Source: Sulfurimonas sp. (lineage in GTDB: Bacteria > Campylobacterota > Campylobacteria > Campylobacterales > Sulfurimonadaceae). Taken from it: a stretch of DNA of 64,000 bases. The notes beneath the pieces are model-generated. The model made no database searches, had not been told where the DNA came from, and saw nothing but the letters and a program-made list of their open reading frames with translations. Both the position numbers and the translations under genes were made by a program. Below are positions 1-64,000 of the stretch, piece by piece. Where the stretch lies: NCBI RefSeq assembly GCF_028694605.1, contig NZ_JAQVKP010000001.1, positions 1 to 64,000 on the forward strand, given 5' to 3'. How positions within the stretch are numbered: position 1 is the stretch's first letter; each line of letters opens with the position of its first letter.

Positions 1-1
1 A

Positions 2-121
2 ATCCTTACCAACATAGCCAATATCCATAAAAATCTCAAGACTTCAAAGGAATTACAACATCTTGTCGCTGTTATCGGTGCTTACACCAAAAAAGAGCTG
101 GGTTTTATGTGCGAAAGTTGA
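2..121 (+). CDS. 3' end of an unidentified CDS entering from the left edge (partial)
   Basis: Open frame from base 2 to TGA at 119-121 (ILTNIANIHKNLKTSKELQHLVAVIGAYTKKELGFMCES*); overlaps the end of the convergent helicase ORF. Confidence 0.35.
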   Translation: MLTNIANIHKNLKTSKELQHLVAVIGAYTKKELGFMCES

Positions 122-1836
122 GTAATAGTATTTCTTCTACCAAATAGATTTTTTACAAATATTAAAAATGATGATTTATTTATCTCAAGTATAGTGTCGT
201 TTATTTTTTTATATAAACTATCAAATAAATTTTTATTTTCTTGTATCTCCTCCATGTTAAATTCATTTGACAGTTTAATGATTTTAATTTTATTTAGTTT
301 GTAAAATTCTACTCTTTCTGATATCTCAGAGTCTATAGATATATTTCTATAATCATTTATATCATTATCAAATTTTTCATAAAATATACTACTCTTATAA
401 TTTTCAATTTGTAATAGCTTTGCGTATTCATCCTTTGCAAATTGTTTAAACTTAGCTATTTGATTTATTTTGCCAGATATATCTTGTTCAAAAACTTTTA
501 TACCATCCTCTAGCTTTTCTATACTTTGTTTAGTATCTTCAATTTTTTGTTTTAAAAGATTATACGATTTTAATGAATTATCAATATCTTCACTAAGATT
601 AGAAATTTCATTAACCAATTCGTTGATACGATTATTGTCATGAATACTGGTATCGGCTTTTATTTTTGATATAGTTTCTTGAAGTCTATTTAGTGATTGA
701 TTCTTTTTATTATCATTTCCCCAAATAAAATATAGCCAACTATATTCTTGAAACTCTTTTGCAAAAGCATCACACACATTATCTACAGCTTTATTGCTGG
801 TACTTGTTATTAGCATTAGATTATCAAAATCTTTATTATCAATAATTGCCAATGCTCTTTTAACAATCCTATTTGCTATGATTGACAGAAGAAGTGTTGT
901 TTTTCCTGTTCCCGGTGCTCCTTGAACTGCTACAAGATTCTCTTCTCTTTCAATCTTTTGCATAACTTTTGCTTGTCCAAGTGCAAGTGGATGTTCTCCA
1001 AAAGAGCCTTTGTAAAAATAGGCTATATCTTCATTTTCATAGATTAATGGTTTACCAAAAAGATACTCTTGAACTAGTGTATTTTGAGACAAAATCTCTG
1101 TAGCATTATCTTTTTTATGGTTTAAATCGTTATATATTCGCACGGTATAATCTTCAGCATCAAGTTTAGATAGTATAAAATCAGGCATATTTTCTGTTTT
1201 GTGAACAACCAAATCACTACCAATATCAGATAACTTTTTTTCAATCCACTCAGATACAAAAGAAATTGCTTCTAAAAATCCTTTTGTTCTTAAGTTCGTA
1301 TTTGTTAATTTAGATAAAAACTCTATTATATTTTCACCGTCAACAATATCGTTTTCATCTATTAAAAGTTCATTTACCAAAAAGCTTTTAAAAATACTAA
1401 ATGTAGCTATGTCAGAAATAGCATCAATTTTTAAATTTGTTCCACTCAATTTAAAATTTTTTAATGGTATTGATAAAATAGGATAGATGTATCTTGCATT
1501 TTTATTGTTTAAAAAATCATTACTATTTGAACCTATCAGTAAAGCAGAAAAATATATACTATCATCGATTTCATCTTTTTTTAAAAATTTTTCTTTTTCT
1601 TCCGCTGGTAAAGTTAAAAAATAAAAATATTTTGACAACTCTTTAAAAGTATCATATTGTTTATTTGTTAAGCTAATTGATAAAAAATTATTTGCATCAT
1701 CAATTTGACTGTAATTTACAAACTGCTCATTTTTTAAAGCTTTTCCATTTTTTTTGTCAATTCTAAGTTTATTAGATTTTTCCAAATCCATAAAAGTTAG
1801 CCAATTTTTTAAAATTTTTCTTATTTTATTTTTCAT
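82..1836 (-). pseudogene. Truncated SF1 (Upf1-like) helicase/ATPase
   Basis: Walker A AVQGAPGTGKTTLL and motif Ia-like STSNKAVDNV, followed by coiled coil; ends before any Walker B or later helicase motifs. Confidence 0.6.
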
Positions 1837-1867
1837 TACACTTCTTACTTTCTAAATTCTACATAAA

Positions 1868-2293
1868 TCAAACTGCTGATTTTGCATCTTCTGATAATAT
1901 GCCGTTTGTTTCTTTAGCTTTTTTCTTAGCTTTAATAGCGGCTATTTTTAGTTCATGATAAAAGATTTCTTGCTCATCTTTATCAAGAGTTCTATAATCC
2001 TCCCATATCTCAATTTCTTTTTCTGAGATATGAGAATTTATTTTATTTGAAATAGAAATCTTATTTTTTTCTATATTATCTTGCAGCATCTCACCTCTGC
2101 CAGTAAGTAGCCAATCAAAAGATATATTAAACATTTGATTAATTTTTAAAACTATTGGTATCGGAATATCTCTTTTGTTTTTACTATAGTTTATATATCC
2201 CTGTGGTGTTATTTCAAGTATTTCAGCAAAAGACTTGCCTGTCATAGCGAGGCTTGTCCGAATTTTCTCTAATCTTTCACCAATTGATGACAT
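1868..2293 (-). CDS. XRE/CI-like transcriptional repressor
   Basis: N-terminal HTH (IGERLEKIRTSLAMTGKSFAEILEITPQGYINYSKNKRDIPI); likely start MSSIG with RBS; divergent from the element operon. Confidence 0.75.
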   Translation of the reverse strand: MSSIGERLEKIRTSLAMTGKSFAEILEITPQGYINYSKNKRDIPIPIVLKINQMFNISFDWLLTGRGEMLQDNIEKNKISISNKINSHISEKEIEIWEDYRTLDKDEQEIFYHELKIAAIKAKKKAKETNGILSEDAKSAV

Positions 2294-2337
2294 ATTTTCT
2301 CCAAATATACATTTGTTTAATATCCACACTTAAATAC

Positions 2338-2367
2338 TTGACATTTATTAAACAATTGTTTTATAAT
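2338..2367 (+). promoter_or_regulatory. Sigma70-type promoter TTGACA-N18-TATAAT with AAACAATTGTTT palindrome in the spacer
   Basis: TTGACA 2338-2343, TATAAT 2362-2367, palindrome 2350-2361, next to the CI-like gene. Confidence 0.65.
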
Positions 2368-2534
2368 GCTTTATTAGTTATGTATTTCTATAGATTTCTA
2401 TAGAAACTAATCTTTTATTTTAGCGAAAAATAGGTTGATGTTTGCAAAAGCATATTTGACTGCGGTTTTTGTTTTAAAGTGTTCTTATGTCTTGCTCTTT
2501 CTACATAAGAATACTTTAGAGTAAAAACTCTAAA

Positions 2535-2550
2535 TTTTCCCGCGGGAAAA
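2535..2550. promoter_or_regulatory. Palindrome TTTTCCCGCGGGAAAA
   Basis: Perfect 16-bp dyad; core repeated at 5819-5832. Confidence 0.6.
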
Positions 2551-2559
2551 AGTTATTTG

Positions 2560-2578
2560 AAAATTTATTGTTGAAGTA
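2560..2578. repeat. Left arm of 19-bp inverted repeat AAAATTTATTGTTGAAGTA
   Basis: Exact reverse complement at 2921-2939. Confidence 0.8.
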
Positions 2579-2610
2579 TTGAGGATGAAAGTATAAAAAA
2601 AGGAGACTTG

Positions 2611-2787
2611 ATGATATACAAAAGCTACGGTGAAGTAATAGCGGCAGCAAGGGAAGCTTTTCGCAATGAAAAAAGAAATAAAAAACAGTATGAAGAGTTC
2701 AAAACTAAAGTGCAGCCTAAAATGATTGGTTTTATTGACGGGATGAGAGCTTTAGGGAGCTTTAACAAAGTTAGGATTAGCGCATGA
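2611..2787 (+). CDS. Small hypothetical protein of the element
   Basis: 58-aa ORF with AGGAG upstream (MIYKSYGEVIAAAREAFRNEKRNKKQYEEF...). Confidence 0.55.
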   Translation: MIYKSYGEVIAAAREAFRNEKRNKKQYEEFKTKVQPKMIGFIDGMRALGSFNKVRISA

Positions 2788-2903
2788 AGTATAAACAGTT
2801 TCAATTCCTCGTAAGTTTAGCGGCTGACCAAGGAATCAAAACAATGGGTGAATTTAAAAAATTCGTTAAAAATTATAGTGCAAATAATATTAATTGCAAC
2901 TAA
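2784..2903 (+). CDS. Very small hypothetical protein, overlaps the previous stop
   Basis: 39-aa ORF MKYKQFQFLVSLAADQGIKTMGEFKKFVKNYSANNINCN with ATGA overlap. Confidence 0.4.
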   Translation: MKYKQFQFLVSLAADQGIKTMGEFKKFVKNYSANNINCN

Positions 2904-2920
2904 AAACTAAACATCTCAAC

Positions 2921-2939
2921 TACTTCAACAATAAATTTT
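2921..2939. repeat. Right arm of 19-bp inverted repeat
   Basis: TACTTCAACAATAAATTTT, reverse complement of 2560-2578. Confidence 0.8.
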
Positions 2940-2955
2940 TAAAAGAGGATAAAAG

Positions 2956-3261
2956 ATGAAAATACCAGCAACATTACACAAACTAAACATCACTTTGGAT
3001 GCAGAGCTTTTAAAAGAGATAGAGACATCACAAAGTCAAGACGAGCTTATCGAAAAGCTCTTAACAATCGTTGCCAATCGTCCTAAACTTCACTCAAAAG
3101 AAGATGTTATGAGATTGACAAGCATACCAAAACAGCGGTTTGAACACCTCGTGCGTGAAAATAAAATTCCTCACATCTATATCAATAACAAAATTAGACT
3201 ATTTGATATTGATGAAGTGTATGAGTATCTTAACAAAAATTGCAAAGTAGGTGTAGCATGA
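2956..3261 (+). CDS. Helix-turn-helix (excisionase/MerR-like) DNA-binding protein
   Basis: HSKEDVMRLTSIPKQRFEHLVRENKIPHIYINNKIRLFDIDEVYEYL pattern. Confidence 0.6.
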   Translation: MKIPATLHKLNITLDAELLKEIETSQSQDELIEKLLTIVANRPKLHSKEDVMRLTSIPKQRFEHLVRENKIPHIYINNKIRLFDIDEVYEYLNKNCKVGVA

Positions 3262-3812
3262 ACTGGAACTGGCAAGAAGCTCTATCTATAAAATACAGCA
3301 GAGATGAGATCTTAAAAGATTTACTAAAAGATCAATCTCTCTTATTTGAATTGGCAAAAGAAGATGTCGCAAAAATATTGCAAAAAACAAACTATAACTA
3401 TATAGTCAGAAAGCTACACTACAACGAGATCTATGCTCTTGGGCTTGAAGTAACAAAAAAGCAAGTTGAGAAGATTTTAGAACGAAAAAAGGGATTTTTG
3501 TTTTGTAAAGATGCAAATTGCACTTTTGAAAACTTAACGCTTGTAAGAAAGATAGTTCAACGCATAGCAAACAACATCAAAAACCTATTTGACGAGCGAT
3601 ATGAAACTTGTATCAAGGAGAACTTGAAAACAAAATACATAGAAAACAATGAAGAGGGGTCTTATGATGATTATCTAACAACAATGATACTAGAAGAAGA
3701 AGCTGAAGAAATCTCAAGCAAAAGAACTAAAGAACATAACAGCTATGTAGAGTATATGCAAGAAATCATAAAAGTTGATAGTAATGGACAAACATTACTA
3801 TCATTTTGCTAA
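3258..3812 (+). CDS. Hypothetical protein of the element
   Basis: Start MNWNWQEAL overlaps the upstream stop (ATGA). Confidence 0.6.
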   Translation: MNWNWQEALSIKYSRDEILKDLLKDQSLLFELAKEDVAKILQKTNYNYIVRKLHYNEIYALGLEVTKKQVEKILERKKGFLFCKDANCTFENLTLVRKIVQRIANNIKNLFDERYETCIKENLKTKYIENNEEGSYDDYLTTMILEEEAEEISSKRTKEHNSYVEYMQEIIKVDSNGQTLLSFC

Positions 3813-3815
3813 GGA

Positions 3816-3920
3816 TTAAATAATGTCAGCTATTTTCCAGTGCTTTTTAACTGCTAAATACCCAATTACAGCAGCTAACATAAAGCCAATCGGCACTACT
3901 AAAACACCTATGTTATCCAT
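3816..3920 (-). CDS. Small single-TM protein
   Basis: 34 aa MDNIGVLVVPIGFMLAAVIGYLAVKKHWKIADII; start overlaps the stop of the next minus-strand ORF. Confidence 0.4.
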   Translation of the reverse strand: MDNIGVLVVPIGFMLAAVIGYLAVKKHWKIADII

Positions 3921-4167
3921 TTTTCATGTCCTCCAAAGCCCTTATATAAGTATTCAATTTTACATAAGTCACAAATATTGCTATAGATACCAACATAAAT
4001 ACTATAGCAAATACATATCCATAATTACTGTTCTTCTGCAAAAAATTAATTGCATAAGCACCAAATCCACCACCTATTGCAGTCAATATAACAAGTTTCT
4101 TATACAAAGCATCTACAATCTTTGCAATAAGTTCACTCTTTTCTTTATTTTCCAAAATAACTTCCAA
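3913..4167 (-). CDS. Small two-TM membrane protein, antisense to the element operon
   Basis: 84 aa with two hydrophobic helices (LVILTAIGGGFGAYAINFL, YVFAIVFMLVSIAIFVTYV). Confidence 0.5.
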   Translation of the reverse strand: MEVILENKEKSELIAKIVDALYKKLVILTAIGGGFGAYAINFLQKNSNYGYVFAIVFMLVSIAIFVTYVKLNTYIRALEDMKNG

Positions 4168-4178
4168 AAGGCATAATC

Positions 4179-5948
4179 ATGAATGAACAAAATTATAACA
4201 TAAACATAGAAAAAAGCATTTTATGCTCAATTTTTTTTGAGCCACAAACATTACAAGATATTTCCAAAGTACTACATGTAGAAGATTTTTATCTTCCGCC
4301 GCATCAGCTTATCTATGATGCAATGCTTAAACTAAACAAACAAGATCTGCCTATAGATGAAGAGTTCATCAAGCGCAAGTTTCCTAAAGTAGACGATGAT
4401 GCCATGTTGCAGATTTTAGCGGCTAATGCTATCTCGCAAGCAAGTCTTTTCTCATATGTTAAAGAGCTTAAAAAAGACAGTATTGCAAGGCAAATACACC
4501 TTACTTCTCTTGAGCTGCAGCAAGGGTTTGATACTAAGCTGATAGACAAGCTTAACTTACTCAAAGAAGAGCTTGAGAGTGTTGATGGATTTACTAAGCT
4601 TAAAAAAGATAGCTTCAACAATATTTTTGATAAATTTGACATCGATTTTGAAAAAGTCGAAAATGTTAAGTTTGAATATTTGATGGATAACTTTTTAGTT
4701 AAAAATGAAATTACGATGATTTCAGCTCGTCCCGGAACAGGTAAGAGTTTGCTATCTGTTGCAGTGTCAAATATGCTGCTTATTTACAAAACGATAGAGC
4801 AGGTCTTTTATATAGACGGCGACAATAGTATTTCAACACTAAAAGATAGGAACATCCATCATCTAAAAAAACAACATGGTACAAAGTTTAGATACTTTGT
4901 AGGACTTGGCAAAAGTGAACTTTGGCAAATCATAAACACTCTTAAAAAGATGGATTTGTCGGATGCGTTGATAGTTTTTGACAGTATCAAAAACTTTATC
5001 AACGGTGATAGAGATAAAAACAAAGATGTATCACCGGTGATGGAGATACTAAGAACACTTAGAAATAACGGTGCTACCGTAGTATTTCTTCATCATCAAA
5101 ACAAAGCTCAAAAAGATTTTACAAGTGATTACGCAGGCTCTAGTGCATTTGAAGAGGATACATCAAATGCATTTACTCTCAAGCGAAACGATGATAAAAA
5201 TGCTTTGATACTAAAACCGTTTAAAGCTAGAGCTGGCGATTTACAAGAGATAGCATTTAGCTATAACGCTCACAATCATACTCTTACAAAACTAGATATA
5301 TCTTATGCAAAACAGACTAAAGAGATGGACGAGATGATAGAAGAGACGATTGAGTTTCTAAAATCATCACGCAATAAACCAATGTGGAGTGAACTATCTA
5401 AAAATCTTACGGATCTTGGGTATGACAAAGAAAAAGCAGCAAAAGTTATAAAAAATAATGAAGACAAACTTTGGAAATTCGAGAGAGGCGACAGAAATAA
5501 TCAAAAACTTTACTCTCTTATAGAAACTTCTACTACTACAAAATCAAAAGTAGTAGAAACAATTTATGAAGATATTGCAAATTCTGCTCCGATAAGTCCG
5601 ACAACTCCGAGAACTCTATTTTTAGGCACTTCCGAGAATTTAGAAATGGATACAAACAGCTCCGATAACTCCGATAAGTCAAAAGATACACTGTATAGTG
5701 AGAATATTGCACCGATAACTCCGAGAACCTTTAAAATAGGGATTTATGAGGGGTTAGATATAGTTTCCGACAAGTCCGAGAACTCCGAGAACCGAAATAT
5801 ACCACCTGCTTCTCAAAATTTCCCGCGGGAAAATATAGATACAGTGACACAATCCATTTTGGCAAATAGTTCTAATAAATTCTTTCTTGATATGAATGAC
5901 ACTGTTCCGATGGGCGCTTTTGAAAAGATAGAAATGCCGACGCTGTAA
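4179..5948 (+). CDS. DnaB N-terminal-like plus AAA_25/RepA-like replication ATPase
   Basis: N-term resembles DnaB (EKSILCSIFFEPQTLQDISKVLHVEDFYLPPHQLIYDAM); Walker A ARPGTGKSLL; DALIVFDSIKNF, HHQNK and AGSSAFEEDTSNAFTL RepA/RecA-like motifs. Confidence 0.75.
   Translation: MNEQNYNINIEKSILCSIFFEPQTLQDISKVLHVEDFYLPPHQLIYDAMLKLNKQDLPIDEEFIKRKFPKVDDDAMLQILAANAISQASLFSYVKELKKDSIARQIHLTSLELQQGFDTKLIDKLNLLKEELESVDGFTKLKKDSFNNIFDKFDIDFEKVENVKFEYLMDNFLVKNEITMISARPGTGKSLLSVAVSNMLLIYKTIEQVFYIDGDNSISTLKDRNIHHLKKQHGTKFRYFVGLGKSELWQIINTLKKMDLSDALIVFDSIKNFINGDRDKNKDVSPVMEILRTLRNNGATVVFLHHQNKAQKDFTSDYAGSSAFEEDTSNAFTLKRNDDKNALILKPFKARAGDLQEIAFSYNAHNHTLTKLDISYAKQTKEMDEMIEETIEFLKSSRNKPMWSELSKNLTDLGYDKEKAAKVIKNNEDKLWKFERGDRNNQKLYSLIETSTTTKSKVVETIYEDIANSAPISPTTPRTLFLGTSENLEMDTNSSDNSDKSKDTLYSENIAPITPRTFKIGIYEGLDIVSDKSENSENRNIPPASQNFPRENIDTVTQSILANSSNKFFLDMNDTVPMGAFEKIEMPTL
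5588..5792 (+). repeat. Iteron-like array: 11 copies of 9-bp TCCGANAAN in five clusters
   Basis: Units at 5588, 5597, 5606, 5631, 5661, 5670, 5711 (A for first T), 5720, 5766, 5775, 5784. Confidence 0.75.
5819..5832. promoter_or_regulatory. Palindrome TTTCCCGCGGGAAA, second copy
   Basis: Same core as 2535-2550; 27 bp after the iteron-like array. Confidence 0.6.
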
Positions 5949-5977
5949 AAATATGAATAATAAATAGGAAGGTTCAA

Positions 5978-6205
5978 ATGAAAAAATACATACAAACTAA
6001 AAATTTACCAACTATATTTGATTTAAGCACTGATTACTTTTGCCAAAGAATGGGAAAAGAATTCATAGAGAAGGTTCACTATTTTATTCCGCCAAACTCA
6101 TCAAAAACCAAAAAAGCGGTACTTTGGGATATTGAAGCTTTAGATAATTGGATCAGAGGTAATCAAATTGATGATGAGCTTAAGTCTTTGCTAGATAGAA
6201 AATAG
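5978..6205 (+). CDS. Small excisionase-like HTH protein
   Basis: 75 aa directly upstream of the integrase; YFCQRMGKEF...VLWDIEALDNWIRG layout. Confidence 0.5.
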   Translation: MKKYIQTKNLPTIFDLSTDYFCQRMGKEFIEKVHYFIPPNSSKTKKAVLWDIEALDNWIRGNQIDDELKSLLDRK

Positions 6206-6214
6206 GTTAAAATT

Positions 6215-7369
6215 ATGTCGTTAATTACAAATGGCACAAAATCCTTTAAAAAAGGAGCAAGAGTGCAAAACATAAAAGCCTCTATAATCAATAGAGAAAA
6301 TAGAAAATATTGGTATGTAATGTACCATGTGTATTTTGAAAACGGCACTGTTAAAAAAGTTGAAGAGAGTTCTAAAGTTTTAAAAACAGAAAAAACTCTT
6401 AAGTATATGCAAACGAAATATCTGCCTGCATGGATTTCTAAAAAACAGAATGAATTATCTTTGCAAAAATTTGAGAGCAAGAAGTTTTCATGTTTTTTTC
6501 AAAAATATCTGATTGAGCATGATACAGATAAAGGTTTTTTAAACAGATTACCAATTTATCGCAAAGTTGTTCAATATTTTGGAGATTTTGAAGTCTCTAA
6601 AATTAATCGGCAGATGGTAAAAGACTTTTTGTTCTCTCTTGGAGATATAAAAAATGATAGCAAAAAGAAATATCTCACTTGTATCAAAGGTGTTTTAGAT
6701 ATTGCACTAGATAGTGAACTGATTTCTAAAAATGTAGCAAAAGATATCATATTTGCAAAAGAAGCCAAAGAAGCTATAAATCCGTTTTCGACTGATGAAA
6801 TATTGCTACTCTTAAAAAATGCAGATGATATGCTTAAGAATTACCTTGGTATTGCATTTTATACAGGCATGCGGAGCGGAGAGATATTGGGACTTATGCA
6901 TGGTGATATTTTATCCAATAAGATATCAGTTAAGCGTTCTATCTCAAGAGGAAACATAACTTCACCTAAAACGATAGGGAGCATAAGAGATATCCCAATG
7001 TTTGAAAGCGTCAAACCGTTTCTGAGAGAACAGATAAAACAAAGTTCTAAGTCTTTATATCTATTCAACCAAAACGGTACAAATATAGATGATATTTCTT
7101 TTTTTAGATATCGCTGGAGAGAGTTGCTAAAAGCTTGCAATATACCTTATAGAACTATCTATAACACCAGGCACACTTTTATAACTGCAATGTTGAATAG
7201 TGGTAAGTTTAAGATTATGGATATCGCTGCGATCGTAGGACATACATCACCGCAAATGATTATGACTAGATATGCAGGGTTTATTAAAGAAAATCATCTG
7301 AAAATTGATACTCATTTAGAAATCTTTAGCGACACTTTTAGCGACAGTTTAAAATTTAAGATTGATTGA
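6215..7369 (+). CDS. Tyrosine site-specific recombinase (integrase)
   Basis: Catalytic patterns TGMRSGEILGL, RHTFIT, VGHTSPQMIMTRYAGF. Confidence 0.92.
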   Translation: MSLITNGTKSFKKGARVQNIKASIINRENRKYWYVMYHVYFENGTVKKVEESSKVLKTEKTLKYMQTKYLPAWISKKQNELSLQKFESKKFSCFFQKYLIEHDTDKGFLNRLPIYRKVVQYFGDFEVSKINRQMVKDFLFSLGDIKNDSKKKYLTCIKGVLDIALDSELISKNVAKDIIFAKEAKEAINPFSTDEILLLLKNADDMLKNYLGIAFYTGMRSGEILGLMHGDILSNKISVKRSISRGNITSPKTIGSIRDIPMFESVKPFLREQIKQSSKSLYLFNQNGTNIDDISFFRYRWRELLKACNIPYRTIYNTRHTFITAMLNSGKFKIMDIAAIVGHTSPQMIMTRYAGFIKENHLKIDTHLEIFSDTFSDSLKFKID

Positions 7370-7393
7370 CAAGGCTCCAAAAGTGCCTTCTGA

Positions 7394-7483
7394 TGGTGGA
7401 TAGGGAGGGATTTGAACCCTCGGTACGGTTACCCGTACGCATCCTTAGCAGGGATGTGGTATCGGCCACTCACCCACCTATCC
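7394..7483 (-). tRNA. tRNA-Ser(GCT)
   Basis: Minus strand GGATAGG...CATCC-CTGCTAA-GGATG...long variable arm GTACGG/CCGTAC...GAGGG-TTCAAAT-CCCTC...CCTATCC-ACCA. Confidence 0.93.
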
Positions 7484-7611
7484 GTTTGGAGAATGCAATT
7501 ATAGTCATATATAAATAATATAAAGCTTAATAAAAAAATTTTGTAATCTGGACTTGCTTTTTATAAATAAAAATCATAAAATGCCGATAACATAGCTCTA
7601 AAACTTTTGTA

Positions 7612-8253
7612 TTGACTGGGAGGTGGCTACTGAAAACTTTATTGTTTTTGCTATTACCTTTTTTTCTTTTTGCTTCAAGCTATCCGGAGGTGGAGACGTT
7701 TCAGCTTGAAAAACTAGAAAATGGGTCGGACGCAACATCCAAAAACAGGGTTGTTGACTACTTTAAAACATTGGATACTCTTAAGCCTCTTCCCTTGGCG
7801 GAACGTCTTGTGAGAGTAAACTTCTATCTAAATCAGCTTCGTTCACTTCCTGATATTGTTAACTACAAGCAAAATGATTATTGGAGTACTCCAAAGGAAT
7901 TTTTGATTTGTGGGTACGGGGACTGTGAAGATTTCGCTATTATCAAGTATTTTACACTTTTAAAGCTCGGATTTGAAAAGGAGAAGCTCTTTCTTACCAC
8001 CTCAAAGGAGAAGTTTACAGGGCAATCTCATATGGTGCTGAGTTATTTTGAGTCCAAAGAGAAGCCGCCGCTCATACTTGACAATCTAAGTTATAAAGTT
8101 TTAGATTTGTCTCAGAGGGTGGATTTGGAGCCAAAAATATTTACAAATGAAGAGGGGAGTTACAAACTTGATGAGCACAACAACCTAAGCCGTATAGGTG
8201 ATGTGCCTCCTAAATTTAAAGAGCTTCTTCAAAGAGTGGCAAAAGAGGGTTAA
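7612..8253 (+). CDS. Transglutaminase-like cysteine peptidase (BTLCP/LapG-like)
   Basis: Signal peptide; YWSTPKEFLICGYGDCEDFAIIKY and SHMVL motifs; start uncertain. Confidence 0.8.
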   Translation: MTGRWLLKTLLFLLLPFFLFASSYPEVETFQLEKLENGSDATSKNRVVDYFKTLDTLKPLPLAERLVRVNFYLNQLRSLPDIVNYKQNDYWSTPKEFLICGYGDCEDFAIIKYFTLLKLGFEKEKLFLTTSKEKFTGQSHMVLSYFESKEKPPLILDNLSYKVLDLSQRVDLEPKIFTNEEGSYKLDEHNNLSRIGDVPPKFKELLQRVAKEG

Positions 8254-8933
8254 AGCGTTTGTAGAATTTTTTCAACGACCAAAGCAGGGGTGTCCGATTT
8301 GTAAATCGGGCGACCGACTACGATAAAATCGACATCCGCACTCTTTGCGTAAGCAACGTCTGCAACTCTTTGCTGATCTCCCGCATCCTCTCCAAAAGGG
8401 CGGATTCCCGGCGTTAGCGTCATAAAACTTTTATCTGTAACACTCTTTATAGATGCGCTCTCATAAGCAGAGCAGACAACCCCGTCAAGTCCACTCTCAT
8501 AAGCATCTCTTGCAAATTGGTCGGCTTTTTGTGCTATGGCGCTTCCATATACTTCATAAAACTCATCTTCATTAAAAGAGGTAAGAGCAGTAACAGCCAA
8601 AACGATAGGGCGGTTTTCATACTTTTGTAACCTACCCATAACCTCTTGCATGGCACGTTTTCCTGCACTTGCGTGGACGTTGAACATATCTATGCCAAGT
8701 CCCATGATAGACTCCGCCGCATCTGCCATTGTGTTTGGTATGTCATAAAGTTTTAAATCCAAAAATATCTTAAAATCCGGATTTATTTTTTTGATATCTT
8801 TTAAAAACTCTTCACCGTCACGGATGTAAGAACGAAGACCGACTTTTAGCCAGACAGGGTACTCTTTTATTTTATGGATTAAATCCAGATTTTCTTCTTT
8901 TGTAGGTAAATCAAGGGCGACACAAAGCTGCAT
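8250..8933 (-). CDS. pyrF: Orotidine 5'-phosphate decarboxylase
   Basis: LCVALDLPT, FLDLKLYDIPNTM, LTPGIRP, IVVGRPI motifs. Confidence 0.95.
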   Translation of the reverse strand: MQLCVALDLPTKEENLDLIHKIKEYPVWLKVGLRSYIRDGEEFLKDIKKINPDFKIFLDLKLYDIPNTMADAAESIMGLGIDMFNVHASAGKRAMQEVMGRLQKYENRPIVLAVTALTSFNEDEFYEVYGSAIAQKADQFARDAYESGLDGVVCSAYESASIKSVTDKSFMTLTPGIRPFGEDAGDQQRVADVAYAKSADVDFIVVGRPIYKSDTPALVVEKILQTL

Positions 8934-8985
8934 TTTTGGCTCTTTTTATTGGTATTGTAACATTTTTATAACTTGCAAATCGGGC

Positions 8986-9462
8986 TTAAGGTCTTGGTTT
9001 TGCTGCTTCTACATTGTAAATACGACCATCACGCTTAACAATTTTAATCCTCTCTCCAACACCAAAAGTAGTTCCAATGGAGACGACAACCACCTCTTCT
9101 TTGTTGTCAAGCATTACGGTTAACTCTTGTGCGTTTGACTTTGAAAGCTCATTACCAGCATACATTCCGATAAGTCCGCCTGCAAGTGTTGTCAAAACAG
9201 ATCCTCTGCCGCCACCCATAGTAGAACCAAGCACACCACCAGTAATACCACCCAGCAAGGCACCACCACCTTCACCTTTTACAACAACTGCGCGCGCATC
9301 CGTTATGACACCAGATTGGGTGGACATAACATACCTTGTTGCCGCCGCATCAACTTCTGGAGTTCCGCTTTGCACACAACCACCCAACATTACCATGCTT
9401 ACAAATGCTACTGCAACCAATGTTTTCATACCACTCCTTTTTTCTTGCAATTTTACCACCAA
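8986..9462 (-). CDS. Glycine-zipper outer-membrane lipoprotein (SlyB-like)
   Basis: Lipobox LGGC; GGGALLGGITGGVLGSTMGGGRGS glycine zipper. Confidence 0.75.
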   Translation of the reverse strand: MVVKLQEKRSGMKTLVAVAFVSMVMLGGCVQSGTPEVDAAATRYVMSTQSGVITDARAVVVKGEGGGALLGGITGGVLGSTMGGGRGSVLTTLAGGLIGMYAGNELSKSNAQELTVMLDNKEEVVVVSIGTTFGVGERIKIVKRDGRIYNVEAAKPRP

Positions 9463-9508
9463 ATATCAACACTTATTTAAATCGTTGTCAAAATTCAATG
9501 AAGAGCTT

Positions 9509-10519
9509 CTATTTTGCAACTCTAAATTGTGCTATGACTGCTAGATGGTCTGAATAGCCATTTCCTTTATGCTTCTTTACTTTGCCTTGAGATATTTCCC
9601 ATCTGTATGGTTTGTCTTTTTTGAAGAGGTACTCTTTTTCAAAAGGTGTTATGCTTTTGTGGGTGTAGGAGATGCCGCTTTCTTTTAAGAGGGTTGGAGA
9701 GACAAGGATGTTGTCTAAAACCTCTTTTTTTCCTTTAAATATATATGTGTATCTGTTTTCTTCCTCTGTGTCGTACCAAAGGTTGTAAAAGCTCTCTTTT
9801 GCAGCCGTTGTCTCTTTGGCTTCAAATCTTTGGTGGATTGTGCCTAGTATGTGGTTGATGCCTGTGATGCCATCGGTGTCGTTTAAATTTCTTTTTCGCT
9901 TAAATTTTTCAAACTCTTCATAGTCTGAGTTGAAGTCTCCCAGTACAATCATGTTTTTATCAAAACCTATCTCTTTTGCTCTTTTTATAAGCGCTTTTGC
10001 GGAGATGATGCGCTCGCTCTCTGCTCCTGATTTTGATTTCCAGTGGTTGATAAAGATGTAGAGTTCTTTGCCCTCTATCCTAAATTTGATCTCAAGAATG
10101 TTTCTGTGTTCCAGTGTTCTTGTGACAGCCAACTCTTGTGCGTAAACAAATGGGAGTTTGCTCAAAATAGCTACTTTGACAGTTGTGTTTTTTTTGTCTG
10201 CGATGGCGTAATGTTCATAGTAAAGTCCGCTCTGCTTGAGTGCAAAGCGCAAATCAAGGAGAGCTTGGAGCGACTCTACCTCTTGGAGTGCGATGATATC
10301 GGCGTTGATATCTTTGATGACTTGCGTGATATTTTTGAGTTTTATCTTGTAGGTTTGCTGATTCCACTCTGATGTGCCGTTTGGTACGTACTCATCATAT
10401 TCATTACCGCTTTTTTCCAAATCAAAGAGATTTTCTACATTGTAGGTTGCTATTTTCAAGGTGGTTTCTCCAAAAAGTTGTGCCAAAAAAAGGAGTGTTA
10501 ATAGTAAAAACTTTATCAT
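9509..10519 (-). CDS. Endonuclease/exonuclease/phosphatase family protein
   Basis: IATYNVENLFD, IALQEVES, VLGDFNSD, SDHLAV motifs. Confidence 0.85.
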   Translation of the reverse strand: MIKFLLLTLLFLAQLFGETTLKIATYNVENLFDLEKSGNEYDEYVPNGTSEWNQQTYKIKLKNITQVIKDINADIIALQEVESLQALLDLRFALKQSGLYYEHYAIADKKNTTVKVAILSKLPFVYAQELAVTRTLEHRNILEIKFRIEGKELYIFINHWKSKSGAESERIISAKALIKRAKEIGFDKNMIVLGDFNSDYEEFEKFKRKRNLNDTDGITGINHILGTIHQRFEAKETTAAKESFYNLWYDTEEENRYTYIFKGKKEVLDNILVSPTLLKESGISYTHKSITPFEKEYLFKKDKPYRWEISQGKVKKHKGNGYSDHLAVIAQFRVAK

Positions 10520-12459
10520 AGGATTCCATTTAGTTGAAGTAGAGCGTCCGGATTTGGCTCTCTACCCATAAGCTCTTGAAAAAATGCATCCATGCTCTTT
10601 GCTCCGCCGCCCCTTAAAACCGTATCAAGGTATCTTTGGGCTGTCGTTGAGCCAAATATGCCCTCGTTTACCACACCAAAAAAAGCATCGGCACTTAGCA
10701 CTTCCGCCCATTTGTAGCTGTAGTATCCCGCTGCATATCCGCCTGCAAAGATGTGTGAAAAGCCATGTTGAAACTTGTTGTACGCCGGTGGTTTTATAAG
10801 CGCACTCTCTTCTCTGATGGAGTTAAGAAGCGTTTGGATTTCGCTTGCCTGATGAAGTTTTGTATGAAGTTGAAAATCAAAGAGCGAAAATTCAAGCTGT
10901 CTTAGCATCGACATGGCAGAGAGAAAATTTTTGCTTCGTACGAGTTTTTCTATCATCTCTTGTGGCAGGATTTCGCCTGTTTTATAGTGTTTTGCAAAGA
11001 GTTGGAGTACTTTTGGCTCATAGGCAAAGTTTTCCAAAAACTGGGACGGAAACTCCACCGCATCCCACTCTACGCCATTTACACCGCTTACGCTGTTCTC
11101 ATCGACATGGCTTAGCATGTGGTGCAGAGCGTGTCCCATCTCATGAAAGAGGGTTACCACATCATCATGGCGTAAAAGGGACGGGCTTTTGCCCTTGGAT
11201 GGCGGGAAGTTGCACACTATGACGGCAGATGCCAACTGCTCTTTGCCTTTTTCGTCAAGGTGGTGCGACTGGAAGTTGTTCATCCATGCACCCCCTTGTT
11301 TGCCTTTTCTTGCTTCTAGGTCGAGGTAGAGTCTCGCCTTTAGAGCGTTATCGACAAAAACATCATAAGAGAGTGCTTTTTTATCCCATAACGCCTCCTC
11401 TTTTTTTTCAAATCTGATGCCAAAGAGCCTCTTTAAAAAGGTAAACATCCCCTCTAAAACACTTTTTTGTTCAAAGTATGGTCGGTACTCTTCCTCATCT
11501 ATATCGTATTTTGCTTTTTTGAGTATCTCGCTGTAATAGGCGGTGTCAAAACTTTGCAGCTCTCTTTGTGCAATCTCTTGGAGTTCTTGAAGCTCTCTTT
11601 TTGCTTGGTTTTGGGAGTTTGTCATCAACTTTTCTAAGAAAGAGAGAACGCTTTGTTCATCTTTTGCCATTTTGCTCGCAATAGAGTATGCGGCATAGCT
11701 CTCAAATCCCAAAAGGCGGCTCATCTCGTCTCTTAAACTTAGTATCTCGTCTATGATAGCCTCATTTTGCGGCGCTCTGGTGACATAGGCACGGTAGAGT
11801 TCTTCTCGAATCTGCTCATTTTTGCCATAGGTCATGTATGCCAGGTATGAAGGCATTTGGAGTGTGAATTTGTACTTTGTGATTCCGTCTTCTTTGAACT
11901 TTGCGCTCTGTAAATCGCTTGGCGGTATGCCCTCTACATCTTTTTCGTCGGTGATGATGTATTTGTAGTCGTTGGTTGCGTTGAGCAGATTTTGGCTAAA
12001 GTCGTTGGAGAGACTGCTTTTTTTTATGTTAATCTCTTGAAGCCTCTCTTTTGTTTTTTCATCCAGATGTGCGCCGCTAAGCTCAAAGCCCAAGATACTC
12101 AGCTCCAAAACTCTTCTTTGCTCTTGGTTTAGATGCTCATGTGCCAAAATCTTCTTGTATGCCTTGTATATCTCTATGTTTTGTGAGAGTTTGGTAGAGT
12201 ACTCGGTAATGATAGGAAGTGCTTTTGCATAGACTTTTTGCGTCTTTGCGCTGTTGTTGACAGAGTTGAGATGCGAAAGTTTGACAAAAAACTGCTCTAA
12301 ATGTTCGTCCATCAGCTCTAGTGGTTTGACAAAGTTTGCAAAGGTTTTCTCTTTTGTTTTTAAAAGTTTGCTTACTTTTTTGTTGTTTTTCTCAATTCTC
12401 TCGTTTAGTTCCTCTATAAAGCTATCTAAATCAATACTTAAATCTAAAAATTTACTCAT
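10516..12459 (-). CDS. M3 family metallopeptidase (oligopeptidase A-like)
   Basis: HEMGHALHHML zinc motif; GGAWMNNF; full-length homology pattern. Confidence 0.9.
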   Translation of the reverse strand: MSKFLDLSIDLDSFIEELNERIEKNNKKVSKLLKTKEKTFANFVKPLELMDEHLEQFFVKLSHLNSVNNSAKTQKVYAKALPIITEYSTKLSQNIEIYKAYKKILAHEHLNQEQRRVLELSILGFELSGAHLDEKTKERLQEINIKKSSLSNDFSQNLLNATNDYKYIITDEKDVEGIPPSDLQSAKFKEDGITKYKFTLQMPSYLAYMTYGKNEQIREELYRAYVTRAPQNEAIIDEILSLRDEMSRLLGFESYAAYSIASKMAKDEQSVLSFLEKLMTNSQNQAKRELQELQEIAQRELQSFDTAYYSEILKKAKYDIDEEEYRPYFEQKSVLEGMFTFLKRLFGIRFEKKEEALWDKKALSYDVFVDNALKARLYLDLEARKGKQGGAWMNNFQSHHLDEKGKEQLASAVIVCNFPPSKGKSPSLLRHDDVVTLFHEMGHALHHMLSHVDENSVSGVNGVEWDAVEFPSQFLENFAYEPKVLQLFAKHYKTGEILPQEMIEKLVRSKNFLSAMSMLRQLEFSLFDFQLHTKLHQASEIQTLLNSIREESALIKPPAYNKFQHGFSHIFAGGYAAGYYSYKWAEVLSADAFFGVVNEGIFGSTTAQRYLDTVLRGGGAKSMDAFFQELMGREPNPDALLQLNGIL

Positions 12460-13550
12460 TATTCATCCTCTTTGTCTCGTTTTTGTTTTGTGGCATTGAA
12501 TTTTTTTATCAAAATATCATCATAGCTGTCCGCATACTTAAAAAGCCTCTCAAGTGCAATTTTACCCTCTTTAAGTGTCAATGACGAATCCGGGATAAGG
12601 TAGGAGAGGTAGATAAAATTTTCATTGATGGAGAAGTGCAGATATGAGAACTTTTGGTTTTCGTCAAGCAGATAGTCATAGAGTTTTTCTATGTTCTCCT
12701 GCGGGATAACGCAAAGTTTGGAGTCCGCTATGATAATGCCGTTGTCATAGTAGTTTATCTCAATGCGTGCGGTGTTATAGTCCACTCTCCATGAAGCCTG
12801 CGAGCGTCTGGCAAGTGTGACGTTGACATCAAGCAAAGCCAAAATCTCTTCAAGCAGTTTCGTACTTCCCGTGGGTTTATACCCTTTTCTTCTGAGTTTT
12901 GCGACTTCAAGTTTTATGCCGCATCTTGGGCAGTAGTCCTCTTTTATCTCTATTTCATCGATAAGATTTTTGCATGAAGGACATTTGAGAACATTTTTGA
13001 TGTTGAAATTTTTGTAGCTCTTAAGAGCCTCGTCCACGTAAAAGTATGGAAGCGCAAAACCTAAGTTGTTGGAGTCTTGGATGATAAATGTGTTCACGCC
13101 TACCACCTCACCGTCTATACTCAACAGAGGTCCGCCGCTGTTTCCGGGGTTGATGGCGGCGTCAAGCTGTACATACTCAAGCTCTCCGTAAATCCTTGAA
13201 GCTTTGGAGACGATGCCCTCGGTAGCACTGTAGTTTAGCCCGTATGGGTGTCCGATAGCGATAACGGTATCGCCGTTTTGAATCGTTTTTTGCGAGAGTT
13301 GCAGTGGATTTTGCGGTGTCTCAAACGAAGATGTTATAAATGCAAGGTCAAAATATGCATCGTCATAAACCACCTCCGCAATAGAGCGTTTTATAGTTTT
13401 TGAGCTGATAACAACCTCTTTGAGACCTGCGACGACATGGGAGTTTGTGACGATTAAATCACCCAAGATAAACCCTGTACCGCTTCCATACGGGGTCATG
13501 ATTTGGATAATGTTTTCGATATAGCGTTCAAGTACGATTTGTGTATTCAC
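12459..13550 (-). CDS. Trypsin-like serine protease with internal zinc ribbon
   Basis: Catalytic contexts TNSHVV, DLAF, INPGNSGGPLL; CPSC...CPRC; no signal peptide. Confidence 0.8.
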   Translation of the reverse strand: MNTQIVLERYIENIIQIMTPYGSGTGFILGDLIVTNSHVVAGLKEVVISSKTIKRSIAEVVYDDAYFDLAFITSSFETPQNPLQLSQKTIQNGDTVIAIGHPYGLNYSATEGIVSKASRIYGELEYVQLDAAINPGNSGGPLLSIDGEVVGVNTFIIQDSNNLGFALPYFYVDEALKSYKNFNIKNVLKCPSCKNLIDEIEIKEDYCPRCGIKLEVAKLRRKGYKPTGSTKLLEEILALLDVNVTLARRSQASWRVDYNTARIEINYYDNGIIIADSKLCVIPQENIEKLYDYLLDENQKFSYLHFSINENFIYLSYLIPDSSLTLKEGKIALERLFKYADSYDDILIKKFNATKQKRDKEDE

Positions 13551-13552
13551 GG

Positions 13553-14866
13553 CTAAATATCCTCGTAGTTGAGATTTTTGAGTTGGAGATAAAAGCTGTT
13601 GTTAAACTCGCTCAGTGAGGTGAAATTGAGTTTGTCTCCAAAGGGTTTGAGCATTTTAAAGCGGCTTTGATAAGGGGTGATAATGCTCTCAATCTTAGAG
13701 ATGATAGCTTTTTTTGCAAAGGTTGCATTTTGTGCGTCATAGAGCGTAGTGTAGCCCAGAGCTTTAAAAAAAGCGGGATTTTGAACCTCTACAAGAGTGT
13801 GCAGCAGCTCCCTTGTAACGGGATGCAGTCCGTAGTTGTAGAGCAGATACATAGCGACATATTTGTACATGGTCGGGATGATTTGGTTGTAGCGGTTGCT
13901 TTTGTACCACCGCACTTTTGCAAGGGACTCTGTTATAAAAATATCTATCTCTTCATGAGAGGCTTTTTCTGTCGGGTTGAAGGTGTATTTGGCATTGTAA
14001 AAATTTGTCTTAAACTTATCAAAACTCATCTCTTGAAGTTCGGCGATGTACTCTCTTAGCTCGTCGTTTTTTGCCTCTACCGTTAGGTTCTCATCGCTAA
14101 AATAGTCTTGGATTTTTTTGGTTGATTTTTTAAAGATAGAAAATTTCGGCACCAAAAGATAATCAATTTTAAAAAGAAGATAGAGTAGCAAAAATGATTG
14201 CATCCCCGCATTGTCGTTTGATGGAAGCGATGAGATTTTGGCATTTACCTCATCTATCCACTCGTGCATAAAACGGTACTTCAAGGAGAGTTCCTCTTCA
14301 TCCAAAGAAGAAATATGGGCGATATCCTCAAGAGCAATATCCGCAAACTCGCTTTTGACATACTCTTTGTCATAGTCGGCGTTGAGTGCAATCTCTCTAA
14401 GAGGAAAAAAGAGTTTTTGCGGACTCATGGTGATGTTGTCCATTGAGAGTTTAAGCTTGATATGCTCTTCATCGCTAAAGTAGTAGCAGTAGGTAAACTG
14501 GTAGTTCCTCTCCAAAATAAGGCGTTTAAGTGCGACATTTGCAGAGCTTTTTTTAACAAGAATCGCTTCTGCATGAAGATTTTCTTTGGTTATCGTACCT
14601 TTGATTTTCGCACTGCCTTGGTAGAGTTTAAAGTGGAGTTTTTCATCCTCTTTTTGAATGATGATGTTCTCATTTGCATACCCGTTTGAGTAGTTCTGAA
14701 GTGATTGTAGGAAGTACTCGTATGCAGCGAGGATTTTTTTGGACTCAAACGCCTCATACGATTTGTTGAAAAGCTCCTCTTCGTCTTCTGCAAGATTTGC
14801 ATTTGTGCCTCGTCCAAAAGCGTGTTTTAACTCTGTTTTTATCTCAAAAAAATCTAACCAGCCCAT
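13553..14866 (-). CDS. Hypothetical protein adjacent to the protease
   Basis: 437-aa ORF, 2 bp from the protease start, same strand. Confidence 0.65.
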   Translation of the reverse strand: MGWLDFFEIKTELKHAFGRGTNANLAEDEEELFNKSYEAFESKKILAAYEYFLQSLQNYSNGYANENIIIQKEDEKLHFKLYQGSAKIKGTITKENLHAEAILVKKSSANVALKRLILERNYQFTYCYYFSDEEHIKLKLSMDNITMSPQKLFFPLREIALNADYDKEYVKSEFADIALEDIAHISSLDEEELSLKYRFMHEWIDEVNAKISSLPSNDNAGMQSFLLLYLLFKIDYLLVPKFSIFKKSTKKIQDYFSDENLTVEAKNDELREYIAELQEMSFDKFKTNFYNAKYTFNPTEKASHEEIDIFITESLAKVRWYKSNRYNQIIPTMYKYVAMYLLYNYGLHPVTRELLHTLVEVQNPAFFKALGYTTLYDAQNATFAKKAIISKIESIITPYQSRFKMLKPFGDKLNFTSLSEFNNSFYLQLKNLNYEDI

Positions 14867-15039
14867 GTTCCCTCTTATAAAAAATAGTATTATAACCGAC
14901 CTTTGTTACAAAGGGTTTGGTACAAGACCTCTTTTTTGATAAGTTTGAAAATAGAATATTTTTTTAAGATTAGAAATTGTAATATTGAAACATTGTTGTT
15001 TTAGATGAATATTATTTTATCAAAGCGGAGGGTAGGTAT

Positions 15040-16581
15040 ATGCAAAGCTTGTATCAAGAAAAAAAAGCAAGAAGCTTCTACTTTTTTCTGCTTATTACTG
15101 CCGTGCCTATCATCGGTGTCATAATCATCTTCTCTTTTATGCATATCCATATCAGAAACAATATAGAGTTTGTATCGCATGAATTAAGAGGTCTTGAGAT
15201 AGTATCTCAGATACAAAAAAGTGTTTTAGATATACAAAAAATGAGAGGTCTGGTCTGTATAGACTGTCCAAGCAAAGAGACGCTAGGGAAGATAGAGACG
15301 CTTCAAGACGTTATCGTAAAGGATATGGAAGCCTTGCAAGTTGCCACTATCGCATTAAATGGGGATACACCTCTAAAAAAAGAACTTTTGGCGTTTGTAT
15401 ATTTTGTAAATACAAGCAAGTTTGAGTATCTCAACTTTGAAGAATTTACTGATATAGTAGATAGTTTTATGTCATTTTCAAATTATATCTCCTATCACTG
15501 CAAGCTTATACTGGAGCCTGATTTGAACAGATATCTTTTAGTGGAAAATATTGTCTCTCTGTTTCCTTCGCTAATCGAGTATAACGGACAAATCAGAGCA
15601 GTTGCGTCAAGCACAAAAAAGGGCAGCATCGCTTCTGTACAAAAGCAGCATATATCTATACAGTTAAGCAAGATTCAAGATAAGATGCAAAAGATAGAGT
15701 TTAACCTCTACATACTGCAAAAAACACTCAACAGTCCCGAGTTGGAAACGACCTATAAAAATATGAAAAAGGCTCAGAAAAACATAGAGGAATTTGCAAA
15801 AAATGAGTTGCTGGCAGCCGATGGGGTATCTGTTGAACCAAACGGGATATATGTGCAGATGACTCAAAATGTGGATTTTATAGTAGCTTTGTACGATATG
15901 AACCGTAAGATTTTGAAAAGTGATTTGGATAAAGAACTAAAAGAAAACAGCCTATATCTTTTTTATATATCTTCATTCGGGCTTATTTGTGTTGTGTTTG
16001 TCATTTTTATAAATAGAAAATTTTATTTGAAAAATAAAAAATATATAGATAAAATAGAGGAGCTGACCGTAACAGACGCTATGACGGCGTTATACAACAG
16101 AAGGCATTTTGATGAGGTGTTTGAAAAGAGCTTAAAAATCCAACAGCGGACAGGGCAGACACTTATTTTTATCATTTTTGACATTGACTTTTTTAAACAG
16201 TACAATGACACTTACGGGCACCAAGCGGGCGATGTTGCTATAAAGGCAGTCGCACAAAGTGCAAAAGAATCCCTCAGACGAGCGGGCGATATGGCTTTTA
16301 GGCTTGGGGGAGAGGAGTTTGGCATCTTGTGTGTGGGCATGAGCGAATCAGAAGCACTCTTGTTTGCAAACAATATAAGAGAAAAGATAGAAAGCAAAAA
16401 AATTGAACACAAGAGTAGTTATGTTAGCCGCTACTTGACCGTCTCAATGGGTGTTATAGTTGTTGAATCCGGGATGGTGAGTAGCACAAGCGAGATATAC
16501 AAACATGCTGATGATGCTCTTTATTTGGCAAAAGAGAGTGGACGTAACCAAGCTGTGTTTCATGATGCAAAAGCTTTTTAG
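15040..16581 (+). CDS. Membrane sensor diguanylate cyclase (GGDEF)
   Basis: TM plus NIT-like periplasmic region (IQKSVLDIQKMRGL); FRLGGEEFGIL. Confidence 0.88.
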   Translation: MQSLYQEKKARSFYFFLLITAVPIIGVIIIFSFMHIHIRNNIEFVSHELRGLEIVSQIQKSVLDIQKMRGLVCIDCPSKETLGKIETLQDVIVKDMEALQVATIALNGDTPLKKELLAFVYFVNTSKFEYLNFEEFTDIVDSFMSFSNYISYHCKLILEPDLNRYLLVENIVSLFPSLIEYNGQIRAVASSTKKGSIASVQKQHISIQLSKIQDKMQKIEFNLYILQKTLNSPELETTYKNMKKAQKNIEEFAKNELLAADGVSVEPNGIYVQMTQNVDFIVALYDMNRKILKSDLDKELKENSLYLFYISSFGLICVVFVIFINRKFYLKNKKYIDKIEELTVTDAMTALYNRRHFDEVFEKSLKIQQRTGQTLIFIIFDIDFFKQYNDTYGHQAGDVAIKAVAQSAKESLRRAGDMAFRLGGEEFGILCVGMSESEALLFANNIREKIESKKIEHKSSYVSRYLTVSMGVIVVESGMVSSTSEIYKHADDALYLAKESGRNQAVFHDAKAF

Positions 16582-16639
16582 AAATTGTCTAAAATCTGTC
16601 ATTTTGTTCGTTTTGTAAAGAAGTTTTTCAATTTTTATG

Positions 16640-16664
16640 ATACTGTATAAAATTTATACAGTAT
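16640..16664. promoter_or_regulatory. 25-nt perfect palindrome ATACTGTATAAAATTTATACAGTAT, upstream of the FNT promoter
   Basis: Inverted repeat with single central base, ending 2 bp before TTGACT. Confidence 0.65.
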
Positions 16665-16666
16665 AG

Positions 16667-16695
16667 TTGACTAAATATTGTGCTTTAAATATACA
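16667..16695 (+). promoter_or_regulatory. Sigma70-type promoter TTGACT-N17-TATACA
   Basis: -35 at 16667-16672, -10 at 16690-16695, ahead of the FNT gene. Confidence 0.55.
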
Positions 16696-16740
16696 ATTTT
16701 GCCATCACAACAGTGAAATATTTTTTTTGAGGAGTGTACC

Positions 16741-17553
16741 ATGTCTTACTTGGTTCCTACGGAGTTTGTTACAAAAATGGTGGATGCTGGCGAGTCAAAA
16801 GTCTATATGTCCACAAAAGATACGCTTATCAGAGCTTTTATGGCAGGAGCTATTTTGGCACTTGCGGCTGCTTTTGCCATCACAGTGACGATGAAGACGG
16901 GTTCGCCGCTTGTTGGTGCGATGCTTTTTCCTGTCGGTTTTATCATGCTCTATCTTATGGGCTTTGACCTTTTAACCGGTGTTTTCGTTTTGGTTCCTTT
17001 AGCGCTCATCGACAAACGCCCCGGGGTCACCGTGAAGCAGGTTCTTAGAAACTGGGGGCTTGTGTTTGTGGGTAACTTTGCGGGTGCATTACTTGTTGCG
17101 TTTATGATTTCGTTTATCCTTACTTACGGGTATCAGATAGAACCGGGGGAAGTCGGTAAAAAGATAGCGACTATCGGTGAATCAAGAACACTTGGATATC
17201 AAGAGCATGGTATTTGGGGCTGGATGACGGTTTTTATCCGTGGTATGCTTTGTAACTGGATGGTCTCTATGGGTGTTGTGGGGGCGATGATCTCAACTAC
17301 GGTAAGCGGCAAGGCTATCGCTATGTGGATGCCTATCATGCTCTTTTTCTTTATGGGTTTTGAGCACTCTATCGTTAACATGTTTTTGTTTCCATTCTCT
17401 ATGATTATGGGTGGCGGCTTTACAGTTTGGGATTATCTTTTGTGGAATGAGCTTCCGGTTGCTCTTGGAAACCTTGTGGGCGGACTTGCATTTACAGGTT
17501 TGACACTCTATGCAACCCATGTCAAAACCGGTGCAAAAAGAAAACTAAACTGA
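16741..17553 (+). CDS. Formate/nitrite transporter (FNT) family protein
   Basis: FNT signatures (GAMLFPVGFIMLYLMGFDLLTGVF, NWMVSMGV, EHSIVNMF). Confidence 0.9.
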   Translation: MSYLVPTEFVTKMVDAGESKVYMSTKDTLIRAFMAGAILALAAAFAITVTMKTGSPLVGAMLFPVGFIMLYLMGFDLLTGVFVLVPLALIDKRPGVTVKQVLRNWGLVFVGNFAGALLVAFMISFILTYGYQIEPGEVGKKIATIGESRTLGYQEHGIWGWMTVFIRGMLCNWMVSMGVVGAMISTTVSGKAIAMWMPIMLFFFMGFEHSIVNMFLFPFSMIMGGGFTVWDYLLWNELPVALGNLVGGLAFTGLTLYATHVKTGAKRKLN

Positions 17554-17560
17554 TTTTTCT

Positions 17561-19282
17561 ATGAAAAGCCGCTTAGAACTCTCTATCTCTCAGTACTCCA
17601 CTGAGGGACGCAAAGAGATAAATCAAGACTTTCACGATATCTGTATTCCGCAGGAGCCTCAACTCACACACAAAGGTGTTGCTATCGCCATCGCTGATGG
17701 TATCGGCAGCAGCAGTGTGAGCCAAATCGCCTCCAAAACGGCCGTTACCTCTTTTTTGATGGATTACTTAAGCACGCCTGATGCGTGGTCTGTCAAAAAA
17801 TCAGCTCTTAGAGTTTTGGGTGCCGCGAACTCTTGGCTACACTCCCAAACCATGCAGAGCAACTACTCACATGACAAAAACCGAGGCTATGTCTGCACTT
17901 TTAGCGCAATGGTGCTTCGCTCAAGCAGTGCGTACATTTTTCATGCGGGCGATACCAGAATTTATCGTTTGCGTGAGGGTGTGATGGAACAGCTTACGCA
18001 AGACCATCGTCTATGGGTCTCAAGGGAAGAGAGCTACTTAAGCCGTGCTTTGGGCATGGAGCCGCATGTGCGTATGGACTATAGCAGTTTTAGCGTGGAA
18101 GTGGGGGATATTTTTCTCTTTATGAGTGACGGTGTTTATGAGTTTGTGAGTGATGCAGTGATGGCACAGACGGTGCAAAGTCATCTCGGTTCTTTTGAAA
18201 ATGCCGCTCAAACTATCGGCGAGACGGCGTTTGAGATAGGGAGTGATGACAACATCACCATCCAGCTTGTGCGTGTGGATGCGTTGCCAAAAAAAGAGGT
18301 AAAAGAGATTTACAAACAGCTTGAGGAGAAGCCTTTTGCACCTCTGCTTGAAGCACGGGAAGAGTTTGAGGGTTACACTATTGTTAGAGAACTCAGTGCA
18401 AGCAATAGAAGCCATGTTTATCTGGGTGTGGACAAAGAGAGCGGTGCATCGGTGGTACTTAAAATCCCATCCATAGATATGCGTGGCGACAAGGCGTATC
18501 TGGAGCGGTTTTTGATGGAGGAGTGGGTGGCTAGACGCATCAACAGTGCGAATGTTTTAAAAGCTTTTACTCCTAAGCGCAAGAAAAACTACCTCTATAA
18601 CACTTTGGAGTATGTCGAAGGGCAGACGCTCTCTCAGTGGATTATAGACAATCCGCATCCATCACTTGAGACGGTGCGTCAGATGGCGGAGCAGATAGCA
18701 AAAGGGCTTTTGGCACTGCATCGTCAAGAGATGCTGCATCAAGACCTAAGACCGCAAAATATCATGATAGATGCTTCCGGAACGCTAAAAATCATAGACT
18801 TTGGCGCAACAAGAGTGGAGGGCATCATGGATATCAATATCCGGCTTGAGCAGGAAAATCTCTTGGGAACAGCACTCTACAGCGCACCGGAATACTTTTT
18901 AGGCAAAGATGGAACAACCCGCTCAGACCTATTTTCACTCGGCGTTATCGTTTATGAGATGCTTTGCGGTCACTTTCCTTATGGCGTTGAGGTTGCAAGA
19001 GTTAAAAATGAGGCAGCGCAAAAGAGACTCCGTTACACGCCGCTTTACCGCTACAACCAAGAGATTCCCGTGTGGGTCGATGAGGCTGTGAAAAAAGCTG
19101 TTGCCATCAAAGCAAATGAGCGTTACGAAGAACTAAGCGAGTTTTTGTATGACCTGCGCCACCCAAACGAGGAGTTTTTAAAGAAGAAAAAACCGCCGCT
19201 TGTAGAGAAAAACAGTGTCGTCTTTTGGCAGGGAGTTTCGTTTGTGTTAGCAGTGTTATTGGTTTTTTCTTTTGTTTGGTAA
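17561..19282 (+). CDS. Fused PP2C phosphatase / Ser-Thr protein kinase with C-terminal TM helix
   Basis: PP2C motifs (IADGIG, FHAGDTRIYR, LFMSDGVYEF, DDNITI) then kinase motifs (LHQDLRPQNIMID, IIDFGAT, LGTALYSAPEY); hydrophobic C-terminus. Confidence 0.9.
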   Translation: MKSRLELSISQYSTEGRKEINQDFHDICIPQEPQLTHKGVAIAIADGIGSSSVSQIASKTAVTSFLMDYLSTPDAWSVKKSALRVLGAANSWLHSQTMQSNYSHDKNRGYVCTFSAMVLRSSSAYIFHAGDTRIYRLREGVMEQLTQDHRLWVSREESYLSRALGMEPHVRMDYSSFSVEVGDIFLFMSDGVYEFVSDAVMAQTVQSHLGSFENAAQTIGETAFEIGSDDNITIQLVRVDALPKKEVKEIYKQLEEKPFAPLLEAREEFEGYTIVRELSASNRSHVYLGVDKESGASVVLKIPSIDMRGDKAYLERFLMEEWVARRINSANVLKAFTPKRKKNYLYNTLEYVEGQTLSQWIIDNPHPSLETVRQMAEQIAKGLLALHRQEMLHQDLRPQNIMIDASGTLKIIDFGATRVEGIMDINIRLEQENLLGTALYSAPEYFLGKDGTTRSDLFSLGVIVYEMLCGHFPYGVEVARVKNEAAQKRLRYTPLYRYNQEIPVWVDEAVKKAVAIKANERYEELSEFLYDLRHPNEEFLKKKKPPLVEKNSVVFWQGVSFVLAVLLVFSFVW

Positions 19283-19333
19283 AATCGTTAGATTGATAGA
19301 AATATGAAAAAAAAGGCTGTGAAAATATTTGTG

Positions 19334-19969
19334 TTAAATCACCTTTTCACAAACCACATACCCGTTTTTGCCGCTCTCTTTTGCTTTGTATAGCGCCTTG
19401 TCGGCGTAAGCTAGAAGTTCTGCTTGCGTGACTTTTGCTGCTGCATCTTTAAATGCTATACCGATACTGATGGTAATGTATGGTATAGTTTTTGATTTTT
19501 CATGAGGGATTTGAAGCAATTTTATAGCCAAAATAAGCTGATTTGCCATAGTGGATGCCCCATCAAGAGAGATATCTTTTAAGAGAACGACAAACTCCTC
19601 TCCGCCGTAGCGTGCGATAAAGTCAGATGGGCGTTTGAGTGTTTTTTGTAGTGTTTTTGCGATTTGAATCAAAACTTCATCTCCCTTAACGTGACCATAA
19701 AAGTCATTGTATGCCTTAAAACAGTCAATGTCTATCATAAAAACAGCAAGGTTCGTGTTGTCTCTGATATGCTCTTTGTAGAGCTTAGTGTAGATGTCAT
19801 CCAAAAATCTGCGGTTTGGAATTTGTGTGAGAGCATCAATCATTGCAAGATTTTCATAGTGTGCATTTTTTTCAAGAAGATTTTCATATTGTCCATTAAG
19901 TTTACGATACTCCATAAAGCACACTAGCGTAAAAAGTGCTGCAAGAGAAAGCGAGAAAAGACAAAGCAT
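19334..19969 (-). CDS. Diguanylate cyclase (GGDEF)
   Basis: ARYGGEEFVVLL; N-terminal TM. Confidence 0.88.
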   Translation of the reverse strand: MLCLFSLSLAALFTLVCFMEYRKLNGQYENLLEKNAHYENLAMIDALTQIPNRRFLDDIYTKLYKEHIRDNTNLAVFMIDIDCFKAYNDFYGHVKGDEVLIQIAKTLQKTLKRPSDFIARYGGEEFVVLLKDISLDGASTMANQLILAIKLLQIPHEKSKTIPYITISIGIAFKDAAAKVTQAELLAYADKALYKAKESGKNGYVVCEKVI

Positions 19970-20148
19970 TTTTTTCCAATATCGGATTAATTTTACAAAT
20001 ATTTGTTTCGTATAATATAAAAAAATAGATTTTTTATGAAAAAATATTCTATTTTCTCATTATAGAAAAAATAAACATAAAACAAACTGATTGTTTTCTC
20101 ATACTCGTAAAACTATAATCGTTAGCAAATAAAAATACGGATATCGTA

Positions 20149-20610
20149 ATGCTTAGTATAAAAGAGATTTCTCAAAAGTTTAATATTTCAAAAAGTACGC
20201 TTTATGGCTGGGAAAAAGAGAGACCAGAGATTTTTGCCTATCTTCAAAGAGCCGATTATAAGTATGAGGAGTTGCGAAATCTTGTCATCGTGTTAGAAAA
20301 ATATGCTAAAACAATTACCCCTGCATTTGAATTTAAAGAGATTGAATTTATTTTGGGACTTGGGTTTCATGCCACAAATATGAATAATATAGAGAATCTT
20401 CATATTATTTACAGTCAGGCGATTGTAAATCACATCAAACAAAAAGCCGCCTTCGTGATGCCAATATATACGAAATTGGAACGGCTAAACCTTATAGAGC
20501 GGTATATTTTTGTTAACAGTTGCAAGGAGATAGCAGCAAAGCTTCCAAAGATGAAAAAAGAGGAGCATAATGGGCTGATTATGCACTATTTTAGGACTTT
20601 TATTATTTAG
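20149..20610 (+). CDS. Small HTH DNA-binding protein
   Basis: MLSIKEISQKFNISKSTLYGWEKERPEIF. Confidence 0.55.
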   Translation: MLSIKEISQKFNISKSTLYGWEKERPEIFAYLQRADYKYEELRNLVIVLEKYAKTITPAFEFKEIEFILGLGFHATNMNNIENLHIIYSQAIVNHIKQKAAFVMPIYTKLERLNLIERYIFVNSCKEIAAKLPKMKKEEHNGLIMHYFRTFII

Positions 20611-20721
20611 AACGGTGACTAGGATATAAGTCGGCACTTTTGCGTTATCTTTTATATTTTTTACAAAATATTGTTATTATTCACAATAATAACATTTGCT
20701 TTAGATAAATTCTATAGGATC

Positions 20722-20753
20722 TTAAACTATTTTGATAAAATAGTGTGAATATT
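20722..20753. repeat. Direct repeat A, promoter-like
   Basis: TTAAACTATTTTGATAAAATAGTGTGAATATT; near-identical at 21620-21651. Confidence 0.75.
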
Positions 20754-20787
20754 CTGATTAGATATAGTTCAAAAAAAAGAAAACCAA

Positions 20788-20988
20788 GTGATGAGTGATA
20801 CAACTAAAAAAATTCTCTTTTTTATAGTGATTTTAATGATTGCACTCTATTTTAAGTTTGAAGACAGTGCTGCAAAACAAAAAGAGCAGCTTCTTCAAGA
20901 AGCGATAAATAAACCGCTGAGTGAGATAGAAAAAGAGCTAAACCTTGTATTTGTCGATATGATGAAAGATAAAAATATAACAAAATGA
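20788..20988 (+). CDS. Small membrane-anchored hypothetical protein
   Basis: 66 aa, N-terminal TM; overlaps the next ORF. Confidence 0.5.
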   Translation: MMSDTTKKILFFIVILMIALYFKFEDSAAKQKEQLLQEAINKPLSEIEKELNLVFVDMMKDKNITK

Positions 20989-21518
20989 GAAACTTGCCTA
21001 TTGTTAGTACAAAATGGTGGATTGTATGGGGGATAATTTCTCCTATGTTAGTTATACTGAGTTTTTTGAGCGGTTTTTTTATAAGCCCATATTTAATGAT
21101 AGTTTTTGAACTTTTGCCTCCGGCTTTCTTTGGGTTGTGGGTGCAAGACAAAGAAAATTTTAAAATAAACTCTTATAAGTTTATATTTTTATTTTTGGTA
21201 CTTGCACTTTTGATTATTACCTTTGGGAAGGCTTTTGTTTGGATAAGCATATTGATTATGCTTGGATTGCTTTGGGCAGTAAGATTTACAAAAGAGCAAT
21301 TTTTATGGTCATTTGGAGCTATGATGTTATACGGTATTTTGGGACTTATACCTGTTTTTGCACTGATATTTGGTACAAATATTGAAATAGACGGAATTAA
21401 AGAAGTTTTAGGTCGTTTATCATTGTTATATGTGGTTGCTATTTTATTTGTATATTTTATAAAAGGGGCTATTTTCGGTTTGATTATGCAAAGGTTTAAG
21501 ATAAATGTTTTTAAATAG
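20985..21518 (+). CDS. Multi-TM hypothetical membrane protein
   Basis: 177 aa, strongly hydrophobic. Confidence 0.6.
   Translation: MRNLPIVSTKWWIVWGIISPMLVILSFLSGFFISPYLMIVFELLPPAFFGLWVQDKENFKINSYKFIFLFLVLALLIITFGKAFVWISILIMLGLLWAVRFTKEQFLWSFGAMMLYGILGLIPVFALIFGTNIEIDGIKEVLGRLSLLYVVAILFVYFIKGAIFGLIMQRFKINVFK
21487..21518. repeat. 32-bp direct repeat B, copy 1
   Basis: TGCAAAGGTTTAAGATAAATGTTTTTAAATAG, identical at 22866-22897. Confidence 0.85.
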
Positions 21519-21619
21519 TGTAAAAGTAAATAGGATAGGCTATTGTTGCAAGTTTTTATAAGCCCCACTATGTTTATATGTGTACTTTAAGTAAATTGCA
21601 TAAAATATTAAACTACATT

Positions 21620-21651
21620 TTAAACTATTTTGATAAAATGGTGTAAATATT
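21620..21651. repeat. Direct repeat A, second copy
   Basis: TTAAACTATTTTGATAAAATGGTGTAAATATT. Confidence 0.75.
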
Positions 21652-21663
21652 TAAAGGTGTTTA

Positions 21664-22860
21664 ATGATTAGATATATTCAAAACAAACAAATTAGAAATA
21701 TTAAAGCAGTTGATTTAAAGTTTTCACGAGAGCTTTATCTCTCAAAACTTACTTCAAGCAATCGGCTAGTGGGACTAGTCGGTCAAAGAGGTGTTGGAAA
21801 GACGACCCTTTTGCTTCAGTATCTAAAGCTAAATTTTAAACCGTCTGACTATCTATATTTTAGTGCAGATGATGTCTATATTATCAATAGTTCTATTTAT
21901 GATATAGCTGATGAGTTTGTCAGACTTGGCGGAAAAGTGATTGTCATCGATGAGATTCACAAATACCAAAACTGGGCAAATGAGATAAAATCCATCTACG
22001 ACAGTTTTCCTGATCTTCTTATACGATTTAGCGGTTCATCAATGCTCAATATTTTGAGTGAAAAATTTGATTTAAGTCGTAGATGTGTGATAAGTTATGT
22101 TATGCCGCTGAGCTTTAGAGAGTTTATGAAACTCTCGCTTGATATTGATTTGCCACTACTTAGTTTTGAAGAGATTTTAAAAAAACATAACGAGTTAAGC
22201 TCAAATCTGGCGCTAGAACATCCAACTTTATATAAAAACTTCTTACGCTACCTTCAAATCGGTTACTACCCATTTTTTGTAGAAGATGAGATTGAGTATA
22301 AAAACAAGCTCTTTAATGCCTGCGAGAAGATAATCAATGAAGACATCCCATCACTAAACAAGATAGATTACACGCACTTAAATATTTTTAAAAAATTTAT
22401 CGCAAAACTTATCTATGCAAAAGTGCCGTTTAAAGTCAATATCGCCGAGCTATGTCGAGAGCTTGAAGTATCTCATCCGACACTTGCCACCTATCTTGAA
22501 ATCTTGCATAGATCAAAACTTATTCGCCCCATCAAAAAATACTCAAACAATATCTCCAAAAAACCTGAAAAACTCCTCTTTGGCAATACCAATCTTTTAT
22601 ATACTTTTGCAGATGAGTTTGGGGTAGAGGTAGATGTTGGCACAGCCAGAGAGACATTTTTTGCAAGTCAGTTTGAAACTATTTACTATAGCGATATCGG
22701 TGATTTTGTAGCAAACGAGACTGTTTTTGAGATAGGCGGCAAAAATAAAAAATTCACTCAAATCAAAGACAACCCAAATAGTTATCTTGTTGTAGATACA
22801 GACTATACCATGGAAAAAAACAAGATTGCGCTATGGCTTTTTGGATTGATGCAGAGATGA
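21664..22860 (+). CDS. AAA_14/DUF4143-type ATPase
   Basis: LVGQRGVGKTTLLLQYL, VIVIDEIHKYQNW, RFSGSSML; C-terminal DUF4143-like region. Confidence 0.82.
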   Translation: MIRYIQNKQIRNIKAVDLKFSRELYLSKLTSSNRLVGLVGQRGVGKTTLLLQYLKLNFKPSDYLYFSADDVYIINSSIYDIADEFVRLGGKVIVIDEIHKYQNWANEIKSIYDSFPDLLIRFSGSSMLNILSEKFDLSRRCVISYVMPLSFREFMKLSLDIDLPLLSFEEILKKHNELSSNLALEHPTLYKNFLRYLQIGYYPFFVEDEIEYKNKLFNACEKIINEDIPSLNKIDYTHLNIFKKFIAKLIYAKVPFKVNIAELCRELEVSHPTLATYLEILHRSKLIRPIKKYSNNISKKPEKLLFGNTNLLYTFADEFGVEVDVGTARETFFASQFETIYYSDIGDFVANETVFEIGGKNKKFTQIKDNPNSYLVVDTDYTMEKNKIALWLFGLMQR

Positions 22861-22865
22861 TGCAG

Positions 22866-22897
22866 TGCAAAGGTTTAAGATAAATGTTTTTAAATAG
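22866..22897. repeat. 32-bp direct repeat B, copy 2
   Basis: Exact copy of 21487-21518. Confidence 0.85.
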
Positions 22898-23678
22898 CGA
22901 CACAATCAAAAAAAGAGCTATCAGATTTGATGAAGCAAATGATTATTTTGAAGATGATGGTCGCACTATACGATTTGAAGATATACTCTCCTTTTATCAT
23001 CAAGAAATAATGCAGGTGACAAACAGTGTTTATGAGGGTACAAAGCTTGTTTTTACGCTTTATCTAAAAAATGATACAAAGCCGTATATCGTAGAAATAG
23101 ATAGCAACAAAGAAGATAAGTACAAAACCATCTACACCATATCAAACGCCATAGCACGGTATAGAGCTAAAAAGATTTTAGCAAACTTGCAAAATGGACA
23201 AGGAGAAGTGTTTGAAACTCTAAGAGATTTTAATCTCTCTTTTGAAAATGGTGTTTTAGAGTTATGCTATACAAAAAACCGCTTTGCAGTGCAAAAAGTA
23301 AAACTGCAAAAAAATCTTTTGGTGTTAGAGTGTGAAGATGGCAGCAAAGAGACACTTTATGCAAACAGCATTTCTGACATTGGTATCTTTTTGCAGATTG
23401 TTTCAACGAAAGATTTTTTTAGTGATGAAACCGATACTATAAAAAAACGAGATGATAAAGCCTATTTTGTGCTTATGGCTCTTATGGCTTTTTTTGGTAT
23501 CAATGGATTTTTTGATATATGTTGTATGCAAAATGATGTCTTGGAGGGAGTTTCACGACTTTCGCAGGTTATGCTTGGGGTTTTCATCATGACCGCTCCT
23601 GTGTTTTGGCTCTCTAGTAAGAGCAACTATAAAAAGATGAAAAAAGAGATGGATAGTTTGATGCAAAAAGAGAACTAA
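22884..23678 (+). CDS. Hypothetical membrane protein with two C-terminal TM helices
   Basis: 264-aa ORF; start codon lies inside repeat B copy 2. Confidence 0.6.
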   Translation: MFLNSDTIKKRAIRFDEANDYFEDDGRTIRFEDILSFYHQEIMQVTNSVYEGTKLVFTLYLKNDTKPYIVEIDSNKEDKYKTIYTISNAIARYRAKKILANLQNGQGEVFETLRDFNLSFENGVLELCYTKNRFAVQKVKLQKNLLVLECEDGSKETLYANSISDIGIFLQIVSTKDFFSDETDTIKKRDDKAYFVLMALMAFFGINGFFDICCMQNDVLEGVSRLSQVMLGVFIMTAPVFWLSSKSNYKKMKKEMDSLMQKEN

Positions 23679-23784
23679 GCTAAAGGTATCTCTAAAGCAA
23701 AATAGTTTTATATTGATAGCTATTATAGTAAAAGGTATAATACGACCATTACTGAAGCACATATTGTGGTTAAGTAATCAAAAA

Positions 23785-24099
23785 TTAGTCTATTTCTGCA
23801 ATGATGCTATCAAGCACTACCTCATCAATACTCTCTGTCTCTGATTTGTCGTAAATAATCAAAAAGGTAACTGACTCGTCGGTGATCGTGTAGTAGTAGG
23901 TGCGATAGCCACCGCGTTTACCTTTGGCTTTATCACTGTTTTTGATACGGGCTTTGAAAATGTTTTTTTGGATTGTAGTGGCGTGTGAATGCTCGTTGGT
24001 AAAGCTTTCTAAAAAACGGTCAAAATCCTCTTCGATATGACGATATTTTTTGGCAAGATGTTTAAAATTTTTGATGAATTGTTTAGAAAACCTAAACAT
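23785..24099 (-). CDS. RelE/HigB-like toxin
   Basis: FSKQFIKNFKHLAKKYRHIEEDFDRFL...GKRGGYRTYYY; overlaps the upstream antitoxin. Confidence 0.65.
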   Translation of the reverse strand: MFRFSKQFIKNFKHLAKKYRHIEEDFDRFLESFTNEHSHATTIQKNIFKARIKNSDKAKGKRGGYRTYYYTITDESVTFLIIYDKSETESIDEVVLDSIIAEID

Positions 24100-24305
24100 T
24101 ATTTTAAACTTGCCTTGAACTCATCATAGCTAAGCGTTTCACCGCGTTTCATCTGCTGGTAGGATTCGTCAAATTCTTTGGCTATTTTTTCTTCTGTCGA
24201 AGGTTTTGATTTGACAATCTTGACCTCTTTTTTTGGAAGCTGACGCAAAAAATACATGACATGTTCAGCAACGGAATCGGACATTTGCAAGGTTACGGTT
24301 TGCAT
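24099..24305 (-). CDS. Antitoxin partner
   Basis: MQTVTLQMSDSVAEHVMYFL...YDEFKASLK, start with RBS GAGGAAAT. Confidence 0.6.
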   Translation of the reverse strand: MQTVTLQMSDSVAEHVMYFLRQLPKKEVKIVKSKPSTEEKIAKEFDESYQQMKRGETLSYDEFKASLK

Positions 24306-24555
24306 GATTTCCTCTATTGAATCTAAATGTAAAATTATAGCGTATTCTTGAACAACCCATAAACGCGCAAACTCTGCACTATACCAAAAAGGTATGTAAT
24401 GATTAATTTTTATCAATCGCGTTCAAATCATTTCATTCACACCCTCTATAGATACTATGTTGATAGAGGAAAAAAACAGTGCTTCTGTGGTGAGAAATAG
24501 AGAAAATAACGCAAAATATAACCATATAAGGTTATAATTGTCTAAAAAATAAGGC

Positions 24556-25011
24556 ATGAGAATGGTTTGTATAGAATTTACGGCGGATGGAATAAGTGCA
24601 TTTGCAGATATGGGCATGCTTGCTATAACTATAATATTGGCTTTTATTGCACAAAAAGCATTAGGGCAAATTGAAGAGATGAAAAAACAAAATAAAAACG
24701 AAGCTATCAATCAGCTTTATACCAGAATGTTTTAAATACAAAGCTTGTTAATTTCACAAGGTAAGTATGAAGATTTTTTCAAAAATGAAGAGTCTGAAAA
24801 TAAAGAAAATCAATCTAAGGATTTTGAAATTTATACTCAAATGTATGCTGACTTTCTAGACCAGATTATGATACAAAAAGACCAATTAGCCAATCCTTCA
24901 AATTGGGAAAATTATGTTAATGATGTTCTCAAAAAAAGTTCCCGTGTAGAAAATTACATAAAAAAGCATAAAGAATTGTACTGCAATGAGTTATTCAAAA
25001 TGTGTAGATAA
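24556..25011 (+). pseudogene. Hypothetical TM protein interrupted by an in-frame TAA
   Basis: MRMVCIEFTADGISAFADMGMLAITIILAFIAQKALGQIEEMKKQNKNEAINQLYTRMF*IQSLLISQGKYEDFFKN..., same frame on both sides of TAA 24733-24735. Confidence 0.75.
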
Positions 25012-25023
25012 AAAGGAATTACT

Positions 25024-27174
25024 ATGAAAGCAAACTCACTATTGTTTTATTTAACATTCGCATGTAGCTCTTTTGCATTACCCTGCGATATTCCAGCACC
25101 TTATCAGAGTTTATGTAACTATAAACCTATCAATATAGCAGCTCCTAACGACACATTTGGATTTGCGACAGAAAGAATTGATGCATATTTGGATGGAACT
25201 ACTAGGTTTCCTGCACAAGAGCTTTTAGGATTTGCTTTGGCTGGAAATACTGACGCTATGAAGAGATTAGCAGATGCTTTTGAAAATAAAGATTGGAGTG
25301 ATTATTGGTGGAAAAAAATATATGAAACTAGAGGCATTAATAAGCCTATTCCACCTTTACAATTAAAAAAAATGCCCTTGTCTGATCAAGAGATATACAA
25401 AAATAAGCAATCTGTTGCAATAAAAGAGATGCTAAAGAAAGCGGATAATCAATACATCAAAGATAAATTAAATTGCTGGCTTGCTCAATATGACAAAAGC
25501 ATATCAATGGAAGAGCTTGCCATAGGTGGTTCAGAGTGTGCAATAATGTCATTATCGCGAAAAGATATACTTCGAGCAAATGAATTAAAACAACAGGGAC
25601 AGCCTTATCAAATTAATTATAGCCTTGAAAAAATTTTGAGTTTAAGCGATTCAGTTTATGCTTATGAGAGAGCTATAGATTGTTATTCTTGGAGAAATCA
25701 AGAACCATCTGGTATCCCAACTGTTTGTGAAAATACCAAGCCAGACAGAGTTAAAGTTCTCCAATATACTGATTTGTATGTGCAGGCTTATGCTAGTCAG
25801 CTTGCATCGAAATCAACAAAAAATATAAATTACACGTTAAATGCAAACAATACAAAGTTTAATAAGTTGCGAGATAGGGCAAGGGATATTTTATGGATTG
25901 GCTATAAGAAAAATAATCAAGATATGATTGAAGATGCTATCTTTTACTATAAAGAAGCTTTAAAAGTACCCATAAAGTCAACTATGTCAAAAGATATACT
26001 TTTACATGAACTTGCCATTGTCTTAGATCCTGCATCAAAAATCTACTCAAAAGCAAGTATGAAAAAAGTGATAGAACTTTTTTATCCAGATGTAAATCTT
26101 CCGCTAAATAATAGGAAAAGATGTATAGCATACGGTGGCTACAGTGATAATAGCTGTGGTAAACTTTTTAGATATTTAACTCAAATAAAACCATTTTTGT
26201 TTGACTCTAAACAAAGTTATAGTTTTGATTTTAGCAGTAATGACATGTATAAAAATTTTCCTTCCACGTTTAAAGAGGAATATATCCGTCACATTAAAAA
26301 TATGAGCGGTAGAGAAAAAGAGTTGAACAAACTTGGATTATATACTTACACTGATATAAAAGAAAAAGACTGGTCGGAGCTTGGGGATAAACAAGCAATA
26401 GAAGAAAAATCCGCAAGAATTGAAAAAATGGATTTTGAAGGCGCCATAGTTGCTATAAGAGATTCGTACTATCGTAGTGGTGATGAAATACTTGAACGGT
26501 TCCAAAAATCTAAACAAATCAATGATCAGTATTTAAAACTTGATGTATCAAAGCTTGATCCTGCGAAATACCATTTTGACAAACTATATCTAAAATATAT
26601 AGCTAATGGTATTGAGCCACTATCGTTGATTTTAAAAAATAATAAAAATTCTATAAAACTATCCGACTTTAGAGATAATCGTATAGATGATTATAAAATT
26701 GAGATGGATTTTACTCCATCGTTGAAGCAAAAATTTCAGAATTTGAGACCTTTTGAAGAAAATTGCTATGGAGCTAAAGATGATGAGATGTTTGCAGAAT
26801 GTAATGTGCATTTTATTTTTGATAAAACAAAAATAGTTCAAATGGATGAGTATAAAAAAGCAAAAGAAAATGGCTCTATTTATGCCTTGATAGCGGATGG
26901 AACTCTGAAGCCTAAAACAATAATAAGAGATAATGAAAAAAATGAATTTATGGGGCTAGAACGGTACTGGATATATAGCCCAAATATTCTTGGGCATTTC
27001 AATGGTGGATATTTCATAACTTCCAATACTGATTATAAAAGTAAATTTAATTTTTTATGGCTTATAGAAGCGTTGGATAAATATCAAATCAAGCACAATA
27101 TAGAACTCTTTTATGGTAATGAACGTCCGTCATCTATTTATATAAAAAATTTTCCCAAAGAATTGGAACACTAA
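25024..27174 (+). CDS. Large exported hypothetical protein
   Basis: 716 aa with signal peptide MKANSLLFYLTFACSSFALP; no recognised catalytic motif. Confidence 0.6.
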   Translation: MKANSLLFYLTFACSSFALPCDIPAPYQSLCNYKPINIAAPNDTFGFATERIDAYLDGTTRFPAQELLGFALAGNTDAMKRLADAFENKDWSDYWWKKIYETRGINKPIPPLQLKKMPLSDQEIYKNKQSVAIKEMLKKADNQYIKDKLNCWLAQYDKSISMEELAIGGSECAIMSLSRKDILRANELKQQGQPYQINYSLEKILSLSDSVYAYERAIDCYSWRNQEPSGIPTVCENTKPDRVKVLQYTDLYVQAYASQLASKSTKNINYTLNANNTKFNKLRDRARDILWIGYKKNNQDMIEDAIFYYKEALKVPIKSTMSKDILLHELAIVLDPASKIYSKASMKKVIELFYPDVNLPLNNRKRCIAYGGYSDNSCGKLFRYLTQIKPFLFDSKQSYSFDFSSNDMYKNFPSTFKEEYIRHIKNMSGREKELNKLGLYTYTDIKEKDWSELGDKQAIEEKSARIEKMDFEGAIVAIRDSYYRSGDEILERFQKSKQINDQYLKLDVSKLDPAKYHFDKLYLKYIANGIEPLSLILKNNKNSIKLSDFRDNRIDDYKIEMDFTPSLKQKFQNLRPFEENCYGAKDDEMFAECNVHFIFDKTKIVQMDEYKKAKENGSIYALIADGTLKPKTIIRDNEKNEFMGLERYWIYSPNILGHFNGGYFITSNTDYKSKFNFLWLIEALDKYQIKHNIELFYGNERPSSIYIKNFPKELEH

Positions 27175-27360
27175 AATACAAATGAATAAAAAGAGTAAAG
27201 CTAAGATGGGATTTCTTTGATTTGTAGAACTGAAATACTTAGGCTTTGTGTGAAAATTGAATGGTGTGTTATATACCTCATTACACAATAAATTGAAAAG
27301 GCTATGATCTAGGATAAAAAAAGAGATGGAAAATTTAATTAACCAAAAGGAAAACAAAAA

Positions 27361-27915
27361 ATGACACAAACATCCCAAGAACTTTTTAGCGTAGAGAGTT
27401 TCAAAAAGCATTTAGCTATTGCACTCAAGGCACATGGTGAGCAAAAAACACCTCACGGACTTCCGTATAGTTTTCATATCATCAGCGTAGCTACTGAAGT
27501 TGTAAACTCTTTGCCGGCTGAAAATATTTCATCTTTTGAAGCCGATATCGCTATTGCTTGTGCATTGCTTCACGATGTGCTTGAAGATACCACTTACCCG
27601 CTTTTGGATGAAAATCTTGACCCGATAATAGTAGAGGGCGTAAAAGCTCTTACAAAAAACAGCACACTCTCAAAAGAGGAACAAATGGGTGATAGTATCG
27701 CTAGACTTCAAAAACTCCCACGATATATCCAGATGGTTAAACTTGCCGATCGCATTACAAATCTAGGAGTACCGCCAAGTCATTGGAGTAAAGAGAAGAT
27801 GCAAAAATATCAAGAAGAAGCGAGGGTGATTCATCGTGAACTGCAAAGCCCAAACGGTGTTTTAAGATATAAACTAGAGAAGATTATAAGTGGGTATAAC
27901 CAATATTATAGATGA
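27361..27915 (+). CDS. HD-domain phosphohydrolase (SpoT/MESH1-like HD)
   Basis: HGEQKTPHGLPYSFHIISVA, ALLHDVLEDT, VKLADRITNL. Confidence 0.8.
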   Translation: MTQTSQELFSVESFKKHLAIALKAHGEQKTPHGLPYSFHIISVATEVVNSLPAENISSFEADIAIACALLHDVLEDTTYPLLDENLDPIIVEGVKALTKNSTLSKEEQMGDSIARLQKLPRYIQMVKLADRITNLGVPPSHWSKEKMQKYQEEARVIHRELQSPNGVLRYKLEKIISGYNQYYR

Positions 27916-28517
27916 TGCAAACCATGAAAATCAAAACTCCACACGATTTAGGCAAAATCAGATACCAAGAAAAGCTTATCCCAAAAGATGAGATAAAAAA
28001 AGAATTTTTTTCAAATATTTTTGTACTCTCATTTAGTTTGTTTGGGAGTTTGATTTCTATGGGTATGTTTATATATGCTTACCAAAAAACAGATTTGTGG
28101 AGCCTAATTTTTGGAGTGATTTTTCTCCCGTTTTTTGTCTATTTGTACAATAGCGTAAAATCATTTTTTAGAGTTAAGCTTTACACAGTTTGCGATAATG
28201 GCTTAGCCGTCTATGAGTATGGCTTTGATAATAAGCTCAAAAATCAAGAATTTTTCTATTTTAAACCACATTTTACATACACTGTCGAAGAAGTTAAAAA
28301 TCACCATATAGCGGGGAGATACAAATACACTTACGATATATTTTGTAATTTTTTGGATAATGAAAAAGTTGTTTATACTCTGTCGTGTAGTTGTGTCTCA
28401 GATGAAAATATCTTAACAAAACGGCAAAAGAGGTTTTTTGATGAAGCGCTAGAGGCTTTTATGAAGTATAAATTTAAGTATAGAGACAGTTACGTAAAGG
28501 AACAGTTAAATGTTTAA
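27912..28517 (+). CDS. Hypothetical two-TM membrane protein
   Basis: 201 aa, overlaps the HD gene. Confidence 0.55.
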   Translation: MMQTMKIKTPHDLGKIRYQEKLIPKDEIKKEFFSNIFVLSFSLFGSLISMGMFIYAYQKTDLWSLIFGVIFLPFFVYLYNSVKSFFRVKLYTVCDNGLAVYEYGFDNKLKNQEFFYFKPHFTYTVEEVKNHHIAGRYKYTYDIFCNFLDNEKVVYTLSCSCVSDENILTKRQKRFFDEALEAFMKYKFKYRDSYVKEQLNV

Positions 28518-30027
28518 TTTCTTCAAATCAAAAACAAATGAAGCAAGAGAAGAACTCGCAAATGTTATCACATTTAAAGAGGTGTACGATAATGATTCTC
28601 TCGGTGGAGTAGATAGCTCTTTGCCTCTTTATTATCTCAAACTTCGCAATGATGAGATGGAAATATATAATTCTACGATTTGCCTATGCAAAAGTGAATT
28701 TGTTGCTCTTAAAACTATCTATCAAGTCAAATACAGCTACTCCACAAAAAAAGTCTATAGTCTTGAGTCAGAACCAAGCAGGATAACTATTTTAGATGAG
28801 GTGCAAACGACACTGCAAGAAGTATTTTCAAATGAAAAACTAAAGTCAAATTTTCGGTATAGACTAGATGAGGGTGTCACTCCTTATACCAAAAAAGATT
28901 TAAAAAATATAGATGCAAAATGCGAATTGATTTGGGATATGTACTCAAGGAAGCCTATGTGCATAGTCAAAAGAGGAGATGGATTTGTTTTGCCAAAAGA
29001 CGCTCTAAGCAGTAAGTCAAATATGCCGTTTGGTCTAAGTGGCGGAAGTAGAGAGATGATAGATAAAAACGGCAAATATGGGATAATAAACAGCGGTGAT
29101 AGTCTTAAAAATGACCTAAAGTATAAACTCCTTTATCCGTTTGAGTATCACTACATAAGACTTGACGGTTTTGGAAATGCGGAACTTTTAAAAGATGAAA
29201 TTGTTCACGGCGGGGATTATAAAAAGCTAGTTTGCACCATGGTAAATCTTTGGGATGAAAAAAGCGAACCAAAACAAGTGCTTCTTAACTCCACTACAAG
29301 GGATGAATACATCACTATAGATGATAGCAGACTCTTGACGCAACACACTAAAAATGGCTTTTCAAAACCATATCAGACGATAATGCAAAGATTTTTAAGT
29401 ATAAAACCGGTCCAAGATATAAATGGACTTTGGGGATATATAGATAAAGATGCAAATGAGATAATAGCTTGTAAATTTAAAGATTGGAATTTTTTTAATA
29501 ATGGCTATGCCGTGTTGGAAGAAAATAATAAATCTTTTATTATTGATGCAATCGGTAATATTATTATCGATTCTCTGGATTTTGTAGAGCACTATAAAGA
29601 TGATATGTACTTTGTAAATCGTGGTAAACTTTGGGGAGTATTTAAAAAAGGTGAGCTATATATAGATTTTTGCGATAAAAAACCAATTGAACTGGTAGAA
29701 CAGATGCAAAATAAAAAAAGAGAGCTTCATGCTAAGATGTATGAACTACCACTAAAAGAGTATATGACACTCTTTGATACTCCACAAAAGCAAAATGATC
29801 TCATAGAGATGGGGCTTTGGGATAAAAAAGTGAGTGTAAAAGAGTGTGAGATAATCACTCGATACAAAGAGATTTTAAAAGACCCGTCATTTGGAGTTAT
29901 AGGATATTACCATCAGATAGGAGCAGGCGTCTATGCTATGGATATAGAACTGCCTGTTATATTTGAAAAACAAGATGGAAGCGCTATAGCCCTAGGGATT
30001 GGATTTGAGAATCTAGCAATACAATAA
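28510..30027 (+). CDS. WG-repeat protein
   Basis: VQDINGLWGYIDKDANEIIACKFKDWNFFNNGYAVL and VNRGKLWGVFKKG repeats. Confidence 0.7.
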   Translation: MFNFFKSKTNEAREELANVITFKEVYDNDSLGGVDSSLPLYYLKLRNDEMEIYNSTICLCKSEFVALKTIYQVKYSYSTKKVYSLESEPSRITILDEVQTTLQEVFSNEKLKSNFRYRLDEGVTPYTKKDLKNIDAKCELIWDMYSRKPMCIVKRGDGFVLPKDALSSKSNMPFGLSGGSREMIDKNGKYGIINSGDSLKNDLKYKLLYPFEYHYIRLDGFGNAELLKDEIVHGGDYKKLVCTMVNLWDEKSEPKQVLLNSTTRDEYITIDDSRLLTQHTKNGFSKPYQTIMQRFLSIKPVQDINGLWGYIDKDANEIIACKFKDWNFFNNGYAVLEENNKSFIIDAIGNIIIDSLDFVEHYKDDMYFVNRGKLWGVFKKGELYIDFCDKKPIELVEQMQNKKRELHAKMYELPLKEYMTLFDTPQKQNDLIEMGLWDKKVSVKECEIITRYKEILKDPSFGVIGYYHQIGAGVYAMDIELPVIFEKQDGSAIALGIGFENLAIQ

Positions 30028-30064
30028 AAAATCTATTTGATAAAATCTAAATAATTTTTCTTAA

Positions 30065-30330
30065 GGGCACCTCTAAAAACTCTAGCCGTCTTCAGAGGGA
30101 ATCAAAAAAGATGAGATGATGCAAAATCTTTTTTGAGCCTTAGCCGAAGCTAAGGCGATAAAAAGTTTTGCGGCATATCGCTTTTTTGAACCCTCCCGTA
30201 GGGCGATAGAGCCAAGCCCACACTCTGCGTTGCCTCTTTTTGCCTTAGCCTTAGCTAGGGCTGCAAAGAGCCGCCTTGATTGTGAACTTGGCTCTATCGC
30301 TGAAGATGGCTAGAGTTTTTAGAGGTGCCC
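30065..30330. mobile_element. MITE-like non-autonomous element, copy 1 (266 bp)
   Basis: 31-bp TIR GGGCACCTCTAAAAACTCTAGCC[G/A]TCTTCAG; TTAA/TTAA target duplication; near-identical to 57197-57462. Confidence 0.85.
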
Positions 30331-30346
30331 TTAAAGTTATAGCAAA

Positions 30347-30943
30347 CTATTTTGCATAAATCTCTTGATATGTAAAATCCACATTTTGAAGTCCCTCTTC
30401 AATCATAGTTTTGGTTTTTGTGTATGTTGCGGCGAAAACTTTGTGCTGCGCGTCGTGGTTGTTTTTTACTTTGATGTAACCAAAGTAAGTGAGCCATAAA
30501 ACGATGCAAAACGAGATATAAACGGCGCTCTCGTGCGTTGTGTATAGGTCACTAAAGAGTGCGATGATGTTGTGTGCCATAAAGACAACCATTACGCCTA
30601 TGCTTCCTATCCAGATGGGGTAGGCACTGTTCTTGGAGTCGCCCTCGAAGTTTTCCAGGTTTTTTAGTATCTGAACATTCTCGTTTATCTCTCTTTTTCT
30701 TTGTGCTGCTTGTGGAGTGTCACCCGCTTTGACTACAAGCTCTTTTATCTGAATGCTTGAGAGTTCGCTTTGGCGGTTTATCTCTTTGTATTCGCTCAAG
30801 AGTGAAGGCTCTTTTTTTAAGATATCTTCTATCATTAAGGGCGTTATCTCATGAGCAAAGAGCTTCTCTTTTATCTCAAAGAGAAGCGTGTTGTAAAGCG
30901 AGTCGTTTAGAATTTGGTTTGATACTTTTTGTATGTTTACCAT
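30347..30943 (-). CDS. Hypothetical membrane protein next to the heme-copper oxidase genes
   Basis: 198 aa with two TM helices, 12 bp downstream of the subunit I gene. Confidence 0.6.
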   Translation of the reverse strand: MVNIQKVSNQILNDSLYNTLLFEIKEKLFAHEITPLMIEDILKKEPSLLSEYKEINRQSELSSIQIKELVVKAGDTPQAAQRKREINENVQILKNLENFEGDSKNSAYPIWIGSIGVMVVFMAHNIIALFSDLYTTHESAVYISFCIVLWLTYFGYIKVKNNHDAQHKVFAATYTKTKTMIEEGLQNVDFTYQEIYAK

Positions 30944-30955
30944 TAAAAAAACCTT

Positions 30956-32593
30956 TTAAACCTCAGGCACTAAGGCGGTTGTTTGGAGTTTTGATTTGCT
31001 AAAGATGCCAAGAAGCCCTTTTAGTCCTACGCTCATGATGAGGTTTAACAAAAGTGCAATCCATGCTCCAAGTAGTAAAAGTCCGCAAATACCCGCCAGT
31101 ATCATGTATGTTTGGTACTCGCCATCCATGTAGAGCGTACGTCTTAGCATCCCGTCCATTGCTGCCATACCCATAAATGCACCCATGCCGATGCCGCCGA
31201 CTAGCTGCCCCCAGAAGTGGAAGTTTGCCAGTTTTTGACTGTATAGTTTTACGCCGTTTGTAAGGGTTGGCCATAAGATATAGACCGCACTGTAAAGCGT
31301 CATTGTAAGTCCGACAAGCAAAGCGACATGGAAGTGCGGACCTGCAACCCACTGTGTGTTGTGTAGGATACGGTTAAGCCCCATATCTGCTTGAATGATA
31401 CCAGCCGGAACTGCAAGCATAAAGCCCAGAATCCCAGCTAGAAGAAACTTCAGTTCATTTGTCATCTTGAGCGGTCTCGCACTCCAAAGTGTTACAAGCG
31501 TAATAAAAATCGCAATCCCCTGAGTGACAAGTTCAAATGCCGTTACCATCTCACCGCTGACAAGCTTCATCATGTTGTTCTGCCCCTGATCCGCCAAAAG
31601 GTGGTGCGACCAAACCGCCCATGAAACGATTAGCTCTAAAAGAAGTGCCGCTCTTGCAATATTTTGCATAAAGAGCTTTTTGCCTGTAATGAGCATTGCC
31701 AGAAGATACCAAGAACCTGCTATATAAATAAGCACTAATCCGTCTGCAATTAAGTCAAGTCCCCACCAAAAGAAGTTTTTGTAAAGAAGTGCATTTACAG
31801 AGGTGTAGTCCATGGTTGCACCCGACAAATCACCGATGATGTAAACAAGTATCAAGATACCGCATGTAAGGATGACAAGCGCATCAAGAAAAGTATCTAT
31901 TGTTCCGCGAAAGATTGCCACTACCGGAAGCGAGACCGCCGGCTCTTTTGAGTATGGCTCACGACCTTTCATTTTGTACCAGATGTTAAGCATTCCGTCA
32001 ATCCCCAAAGCAGAGATAAGAAGCGGTTTCATCGGTCGCTTTTCATGCCCCTCTTCTGTGTAAAAAACAGTTGCAAAGATATTGTAGATAAAGCCCAAAG
32101 TTCCTATCATGATAAGCGCAACACCCGTAATAAAGACAAGTCCGCCCACTGCATCAAACTGTGAAAAGTCCACAGGCAGCGGCCAGTAGAGCGTGTAGAG
32201 CGGTGCGTAGTGAAACAAAAATCCGCCAAGCCATGCGAGTAAAACCCCAAAGGCGATAAGCATCCATGTTGCGTTTGCGAGTTTGATGCTGTAGAGCGGT
32301 TTTTTCATAAGGTACGGCACTAAAAATGTGAATGCGCCAAAGACCACAAGGTATGTAGAGCCAAAAATACCCACAATCGGGTGAACCGTCATAACAGAGA
32401 AGTAGTGCGAATCGTTTAGCATAGGCAGCGGAGTAACGGCGTGTGCACGCATCATCATCCCCTCAAATGCCGATAAACCGTAGTAAAGTATCCCTATGAT
32501 TACGGCTCTTAGTGTCACTTTTTGCGTAGGTGTCAAACCGTCTGCTTTAAGTCCGCCCTCGTTACCGTTGATGAAAGTGTTTAAAAAACTCAT
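30956..32593 (-). CDS. Heme-copper oxidase superfamily subunit I, non-canonical NO reductase-like
   Basis: MTVHPIVGIF (heme His), VWSHHLLADQG (HH pair), GPHFHVAL (heme His pair); expected HPEVY/HLWVEG helix reads FFWWGLDLIADGLVL. Confidence 0.85.
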   Translation of the reverse strand: MSFLNTFINGNEGGLKADGLTPTQKVTLRAVIIGILYYGLSAFEGMMMRAHAVTPLPMLNDSHYFSVMTVHPIVGIFGSTYLVVFGAFTFLVPYLMKKPLYSIKLANATWMLIAFGVLLAWLGGFLFHYAPLYTLYWPLPVDFSQFDAVGGLVFITGVALIMIGTLGFIYNIFATVFYTEEGHEKRPMKPLLISALGIDGMLNIWYKMKGREPYSKEPAVSLPVVAIFRGTIDTFLDALVILTCGILILVYIIGDLSGATMDYTSVNALLYKNFFWWGLDLIADGLVLIYIAGSWYLLAMLITGKKLFMQNIARAALLLELIVSWAVWSHHLLADQGQNNMMKLVSGEMVTAFELVTQGIAIFITLVTLWSARPLKMTNELKFLLAGILGFMLAVPAGIIQADMGLNRILHNTQWVAGPHFHVALLVGLTMTLYSAVYILWPTLTNGVKLYSQKLANFHFWGQLVGGIGMGAFMGMAAMDGMLRRTLYMDGEYQTYMILAGICGLLLLGAWIALLLNLIMSVGLKGLLGIFSKSKLQTTALVPEV

Positions 32594-33183
32594 AAATTTC
32601 CCCCTTTTTGCGAGTATTTGTCATCCTCGTCGCATCCTTTGACTTCAAAAACATCTTTTATATACATTTTAGCTCCCTTAGGACCTGAATACTCCGTAGA
32701 GCGCAAATGGTAAACGCCGTTTTTGCCAAACTTCCACATAAGGTCGTTTTTGCTTCCGGGAACCACCTGCATCTGCGTAACCATCGAGTTGTTTTGTCGA
32801 AAAATCCCAAAACCGTAAGTAATATCTTTTGAAACGACATCAAAAAGAACATACTCGTTGCACTTAAGCTCTATTTTTGGGCTAGGAAGCTTGAACTCAT
32901 GCTTCTCTATGGTTATATTTACCACTTGAGTGCTTTTTAGAGAGTCTCTTTTGAAGTCAATCTCAACCCACGGTATCTTGTTAAATGTGACGATATGTAT
33001 CGCTATACCTATTGTTACTAAGCCTCCTACATACATATAAAATGTTGATGGTTTTACTATACGAGGTTTGCCGTTTTCATTAACAACCCCCATAGCAAAC
33101 CAAGCCATTAATGATATAACTGCTAGTGTATATATGGTATATACCAGTTTTAGCATACCAAGCACATCTACTGAATCTGCCAC
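32590..33183 (-). CDS. Subunit II-like cupredoxin-fold protein without CuA ligands
   Basis: Cox2-like TM plus cupredoxin; CuA motif region reads YHLRSTEYSGPKGAKM. Confidence 0.75.
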   Translation of the reverse strand: MADSVDVLGMLKLVYTIYTLAVISLMAWFAMGVVNENGKPRIVKPSTFYMYVGGLVTIGIAIHIVTFNKIPWVEIDFKRDSLKSTQVVNITIEKHEFKLPSPKIELKCNEYVLFDVVSKDITYGFGIFRQNNSMVTQMQVVPGSKNDLMWKFGKNGVYHLRSTEYSGPKGAKMYIKDVFEVKGCDEDDKYSQKGGNL

Positions 33184-33347
33184 CTTTTCTCCTTAAAAAT
33201 AAAAATTAATAGTAAAACTTTAATATATTTTTTTAAATTGACAACCAATTAATTGTATAAATATTAATCAATAAAATGGATTTATATAAATCAATTTGTT
33301 GTAGTTTTGCTTTTTTTATTTTTTTTCTTCATTTTTATAATTTTGGT

Positions 33348-33443
33348 ATGACTTTTGAATATGATGAAAATAAGAGTAAATCGAATAAACTCAAGTATGG
33401 TGTAGATTTTGAAGAAGCAAAAGAGCTGTGGGATGATCGATAA
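33348..33443 (+). pseudogene. Remnant of BrnT-family toxin
   Basis: MTFEYDENKSKSNKLKYGVDFEEAKELWDDR* matches a BrnT N-terminus and stops after 31 aa. Confidence 0.65.
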
Positions 33444-33657
33444 AATATTTGATGAAAATCAAGAAGAGATACTTGACTACTTTGACACATCTAAAGTTAA
33501 GATGATAAATGAAGAGATAAAGAGAGTAAATATAGATTTTCCTGCATGGATGGTGCAATCTCTTGACAAGGAAGCAGGGCATTTAGGCGTAAGCCGTCAA
33601 GCGGTTATCAAGATGTGGCTTGCAGATAAGCTAAGAGATTTAAACTTAAAATCTTAG
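33433..33657 (+). CDS. BrnA-family antitoxin
   Basis: VNIDFPAWMVQSLDKEAGHLGVSRQAVIKMWLADKL. Confidence 0.75.
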   Translation: MIDKIFDENQEEILDYFDTSKVKMINEEIKRVNIDFPAWMVQSLDKEAGHLGVSRQAVIKMWLADKLRDLNLKS

Positions 33658-33776
33658 TGTAGCGACGCTATAGCTATCTAGTCGATATAAACTTCACCAT
33701 ACTTTAATAATGACTCAATTACGGCTATGCCATAGCGTGTCATATCCAGCAAAAGGGTGGTGTGGTCTTGAACCTA

Positions 33777-34880
33777 TTACTTCCCAGACTTCATCCTATT
33801 ATGCAACTTGCAAAGCATTTGACAATTGTTTGGTTCTGTTTTACCGCCCTCATGCCATGGAGTAATGTGGTCTGCTTCCATTTCGTCTAGTTTATAGTGA
33901 TTGTTTGGCTCTACGCATTTTGGGCAGATTCCGTTTTGCCGCTCATACGCTTCTCTTTTTTGCTTGTCCGTAAATGTTCGGATATTTAAGTGTTTTTCTT
34001 TACCTGTTAGTAAATACTCATATATCCCTTTTTTGCTTGTAACATCTTCATCTTGCATAAGCTCAGATATTTTAACTTCTAATGTTTTTGGGTCTAAACT
34101 TTTATCATTTTTAAACTCATTGTATAAAATTCCCCACTCCAAACCTTTCATCTCTTTACGATATTTTGGAAATATAGCACTTACCCAGTCTATAACACTT
34201 TTAAAATAGAGCCATAATTCGGTAGCATTAGGCTCTCGTTGATGAGTTGCCATGTAGTTTTCTATAGTCGTTTTATCTCTTTGTGCAATCCATGAAATAG
34301 CCGTCTCTAAATAATCTTGACGATTTACCGCACCACTCATATATGTATGTGCCATACTATATGCCACACAACCGTTTTTGCTAAAATACTTTTTTGCTTC
34401 ACTTACCCAAGAACCGCTATACACGGCATTTCTCAACTCTTGCTCAGTTAATTCTTCACCTGCTATATTGATAGTTTTAAACCACTCTAGTTTTTCACTA
34501 TCGCTTCCGCTACAAAAATAGACCATCAGTTTATAATCCAAAATCTGTTCTTGTTCATCTTTTTGCAAGTTGTGGAAATATCGCATCATGTAGGCAAAAT
34601 CGCCGTTGATATATTGAGAAATGGATATAGTTCTTTGTTGCCCGTCTATGACCTCATAACTGCCGTCTTCTTTCATCGCCCAGTACATCACATTAAGCGG
34701 AAAACCCTTTGTCGCGGTATCTATAACGGCTTCTCGTTGTTTATCTTTATATACAAACTCTCGCTGATAAGGCGGTCTTATGTCAAGCTTGCCTCCGTAT
34801 CCGACAACGCCGTTTTCTTCGTTGTCAATATAACCGTTTGTGAGTTCTCGTATGGTTATCTCTTTTAGTTCTATGTTCAT
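33777..34880 (-). CDS. DUF262 plus C-terminal HNH nuclease
   Basis: RPPYQREFVYKDKQREAVIDTATKGFPLNVMYW...YEVIDGQQRTISI; HNH CPKC...EADHITPWHEGGKTEPNNCQMLCKLHN. Confidence 0.85.
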   Translation of the reverse strand: MNIELKEITIRELTNGYIDNEENGVVGYGGKLDIRPPYQREFVYKDKQREAVIDTATKGFPLNVMYWAMKEDGSYEVIDGQQRTISISQYINGDFAYMMRYFHNLQKDEQEQILDYKLMVYFCSGSDSEKLEWFKTINIAGEELTEQELRNAVYSGSWVSEAKKYFSKNGCVAYSMAHTYMSGAVNRQDYLETAISWIAQRDKTTIENYMATHQREPNATELWLYFKSVIDWVSAIFPKYRKEMKGLEWGILYNEFKNDKSLDPKTLEVKISELMQDEDVTSKKGIYEYLLTGKEKHLNIRTFTDKQKREAYERQNGICPKCVEPNNHYKLDEMEADHITPWHEGGKTEPNNCQMLCKLHNRMKSGK

Positions 34881-35899
34881 AGTTTTTTGTTCCTTATAAA
34901 AATTCTTTTATATACTCGCTTTTTATTTATCAAAGGTTGGGAAATTTTACTTTTTTCATTCCAAAGCCCATTGGAAAAGCCTTTTCCTTCACTTTCAGTT
35001 GCTCCCAAAATTTCAAACTGTTCAGGACTGTATTTATCCATAAAAGTTATCGGAACTCCCATAACTCCCTCATAATCGATGGGTATATCTTTTGTTTTAT
35101 CAATATTAATTGCATCATAATTATCATATATTGGATATTCACTTTCATGACCATAATAGGATCGATACAAAGGCAAATCTTCGTGCCGTTTTTTTATTTC
35201 CATATTGGTAAACCATACCACACCAGAAACCCGTATCATTCCCTCTTTTCTGTCCGTTGCCGTTGCATAGTCTTCATAGTGTTGATTTATAAAATGACTC
35301 GCACCGCCTTTAAAGCCATAGCCCAACCAAAGCTTATTTTCTTTAATAAGTGGAAAAATTTCTTTGTAAGTAATGGCGTTTTGGTGACCAACTATGATAA
35401 ACTTTTTATCATACTCAATGAGTTGTGCGACATAATCTCGAAATAGAGAAAAAGGCGGGTTTGTCACGACTATGTCGGCTTGTTTTAAAAGTTCTATACT
35501 CTCTTTTGAACGAAAATCCCCATCGCCTTTGAGTTCGTGGATACCTATCTCTTCGGGATTTGGCACTTTGTCGCCGTTTTTATCGCCGTTATACTCCAGC
35601 CATATCGCTTGTTCTGAAGTATTATCGCTAAAGAGGTCTTTATTTTGATTTTTGTAACATGTTGTAATGAGTTTTTTAAGCCCTAATTTTTCAAAATTGT
35701 AAGAAAAATAGTGAAAAAAGTTGCTAATTCTTGGGTCATCACAGTTACAGTAAATAACTTTGTTTTTGAAATGCTCTTTGTAGTGCTTAAGCTCTCGTTC
35801 TATATCTTCTAGTTGTGTATAAAACTCATCATTTTTACCTTTTTTTGCACTATGTAAATTTTTGTTTAATGCTTTTTTTTGCTGATTCTCTTTTGGCAT
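34877..35899 (-). CDS. EcoRI-type adenine-specific DNA methyltransferase
   Basis: AKKGKNDEFYTQLEDIERELKHY, NCDDPRISNFFHYF, DIVVTNPPFSLFRDYV. Confidence 0.85.
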   Translation of the reverse strand: MPKENQQKKALNKNLHSAKKGKNDEFYTQLEDIERELKHYKEHFKNKVIYCNCDDPRISNFFHYFSYNFEKLGLKKLITTCYKNQNKDLFSDNTSEQAIWLEYNGDKNGDKVPNPEEIGIHELKGDGDFRSKESIELLKQADIVVTNPPFSLFRDYVAQLIEYDKKFIIVGHQNAITYKEIFPLIKENKLWLGYGFKGGASHFINQHYEDYATATDRKEGMIRVSGVVWFTNMEIKKRHEDLPLYRSYYGHESEYPIYDNYDAINIDKTKDIPIDYEGVMGVPITFMDKYSPEQFEILGATESEGKGFSNGLWNEKSKISQPLINKKRVYKRIFIRNKKL

Positions 35900-36054
35900 A
35901 TTTCAACACTTTTAATAATTTTTGTCTATTTGTTCAACATTGTATTTTAGAAATGTTTAATATATCTACATAAATTTAATAAATAGTTGTTTATTTCAAC
36001 AGTTGTTTTTTTATGAGTTGATTTGTAACCTTTAGCAATAAAAAAGGGCGAAAA

Positions 36055-36255
36055 TTGATGAATAAAAGAGATATTGCTGGTTATTTAGGGATAGATAGAA
36101 CAACTTTATATAATTGGGAAAAATTTAAACCAAACCTCTATAAAACAGTTATGAAAGGCTTGGCGTTTGATGAGATGATAGAGAAGTCTGAACAAAATCT
36201 AAATGAGCTTAAAGAGTTAAAAAAGAAGTTTGAGGTAAAAAAGCAAAAATCTTAA
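36055..36255 (+). CDS. Small HTH DNA-binding protein
   Basis: MNKRDIAGYLGIDRTTLYNWEKFKPNLYKTVMKG. Confidence 0.55.
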   Translation: MMNKRDIAGYLGIDRTTLYNWEKFKPNLYKTVMKGLAFDEMIEKSEQNLNELKELKKKFEVKKQKS

Positions 36256-36281
36256 ATTTACTCAACATAAACATCATTTTG

Positions 36282-36295
36282 TTTTAGAGGTGCCC
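36282..36295. repeat. Solo terminal repeat of the MITE family (TTTTAGAGGTGCCC)
   Basis: Identical to right end of 30065-30330; followed by TTTA. Confidence 0.6.
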
Positions 36296-36446
36296 TTTAG
36301 TGAGTAACTATCTTCGCTAAGAGGTTTTCCATTATAATGGTGGTAATATTTTTTGTGTTTAGCCTATTTTACATCTTATTAAATTGGTGTGTTACTTTAT
36401 TTGTTTTACTATTTCGTATGAGTAACTGATATATAAAGGCAGAGCG

Positions 36447-37652
36447 ATGAAAAACGCCAAAATACTCTCTTTTTTACACTTTTTGCTTTTTGTTTTGCCG
36501 CTGAGTGCGCAAGAGGCGGGATTTCTCTCTTCACAAAAGCAAGAACTGCTGCTTCAGGAGCAAAACAGGTACGAATCAGAAAATGAAAAGTTGCGCTACA
36601 ATTGGGTAGCCCCGCTCAATCTTGGTGTTTCATGGGGGTTTGAGAAGAGTTATCTGGGGGATTACGGTTTTAGTAAAAATACATCCGCCTCCATAACGCA
36701 GGATATCTTCCGTTCAGGAGGCATAGAGTACCAAATAGAGTACGCAGACGCCAAAAAAAGAGCGGATGCGATGGCTCTAAACTACCAAAGGGCGGCGTTA
36801 AATGAGGAAGTTTTCACCTATGTTTTGAACTACAAAAAAACTCTTTATCAAAAAGAGCAGGGCGAGTTGACGCTTAAAAACCAAGAGATTGCTATTTTTA
36901 TAAAACAGCAGTTATACGATGCGGGAAAAGCCGATATCACGGAGCTAAACAATGCGCTTGTAGAGCAGAGCAGCCAGTTAAAAAACCTCGTTACTTATGA
37001 CTACACACTTGCAAAACTCAAAGAGGATATAGCAAAGATAAGCGACATAAACCCGTCTGAGGTTATACTTCCAACCCTCTCTTTAGTGCAAAAGGAGACC
37101 TTTTTGCAAGAAAATATCTCGCTTAGTTATGAGAAGCTTCATTTAGAGAGCCTCAAAGGGCTTCACGGCGTGACAAAAAGCGGCTATCTTCCATCACTCA
37201 GCGTAAATGCGGATGTCGGGTACAGAGAGTACGAGTCCAAAAAATACGCTTCCAGAGATGACGGCGCATACTATGGAGTGGGAGTTGCGCTTAACATTCC
37301 TTTGGCGTATAATGCTCAAGCGACCATCCAAGAAGCACAGGCAACGCAGATGAAGCAGTCTGCACAAGTTGCTGACAAGCAAAGAGCGCTTAGTGCTTCA
37401 TACGAGCAGTCTATTGCGCTGATAGAGAGTTATCGCAGATACAACGAGGTAAGCACAAAAAACCTTTCTTTGTATGATGGGCTGATTGATGCCATCAAAG
37501 CGGGGGTGGACGCAGGGACAAAAACAGGGTACGATTTGCAAATCATCAAAAACACAAGGGCCATAGAAGAGCTCAACATAAAAATAAGCGAGATAGATAT
37601 GCAGCTAGAGTTGGCAAAACTCCATTTTTCACAAATTTCAAACAAAGAGTAG
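36447..37652 (+). CDS. TolC-family outer membrane efflux protein
   Basis: Signal peptide and coiled-coil OEP pattern; first gene of macAB-type operon. Confidence 0.8.
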   Translation: MKNAKILSFLHFLLFVLPLSAQEAGFLSSQKQELLLQEQNRYESENEKLRYNWVAPLNLGVSWGFEKSYLGDYGFSKNTSASITQDIFRSGGIEYQIEYADAKKRADAMALNYQRAALNEEVFTYVLNYKKTLYQKEQGELTLKNQEIAIFIKQQLYDAGKADITELNNALVEQSSQLKNLVTYDYTLAKLKEDIAKISDINPSEVILPTLSLVQKETFLQENISLSYEKLHLESLKGLHGVTKSGYLPSLSVNADVGYREYESKKYASRDDGAYYGVGVALNIPLAYNAQATIQEAQATQMKQSAQVADKQRALSASYEQSIALIESYRRYNEVSTKNLSLYDGLIDAIKAGVDAGTKTGYDLQIIKNTRAIEELNIKISEIDMQLELAKLHFSQISNKE

Positions 37653-37655
37653 CAG

Positions 37656-38834
37656 ATGGCAGTTGAGAATATAGAGCAGACACTCGGTGTGGGTGCGCAT
37701 AAAAAGAGAAGTTTTAAGATATATTTTATATTTTTGTCTCTTGCCGTACTTGCGGCAGGAGCTTTTTTTTGGTACAAAACAAGCAAAAACAAAAATGAGA
37801 TAGAGTATCTAAGCGCACCGCTTGAGAGAAAAACCATCACCGTAATGGTGGATGCAAGCGGAAACATGGAACCTACAAACAGCGTTGACGTCGGTATAGA
37901 GGTCTCAGGAACGATAAGCGAGGTTTTGGTTGACTATAACCAGCATGTCAAAAAAGGGGAGGTGATGGCTCGTTTGGATACCGTCAAACTCTCCTCAAAA
38001 GTGACAAGCTACCAAGCCGCACTTGCAAAATATGAGGCAAATGTGGCAGAGGCAACTGCTACGCTTACAAAATCCAAAAACGAATGGCTTCGTGTAGATA
38101 AGATGATAAAAGCGACCAACGGAGGCTACCCATCAAGACAGGAGGTTGACAGTGCGTACGCCGCATACCAACTCTCGCTTGCCTCTTTGGAGGTTGCAAA
38201 AGCAGGGCGAAATCAGGCAAATGCGGAGCTAAAAGCGGCTCAGGACGACCTTAAAAAAGCTGTTGTCGTCTCGCCTATCGACGGTGTAGTTTTGGCAAAA
38301 AAGGTAGAAGCAGGACAGAGCGTGGTTGCGGCGATGACTATTCCAGTTCTCTTTAGCTTGGCGGAGGATTTGACAAAGATGAAGGTGATTGTCAGTGTCG
38401 ATGAAGCCGATATTGCTTATGTAAAAGAGGGACAAAATGTCGAGTTTAGCGTAGATGCGTACCCGCAAAAAACCTTTAAGGGTGTTGTAGCGCAGCTGCG
38501 CTTGAACTCACAGATAGTGAGCGGCGTTGTCACCTATGATGCGGTTGTCGATGTGCAAAATCCGGAGCTGCTTCTTCGCCCTGGGATGACTGTTTTTGCA
38601 CATATCGTTACCGATGTCATAAAAGATGCTCTTGTTGTACCAAATACGGCACTTCGTTTTACGCCGCCGATGCAAAAAAGAGATGCTTTGGGTAAACATG
38701 TATGGGTTTTGCGAGAGAACAAACCATCTAAAGTTGGGCTCAAAGTCGGGAAAAGCGATGGAAGTTTTAGTGTTGTCGAGAGTGTGGAACTAAGCGAGAG
38801 AGATTCTGTTTTGGTGGGAATCAAAGAGCGATGA
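37656..38834 (+). CDS. MacA-like periplasmic adaptor
   Basis: VDVGIEVSGTISEVLVDYNQHVKKGEVMARLD; VVSPIDGVVLAKKVEAGQSV. Confidence 0.88.
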   Translation: MAVENIEQTLGVGAHKKRSFKIYFIFLSLAVLAAGAFFWYKTSKNKNEIEYLSAPLERKTITVMVDASGNMEPTNSVDVGIEVSGTISEVLVDYNQHVKKGEVMARLDTVKLSSKVTSYQAALAKYEANVAEATATLTKSKNEWLRVDKMIKATNGGYPSRQEVDSAYAAYQLSLASLEVAKAGRNQANAELKAAQDDLKKAVVVSPIDGVVLAKKVEAGQSVVAAMTIPVLFSLAEDLTKMKVIVSVDEADIAYVKEGQNVEFSVDAYPQKTFKGVVAQLRLNSQIVSGVVTYDAVVDVQNPELLLRPGMTVFAHIVTDVIKDALVVPNTALRFTPPMQKRDALGKHVWVLRENKPSKVGLKVGKSDGSFSVVESVELSERDSVLVGIKER

Positions 38835-39532
38835 GAGAGCAAAAGTATGTTATAGAGCTTCAAAACGCCACAAAATCATACGGAGAGGCAGAGGCAAAAA
38901 CATTTGCCATGCAGGGTGTCAATCTTCAAGTAAAACATGGAGAGTTTTTAGCCATCATGGGTCCAAGCGGTTCGGGAAAATCAACCACCATGAACATCAT
39001 CGGCTGTTTGGACACACTCAGTGGCGGAGCGTACTTTTTTGAGGGGGTCAATGTCGGTTTGCTTTCGCAAGACCAACGGGCACTTTTGCGCAGAAACTAC
39101 ATAGGGTTTATCTTTCAGGGGTTCAATCTGCTAGGAAAAACAACCGCCGTTGAAAATGTCGAACTCCCGCTTCTTTACCGTGGCTATGATATGCATGAAA
39201 GAAGAAAGATGGCGATGGAGGCACTTAAAAATGTAGGGCTTGAACATGTCGCACACCACACGCCCGGCGAACTCTCAGGCGGACAGCAACAAAGAGTGGC
39301 GATTGCAAGGGCTATCGTTACAAATCCGCTTATTTTGCTTGCGGATGAACCGACAGGCAACTTGGATACCGCAAAAAGCATCGAGATTATGGAACTTTTG
39401 CGCTCTTTTAACAAAGAAAAAGGGATTACCGTTTTGATGGTAACGCATGAGATGGATATGGCAAAGTACGCTTCAAGAAGAGTATATTTTAGAGACGGAA
39501 GTATAGAGAAGAGTGAAGAGGAGAGCCAATGA
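38831..39532 (+). CDS. MacB-like ABC transporter ATP-binding protein
   Basis: GPSGSGKSTTMNIIGCLD, LSGGQQQRVAIARAIV, LLADEPTGNLD. Confidence 0.93.
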   Translation: MREQKYVIELQNATKSYGEAEAKTFAMQGVNLQVKHGEFLAIMGPSGSGKSTTMNIIGCLDTLSGGAYFFEGVNVGLLSQDQRALLRRNYIGFIFQGFNLLGKTTAVENVELPLLYRGYDMHERRKMAMEALKNVGLEHVAHHTPGELSGGQQQRVAIARAIVTNPLILLADEPTGNLDTAKSIEIMELLRSFNKEKGITVLMVTHEMDMAKYASRRVYFRDGSIEKSEEESQ

Positions 39533-40740
39533 TTTGGAACGCTTTTTTACTTGCTCTTCGTGAAATTCGCAGAAGTGCTTTGCGCTCGGCACTCACCACG
39601 CTTGGTATAGTCATAGGCATAGCCTCTGTTATTGCTATGGTTATGTTAGGTGATGCCACAACAGCCTATATCACGCAAAGTATCTCAAAACTTGGGACAA
39701 ATATGCTTATCCTTGTCCCGGGGCAAAAACAGAAAGGTCCGCCCTCAACAGACTCAACGGCAAGAAGATTTACGCACAGTGATGTGGAAGCCCTTAAAAA
39801 AGAGCTTGCAAATATCCGAGGTGTTGCACCCATTGGCTCAAGCCAAATGCATGCCGTTTATGGAAACAAAAACTATGCAACAACTGTTGAGGGAAGCGAC
39901 AATGACTACTTTGTCGTCAAAGATTGGGTTTTTGCGTCGGGAAGAGAGTTCTCACCCATAGAGCTTCAAAACGGAAAAGCGGTGTGCGTCATAGGCGAGA
40001 CCATACGCAAAGAGCTTTTTGGAGCGTTAAATCCAGTCGGAGAGTCCATCCGTCTTGAGAGTTTTTCATGTGAGGTTGTCGGTTTGCTTGAAGCAAAAGG
40101 CGCGGCAATGTTTGGGATGGATCAAGATGCTATCATCGTCACCCCTATCCGCATGTTTCAAAGACGCATCGGCGGAAACAAAGAAGTTGCAAGAATGATT
40201 ATTTCGGCAAACTCCTCATCGCAAATCGAGAGTGTCAAAGAAGCCGCCACCTTTCTTATGCAGGAACGCCGCAAGATAAGAGCAGGGCAGGAAGATGATT
40301 TTAACCTCCATGATATGCGTGAAATGGTACAAACCCTCTCTTCCACAACACAGATGTTGACCGTTTTGCTTGGAGCAGTTGCGGCGATTAGTCTGCTTGT
40401 AGGCGGCATAGGCATCATGAATATCATGCTAGTCTCCGTCACGGAGCGAACCCGTGAGATAGGCATACGGCTTGCCATCGGTGCGCTTGAGAGAGAAGTT
40501 TTGCTTCAGTTTTTAGTAGAAGCGATAGTTCTCTCCTCTCTTGGGGGTGTTTTGGGGATTATCATAGGTGTGGGTGCAGGAGTGGGTATATCGTTCTTTT
40601 TTGATTTGCCTCTTATCTTTAACACTTTTATCGTTATCGTTGCATTTTTGTTCTCAACGATGGTTGGTGTCATTTTTGGCTACTTTCCAGCCAGAAAAGC
40701 CGCACGCCTAAACCCTATCGAGGCGCTCAGGCATGAGTAA
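39529..40740 (+). CDS. MacB-like ABC transporter permease
   Basis: MacB periplasmic plus FtsX domain (GGIGIMNIMLVSVTERTREIGIRLAIGA). Confidence 0.92.
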   Translation: MIWNAFLLALREIRRSALRSALTTLGIVIGIASVIAMVMLGDATTAYITQSISKLGTNMLILVPGQKQKGPPSTDSTARRFTHSDVEALKKELANIRGVAPIGSSQMHAVYGNKNYATTVEGSDNDYFVVKDWVFASGREFSPIELQNGKAVCVIGETIRKELFGALNPVGESIRLESFSCEVVGLLEAKGAAMFGMDQDAIIVTPIRMFQRRIGGNKEVARMIISANSSSQIESVKEAATFLMQERRKIRAGQEDDFNLHDMREMVQTLSSTTQMLTVLLGAVAAISLLVGGIGIMNIMLVSVTERTREIGIRLAIGALEREVLLQFLVEAIVLSSLGGVLGIIIGVGAGVGISFFFDLPLIFNTFIVIVAFLFSTMVGVIFGYFPARKAARLNPIEALRHE

Positions 40741-40842
40741 TAGGATATTTCATCACTGATTAAAAAGTAATCAATAGATTGCCTATTTGCACTTTTGTAA
40801 CTGCTAAAATTGTGACTATATTCGATAGAGATCGGAGTTACA

Positions 40843-42750
40843 ATGCAATCTTTACAAAAAGCGTATGACGCAAGAGCAAAAAAACTAAACAAAGTCGAAG
40901 AGACAAAAGCACTCAAATCCCCAAAAGAGGCGTTTGAGATGTTAGAGCAGTATGCAAAAAAGGGTTACGAATCCATTCCTGATGAAGATAAAAACTACTT
41001 TTTAAAGTGCTTTGGCATCTATGACAAAAACGACCAGACACCGCAAAAGTTTATGATAAGAGTTCGTATCAGCGGCGGTTATCTAAACGCTTTACAAGCG
41101 AGAGTTTTGGGTGAAATCGCACAAGAGTTTGGAGAGGACTATATCGACATCACAACCCGTGCACAGATAGAGCTTCGCTACATCGACATCAAAGATATAC
41201 CGACTATCTTTGAACGTATGAGTGCAGTGGGGATAAGCTCGTATCAAACGGGTGTGGACAACTTTAGAAACATCGTTACAGACCCGCTTGATACACGTGG
41301 GTTTGATAATGTCTTGCCATCGTATGAACTACTTAAAAAACTAGAGAGTACATTTTTGCATAACTATGAGTGGATAAGCGCACTTCCCAGAAAGTTTAAC
41401 ACATCCATCACAGGCTCAATCTCCAACCGATGCAACGCATTTGGACATGACTGCTGTTTTGTTTTGGCGCAAAAAGAGGGGATGTACGGCTACAATATGT
41501 ACCTTGGCGGAAAAGTAGGCAAAGTGGCAAAAAGTGCAGACATCTTTTTACTACCGCATGAGGTTCCTCTTGCGTATAACTCTATCATCGACATCTTTAA
41601 GCGGTTTGGATTTCGTGACAACAGAAACAAAAACCGCCTCTCTTTTTTAGTCGAAGCTGTGGGCATGGAGGAGATACGCTCTGCTATCTGCCAAAATGCC
41701 GGTGTAGAGTTTGCAACCGCAGGCGAGACGATGACAAAGCTAGACTTCAATGACCCAGACCACGGCAAAGTAAGCTTAAGAGACGGAACTTTTGGTGTGC
41801 ATCTGGTTGTGCCGGCGGGTATCTTTAGTGGAAGTGATTTGGTGCGTGTGGCGGATGCGAGTGAGCGATGGGGAGACGGAGAGATTCGTTTTGACATCGG
41901 GCAGAGCATCTACATACTTGGTGTAAAAGAGATGGACGCACTAAAAGGCGAGGCAGTTTTTCAAAAATACAAAAGCGTTGATTCGCCCTACAAAAACCAC
42001 CTAATTGCATGTGCAGGTTCACAGCACTGCCCCTTTGGTGTCATCGAGAACAAAAGTGATGCCATCAAAATGGCGGAATATCTGGAGAAAAAAGTACCGC
42101 TTGCAGAGGGAAGGGTACGCATGTACTGGTCTGGGTGCATCAAAGGATGCGGTCTGCATGGGCTTGGAGATATCGGTTTTGAGGGATGTAAAGTCAAAGT
42201 AGATGGCGAAATGGAGGGCGGTGTAAACATCTCCCTTGGCGGAAAAATCACAAGCGAGGGACTGGAGGGTTATACCATCATCAAATCGGCTCCGCTACGA
42301 TACGCACACCTTTATGTCGAGACCCTGATGCTGGAGTATAGAAGATTAAAAAAACCATTTGAGAGTTTTGAGATGTTTCATGAACGCATCCTAAAGCTTT
42401 ACACCCCCGCTTGCATCGGCTTTATGATGAAACTGGGAGCGTATTTGAGAGAGAAAAATATTGAGATTGAGATAGGTTTTGGCGAAAAAGTAAACACAGG
42501 AAAAAATGAGGAGTTTGAGCTTTTTGAACTGGGACGCAAACTCTACATGAAACTCTCAGGGCGAGAAGCATACAGTGCATACGATAGATTTACAAATGTG
42601 CTAAAGAGCGAAAAACTCCAAAGCATCCGCTCTCTCGCACCAAGCACAGATGAAAACCTCTCTCTTTTGTGTGAGAAGATTTTAGAGACAAAAGAGCAAA
42701 ACAGAGCGGTAGTTTTTTCAGAGGTGGAGCATTTTATAAGTAGAGGGTAA
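40843..42750 (+). CDS. nirA: Ferredoxin nitrite/sulfite reductase family protein
   Basis: Repeated NirA/SirA half-domains; CAGSQHCPFGVIENK and YWSGCIKGCGLHGLGDIGFEGC siroheme/4Fe-4S motifs. Confidence 0.8.
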   Translation: MQSLQKAYDARAKKLNKVEETKALKSPKEAFEMLEQYAKKGYESIPDEDKNYFLKCFGIYDKNDQTPQKFMIRVRISGGYLNALQARVLGEIAQEFGEDYIDITTRAQIELRYIDIKDIPTIFERMSAVGISSYQTGVDNFRNIVTDPLDTRGFDNVLPSYELLKKLESTFLHNYEWISALPRKFNTSITGSISNRCNAFGHDCCFVLAQKEGMYGYNMYLGGKVGKVAKSADIFLLPHEVPLAYNSIIDIFKRFGFRDNRNKNRLSFLVEAVGMEEIRSAICQNAGVEFATAGETMTKLDFNDPDHGKVSLRDGTFGVHLVVPAGIFSGSDLVRVADASERWGDGEIRFDIGQSIYILGVKEMDALKGEAVFQKYKSVDSPYKNHLIACAGSQHCPFGVIENKSDAIKMAEYLEKKVPLAEGRVRMYWSGCIKGCGLHGLGDIGFEGCKVKVDGEMEGGVNISLGGKITSEGLEGYTIIKSAPLRYAHLYVETLMLEYRRLKKPFESFEMFHERILKLYTPACIGFMMKLGAYLREKNIEIEIGFGEKVNTGKNEEFELFELGRKLYMKLSGREAYSAYDRFTNVLKSEKLQSIRSLAPSTDENLSLLCEKILETKEQNRAVVFSEVEHFISRG

Positions 42751-42831
42751 AGTCTTGTATGCCACACACTCCACCCACTCCTAAAGCCTCCCGCAAATGC
42801 GGGAGAGAAATAAGTTTTACGCACTTTTAAA

Positions 42832-45800
42832 TCATATATTTTTATTATCTTTTGTAAATTTTAGATATAGCAGAGGCAAGACTATAAGAGTTAATAGCGT
42901 TGAGCTGATTAAACCGTTGATAACCACTATAGCAAGAGGTTTTTGTATCTCAGAACCCGGACCTGTCGCAAAAAGCAGAGGTACTAAACCAAGAGCTGCT
43001 ATGGTTGCAGTCATCAGTACGGGGCGAAACCTCTTTAGTGTACCCTCTTTTACAGCATCTAAAACACTGTGTCCTTTGTCTATGAGGTAGTTAAAGTAGT
43101 TTACAAGCACTACGCCGTTTAATACTGCTATACCAAGCAGTGCTATAAAACCTACCGATGCAGGAACGGATATATATTCGCCGCTAAAATATAGCCCCGC
43201 AAAACCTCCGATAAGTGCCAAAGGTACATTGATGAGAACCAATATAGCTTGAATTATAGAGTTAAACGAGACAAACAGCAGTATAAAAATCAAAAAAAGT
43301 GCAATAGGTACTATAAAAAGTAGTTTTGAAGCGGCTCTTTGTTGATTTTCAAATTGACCGCCGTAAGTTATATAGTAGCCTGATGGAAGTTTAACTTGTT
43401 GTTCTATCTGATATTTAACATCTTCTACAAATCCGACAAGATCTCTTCCTTCTACATTGCTTTGTACGACTGTTTTACGATATCCGTTTTCATGTTCAAT
43501 CATAACCGCTCCGGTAGTTTTTGTAAATGTTACAAGGTTGCCAAGAGGGATACTTTTACCGTTATTTAGAGTATAGTAGAGTGTTTGTATAGCATTTAGC
43601 GAGTTATCTACACTGCCTTTTACCATAAGTTTGATGCGACGCATACCCTCTTGAACTACTCCTACTTGAGTACCGCTTAGCATTGTTTTCATAAATAGGG
43701 CTACATCTTGTTCATTTAGTCCATAAAGGCTTAATGCTTCTTTGTTAAATGTGAGTTCTAAATACTCTACACCCTCATTGCTTTTTTTATAAACATCACT
43801 GCTTCCGTGTGTTTTTACTAAGATAGCTTTTATCTGCTGGGCTATGCGTTCTAGTTCATCATGATTTTCGCCGAATATATTGATGGCCAAATCTCCCCTA
43901 ACTCCCGTTAGCATCTCTGAAACACGCATCTCGATAGGTTGTGTAAAGACATATTCGACACCGCTCATACTATCAAGAGACTCTCTTATGCGTTCTTTTA
44001 CCCACTCTTTTGATTGTTCGCGCCACTCTTCTATAGGTTTTAGAATAAAAAAAGTATCCGTATCATTAAGGCTCATTGGATCTAATCCGATTTCATCGGT
44101 ACCTGTTCTAGCTATTATGGATTTGATCTCGGGAACATCTGCCATAAGTTTTGCTTGTAGCTTGTTGTTAAGCTCTATACTCTCTTCAAGACTGATAGAA
44201 GGGAGTGACTCAACCATAGCTATAAGTGTTCCCTCATCCATCGTAGGCATAAAAGTTTTACCTGTTTTTGAAGCAAGATAGAGAGAAGATGCAAATAAAA
44301 TAGCAACAGAGATAAAGACTATTTTAGTATGTTTGATAGCAAAATCAAGAGTAGGCTCAAAAATTTTAAGAAGTGTTCTAATCGCCCATGACTCTTTATC
44401 GGGACGGATTTTTAGTATAAATGAACTTAGTACCGGTATAAGCGTAAGAGATAAAATCAAAGAGCTAAAGAGTGCAAAAACAATACTAAGAGCAACAGGT
44501 TTAAATAATTTTCCCTCAAGCCCTTCAAGTGTTAAAAGCGGCATAAATACTATGATGATGATAAGTACGCCGGTTAGAATTGAAGGAGCCATTTCAATTG
44601 CGGCTTTATAGATAATTTGGAGTTTATTTATATTTTTGTGTCTTGTATCTCCAAGCTCTGCGGTGATATGTTCAACCATAACTATTGCCGAATCGACAAG
44701 CATACCTATAGCAATGGCAAGTCCGCCTAAGCTCATAAGATTTGCACTTAATCCGAAATAGTCCATAGCTATAAAACTCATAAGCAGTGCAAAAGGCAGT
44801 ATTAGTGCAACACTAAGAGCGGAAGCAAAGTTCCCAAGCAGAACTAAAAGTATAATGACAATAAGCACGGTAGCTTCAAATAGCGAATTTTTTACGGTTG
44901 AAGTTGCCAAATCTACCAAATTTGAGCGATCGTAGAAGATGTTTATCTTTGTCTGTTCAGGTAGCATAGGCTCTATTTGAGATAGTTTTTCCTTTACCTC
45001 TTTTAGTACTGCTTGTGTGTTTGTACCTTTTAATCCTAAAACCACTCCTTGAACTGCTTCGCCTTGTGCATCTTTAGTCGAAAAACCGGCTCTTGTTAAA
45101 TGACCTATGCCTATATCTGCAACATCTTTTACATAGATTGGTTTATTTGCAATAGTTGCAACAGTTAAACTCTCAATGTCGCTTATATCTTTTATGCTTC
45201 CCACACTTCTTACTAAAACGCTGTTTACTCCCTGCGTAACTCTTCCTGCTCCGTCATTTAGATTATTTTTCTCAAGCGTAGATATAATCTGCTCCAGTGT
45301 AATACTGTATGTTTGCATTGCATCAAGCTTTGGAGATACTTCATAAGTTTTTACTTTACCTCCCAAAGCATTAACTTCGGCAACTCCGCTTATGGAACGA
45401 AGCTGTGGCGAAATAACCCAGTCTAGCAAAGAGCGTTTTTGTGTTAAGTCAAGTGTTTGCGATTCAATCGTAAACATAAGTATCTCACTCAAAGGTGTGC
45501 TAATGGGTGCAAGTCCGCCTTCAATGTTTGAGGGCAGCTCATCCATTATACCGCTTAGTCTCTCATTAACTTGTTGTCTTGCCCAGTAGATATCGGTTCC
45601 TTCTTTAAAATCGACGGATATATCGCAAATACCGTATTTAGCAGCTGAACGCATCATCACTTCATTGGGTATGCCAAGCATTGCAGTTTCAATCGGTATA
45701 ACAATACGAGATTCCATCTCATCCGGAGTCATACCGCTTGATTTTAAAATGACTCTTACCTGAATAGGTGAAATGTCCGGAAAGGCATCTACGGTAAGAT

Positions 45801-45894
45801 TCTTATAAGAATAGACACCAAATCCAAGTATTACAAGAGCAAATAAAGAGGTAAAAAGCCTTTGCGAAAGTGCAAAAGAGATTATTTTATTCAT
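42832..45894 (-). CDS. HME-type RND efflux transporter (CusA/CzcA family)
   Basis: 1020 aa; AIGMLVDSAIVMVEHI, LPSNIEGGLAPISTPLSEI. Confidence 0.92.
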   Translation of the reverse strand: MNKIISFALSQRLFTSLFALVILGFGVYSYKNLTVDAFPDISPIQVRVILKSSGMTPDEMESRIVIPIETAMLGIPNEVMMRSAAKYGICDISVDFKEGTDIYWARQQVNERLSGIMDELPSNIEGGLAPISTPLSEILMFTIESQTLDLTQKRSLLDWVISPQLRSISGVAEVNALGGKVKTYEVSPKLDAMQTYSITLEQIISTLEKNNLNDGAGRVTQGVNSVLVRSVGSIKDISDIESLTVATIANKPIYVKDVADIGIGHLTRAGFSTKDAQGEAVQGVVLGLKGTNTQAVLKEVKEKLSQIEPMLPEQTKINIFYDRSNLVDLATSTVKNSLFEATVLIVIILLVLLGNFASALSVALILPFALLMSFIAMDYFGLSANLMSLGGLAIAIGMLVDSAIVMVEHITAELGDTRHKNINKLQIIYKAAIEMAPSILTGVLIIIIVFMPLLTLEGLEGKLFKPVALSIVFALFSSLILSLTLIPVLSSFILKIRPDKESWAIRTLLKIFEPTLDFAIKHTKIVFISVAILFASSLYLASKTGKTFMPTMDEGTLIAMVESLPSISLEESIELNNKLQAKLMADVPEIKSIIARTGTDEIGLDPMSLNDTDTFFILKPIEEWREQSKEWVKERIRESLDSMSGVEYVFTQPIEMRVSEMLTGVRGDLAINIFGENHDELERIAQQIKAILVKTHGSSDVYKKSNEGVEYLELTFNKEALSLYGLNEQDVALFMKTMLSGTQVGVVQEGMRRIKLMVKGSVDNSLNAIQTLYYTLNNGKSIPLGNLVTFTKTTGAVMIEHENGYRKTVVQSNVEGRDLVGFVEDVKYQIEQQVKLPSGYYITYGGQFENQQRAASKLLFIVPIALFLIFILLFVSFNSIIQAILVLINVPLALIGGFAGLYFSGEYISVPASVGFIALLGIAVLNGVVLVNYFNYLIDKGHSVLDAVKEGTLKRFRPVLMTATIAALGLVPLLFATGPGSEIQKPLAIVVINGLISSTLLTLIVLPLLYLKFTKDNKNI

Positions 45895-46969
45895 GTTGGC
45901 TCTCTTGCATCTTGTTTAGTAATACGCTTATTTGACTTGTAGCGATATCACCTCTTAGCTCATCGCTATACTCTAAATAACATAAATTTTTATCTTCTGC
46001 AAGAACGCTCACCTTTATAGGTTTATAAGCTTGTTCTTTTTTTACAAAGACTATATTTTGCGTATCGCTTTGGCTAAGTGCTTTTTTGGTTATTACTAAA
46101 GCTTTTTTTATTATATTAAGCTCTGCTTTTGCTATAAATCCATCTATGAGTTTCGCATCTTTTGGTAGAAATATGCGAATATATCTGCTTTGATTTTGAG
46201 GGTTTATTGTCGGAGATATAAGTAGTATTTTTGATTTTATCTCTTTGTTGTCTATTTTTACAATAATCTCTTGTGCCGGTTTAAGAGTATTTGCGATAGT
46301 ATGAGTTATCTCACCCTCTAGCCAATCTTCTCCTGCGGTTTTAATCATAAAAAGAGTATCCGAGGCAGATATATTTTTACCTAATTCCATATTTGTTTGT
46401 ACAATAACACCGTTTGCAGGAGAGTATAATTCTATATTTGGAACAATAGTCGAATCTCTTGTGAGCTTTTGTATAGCCTCATCGGTTGCACCGTAAGATT
46501 TTAGCAAGTTTTTAGCACTTGATAGTTTGACCTTTACCCTCTGCAACTCTGCATCGGCTGCTATGCACTCTTTCTCGGCAATAATCTGCTCTTGACATAG
46601 CTTTGATTTGCGATTTGCTTCGTTTTGGTTATGAGAAAACTCTATATAAGCATCGATAGCATCTTTTTGTGCTTCTATCCATTTAGATGAACTCAGTACT
46701 GCTAAGAGTTCACCTTTTGTTACACTCTCAAAATTTGCTTTGCTTAGCCTTATAACTTTTGCCTCATAAGGCAGAGATATAGTTTGTAAAAGCTTCGGCG
46801 GAGTAGTTACTCTCATCATAGAAGTAGCAACAGGTACAAAAGAGGTCTCTTTGGCTTTTGAGAGTTCTATTTGCCAGTTTTTCTCTTGCTCTTGAGTGAG
46901 GATAATATCTGCTAGTAGCATATTTGTACATAGCACGAAAAGTATAAATAGTCTCTTTTTCATAGTCAT
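45887..46969 (-). CDS. RND periplasmic adaptor (CusB/CzcB family)
   Basis: LYSPANGVIVQTNMELGKNISASDTLFMI; operon with RND. Confidence 0.85.
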   Translation of the reverse strand: MTMKKRLFILFVLCTNMLLADIILTQEQEKNWQIELSKAKETSFVPVATSMMRVTTPPKLLQTISLPYEAKVIRLSKANFESVTKGELLAVLSSSKWIEAQKDAIDAYIEFSHNQNEANRKSKLCQEQIIAEKECIAADAELQRVKVKLSSAKNLLKSYGATDEAIQKLTRDSTIVPNIELYSPANGVIVQTNMELGKNISASDTLFMIKTAGEDWLEGEITHTIANTLKPAQEIIVKIDNKEIKSKILLISPTINPQNQSRYIRIFLPKDAKLIDGFIAKAELNIIKKALVITKKALSQSDTQNIVFVKKEQAYKPIKVSVLAEDKNLCYLEYSDELRGDIATSQISVLLNKMQESQHE

Positions 46970-48156
46970 TCCTTTATTTGTGCAACACTCAAAAGTTCAA
47001 AGAGTGTTTGGTAATATTTTTTATGTTTTGTCGTAAGTTCGGCTTTTAGTTTTAGGTACTCTCTTTGATGCAATAAAAACTCTATAGCGGAGTTTTCACC
47101 TAACAAATAAGCAGTTTTTGCAAGAGGCAGCAATTCATCTTCATATTTTTTTACAATGCCCTTTTGTGCTTCTATGCTTTCAAAATCAAAACTAAGCTCT
47201 TTTTGAAGCAACTCTATGTCAGCTTTTTTTTCTAACATATATGCCTCTTTGTCGTAGGAAGCCGCACTTTGATTGTGTAGGGCTTCTGAACGGCTTTGCT
47301 CATATACGGAAGCAGTAAAATTCAGAGGTATAGAGAGTGATACGGTAGCTTTGTTTAGATCTATCTCTTTTGCGTATGATAAACCAAGCGTAAAACTATC
47401 AAAAGAGTTATTGTATCGTCTGGCATCGCTTTGATATGATTTGATTTTTTTATCAAATGATTGCTCTATGAGAGTTTGGTTTTGGTTGTCAACTTCAAGC
47501 TCTTTAACAAAGGGATTTAAATCATTACAAGAGAGCTCTTTATCCGTAAAATACTCAAGAAGCACCTTGCTTTGCAGACGAGAGCGAGAAGATAGCAGAA
47601 CATTTTTATACTGCTTATGTTCATTTCTTAGCCTCTCTAACTCTAAGCTTAGCTCTAAAAGCTCTTTTTTTGAGATCTCTTTATATTCATAAGCTTTTGC
47701 TTTTTTTGTATAAAGCTCTTCAAAAGATTTTAGCTCTTGGCTAAAGTTTGATAAGTTTGTTTTATCAAGACAACTGTTATGATAAAGAAGTGCTATATCA
47801 TTCTGCAAAAGTGCAAAGTTATATTTTAGCTCCAGCATCTGAGCTTCATTTTTGTAGCTATTCGCTTGAGCTATGTTTTTTTTCACACTTGGAAGAGTTA
47901 TGTTCTGTGTAACTCCGATATCGTATTCATGTTCTGCTTTATTAAACTTTGGGTTTGCATAACTGTTTTGAATATTTAGCTGCGCTGCTTCTCTTGAAGA
48001 GATAGCTTGATTTTGGTTTTTATGTGCATAGTCTATCTCTTGAAGAGATTTTGCCATAGGATGCTCTTTTTGTACCGCCGTTAAAATCTCATCTAAATTA
48101 ATGGTTGAAGCATTTAACAAAAGATGTACAAAAAATAAAAATAACAAAATTCTCAT
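46966..48156 (-). CDS. TolC-family outer membrane protein (CusC/CzcC-like)
   Basis: Signal peptide; OEP coiled coils; operon context. Confidence 0.82.
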   Translation of the reverse strand: MRILLFLFFVHLLLNASTINLDEILTAVQKEHPMAKSLQEIDYAHKNQNQAISSREAAQLNIQNSYANPKFNKAEHEYDIGVTQNITLPSVKKNIAQANSYKNEAQMLELKYNFALLQNDIALLYHNSCLDKTNLSNFSQELKSFEELYTKKAKAYEYKEISKKELLELSLELERLRNEHKQYKNVLLSSRSRLQSKVLLEYFTDKELSCNDLNPFVKELEVDNQNQTLIEQSFDKKIKSYQSDARRYNNSFDSFTLGLSYAKEIDLNKATVSLSIPLNFTASVYEQSRSEALHNQSAASYDKEAYMLEKKADIELLQKELSFDFESIEAQKGIVKKYEDELLPLAKTAYLLGENSAIEFLLHQREYLKLKAELTTKHKKYYQTLFELLSVAQIKE

Positions 48157-48470
48157 CGATCCTCCTTCTTTATGACGGTACCGTCAAGTGCATTTATAAG
48201 TAATGTGTAGTGTTGCGTGGATGCTTTATAAACAAGATAATTGCCCTGGGTTGTTAAAACAAGAGACTCAGTATCTTCTTGTGTTAATGTTTTTACAATC
48301 TCTTTTGCATTTTTTATCCTACTCAATCTATACATTCTCTCTTTATAGTGAGGTTTGCTTATAAATGGTTGTTTTTTTGCCTTATCAAAGTAAAGAGCAT
48401 CCATAACACTCATTCTCTCCCCAAAAGCAAATATAGTTATAGGTATAATAAATAATAAAACTATTTTCAT
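48153..48470 (-). CDS. Small periplasmic hypothetical protein
   Basis: Signal peptide; overlaps efflux operon. Confidence 0.55.
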   Translation of the reverse strand: MKIVLLFIIPITIFAFGERMSVMDALYFDKAKKQPFISKPHYKERMYRLSRIKNAKEIVKTLTQEDTESLVLTTQGNYLVYKASTQHYTLLINALDGTVIKKEDR

Positions 48471-48624
48471 AGATAATCCTTTTTTATATAATAAGTATTA
48501 ATAGAATTCTCTGAGTAATTATGACTACGCTTCGTCACAAGTTTATAGCAATGACCGTCGTCTAGCAAGGCTTTGAAAAAACCGCAGCAGTCTGTTTAAT
48601 CAGAGGTTTAAATAAAAAAAAGGA

Positions 48625-48939
48625 TTATAAAATAGGGGGCTTTAGAAAGGTAAAAATGTGTAATGAAAAAAGATTGTTTGTATAAACAAAAATACTTTTA
48701 ACTTTTTGTCGGCTTAAGAATGATACGGGACTCATCAAAAACAAGTATATTGAATGATAGTCGTGATGTATTTCACACATTGTGTCCGTATGTCTATCTG
48801 CATTATGTAAACAAGCATCTGCCACATAAGAGCTGTTTGCAGGGTGTTTTGTATCTAAAATGTTAAATGTATAGTCATGCACTACCGAGAAGCAAATAGC
48901 AAACACTAGAACCAATAACCATATTTTTTTTAGACGCAT
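48625..48939 (-). CDS. Small His/Cys-containing exported protein upstream of the efflux operon
   Basis: DACLHNADRHTDTMCEIHHDYHS; N-terminal TM/signal. Confidence 0.45.
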   Translation of the reverse strand: MRLKKIWLLVLVFAICFSVVHDYTFNILDTKHPANSSYVADACLHNADRHTDTMCEIHHDYHSIYLFLMSPVSFLSRQKVKSIFVYTNNLFSLHIFTFLKPPIL

Positions 48940-48986
48940 AGTGCAATTTTAGCAAATTATTGGTTAATTTTAAACTACTGACTCTA

Positions 48987-49000
48987 GGACACCTCTAAAT
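48987..49000. repeat. Degenerate solo MITE-family terminal repeat (GGACACCTCTAAAT)
   Basis: Similar to GGGCACCTCTAAAA. Confidence 0.4.
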
Positions 49001-49245
49001 ATTGACTCAAATATGGTTTGGTTACTTTTTGACGCTATCTAAAAGTAGCCTGTCCACATTTCTCTTTTCCAAAGAGGAGCATTTTATAAGATTAGCTTAT
49101 GGGTAAGAACCCCTAGTCGCTACTTGCCTTTTAGTTGTACGGATTGTTTAGATAGAGCATGTTTTTATCAAGTTCAAGCAATCTTTCAAACTGCTCTTAA
49201 AATTGTTGAATAGGTATTGCCTCTTGTGGAGATACAAACGAAAAA

Positions 49246-49638
49246 TTATTTGTTCTGTAAAGTAACCTCGTTTGCCTTCACAACCCACAAAAACTCATCG
49301 CCGATTTTGCATTTTAGCCCATGCAACGCTCCTTTGGTGATGATGGCGTTGATGTTGTTGCCTAAAAAATCAAGCGTGATATTTGCAAGAAGTTTGCCGT
49401 TTTCTATGTGGGTGATTTTTGAGCAAAATGCGTTTCTCTCACTTACGACGGATGATGTCGTTGCAAGCGTGACTTCTGTCTCTTTAAAGAGCAGATGCAC
49501 ATCCATAGAGACTTCAAGACGGTTTTCATCGCTTGCAATAACAAGAGAGCTAAAAAGATGTCCCTCGACATCTATAAAAATAAGCTGTAAATTATCACTC
49601 TGTTTTATGGATACAATCGTTCCTTTTAAGGTATTCAA
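49246..49638 (-). CDS. TOBE-domain molybdopterin/molybdate-binding protein
   Basis: MNTLKGTIVSIKQSDNLQLIFIDVEG; next to modC. Confidence 0.7.
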   Translation of the reverse strand: MNTLKGTIVSIKQSDNLQLIFIDVEGHLFSSLVIASDENRLEVSMDVHLLFKETEVTLATTSSVVSERNAFCSKITHIENGKLLANITLDFLGNNINAIITKGALHGLKCKIGDEFLWVVKANEVTLQNK

Positions 49639-49653
49639 TGTTGCCCCTTTTTT

Positions 49654-50526
49654 TTAAATTTTCGTCACTATCGGATTGAAAGCTTTGCTTGAGAGCAATA
49701 CTTTATCGCCGATGTTTAGATTTTTTATATCTTTTTGTGTTGCCGTAATTTTTATAATTTCATTGTGAGACAAAACTTTTACAATATACAAAATATCATT
49801 TTTTTCTATACTAAGAATCTCGCCTACTATCTTAAACTTGCCGCTTAGGTTCTGATTTGCAAATACTTTTGCAGGAGAGCCGTCGTCTGTAATACTACCA
49901 GATGAGATTTTAAAAACACGGTTTGAGAGTTTAAAAACTTCACTTATATCGTGAGATACCAAGATGGAAGTGATACCGAATTTTTTATGGACAGATGCCA
50001 GCTCCTCTTGAAGTTTGAGCCGCATGGAGCTATCAAGTGCCGAGAGCGGTTCGTCAAGAAGAAGTATTTTAGGGCCATTCATCAAAGACCGCGCCACCGC
50101 GATTCTCTGCTTTTGCCCTCCGCTTAGATGATCTGGTTTCATAGAAGAGAGATTTTGTATCTCCATGATTTCAAGTATCTCATCCACTTTTTTTGTCTCT
50201 TTCTTATCTTTGAGGGCAAACTCCAAGTTCTGCCTCACGCTCATATTTGGAAAAAGCGCATAGTCTTGAAATACAAACCCGACATTTCGCTTTTGCGGCG
50301 GCAGGTTTATATTTTTTGCACTGTCAAACCAAACAACCCCGTCCACAACAATCGTTCCGCTCTGCGGAGTCTCAAGCCCGGCGATAATGCGCAAAAGCGT
50401 AGTTTTCCCGCTCCCGCTCTTTCCAAAAAGCGTCAAAAAATCCCCGTCATGTATCTCTTTGTTTACCTCTAAAACTATCTCCCCGTCCGCAGTGTTTAGT
50501 GTTTTTTTGATGTTTATAGCTATCAT
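49654..50526 (-). CDS. modC: Molybdate ABC transporter ATP-binding protein
   Basis: GKSGSGKTTLLRIIAGLE, LSGGQKQRIAVARSL, LLLDEPLSALD, C-terminal TOBE. Confidence 0.9.
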   Translation of the reverse strand: MIAINIKKTLNTADGEIVLEVNKEIHDGDFLTLFGKSGSGKTTLLRIIAGLETPQSGTIVVDGVVWFDSAKNINLPPQKRNVGFVFQDYALFPNMSVRQNLEFALKDKKETKKVDEILEIMEIQNLSSMKPDHLSGGQKQRIAVARSLMNGPKILLLDEPLSALDSSMRLKLQEELASVHKKFGITSILVSHDISEVFKLSNRVFKISSGSITDDGSPAKVFANQNLSGKFKIVGEILSIEKNDILYIVKVLSHNEIIKITATQKDIKNLNIGDKVLLSSKAFNPIVTKI

Positions 50527-50597
50527 TAATTATCCTCTTTATTATCAACTCTTTTTTGAAGCCATACTATCAAATTTGATAGCTTCTATTTTGAACA

Positions 50598-50984
50598 CTA
50601 TTCAAAATCCATATAATAAAACTCATCTTTTACAAACTCTTCAAGCAGTTCAAGATTTTTAAAATCTATCTTTTGATTTACAAAATATGTCATAGCTTGG
50701 AGTTCTTTATCTTCTAGCATAAGTGTTATCTCATCTCTATCATAATGCTCTGGATACCCCTCAAGCATATCAAGATGACTAAGTATCTTTTCATCGATTT
50801 GATAAGCTTCCCCCTTGATGATTTTGCCTTGACCTTTTTGATTTATAAGGTATGGATAGGCTTTTACAACATTTACCATAGGATATTTTTCTTTTGTGGT
50901 TGCATTGCCTATAAACTTTGCACCATCTAAAAAGTGATGGTTTTCAAAGCTTTTTTTGAGGGTTCCATAAACAAAGAGGGTCAT
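50598..50984 (-). CDS. Gamma-glutamylcyclotransferase-like protein
   Basis: LFVYGTLKKSFENHHFL...GEAYQIDEKILSHLDMLEGYPEHY. Confidence 0.85.
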   Translation of the reverse strand: MTLFVYGTLKKSFENHHFLDGAKFIGNATTKEKYPMVNVVKAYPYLINQKGQGKIIKGEAYQIDEKILSHLDMLEGYPEHYDRDEITLMLEDKELQAMTYFVNQKIDFKNLELLEEFVKDEFYYMDFE

Positions 50985-50986
50985 AA

Positions 50987-51592
50987 TTAATGCCTAATTG
51001 AAAATACAACTGAAGCATAAACATCTTTGTCATTTTCACTATATCTTTCGTAGTATGGTTCAACACATAAACCTTTTTTAGAAACTATATTTTTAGTTTG
51101 TTGGAAAAAATTATTTATTTGTTTATCTATCTTATTTACTGCATCATTTTTATAAACACTATTCATATAAAACGCTATCAGTCCACAGCGGATTGATGAT
51201 TCAGATGATTTTCTATTAAGAGTTTCACAAATTCTATTTACATCCTCTTCAATATTTGCGAATTTATACACACGATGCTTTACTTCAATGATTGCTCTAG
51301 GATCTCCTTTTGCCCACCATACAACTATGTCAAATCTTCCATTTGCTCTTATTTTTGAAGGAACTCTACCTGTGCCTTTAGCATTAGAACTATGTAATGT
51401 TTTTTCTACATTATCTTCAAGTGTTACAAATTTATTTTTATCAATATTGGCAATTTTTTCAGCTATTTTTACAGTTAATAAATATTCTGGTGCATTCCAT
51501 AACCATTCGTTTCCACTCCATTCTAAGTATGTTTCATGGGTATCTATAATAGCATCTAATGTGGTATTTATGAGTTCGTCTTTAGTTATCAT
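50987..51592 (-). CDS. Putative PD-(D/E)XK nuclease
   Basis: GRFDIVVWWAKGDPRAIIEVKHRVYKF fits D-x(n)-ExK core. Confidence 0.6.
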   Translation of the reverse strand: MITKDELINTTLDAIIDTHETYLEWSGNEWLWNAPEYLLTVKIAEKIANIDKNKFVTLEDNVEKTLHSSNAKGTGRVPSKIRANGRFDIVVWWAKGDPRAIIEVKHRVYKFANIEEDVNRICETLNRKSSESSIRCGLIAFYMNSVYKNDAVNKIDKQINNFFQQTKNIVSKKGLCVEPYYERYSENDKDVYASVVFSIRH

Positions 51593-52251
51593 TTCACTAC
51601 ACTTTCAATAGCTTCAAACTGCTTTCTTTCAATACTTCTGCTTTGCATACTATTAAAAATATCCTCTCCCAATATTTCAACGGCTTGTTGTTTTGAAATT
51701 TGTTTACTTTTTTTGTAAAAGTTGTCAATAACTTTTATATTTACATAAAAATCTCCATATTCATCTTCAAAAGTTACAAAATTTTCATCATCTTTGACTA
51801 TTTCAAAAATTCCATAAATACCTGATTCCACTAAAGGCACAATATTTTCATTTTCATCAGTTCTTTGTTGAATTGTTCTTTTATCTTCACTTACTTTAAT
51901 GATACCTCTTTCTCCCTCTTTCATTTGTAAAGAAATATCAGTATTCTTATTAATTGACCATTGAATAATCTCTTCATCATTTAGATTTAAAATGGTTTCA
52001 TTAAAGGCATATTCTGGAATATCATCTCCCCATTTTTGTGGATTAGAAATCAACATCCAAAATCTTTTATTTTTTTCTTTAATTAATTTTCTTCGTTCAA
52101 TATGCTCTATTATCTCATCTTTGATATTATCAAAAACATCTGCACCATGTTTTGAAACAACAAACATCTCTATTTGCTCGAATGTTTCATCATCCTTGTC
52201 AATTTTACTTTTTGCTATTTGAACTAACAATTTTAAATCTTCATTTTTCAT
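51589..52251 (-). CDS. EVE-like (PUA/YTH-fold) domain protein
   Basis: KRFWMLISNPQKWGDDI...IIQWSINKNTDISLQMKEGERGIIKVSE...SGIYGIFEIV; 4-bp overlap with the nuclease gene. Confidence 0.55.
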   Translation of the reverse strand: MKNEDLKLLVQIAKSKIDKDDETFEQIEMFVVSKHGADVFDNIKDEIIEHIERRKLIKEKNKRFWMLISNPQKWGDDIPEYAFNETILNLNDEEIIQWSINKNTDISLQMKEGERGIIKVSEDKRTIQQRTDENENIVPLVESGIYGIFEIVKDDENFVTFEDEYGDFYVNIKVIDNFYKKSKQISKQQAVEILGEDIFNSMQSRSIERKQFEAIESVVK

Positions 52252-52794
52252 CTATTCCTCCCAACTTTTTTCACTCAAAGCCTTTTGAACAAACTCTATA
52301 CTTACAAGGTTGTCACTAACCTTTGCCAACTCTATAGCCTCATACAAACTTATATCCCTATCAGTCTCTCCTAAGATATGTATTATATGATTTTCTATTG
52401 GCTCATAAAGCTCGGCAGTTGCATAAATATCTCTTGCTACCTCTTTAAATTCTACCACTTTTACTTTTGATGCTAAGGCTTGTTGCATTATCATTAAAGC
52501 ACTTTTGTCAAGCCCTTTTGCTAAACAGATAGTTTGATTATCTTGTGTAAAATGCAAAGCCACTGCAAAATGTGTAGGATTTGTTACCACTAGATGAACT
52601 GGGTTTTTAGCTTCTTTTACTAAAATTTCACCAATTCTAAAAAAAGATTTTACAGCATGTGAGTGCTTTAGTTTTTTTAGCTCTTCCTTTTGCTCATCAC
52701 TTAAAGATTCTTCCATCTCCAAAGATTCTATTTTTGCTTCAATCTCTTCTATTACCTTATCTATCATAGGAATTGCTGGATTTTTTATCAACAT
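52252..52794 (-). CDS. Stand-alone FlhB/YscU C-terminal-like protein
   Basis: HLVVTNPTHFAVALHFTQDNQTICLAKGLDKSALMIMQQAL contains NPTH motif. Confidence 0.65.
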   Translation of the reverse strand: MLIKNPAIPMIDKVIEEIEAKIESLEMEESLSDEQKEELKKLKHSHAVKSFFRIGEILVKEAKNPVHLVVTNPTHFAVALHFTQDNQTICLAKGLDKSALMIMQQALASKVKVVEFKEVARDIYATAELYEPIENHIIHILGETDRDISLYEAIELAKVSDNLVSIEFVQKALSEKSWEE

Positions 52795-52888
52795 TTTGCA
52801 CCTCTTTGTTTTATAGCATTTTCTACCAAATTATATACTCATACATAGACACCTTTATGTCCACTTCAAAAACTTCTCTAAGGTTTTT

Positions 52889-53125
52889 TTAAACTGCCAC
52901 ACTTTCCAAATACAAAGTATCAGGGCATAAATCTTGACCGTTTTTCCATTGAATCGAGTCCATAAACGGTTTAACGGTTTTGAAGTAGGTTTTATCTTGA
53001 AGTTGTTTGAAAAAGCCTTTGTCAATATATGGCTTCATATCAAATATTTTATTTTCACCATTTTCAAAAGTAAGTAGTATGGTATAGTCGTCTTGTGCTA
53101 TTACTGCTTTTACTCGTGGGTTCAT
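52889..53125 (-). CDS. DUF2442 family protein
   Basis: VKAVIAQDDYTILLTFENGENKIFDMKPYIDKGFFKQLQD...IQWKNGQDLCPDTLY. Confidence 0.8.
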   Translation of the reverse strand: MNPRVKAVIAQDDYTILLTFENGENKIFDMKPYIDKGFFKQLQDKTYFKTVKPFMDSIQWKNGQDLCPDTLYLESVAV

Positions 53126-53136
53126 TTGATTTTCTC

Positions 53137-53406
53137 CTATTTTAAAGGGTCGATTTTAAATATCTCTTCACCGTTGATTGCAAGTTCCCAATCAGCCATA
53201 AGCTCATCTTGATGAATCTCTATCCAAGCAACTACAAGTTTTCTTTTGCTTGATTTCATAGTGCCTTCGAGAATCTCACCGTTGGGGATAGAAAACACCG
53301 CCTCTTCATCTTGATACTTCACATGAATATGAGGAATTTTGTGTTGTTTGTTATCAAAATAGTACATGGAGATAATAATCCCATAAAACATAGATATGAT
53401 TGCCAT
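53137..53406 (-). CDS. DUF4160 family protein
   Basis: FYGIIISMYYFDNKQHKIPHIHVKYQDEEAVFSIPNGEILEG. Confidence 0.8.
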   Translation of the reverse strand: MAIISMFYGIIISMYYFDNKQHKIPHIHVKYQDEEAVFSIPNGEILEGTMKSSKRKLVVAWIEIHQDELMADWELAINGEEIFKIDPLK

Positions 53407-53515
53407 TGTGTTTTTCCTTAGTTTAAGTTAAATTTTAGCTAAATATTTTTTAGAAGCTTTTGAAATATTCAAAGCTCATTCCAAAGTTTTTCTATTGGTT
53501 GCACTCTGGCGTTTT

Positions 53516-53926
53516 TTATCTCAAAAGATTATGTAAACTCTGCTTTTTCAAAGTCCTATAAACATCAAAGTCGCTATCGATACTTACGATATTTTTTATC
53601 CCCTCTTTATTTGCTATGTACATTAAAGTTGCATCCGCCAAATCCATAGGGATATCAAGATATTTCTCCATCATCACTCGTATGTTTGTTATCTCATTTT
53701 GAGGAATCTCATAAACATTTACCCCACCAAGCTCCACCCATTTTAAAAAATCAATCTGTACTTGTAGGTTAAAATCCAGCATATGAGAAACTTCGGTGAG
53801 AACTGCCCAAGAGGTGATGAGTTTGCCTTTGAAAGTTTTTAGAAACTCTAAAGATTTTTGATGAAACTTATCGCTTCTATCAAAAAGGGCTATGATAACT
53901 CCGCTGTCAATGAGTGTTTTTGTCAT
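53516..53926 (-). CDS. PIN-domain (VapC-like) toxin
   Basis: LIDSGVIIALFDRSDKFH, DLADATLMYIA, IVSIDSDFDVYR. Confidence 0.82.
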   Translation of the reverse strand: MTKTLIDSGVIIALFDRSDKFHQKSLEFLKTFKGKLITSWAVLTEVSHMLDFNLQVQIDFLKWVELGGVNVYEIPQNEITNIRVMMEKYLDIPMDLADATLMYIANKEGIKNIVSIDSDFDVYRTLKKQSLHNLLR

Positions 53927-54200
53927 GAAGTTTTGCTTTTAGTTTTTGTTTATAAGTAGTAGAGAGTGAGCCGTCATGACTTTCAAACTTTCCAAAAAGC
54001 TCCTTGCCGAGTTCGTAGGATGTTTTTTCTTTTGCCTCAGATTTGAGCATATCAAAATAGTAAACCAAAGCCTCTTTTATTATCTGGCTTTTTTGTTTTG
54101 AAAGTTGAGCAGATACAAGATTTAGCTGATTTTCAAGCATATTATCTAGTCTTACCGAAACCATAATTGTCTCCTGTTTTTGTATGACAGATTGTATCAC
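53907..54200 (-). CDS. Ribbon-helix-helix-like antitoxin
   Basis: MVSVRLDNMLENQLNLVSAQLSKQKSQIIKEALVYYFD; overlaps PIN gene. Confidence 0.7.
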   Translation of the reverse strand: MIQSVIQKQETIMVSVRLDNMLENQLNLVSAQLSKQKSQIIKEALVYYFDMLKSEAKEKTSYELGKELFGKFESHDGSLSTTYKQKLKAKLHDKNTH

Positions 54201-54215
54201 ACAAGAGTTAAAATT

Positions 54216-54896
54216 TTATCTAAACTCACTTTTCAGCATACTTTTATTGATAGCGTAAACAAAAAGCAAGATGGCAAAGGTGATGACAAAAAGGGTAAAA
54301 GCGTATTGGTTGGCAACTGCGTAGTTGAGTGATTCTACTTCATCGTAGATCGCTATGCTTGCTACTTTTGTCTCTCCCGCTATGTTTCCGCCGATCATTA
54401 AAACCACTCCGAACTCTCCTACCGTGTGGGCGAATGTGATGACTGATGCTGTGAGCAAAGAGGGTTTGATATTTGGAAGCAGAACAAACCAGAGAGTCTC
54501 GATGGGGCTTTTTCCAAGAGTAAATGAAGCCTCTTTTAGAGATTTTGAAAGAGCGGAAAAGCCGCTTTGGATGGGGTGAACCATAAAAGGGAGGCTAAAA
54601 ATAACGGATGCTACGATAAGTCCCTCAAAGCTAAAGACGAGTTTTATATCAAAAGTTTTATCAAGCCATGCGCCAAAACTGTTTTTTGGGCTAAAGGCAA
54701 GTAACATGTAAAAACCCAAAACAGAGGGAGGCAGTACTAAGGGCATTGATACCAATGCCTCGATGATAGGTTTAAATCTTGATTTTGTTTGTGATAGGTG
54801 GTACCCAAGCGGGATTCCTATACATAACAGTATGAGAGTAGTAATTGCCGCTAACTCAAATGTAAGCTTCATGGTTTGGATAAAATTTGCGTCCAC
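54216..54896 (-). CDS. modB: Molybdate ABC transporter permease
   Basis: LVLPPSVLGFYMLLAFSP, TVGEFGVVLMIGGNIAGETKVASIAIYD. Confidence 0.93.
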   Translation of the reverse strand: MDANFIQTMKLTFELAAITTLILLCIGIPLGYHLSQTKSRFKPIIEALVSMPLVLPPSVLGFYMLLAFSPKNSFGAWLDKTFDIKLVFSFEGLIVASVIFSLPFMVHPIQSGFSALSKSLKEASFTLGKSPIETLWFVLLPNIKPSLLTASVITFAHTVGEFGVVLMIGGNIAGETKVASIAIYDEVESLNYAVANQYAFTLFVITFAILLFVYAINKSMLKSEFR

Positions 54897-54920
54897 GATT
54901 GCACCTTTAAAATGAAAAAC

Positions 54921-55664
54921 CTATTTTACACCAAATCCATACTCTTTAAATATCTCTTTTGCTCTTTGTGAAACTATAAAGTCGCCAAATTTTGCAGCCA
55001 GCGGTTTGTCTTTAGCATATTTTGTAAGTACAAACGACTGCTCCATCGGAGTGTACTTTGTAGTGTCTATAAGTTTGTATTCGCTCTCTTTTTTTGCTTT
55101 TTTGATAAGAGAAAATGCTACAAGCCCGACTTCCGCCGCATGAGTGTCCACAAACTGTACGCTCTGAGCGATGTTATCTCCAAGAACGAGTCTGTTTTTT
55201 ACGCTCTCTTCAAGGTTATAGTTTTTTAGTATCTCCATTGCTGCCTCCCCATAAGGTGCGACTTTTGGATTTGCTATTGAGATATGTTTTACGCTCGCAT
55301 CTTTTATGCTGTCTATCCCTTTTGCCGCTAAATTTTCGTCGTATGAATATAGAGCAAGAATACCTAGAGCATATATTTTTGCTTCACCCATAGCGAGAGA
55401 ATCTTGAATGATCTTTTGCGGATATTTGCTGTCTGCCGCCATAAATACATCGTATTCAAGCCCGTTTGCAAGCTGTGCATACGCTTTTCCAGTTGCACTG
55501 TAAGTAACTTCCAGCTTATCGTTTGGATTTTTGGATTCAAACTCTTTGACTATCTCTTGCATTGCGCTTTTCGTACTTGAAGCGGCAAATACTTTTATGC
55601 TGTCTGCCCATAAAACGCCGTTAAAGCTTAAAGCTAAAAAGAGGAGCGCTGTTAATTTTTTCAT
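54921..55664 (-). CDS. modA: Molybdate ABC transporter substrate-binding protein
   Basis: IKVFAASSTKSAMQEIVKEFE...YDVFMAADSKYPQKI. Confidence 0.93.
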   Translation of the reverse strand: MKKLTALLFLALSFNGVLWADSIKVFAASSTKSAMQEIVKEFESKNPNDKLEVTYSATGKAYAQLANGLEYDVFMAADSKYPQKIIQDSLAMGEAKIYALGILALYSYDENLAAKGIDSIKDASVKHISIANPKVAPYGEAAMEILKNYNLEESVKNRLVLGDNIAQSVQFVDTHAAEVGLVAFSLIKKAKKESEYKLIDTTKYTPMEQSFVLTKYAKDKPLAAKFGDFIVSQRAKEIFKEYGFGVK

Positions 55665-55677
55665 TTTTTTCCTTGTA

Positions 55678-57156
55678 TTAAAAGAGATAGTTTAGCTCAA
55701 AACGAGCATCTAGTGAGTCTGCGTTAACCTGTTTTGTATCTGCATAGCCAAGTCTAAGACGCCATTGCAAATCTATAAACGAAGGTATATTTTGAACAAA
55801 TCCTGCATAATAGTAGTTTTCGTCAAAATAACCTTTTGCTTCATCTGCATCCGTATGAAGAACGGAAAACTGCATCAACAAATCTCTATAAACACCTGTT
55901 TTGTTTTGGTTTATATTAAGCTCTGCGCGGTAACTTTTAGTATTTGCCATCCAGTTGTATCTTGCCATAGAACGGGTATATCCTGCTGTTGGAAATCCTC
56001 TCCAAGGGGTGATGAGATCTGCTTCGTCAAGAACTTGTGAATAGCCTAAATTTAGATTATAGTTTTTGTATGCACCGACTAAACGAGCCGCAACCATCTG
56101 CGAATCAAGAGAAGAGGCATCTTTATATCCGCCGGATGCACCGACTTTGCCTGCAAGTTTGCCGCTGTAGCTAGCACCCCCGATTTCGCCTGCACCGTTG
56201 TCAAACTGTTTTATGTACCTTACTCCGGGCGAGAGTGAAAAACCATCAAGATTTATTTTATAGTTCGCTTCAGCCATAACTTCTGATACTAAATCCGGAA
56301 CCGTGTAGAAAGAGGTATCAAGTGTCAGATTTTTTATAGATTTGTTCCTTAAATCACCGGTTATTAACGGGGCATCCGTATCGACCCCTGCATTTCTCAG
56401 ATTTGTATAGGTAAGTCCTTTGTGCATGGCACTATCGTCGTTTGAATCCCATATCGGTTTTAATCCTGAAGAAGAACTTGAGTCCCCGTATGCCAAGACT
56501 GAGTGATTGTCGGTATGTCCTCTAAGTTTTTCTTCCGTTAAATAGGCAAGTTTTGCAGTAGTATCGGGAAGGGCTTTTGTCTGGAGTGTTACTCCGTCAA
56601 AAGTGTTTGGTATCATCTTTGTGTCGTTTGAAGCGACATAAAAAGTATCTACAAGTTGACGACCTAAATTGATTTCTGTTTTTGGCAATCCTTTGTAAGT
56701 TATGTAAGCTTGACCCAAAACAGTCATAGATTTACCGTTACCATTGATAAAATCATAACGGCTCAATAGGTCATAACCTGGCTTTAGCTTATCAACGGGA
56801 TCATTGTCTTCATTGAAAAAAGCCTTTGAATAGTAAAGAGCGGCAGTAAAATCAAAATCTTTAAATGTCGCACTTTTATAAGCAAGCGAACCTCCGATAG
56901 CACTTATAACATGAGAGTCTTGAGTAGATGTCTCTTTTTCCCACTCATATAAGAATGTATTTGAACGAAGCCTCCCGTAAAACATACCATCTTGAAACAT
57001 CTCCGAGATATTGTCAACAGATTTTGGCAGCTTATTGTATGTTACTTGATAATTTGCTTTTAGTGATTGCTTTGGCAAAACTTCATCCGCACTTATTGCT
57101 GATGTCGCTAAAAGTGCAATAACCGTGGAAATACTTAGTGTACTTCTTTTATTCAT
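55678..57156 (-). CDS. OprD-like outer membrane porin
   Basis: Signal peptide; MFQDGMFYGRLRSNTFLYEWE...LGRQLVDTFYVASNDTKMIPNTFDGVTL. Confidence 0.82.
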   Translation of the reverse strand: MNKRSTLSISTVIALLATSAISADEVLPKQSLKANYQVTYNKLPKSVDNISEMFQDGMFYGRLRSNTFLYEWEKETSTQDSHVISAIGGSLAYKSATFKDFDFTAALYYSKAFFNEDNDPVDKLKPGYDLLSRYDFINGNGKSMTVLGQAYITYKGLPKTEINLGRQLVDTFYVASNDTKMIPNTFDGVTLQTKALPDTTAKLAYLTEEKLRGHTDNHSVLAYGDSSSSSGLKPIWDSNDDSAMHKGLTYTNLRNAGVDTDAPLITGDLRNKSIKNLTLDTSFYTVPDLVSEVMAEANYKINLDGFSLSPGVRYIKQFDNGAGEIGGASYSGKLAGKVGASGGYKDASSLDSQMVAARLVGAYKNYNLNLGYSQVLDEADLITPWRGFPTAGYTRSMARYNWMANTKSYRAELNINQNKTGVYRDLLMQFSVLHTDADEAKGYFDENYYYAGFVQNIPSFIDLQWRLRLGYADTKQVNADSLDARFELNYLF

Positions 57157-57196
57157 AATCTTTCCTTTAATGTAATTTTACTTTGTTATAATTTTA

Positions 57197-57462
57197 GGGC
57201 ACCTCTAAAAACTCTAGCCGTCTTCAGAGGGATTTAAAAAAGATGAGATGATGCAAAATCTTTTTTGAGCCTTAGCCAACGCTAAGGCGATAAAAAGTTT
57301 TGCGGCATATCGCTTTTTTGAACCCTCCCGTAGGGCGATAGAGCCAAGCCCACACTCTGCGTTGCCTCTTTTTGCCTTAGCCTTAGCTAGGGCTGCAAAG
57401 AGCCGCCTTGATTGTGAACTTGGCTCTATCGCTGAAGATGGCTAGAGTTTTTAGAGGTGCCC
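57197..57462. mobile_element. MITE-like non-autonomous element, copy 2 (266 bp)
   Basis: Same TIRs as 30065-30330, TTTA/TTTA target duplication, 4 mismatches by eye. Confidence 0.85.
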
Positions 57463-57488
57463 TTTATTGCTTCTTCCAAAGCACTTGT

Positions 57489-57517
57489 CTTGCAGTTACC
57501 GCTGCAAGGCTTTTTTT
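57489..57517 (+). terminator. Possible intrinsic terminator
   Basis: CTTGCAG-TTACCG-CTGCAAG-GC-TTTTTTT. Confidence 0.4.
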
Positions 57518-57571
57518 ATCTTTTTTTAATGTTTCCTCCTCATTTGCAAATAAACAAGATGTTGTAAAAAA

Positions 57572-57664
57572 TTAAAATATAGTTGTAAATACTTTGAGAC
57601 TTTCCGCAGCAGAGTTGCTCATAAGTGCAATGATTATCGCAGCTGTTTTGATAAATTTTTTCAT
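57572..57664 (-). pseudogene. Orphan signal-peptide fragment coupled to modD
   Basis: ATGA overlap with modD stop; MKKFIKTAAIIIALMSNSAAESLKVFTTIF*, then a further open stretch up to the MITE. Confidence 0.45.
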
Positions 57665-58476
57665 TTTTGCTCCATAATGACTTTGATGTCTGCGGGTTTT
57701 GCGTGGTAGGGTGAAGATGTGATGATGGCATCTACTCCGCACGCTACAAACTCGGCAATATTTGAAGCGTTGATGCCGCCTGTTGCGGAGACTAGAAGAT
57801 GCCCAAACTCTTTTTTAAGGCCTACACACTCACTTAGCATGGCAGGGCTCATTTTTTCGCACTGAAGAACATCTGCACCAAGCTGAGCAAAATATCTTGC
57901 CTGCTCATAGCTCTCTACTTCAACGATAATTTTTTTCTCAATAAAACTCTTTTTTAATTTATGAAAATTTTTTATAAGCTCCTCCTCGTTTTGCAAAAAA
58001 ACAAGATGCTGTTCAAAAATCAAAACCGAGTCAAAAAGACCGAGCCGATGCGCCACTCCGCCGCCGTCCATAACTGCTTTTAGCATCAACTCTTTTGTTC
58101 CGGGAAAATTTTTGCGTGTTGTTGCAATTGTGATGTCAGGATTTATAAGTTGTGCTTTTTGCACCATCTCGTGCGTGTAAGTCGCAATACCGCTCATATA
58201 TTCAAAGATATTTTGCGCTGTTTTCCAAGCACGGTGAAGTGATTTTGCATCACCCTTGCACTCTGCTATTTTTTGACCTGCCTTAACCAAAGTGCCGTTT
58301 TTTTGAAAAAATGTGTACTCCAACTGACACTCTTGAAAAACTTTTTTTGCCTCATCACAGCCACTAAGAATGGTGTCGGATTTTGGAGCAAATGAGATGC
58401 TGCCCAGCTTCTCACCGATACCAAGCCCAAAAGTAGTCAAATCAAAATAGCCGCTATCTTCACGTAATAAATCCAT
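57661..58476 (-). CDS. modD: ModD-like (nicotinate-nucleotide pyrophosphorylase family)
   Basis: LLREDSGYFDLTT, ATTRKNFPGTKELMLKAVMDGGGVAHRLGLFDSVLIFEQH. Confidence 0.88.
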   Translation of the reverse strand: MDLLREDSGYFDLTTFGLGIGEKLGSISFAPKSDTILSGCDEAKKVFQECQLEYTFFQKNGTLVKAGQKIAECKGDAKSLHRAWKTAQNIFEYMSGIATYTHEMVQKAQLINPDITIATTRKNFPGTKELMLKAVMDGGGVAHRLGLFDSVLIFEQHLVFLQNEEELIKNFHKLKKSFIEKKIIVEVESYEQARYFAQLGADVLQCEKMSPAMLSECVGLKKEFGHLLVSATGGINASNIAEFVACGVDAIITSSPYHAKPADIKVIMEQK

Positions 58477-58523
58477 CTAAAACCTCATTGTATAATAAAA
58501 TATATATCGATACCTAAATTTTT

Positions 58524-59315
58524 TTACCATATACCAAGCATGATGCTCTTAGGTTTGCAAAAAGAGAGAACTTCCATACCTGTTTGTAAACCCAAATCAT
58601 CAAAAAGCTCAACGCTCATCGTTGCACAGAGCGTATGAGAAGATTTAAGTTCTATGATGACTTCACAGTTAAAGCTGTCGCGGTTGATTCTGCTGATTTT
58701 GCCAAAAAAACGGTTCATATCGCTTTTTTGAAGTGTCAAATCTCTGCTGATTGTCAAGGCATTTGCTTTAAAAAGAGCATATACTTCCATGCCTAAAGTG
58801 ATTTCCAGTTGCTCAAGCGAATCATTGGTGATAACCGCCATAAATGTATCTTTGTTGTTTAGTTCTAAAAAAATCTCACTCTCAACAACCCCTTTTTGAA
58901 TCCTTAAAACCATTGCTCGAAGCTGGTTTCTGGCACTTATGCGGACATCAAAACTCTTTAAAAGATGGATATGTCCATTTTTTTCATTGATGCGCTTGGA
59001 TAGATTGTTTAAAAAAGCTTCATGTTCTTCTTGTAAAATTTTGTAAGTATCAATCAGCTCTTTTGCATAGGTCGTGAGGTGTGTGCCGCCGCCGCCTTTG
59101 CCCCCTTTTGCGCTTTGCACAAGCGGGTGCTCTGAGAGATTGTTCATTGCATCAACAGCGTCCCATGCGGCTTTATAGCTCATCTTCATCTCTTTGGCTG
59201 CTTTGGTTATAGAGCCGCTTTTACCGATGTTGATAAGCAGCTCAATGCGCCCCTCGCCAAGAAAGTTATGCTCCGATTTGTTGAGCCAAAAGCGACCGTT
59301 GATACTGTTTTGCAC
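58524..59315 (-). CDS. modE: ModE-like molybdate-responsive regulator (HTH plus TOBE domains)
   Basis: GSITKAAKEMKMSYKAAWDAVDAMNNLSEHPLV...GGKGGGGTHLT; two TOBE-like repeats; GTG start inferred. Confidence 0.85.
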   Translation of the reverse strand: MQNSINGRFWLNKSEHNFLGEGRIELLINIGKSGSITKAAKEMKMSYKAAWDAVDAMNNLSEHPLVQSAKGGKGGGGTHLTTYAKELIDTYKILQEEHEAFLNNLSKRINEKNGHIHLLKSFDVRISARNQLRAMVLRIQKGVVESEIFLELNNKDTFMAVITNDSLEQLEITLGMEVYALFKANALTISRDLTLQKSDMNRFFGKISRINRDSFNCEVIIELKSSHTLCATMSVELFDDLGLQTGMEVLSFCKPKSIMLGIW

Positions 59316-59343
59316 TAAAACCCCTTGAGTTTGGTATTGATAG

Positions 59344-60174
<831 letters not shown>

Positions 60175-60189
60175 TCTTAAGGAGATAAA

Positions 60190-60408
60190 ATGAAAGTAGA
60201 AGTATTAACAGCAAAAATTTTAGACAACAACCCGAGCATGGATCGCTACCAGCTTGCAATCGCTGTAGCAAAGAGAACAGACGAGCTTTTAAACGGCGCA
60301 ACAAGCAAGTTGAATGTTTCCAAAAAAATAAAAACAGCCGATTTGGCACTGATGGAAATTGCACAGGGTCTTGTATCTGTCAAAGGCTTTTCCGATATAA
60401 AAAAGTAG
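60190..60408 (+). CDS. rpoZ: RNA polymerase omega subunit
   Basis: MDRYQLAIAVAKRTDELLNG; between pyrH and spoT. Confidence 0.88.
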   Translation: MKVEVLTAKILDNNPSMDRYQLAIAVAKRTDELLNGATSKLNVSKKIKTADLALMEIAQGLVSVKGFSDIKK

Positions 60409-60418
60409 TAGATTAAAC

Positions 60419-62566
60419 TTGAATCAGGTAGATATCAAGCAGATAAAAGAGATAAACAGTATCACATCTGCTACAGAGTATCTTTACTCTTTTATCGCAC
60501 CAAGTCCTATGTTGCAAAAAGCGTTAGATTACTCCAAGTCTGCGCACGAAAATCAGTTTCGTAAAAGTGGAGAACCTTATGTTGTCCACCCTATTTTAGT
60601 AGCAGGGATTGTCTCTTCCATAACAAACGATGAGTCGATGGCGATAGCTGCGCTTTTACATGATGTCGTAGAAGATACTATTATCAGTATCGAAGAGGTA
60701 AAAGAGCTTTTTGGCCCAGATGTAGCACATCTTGTAGAGGGTCTTACAAAGATAGACACTATCCGCGATGCAGAACTTATCCCATCCAACTCTAACGAAA
60801 AACTTGTTGTCTCAGCACTCTCATTTCGCAAAATGCTTCTTGCAAGCATCAAGGATGTGCGTGTTTTGGTGGTCAAGTTGTGCGACAGACTGCATAACAT
60901 GCTCACTCTTGACTCGCTCGCACCTCACAAACAAGAGCGCATTGCTGAAGAGACACTGGTGGTTTATGCCCCTATCGCACACCGTCTAGGTATCTCTTTT
61001 TTAAAAAATCTGCTGGAAGATTTGAGCTTTTCTTATCTTTTTAAAGAGGAGAAAGCGCAGATTGACACTTATCTGGAAAATCATTACCATGCTATTGAGA
61101 TGAGACTTAATGAGTTTCGTGAGGCTATTCACAAGATATTGGTGCAAAACGGTTTTTGCGAAGATGATATTGAGATACTCTCTCGTGTAAAGCATAGATA
61201 CTCCATATACCTAAAGATGCAGCGCAAAGGGGTGGGGATAGAAGAAGTTTTAGACCTTTTGGCACTCAGGGTTCTTACAAACGATCCCGTGAAATGCTAC
61301 AACATTTTAGGGCTTATCCATCTCCACTTTCAGCCGCTCTCTTCACGCTTCAAGGACTATATCGCCGTACCTAAAGATAATGGGTACAAAACCATCCATA
61401 CAACTGTTTTTTACAAAACAGCTATTTTTGAAGTGCAAATCAGAACATACGATATGCACCAAACCGCAGAGCTTGGTGTTGCGGCACATTGGAAATACAA
61501 AAGCGGGGGCAATGACAATATCAAACTTGACTGGCTCCACAATCTTGGCTATCAAAATGAGTCTGTTGAAGATTTTTATGATTTAATCAAAAATGACCTG
61601 TATAGCGAGGATATTTCTGTTTTTTCTCCAAAGGGAGAAGTTTTTACCCTTCCACGCGGTGCGGTTGTACTTGACTTTGCTTATGCCGTACACACACATG
61701 TGGGCAACCATGCCAAATCAGCTCTGGTAAACAAAGTCAAAACATCTCTCATCAACGAACTCCACAACGGCGATATTGTCAAAATTGAACTTGATGAAAA
61801 TACTATCACAAGGTGCAGCTGGCTTGATGCGGTAAAAACTTCCAAAGCCAAAACAAATATCAGATATAACTGTAACGCACGTGTGCGAGAGATTGATGCA
61901 AGATCAAGTGTCAATATCGTTGCCACGGCGATGAATGAGAATCCTCTCAAAGTGGAAGAGTGGCTCGATAAAAATAACTGTGATAAAAGAGCAGGTGTCG
62001 CAACAGATATAGAACATTTTAAAGACGTCCTGCATAGATATATGAGCCAAATCAGCGAAAGTAACCGTTTGAAGGGATTTTTTTCAAGACATATGTTAAA
62101 ACTAAAACTCTATAGCCTAAGAGGGTTGGAGATTTTTAGTACATCAAGTGTCAATGATGTTGTATTTGACTACTGTTGCCATCCAAAAAACGGTGATGAG
62201 GTTATGGCGTTTTTGGAGAAGGGAAAAGCACATGTGCATCATAAAATGTGTTCAAGCGCTGCAAAAAAACTTGATGCAAAAGAACCTATGATTTTTGTTC
62301 GATGGGAAAAACTCAAGATTTACAATTATGACATGATTGTTTCGCTTCAAAGCGGGGTAGGGACTTTGGCGGAGTTTTTAAACTTTTTGGCAAAACTCAA
62401 AATCGATATCAACCAGATAGAACTCGGAAAAAACAAAAGTGAATCCACACGCTACTGCGAAATAGGATTTGAGAGCAAAGAAGCAGATATTAACGCACTT
62501 CGTGCTAAAATCGAACAAAAGATAAAAGTGATACATTTTATCCGCACGGATGATGCGTATAGATAA
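60419..62566 (+). CDS. spoT: RelA/SpoT family (p)ppGpp synthetase/hydrolase
   Basis: [13 protein letters not shown], synthetase [16 protein letters not shown] domain. Confidence 0.95.
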
Positions 62567-62595
62567 TTTATAATTATAACAGGAAGTTAGATAGT

Positions 62596-63798
62596 ATGTT
62601 ACAAGAAGCCATAAGAGAGATACAAAGAGGAAGTGCTGAGATTATAGACAGCCAAAGAATAGAGAAACTTTTAAAAGCATATTTTGAAGAAGGCAAGAAC
62701 TATACGGTCAAAGCGGGTTTTGACCCGACTGCTCCGGATTTGCATCTTGGACACACGGTTCTTTTGCAAAAGCTCGCAACTTTTCAGAAGTACGGCGCAA
62801 AGATTCAGTTTCTTATAGGTGACTTTACCGCACAAATCGGCGATCCGACAGGCAAAAGCGCTACAAGAAAAACTTTAAGTGCCGTGGAAATCCTAGAAAA
62901 TGCAAAGAGCTACGAAGAGCAGGTTTTTAAGATTTTAGACCCGCTAAAAACTGAGGTTGTATTTAACTCTGAGTGGATAAACCCTCTTGGAGCTTCTGGG
63001 ATGCTTACACTTACAACCACTTTTAATGTTGCAAGAATGTTAGAACGAGATGATTTTGACAAAAGATACAAAAGCCAAACACCCATTGCTATCAGCGAAT
63101 TTATCTACCCTTTGCTTCAAGGATATGACAGTGTTCATCTCAAAAGCGATATCGAGATAGGCGGAACAGACCAGAAGTTTAACCTTCTCATGGGAAGACA
63201 CCTTCAAAGAGCTTACGAGATAGGAAAAGAGCAGGCTGTGCTTATGATGCCTATCTTAGAGGGGCTTGACGGTGTGCAGAAAATGAGCAAATCTTTAGGC
63301 AATTATATCGGTGTGGCAGATGCGCCAAACGATATGTTTGCCAAAGTGCTCAGTGTCTCAGATGAGCTTATGTGGCGTTACTATGAGCTGCTCAGCACAA
63401 AAACATTGAGCGAGATTGAAGTACTTAAAGCGGGTGTGGCTGAGGGTTCATTGCATCCAAAGAGAGTAAAAGAGGATTTGGCTTTAGAGATTACGGCAAG
63501 GTTTCACTCTCTTGAAGTTGCAAATGCCGCAAAAGAGGAGTTTGAACGAGTTCATGCAAAAAATGAGATTCCAACCGAGATGGAAGAGTTTAGCGTGGAC
63601 GGGGAGATTTCTATCACTAAGGCGCTTGTGGATTGCGGCTTGACACCTTCAACTTCTCAAGCAAGAAGAGATATTAAACAGGGTGCCGCAAAGATAAATC
63701 AAGAAAAGATTAGCGATGAACAGCTACAATTAGGAAATGGGGAGTATATACTCCAAATCGGAAAAAGAAAATTTGCAAAGTTAAAGGTCAACGCATGA
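62596..63798 (+). CDS. tyrS: Tyrosyl-tRNA synthetase
   Basis: [32 protein letters not shown]-terminal S4. Confidence 0.96.
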
Positions 63799-64000
63799 GC
63801 TATAAATCACTCAAAATCGGTAAATATATTATAGAAAAACCTATAGTTCAAGGCGGAATGGGGGTCGGCATAAGTTGGGATCAGCTAGCCGGCAATGTTT
63901 CAAAAGAGGGCGGTTTGGGTGTTATCAGTGCTGTTGGAACAGGGTATTATGAAGACAAAAAGTACGCTTCAAAACTTGTGGCGGGCAGACCGCTTGAAGC
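63795..64000 (+). CDS. Nitronate monooxygenase-like protein (partial, runs off right edge)
   Basis: [41 protein letters not shown]. Confidence 0.8.

Follow-up and report, generated by a model that had tools for sequence, protein, structure and literature searches.

A possible split modification-dependent restriction module in Sulfurimonas, with an EVE-like protein and a relative of phage P2 Tin

Two small overlapping genes in Sulfurimonas, one predicted to read modified DNA and the other to cut it, raise the question of whether they form a restriction system in two parts or are chance neighbors. The pair lies in a window of 64,000 nucleotides, the first 64,000 positions of contig NZ_JAQVKP010000001.1. 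A first-pass annotation had proposed that the genes make up a distinct two-gene system, in which an EVE-like protein (here A) recognizes modified bases and a PD-(D/E)XK nuclease (here B) does the cutting. Our leading explanation, held tentatively, is narrower: A and B would be a split modification-dependent restriction module with a Tin-family nuclease, a one-off version of the EVE-PD-(D/E)XK type IV theme.

An overlapping pair in a variable insert

Both genes are open reading frames on the minus strand, placed as originally annotated: A at 51589-52251 (220 aa) and B at 50987-51592 (201 aa). The stop of A and the start of B share the ATGA at 51589-51592, a 4-bp overlap through which the two are likely to be translationally coupled. 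They are part of an insert (50598-54200, minus strand) that also holds a PIN toxin pair, DUF4160 and DUF2442 genes, an FlhB-like gene and a GGACT gene, and that is flanked by modB (54216-54896) and modC (49654-50526). In five congeners (G004, G602, G603, G392 and G046) modB and modC are contiguous; in others the junction is occupied by a PIN toxin pair (G463), a RhuM-like gene (G447) or an ATPase gene (G039). The junction thus holds variable accessory genes.

Composition sets A and B apart within the insert. Their GC3 values, 0.154 and 0.168, are the first and third lowest of the 58 ORFs in the window; the genes on either side of the pair have 0.24 and 0.27. Because the genes overlap, match in GC3 and share the modB/modC insert, we regard A as tied to B. 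Immediately upstream of A, the FlhB C-terminal-like gene (52252-52794, minus strand; Pfam Bac_export_2, 1.2e-17) is probably a neighbor outside the module; a search of 80 congeners found FlhB itself only and no close copy of this gene. On the other side, the gamma-glutamyl cyclotransferase-like gene (50598-50984, minus strand; Pfam GGACT, 2.6e-26) starts 2 bp after the stop of B. Only 12 of 79 relatives have a member of its family; in Sulfurovum, too, a GGACT gene sits beside B, though on the other side of it (L024:7550-7933 and L028:6136-6516). Promoter and terminator scans gave no excess over shuffled sequence. Elsewhere in the window, an MkoC-like helicase gene of very high AT content, accompanied by an HTH gene (82-2329), and a phage-type integrase beside tRNA-Ser (6215-7483) are possibly a separate mobile island.

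A Tin-family nuclease and a divergent EVE-like protein

B has no good match in Pfam or NCBIfam; its family is nevertheless widespread, with homologues in Campylobacterota, alpha- and betaproteobacteria, a KSB1 bacterium, Dehalococcoidales and a Thermoplasmata archaeon. The nuclease motif that first drew attention to B is present, with a spacer of seven residues rather than the nine originally counted (GRFDIVVW-WAKGDPR-AIIEVKHR). An alignment of 13 homologues, reaching down to 25% identity, leaves E36, E59, D88, E103, K105 and D117/R120 invariant; invariance of the first five across this set takes the motif beyond chance. The AlphaFold2 model of B (pLDDT 89.6) has helices at 4-26, 36-48 and 112-126 and strands at 55-61, 86-92, 98-105 and 136-146. 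This is the alpha-beta-beta-beta-alpha-beta order of the PD-(D/E)XK core, as read along the chain and not as the spatial order of strands, and the catalytic-type residues fall on consecutive strands, D88 on 86-92 and E103/K105 on 98-105. Foldseek was weak: it returned some viral PD-(D/E)XK models, BsaXI and DrdV (both restriction enzymes) ranked low, and nothing in the PDB matched at E<=0.001. Motif invariance, element order and the Tin homology described below all favor the assignment proposed at the outset, and B is predicted to be a probable PD-(D/E)XK DNA-cutting enzyme. The catalytic form is patchy, occurring in six of 99 relatives, with one copy degenerate. A separate branch of the family, lacking the catalytic D and E, adjoins liv transporter genes in several genera (L014:5834-6493, L113:3760-4419 and L114:3634-4410); it is a vertically inherited paralogue and probably inactive.

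The relationship of B to Tin of phage P2 is, to us, a more useful result than the split A/B variant itself. The PADLOC Tin model matches B at 1.9e-6 and matches five of six B-family members, the best at 1.1e-10. When the 13-member B profile was compared with P2 Tin (AF063097), the alignment ran over 168 columns with a score of 53.5 and a probability of 94%; the maximum among 150 shuffles of Tin was 21.4. The Tin residues EYVATV, GRIDI and AIEVK align to the B family and supply the full E, D and E-x-K set; the P2 tin gene in which this PD-(D/E)XK-type set is found lies at L042:2185-2946. B is homologous to P2 Tin, which itself has the look of a PD-(D/E)XK protein. A limited literature search found no paper that calls Tin a nuclease. 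Descriptions of Tin have it act on the T-even single-stranded-DNA-binding protein and do not present it as a restriction enzyme. A broader proposal, plausible though we would not yet lean on it, is that the Tin family, P2 Tin included, consists of PD-(D/E)XK nucleases, that exclusion of T-even phages by P2 includes a nuclease step, and that the Sulfurimonas pair joins such a nuclease to an EVE reader, giving a modification-dependent defense in two parts. Should both B and P2 Tin prove to be nucleases, two point mutants would be enough to put to the test the old puzzle of how T-even replication is poisoned by Tin.

The folds expected of the two proteins fared unequally in modeling: B gives the confident model with nuclease element order described above, while the single-sequence AlphaFold2 model of A is unreliable, at a pLDDT of only 47. 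The helical N-terminus of A (about residues 3-60) is taken from that model as a hint only; weak matches to this segment (E 0.0095 or worse) were judged to be chance, and matches to Pfam ESCRT-II and SICA are likewise at chance level. The remainder (about residues 60-220) is a divergent EVE-like domain, supported by comparison of the family profile with genuine EVE domains. A itself does not match Pfam EVE (PF01878); its best relative does so end to end, at E=0.0011 and 19.4 bits, under the cut-off of 23. The EVE-like pattern originally picked out in A is present and recurs in six relatives, and P71, W98, G113, D123, R125, G144, Y146 and E150 are invariant. The A-family profile scored 39 over 128 columns against a hand-picked set of three EVE sequences, one of which, a Sinorhizobium EVE-McrB protein found by tblastn with an A relative, has a real Pfam EVE match (1.4e-8). 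In the controls, 100 column shuffles never exceeded 17, and unrelated ORFs, each scored by itself, never exceeded 23; single EVE sequences score at or near background against the A-family profile. Searching PDB sequences with the profiles of A and B produced no relevant match, and A matched no solved EVE structure.

Relatives of A are few. Two further genomes among 99 relatives have matches, and a profile search of 397 genomes sampled from the phylum found five besides the window's own. Their architectures point to type IV restriction: the EVE-like domain is fused to GmrSD_N in L015 and L038, to HNH beside a helicase in L016, and to a McrB-like AAA domain in L039; L040 is a solo EVE-like protein and L041 is short. 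PADLOC identifies the L015 protein as NsnA and the HNH part of L016 as mREase_IV, and this HNH matches EcoKMcrA (6ghc). Each of the two NsnA-like GmrSD_N fusions (L015:5828-7384 and L038:5038-6606), in which the EVE-like domain is N-terminal, is followed by an ATPase gene. L127, an HNH protein of Priestia, was excluded from the relatives of A because its N-terminus is another PUA-like domain. In three further proteins of the same phylum (L121 in G232, L123 in G180 and L124 in G314), an EVE-like N-terminus shares one chain with a SIDFWC...LEVKK or IDIM...VELKS motif; these are likely counterparts in which EVE and nuclease are fused. In VcaM4I, an EVE-HNH enzyme that flips the modified base, the flipped base is held by P24, W82 and Y130 (PMC7897488); set beside these as a list of residues, the invariant P71, W98 and Y146 of A offer a suggestive parallel. 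The idea of an EVE-like reader therefore stands on the profile comparison and on the relatives' fusions to type IV nucleases, and does not extend to a Pfam EVE match; A is predicted to be a probable reader of modified DNA.

One module or two neighbors

Whether A and B belong together should be visible in other genomes. With some loci cut by contig ends, an HMM of the A domain had no match in the roughly 25 B loci from elsewhere, and the other A loci had no match to an HMM of B. Among the genomes searched, then, A and B stand together in this one only and lack co-conservation, an outcome named at the outset as one that would speak against a separate two-gene system. Neither gene turned up in viral contigs, phages or plasmids. 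The company that B keeps elsewhere is varied: regulators of the WYL-domain type near six homologues (L010, L012, L023, L024, L028 and L111, the label checked with Pfam for L012), transposases in L013 and L025, and, labeled by eye from sequence, a GmrSD_N-like gene with a type I methylase-like gene in L029 and large restriction-like genes in L034 and L035.

In the split module that we tentatively favor, the EVE-like domain of A would flip a modified base, of 5mC or hmC type, from incoming phage DNA into its pocket; the same domain or the helical N-terminus would recruit or activate B at the DNA; and B, as a Tin-family PD-(D/E)XK enzyme, would cut the phage DNA or its replication intermediates. 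The ligand and its flipping, A-B contact and cutting are points that we infer, set beside the families, motifs and gene linkage observed. A reader domain and a nuclease in one protein or operon are what one looks for in a type IV system, and A and B, adjacent and overlapping, offer both as predicted functions. Against the module are the lack of a second genome with A beside B, the unreliable model of A and its missing sequence match to a solved EVE structure, and the weak Foldseek result for B. B homologues also mostly lack an EVE partner, so the B family can work without one. This last point leads to the main rival, a serious contender though a somewhat less probable one: B would be a stand-alone phage-exclusion protein like Tin, triggered for instance by a phage single-stranded-DNA-binding protein or by replication intermediates, with A an independent EVE neighbor or a mere modulator. 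The roughly 25 loci where B occurs without an EVE gene suit this account, as does the solo EVE-like protein of L040, which has no B; it is opposed by the ATGA overlap and by an unusual composition that, within the insert, only A and B share.

Two other accounts are improbable. B might be a nuclease toxin restrained by A, or by the GGACT protein, in a toxin-antitoxin or abortive-infection unit from which it is released when A senses modified DNA or RNA. PIN toxin pairs do occur in the insert and in the same junction of a relative, EVE domains are known from predicted toxin-antitoxin contexts (PMC7641849), and a GGACT gene, though rare in relatives, stands beside B in two lineages; yet many genomes have B by itself, with no constant antitoxin. 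It is similarly unlikely that A and B serve DNA metabolism or regulation rather than defense. The vertically spread branch of B that lacks D and E and adjoins the liv genes in several genera would fit such a role; the patchy catalytic form, the variable insertion site, the restriction genes near several B loci and the type IV architectures of the A family all argue the other way.

Relation to known type IV systems and to Tin

Predicted type IV systems in which EVE is fused to PD-(D/E)XK, HNH, McrB or, rarely, GmrSD are already on record (PMC7641849); the present case, observed a single time, is a split form that uses a Tin-type nuclease. If A gates B, small nucleases that act by themselves in other genomes can be paired in trans with modification readers, and the many solo Tin-like genes of bacteria and archaea would become easier to annotate.

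One close comparison is with the EVE fusions, VcaM4I among them. Like these, A and B combine an EVE-type reader with a nuclease, and HNH, McrB and GmrSD architectures recur among the relatives of A; unlike these, the two functions are encoded apart, the cutting enzyme belongs to the Tin family and the domain of A falls outside the Pfam EVE cut-off. Separation itself is shared with McrBC and GmrSD, which can also place reader and nuclease functions on separate adjacent genes, and GmrS and GmrD are described as split or fused (PMC4619093); in Pfam, A and B differ from both in having neither a GTPase/NTPase nor a GmrSD domain. Tin of P2 (PADLOC PDLC02359) shares with B the same E, D and E-x-K over the 168 aligned columns, whereas it is a prophage gene adjoining old, is longer, at 253 aa, and has no EVE partner.
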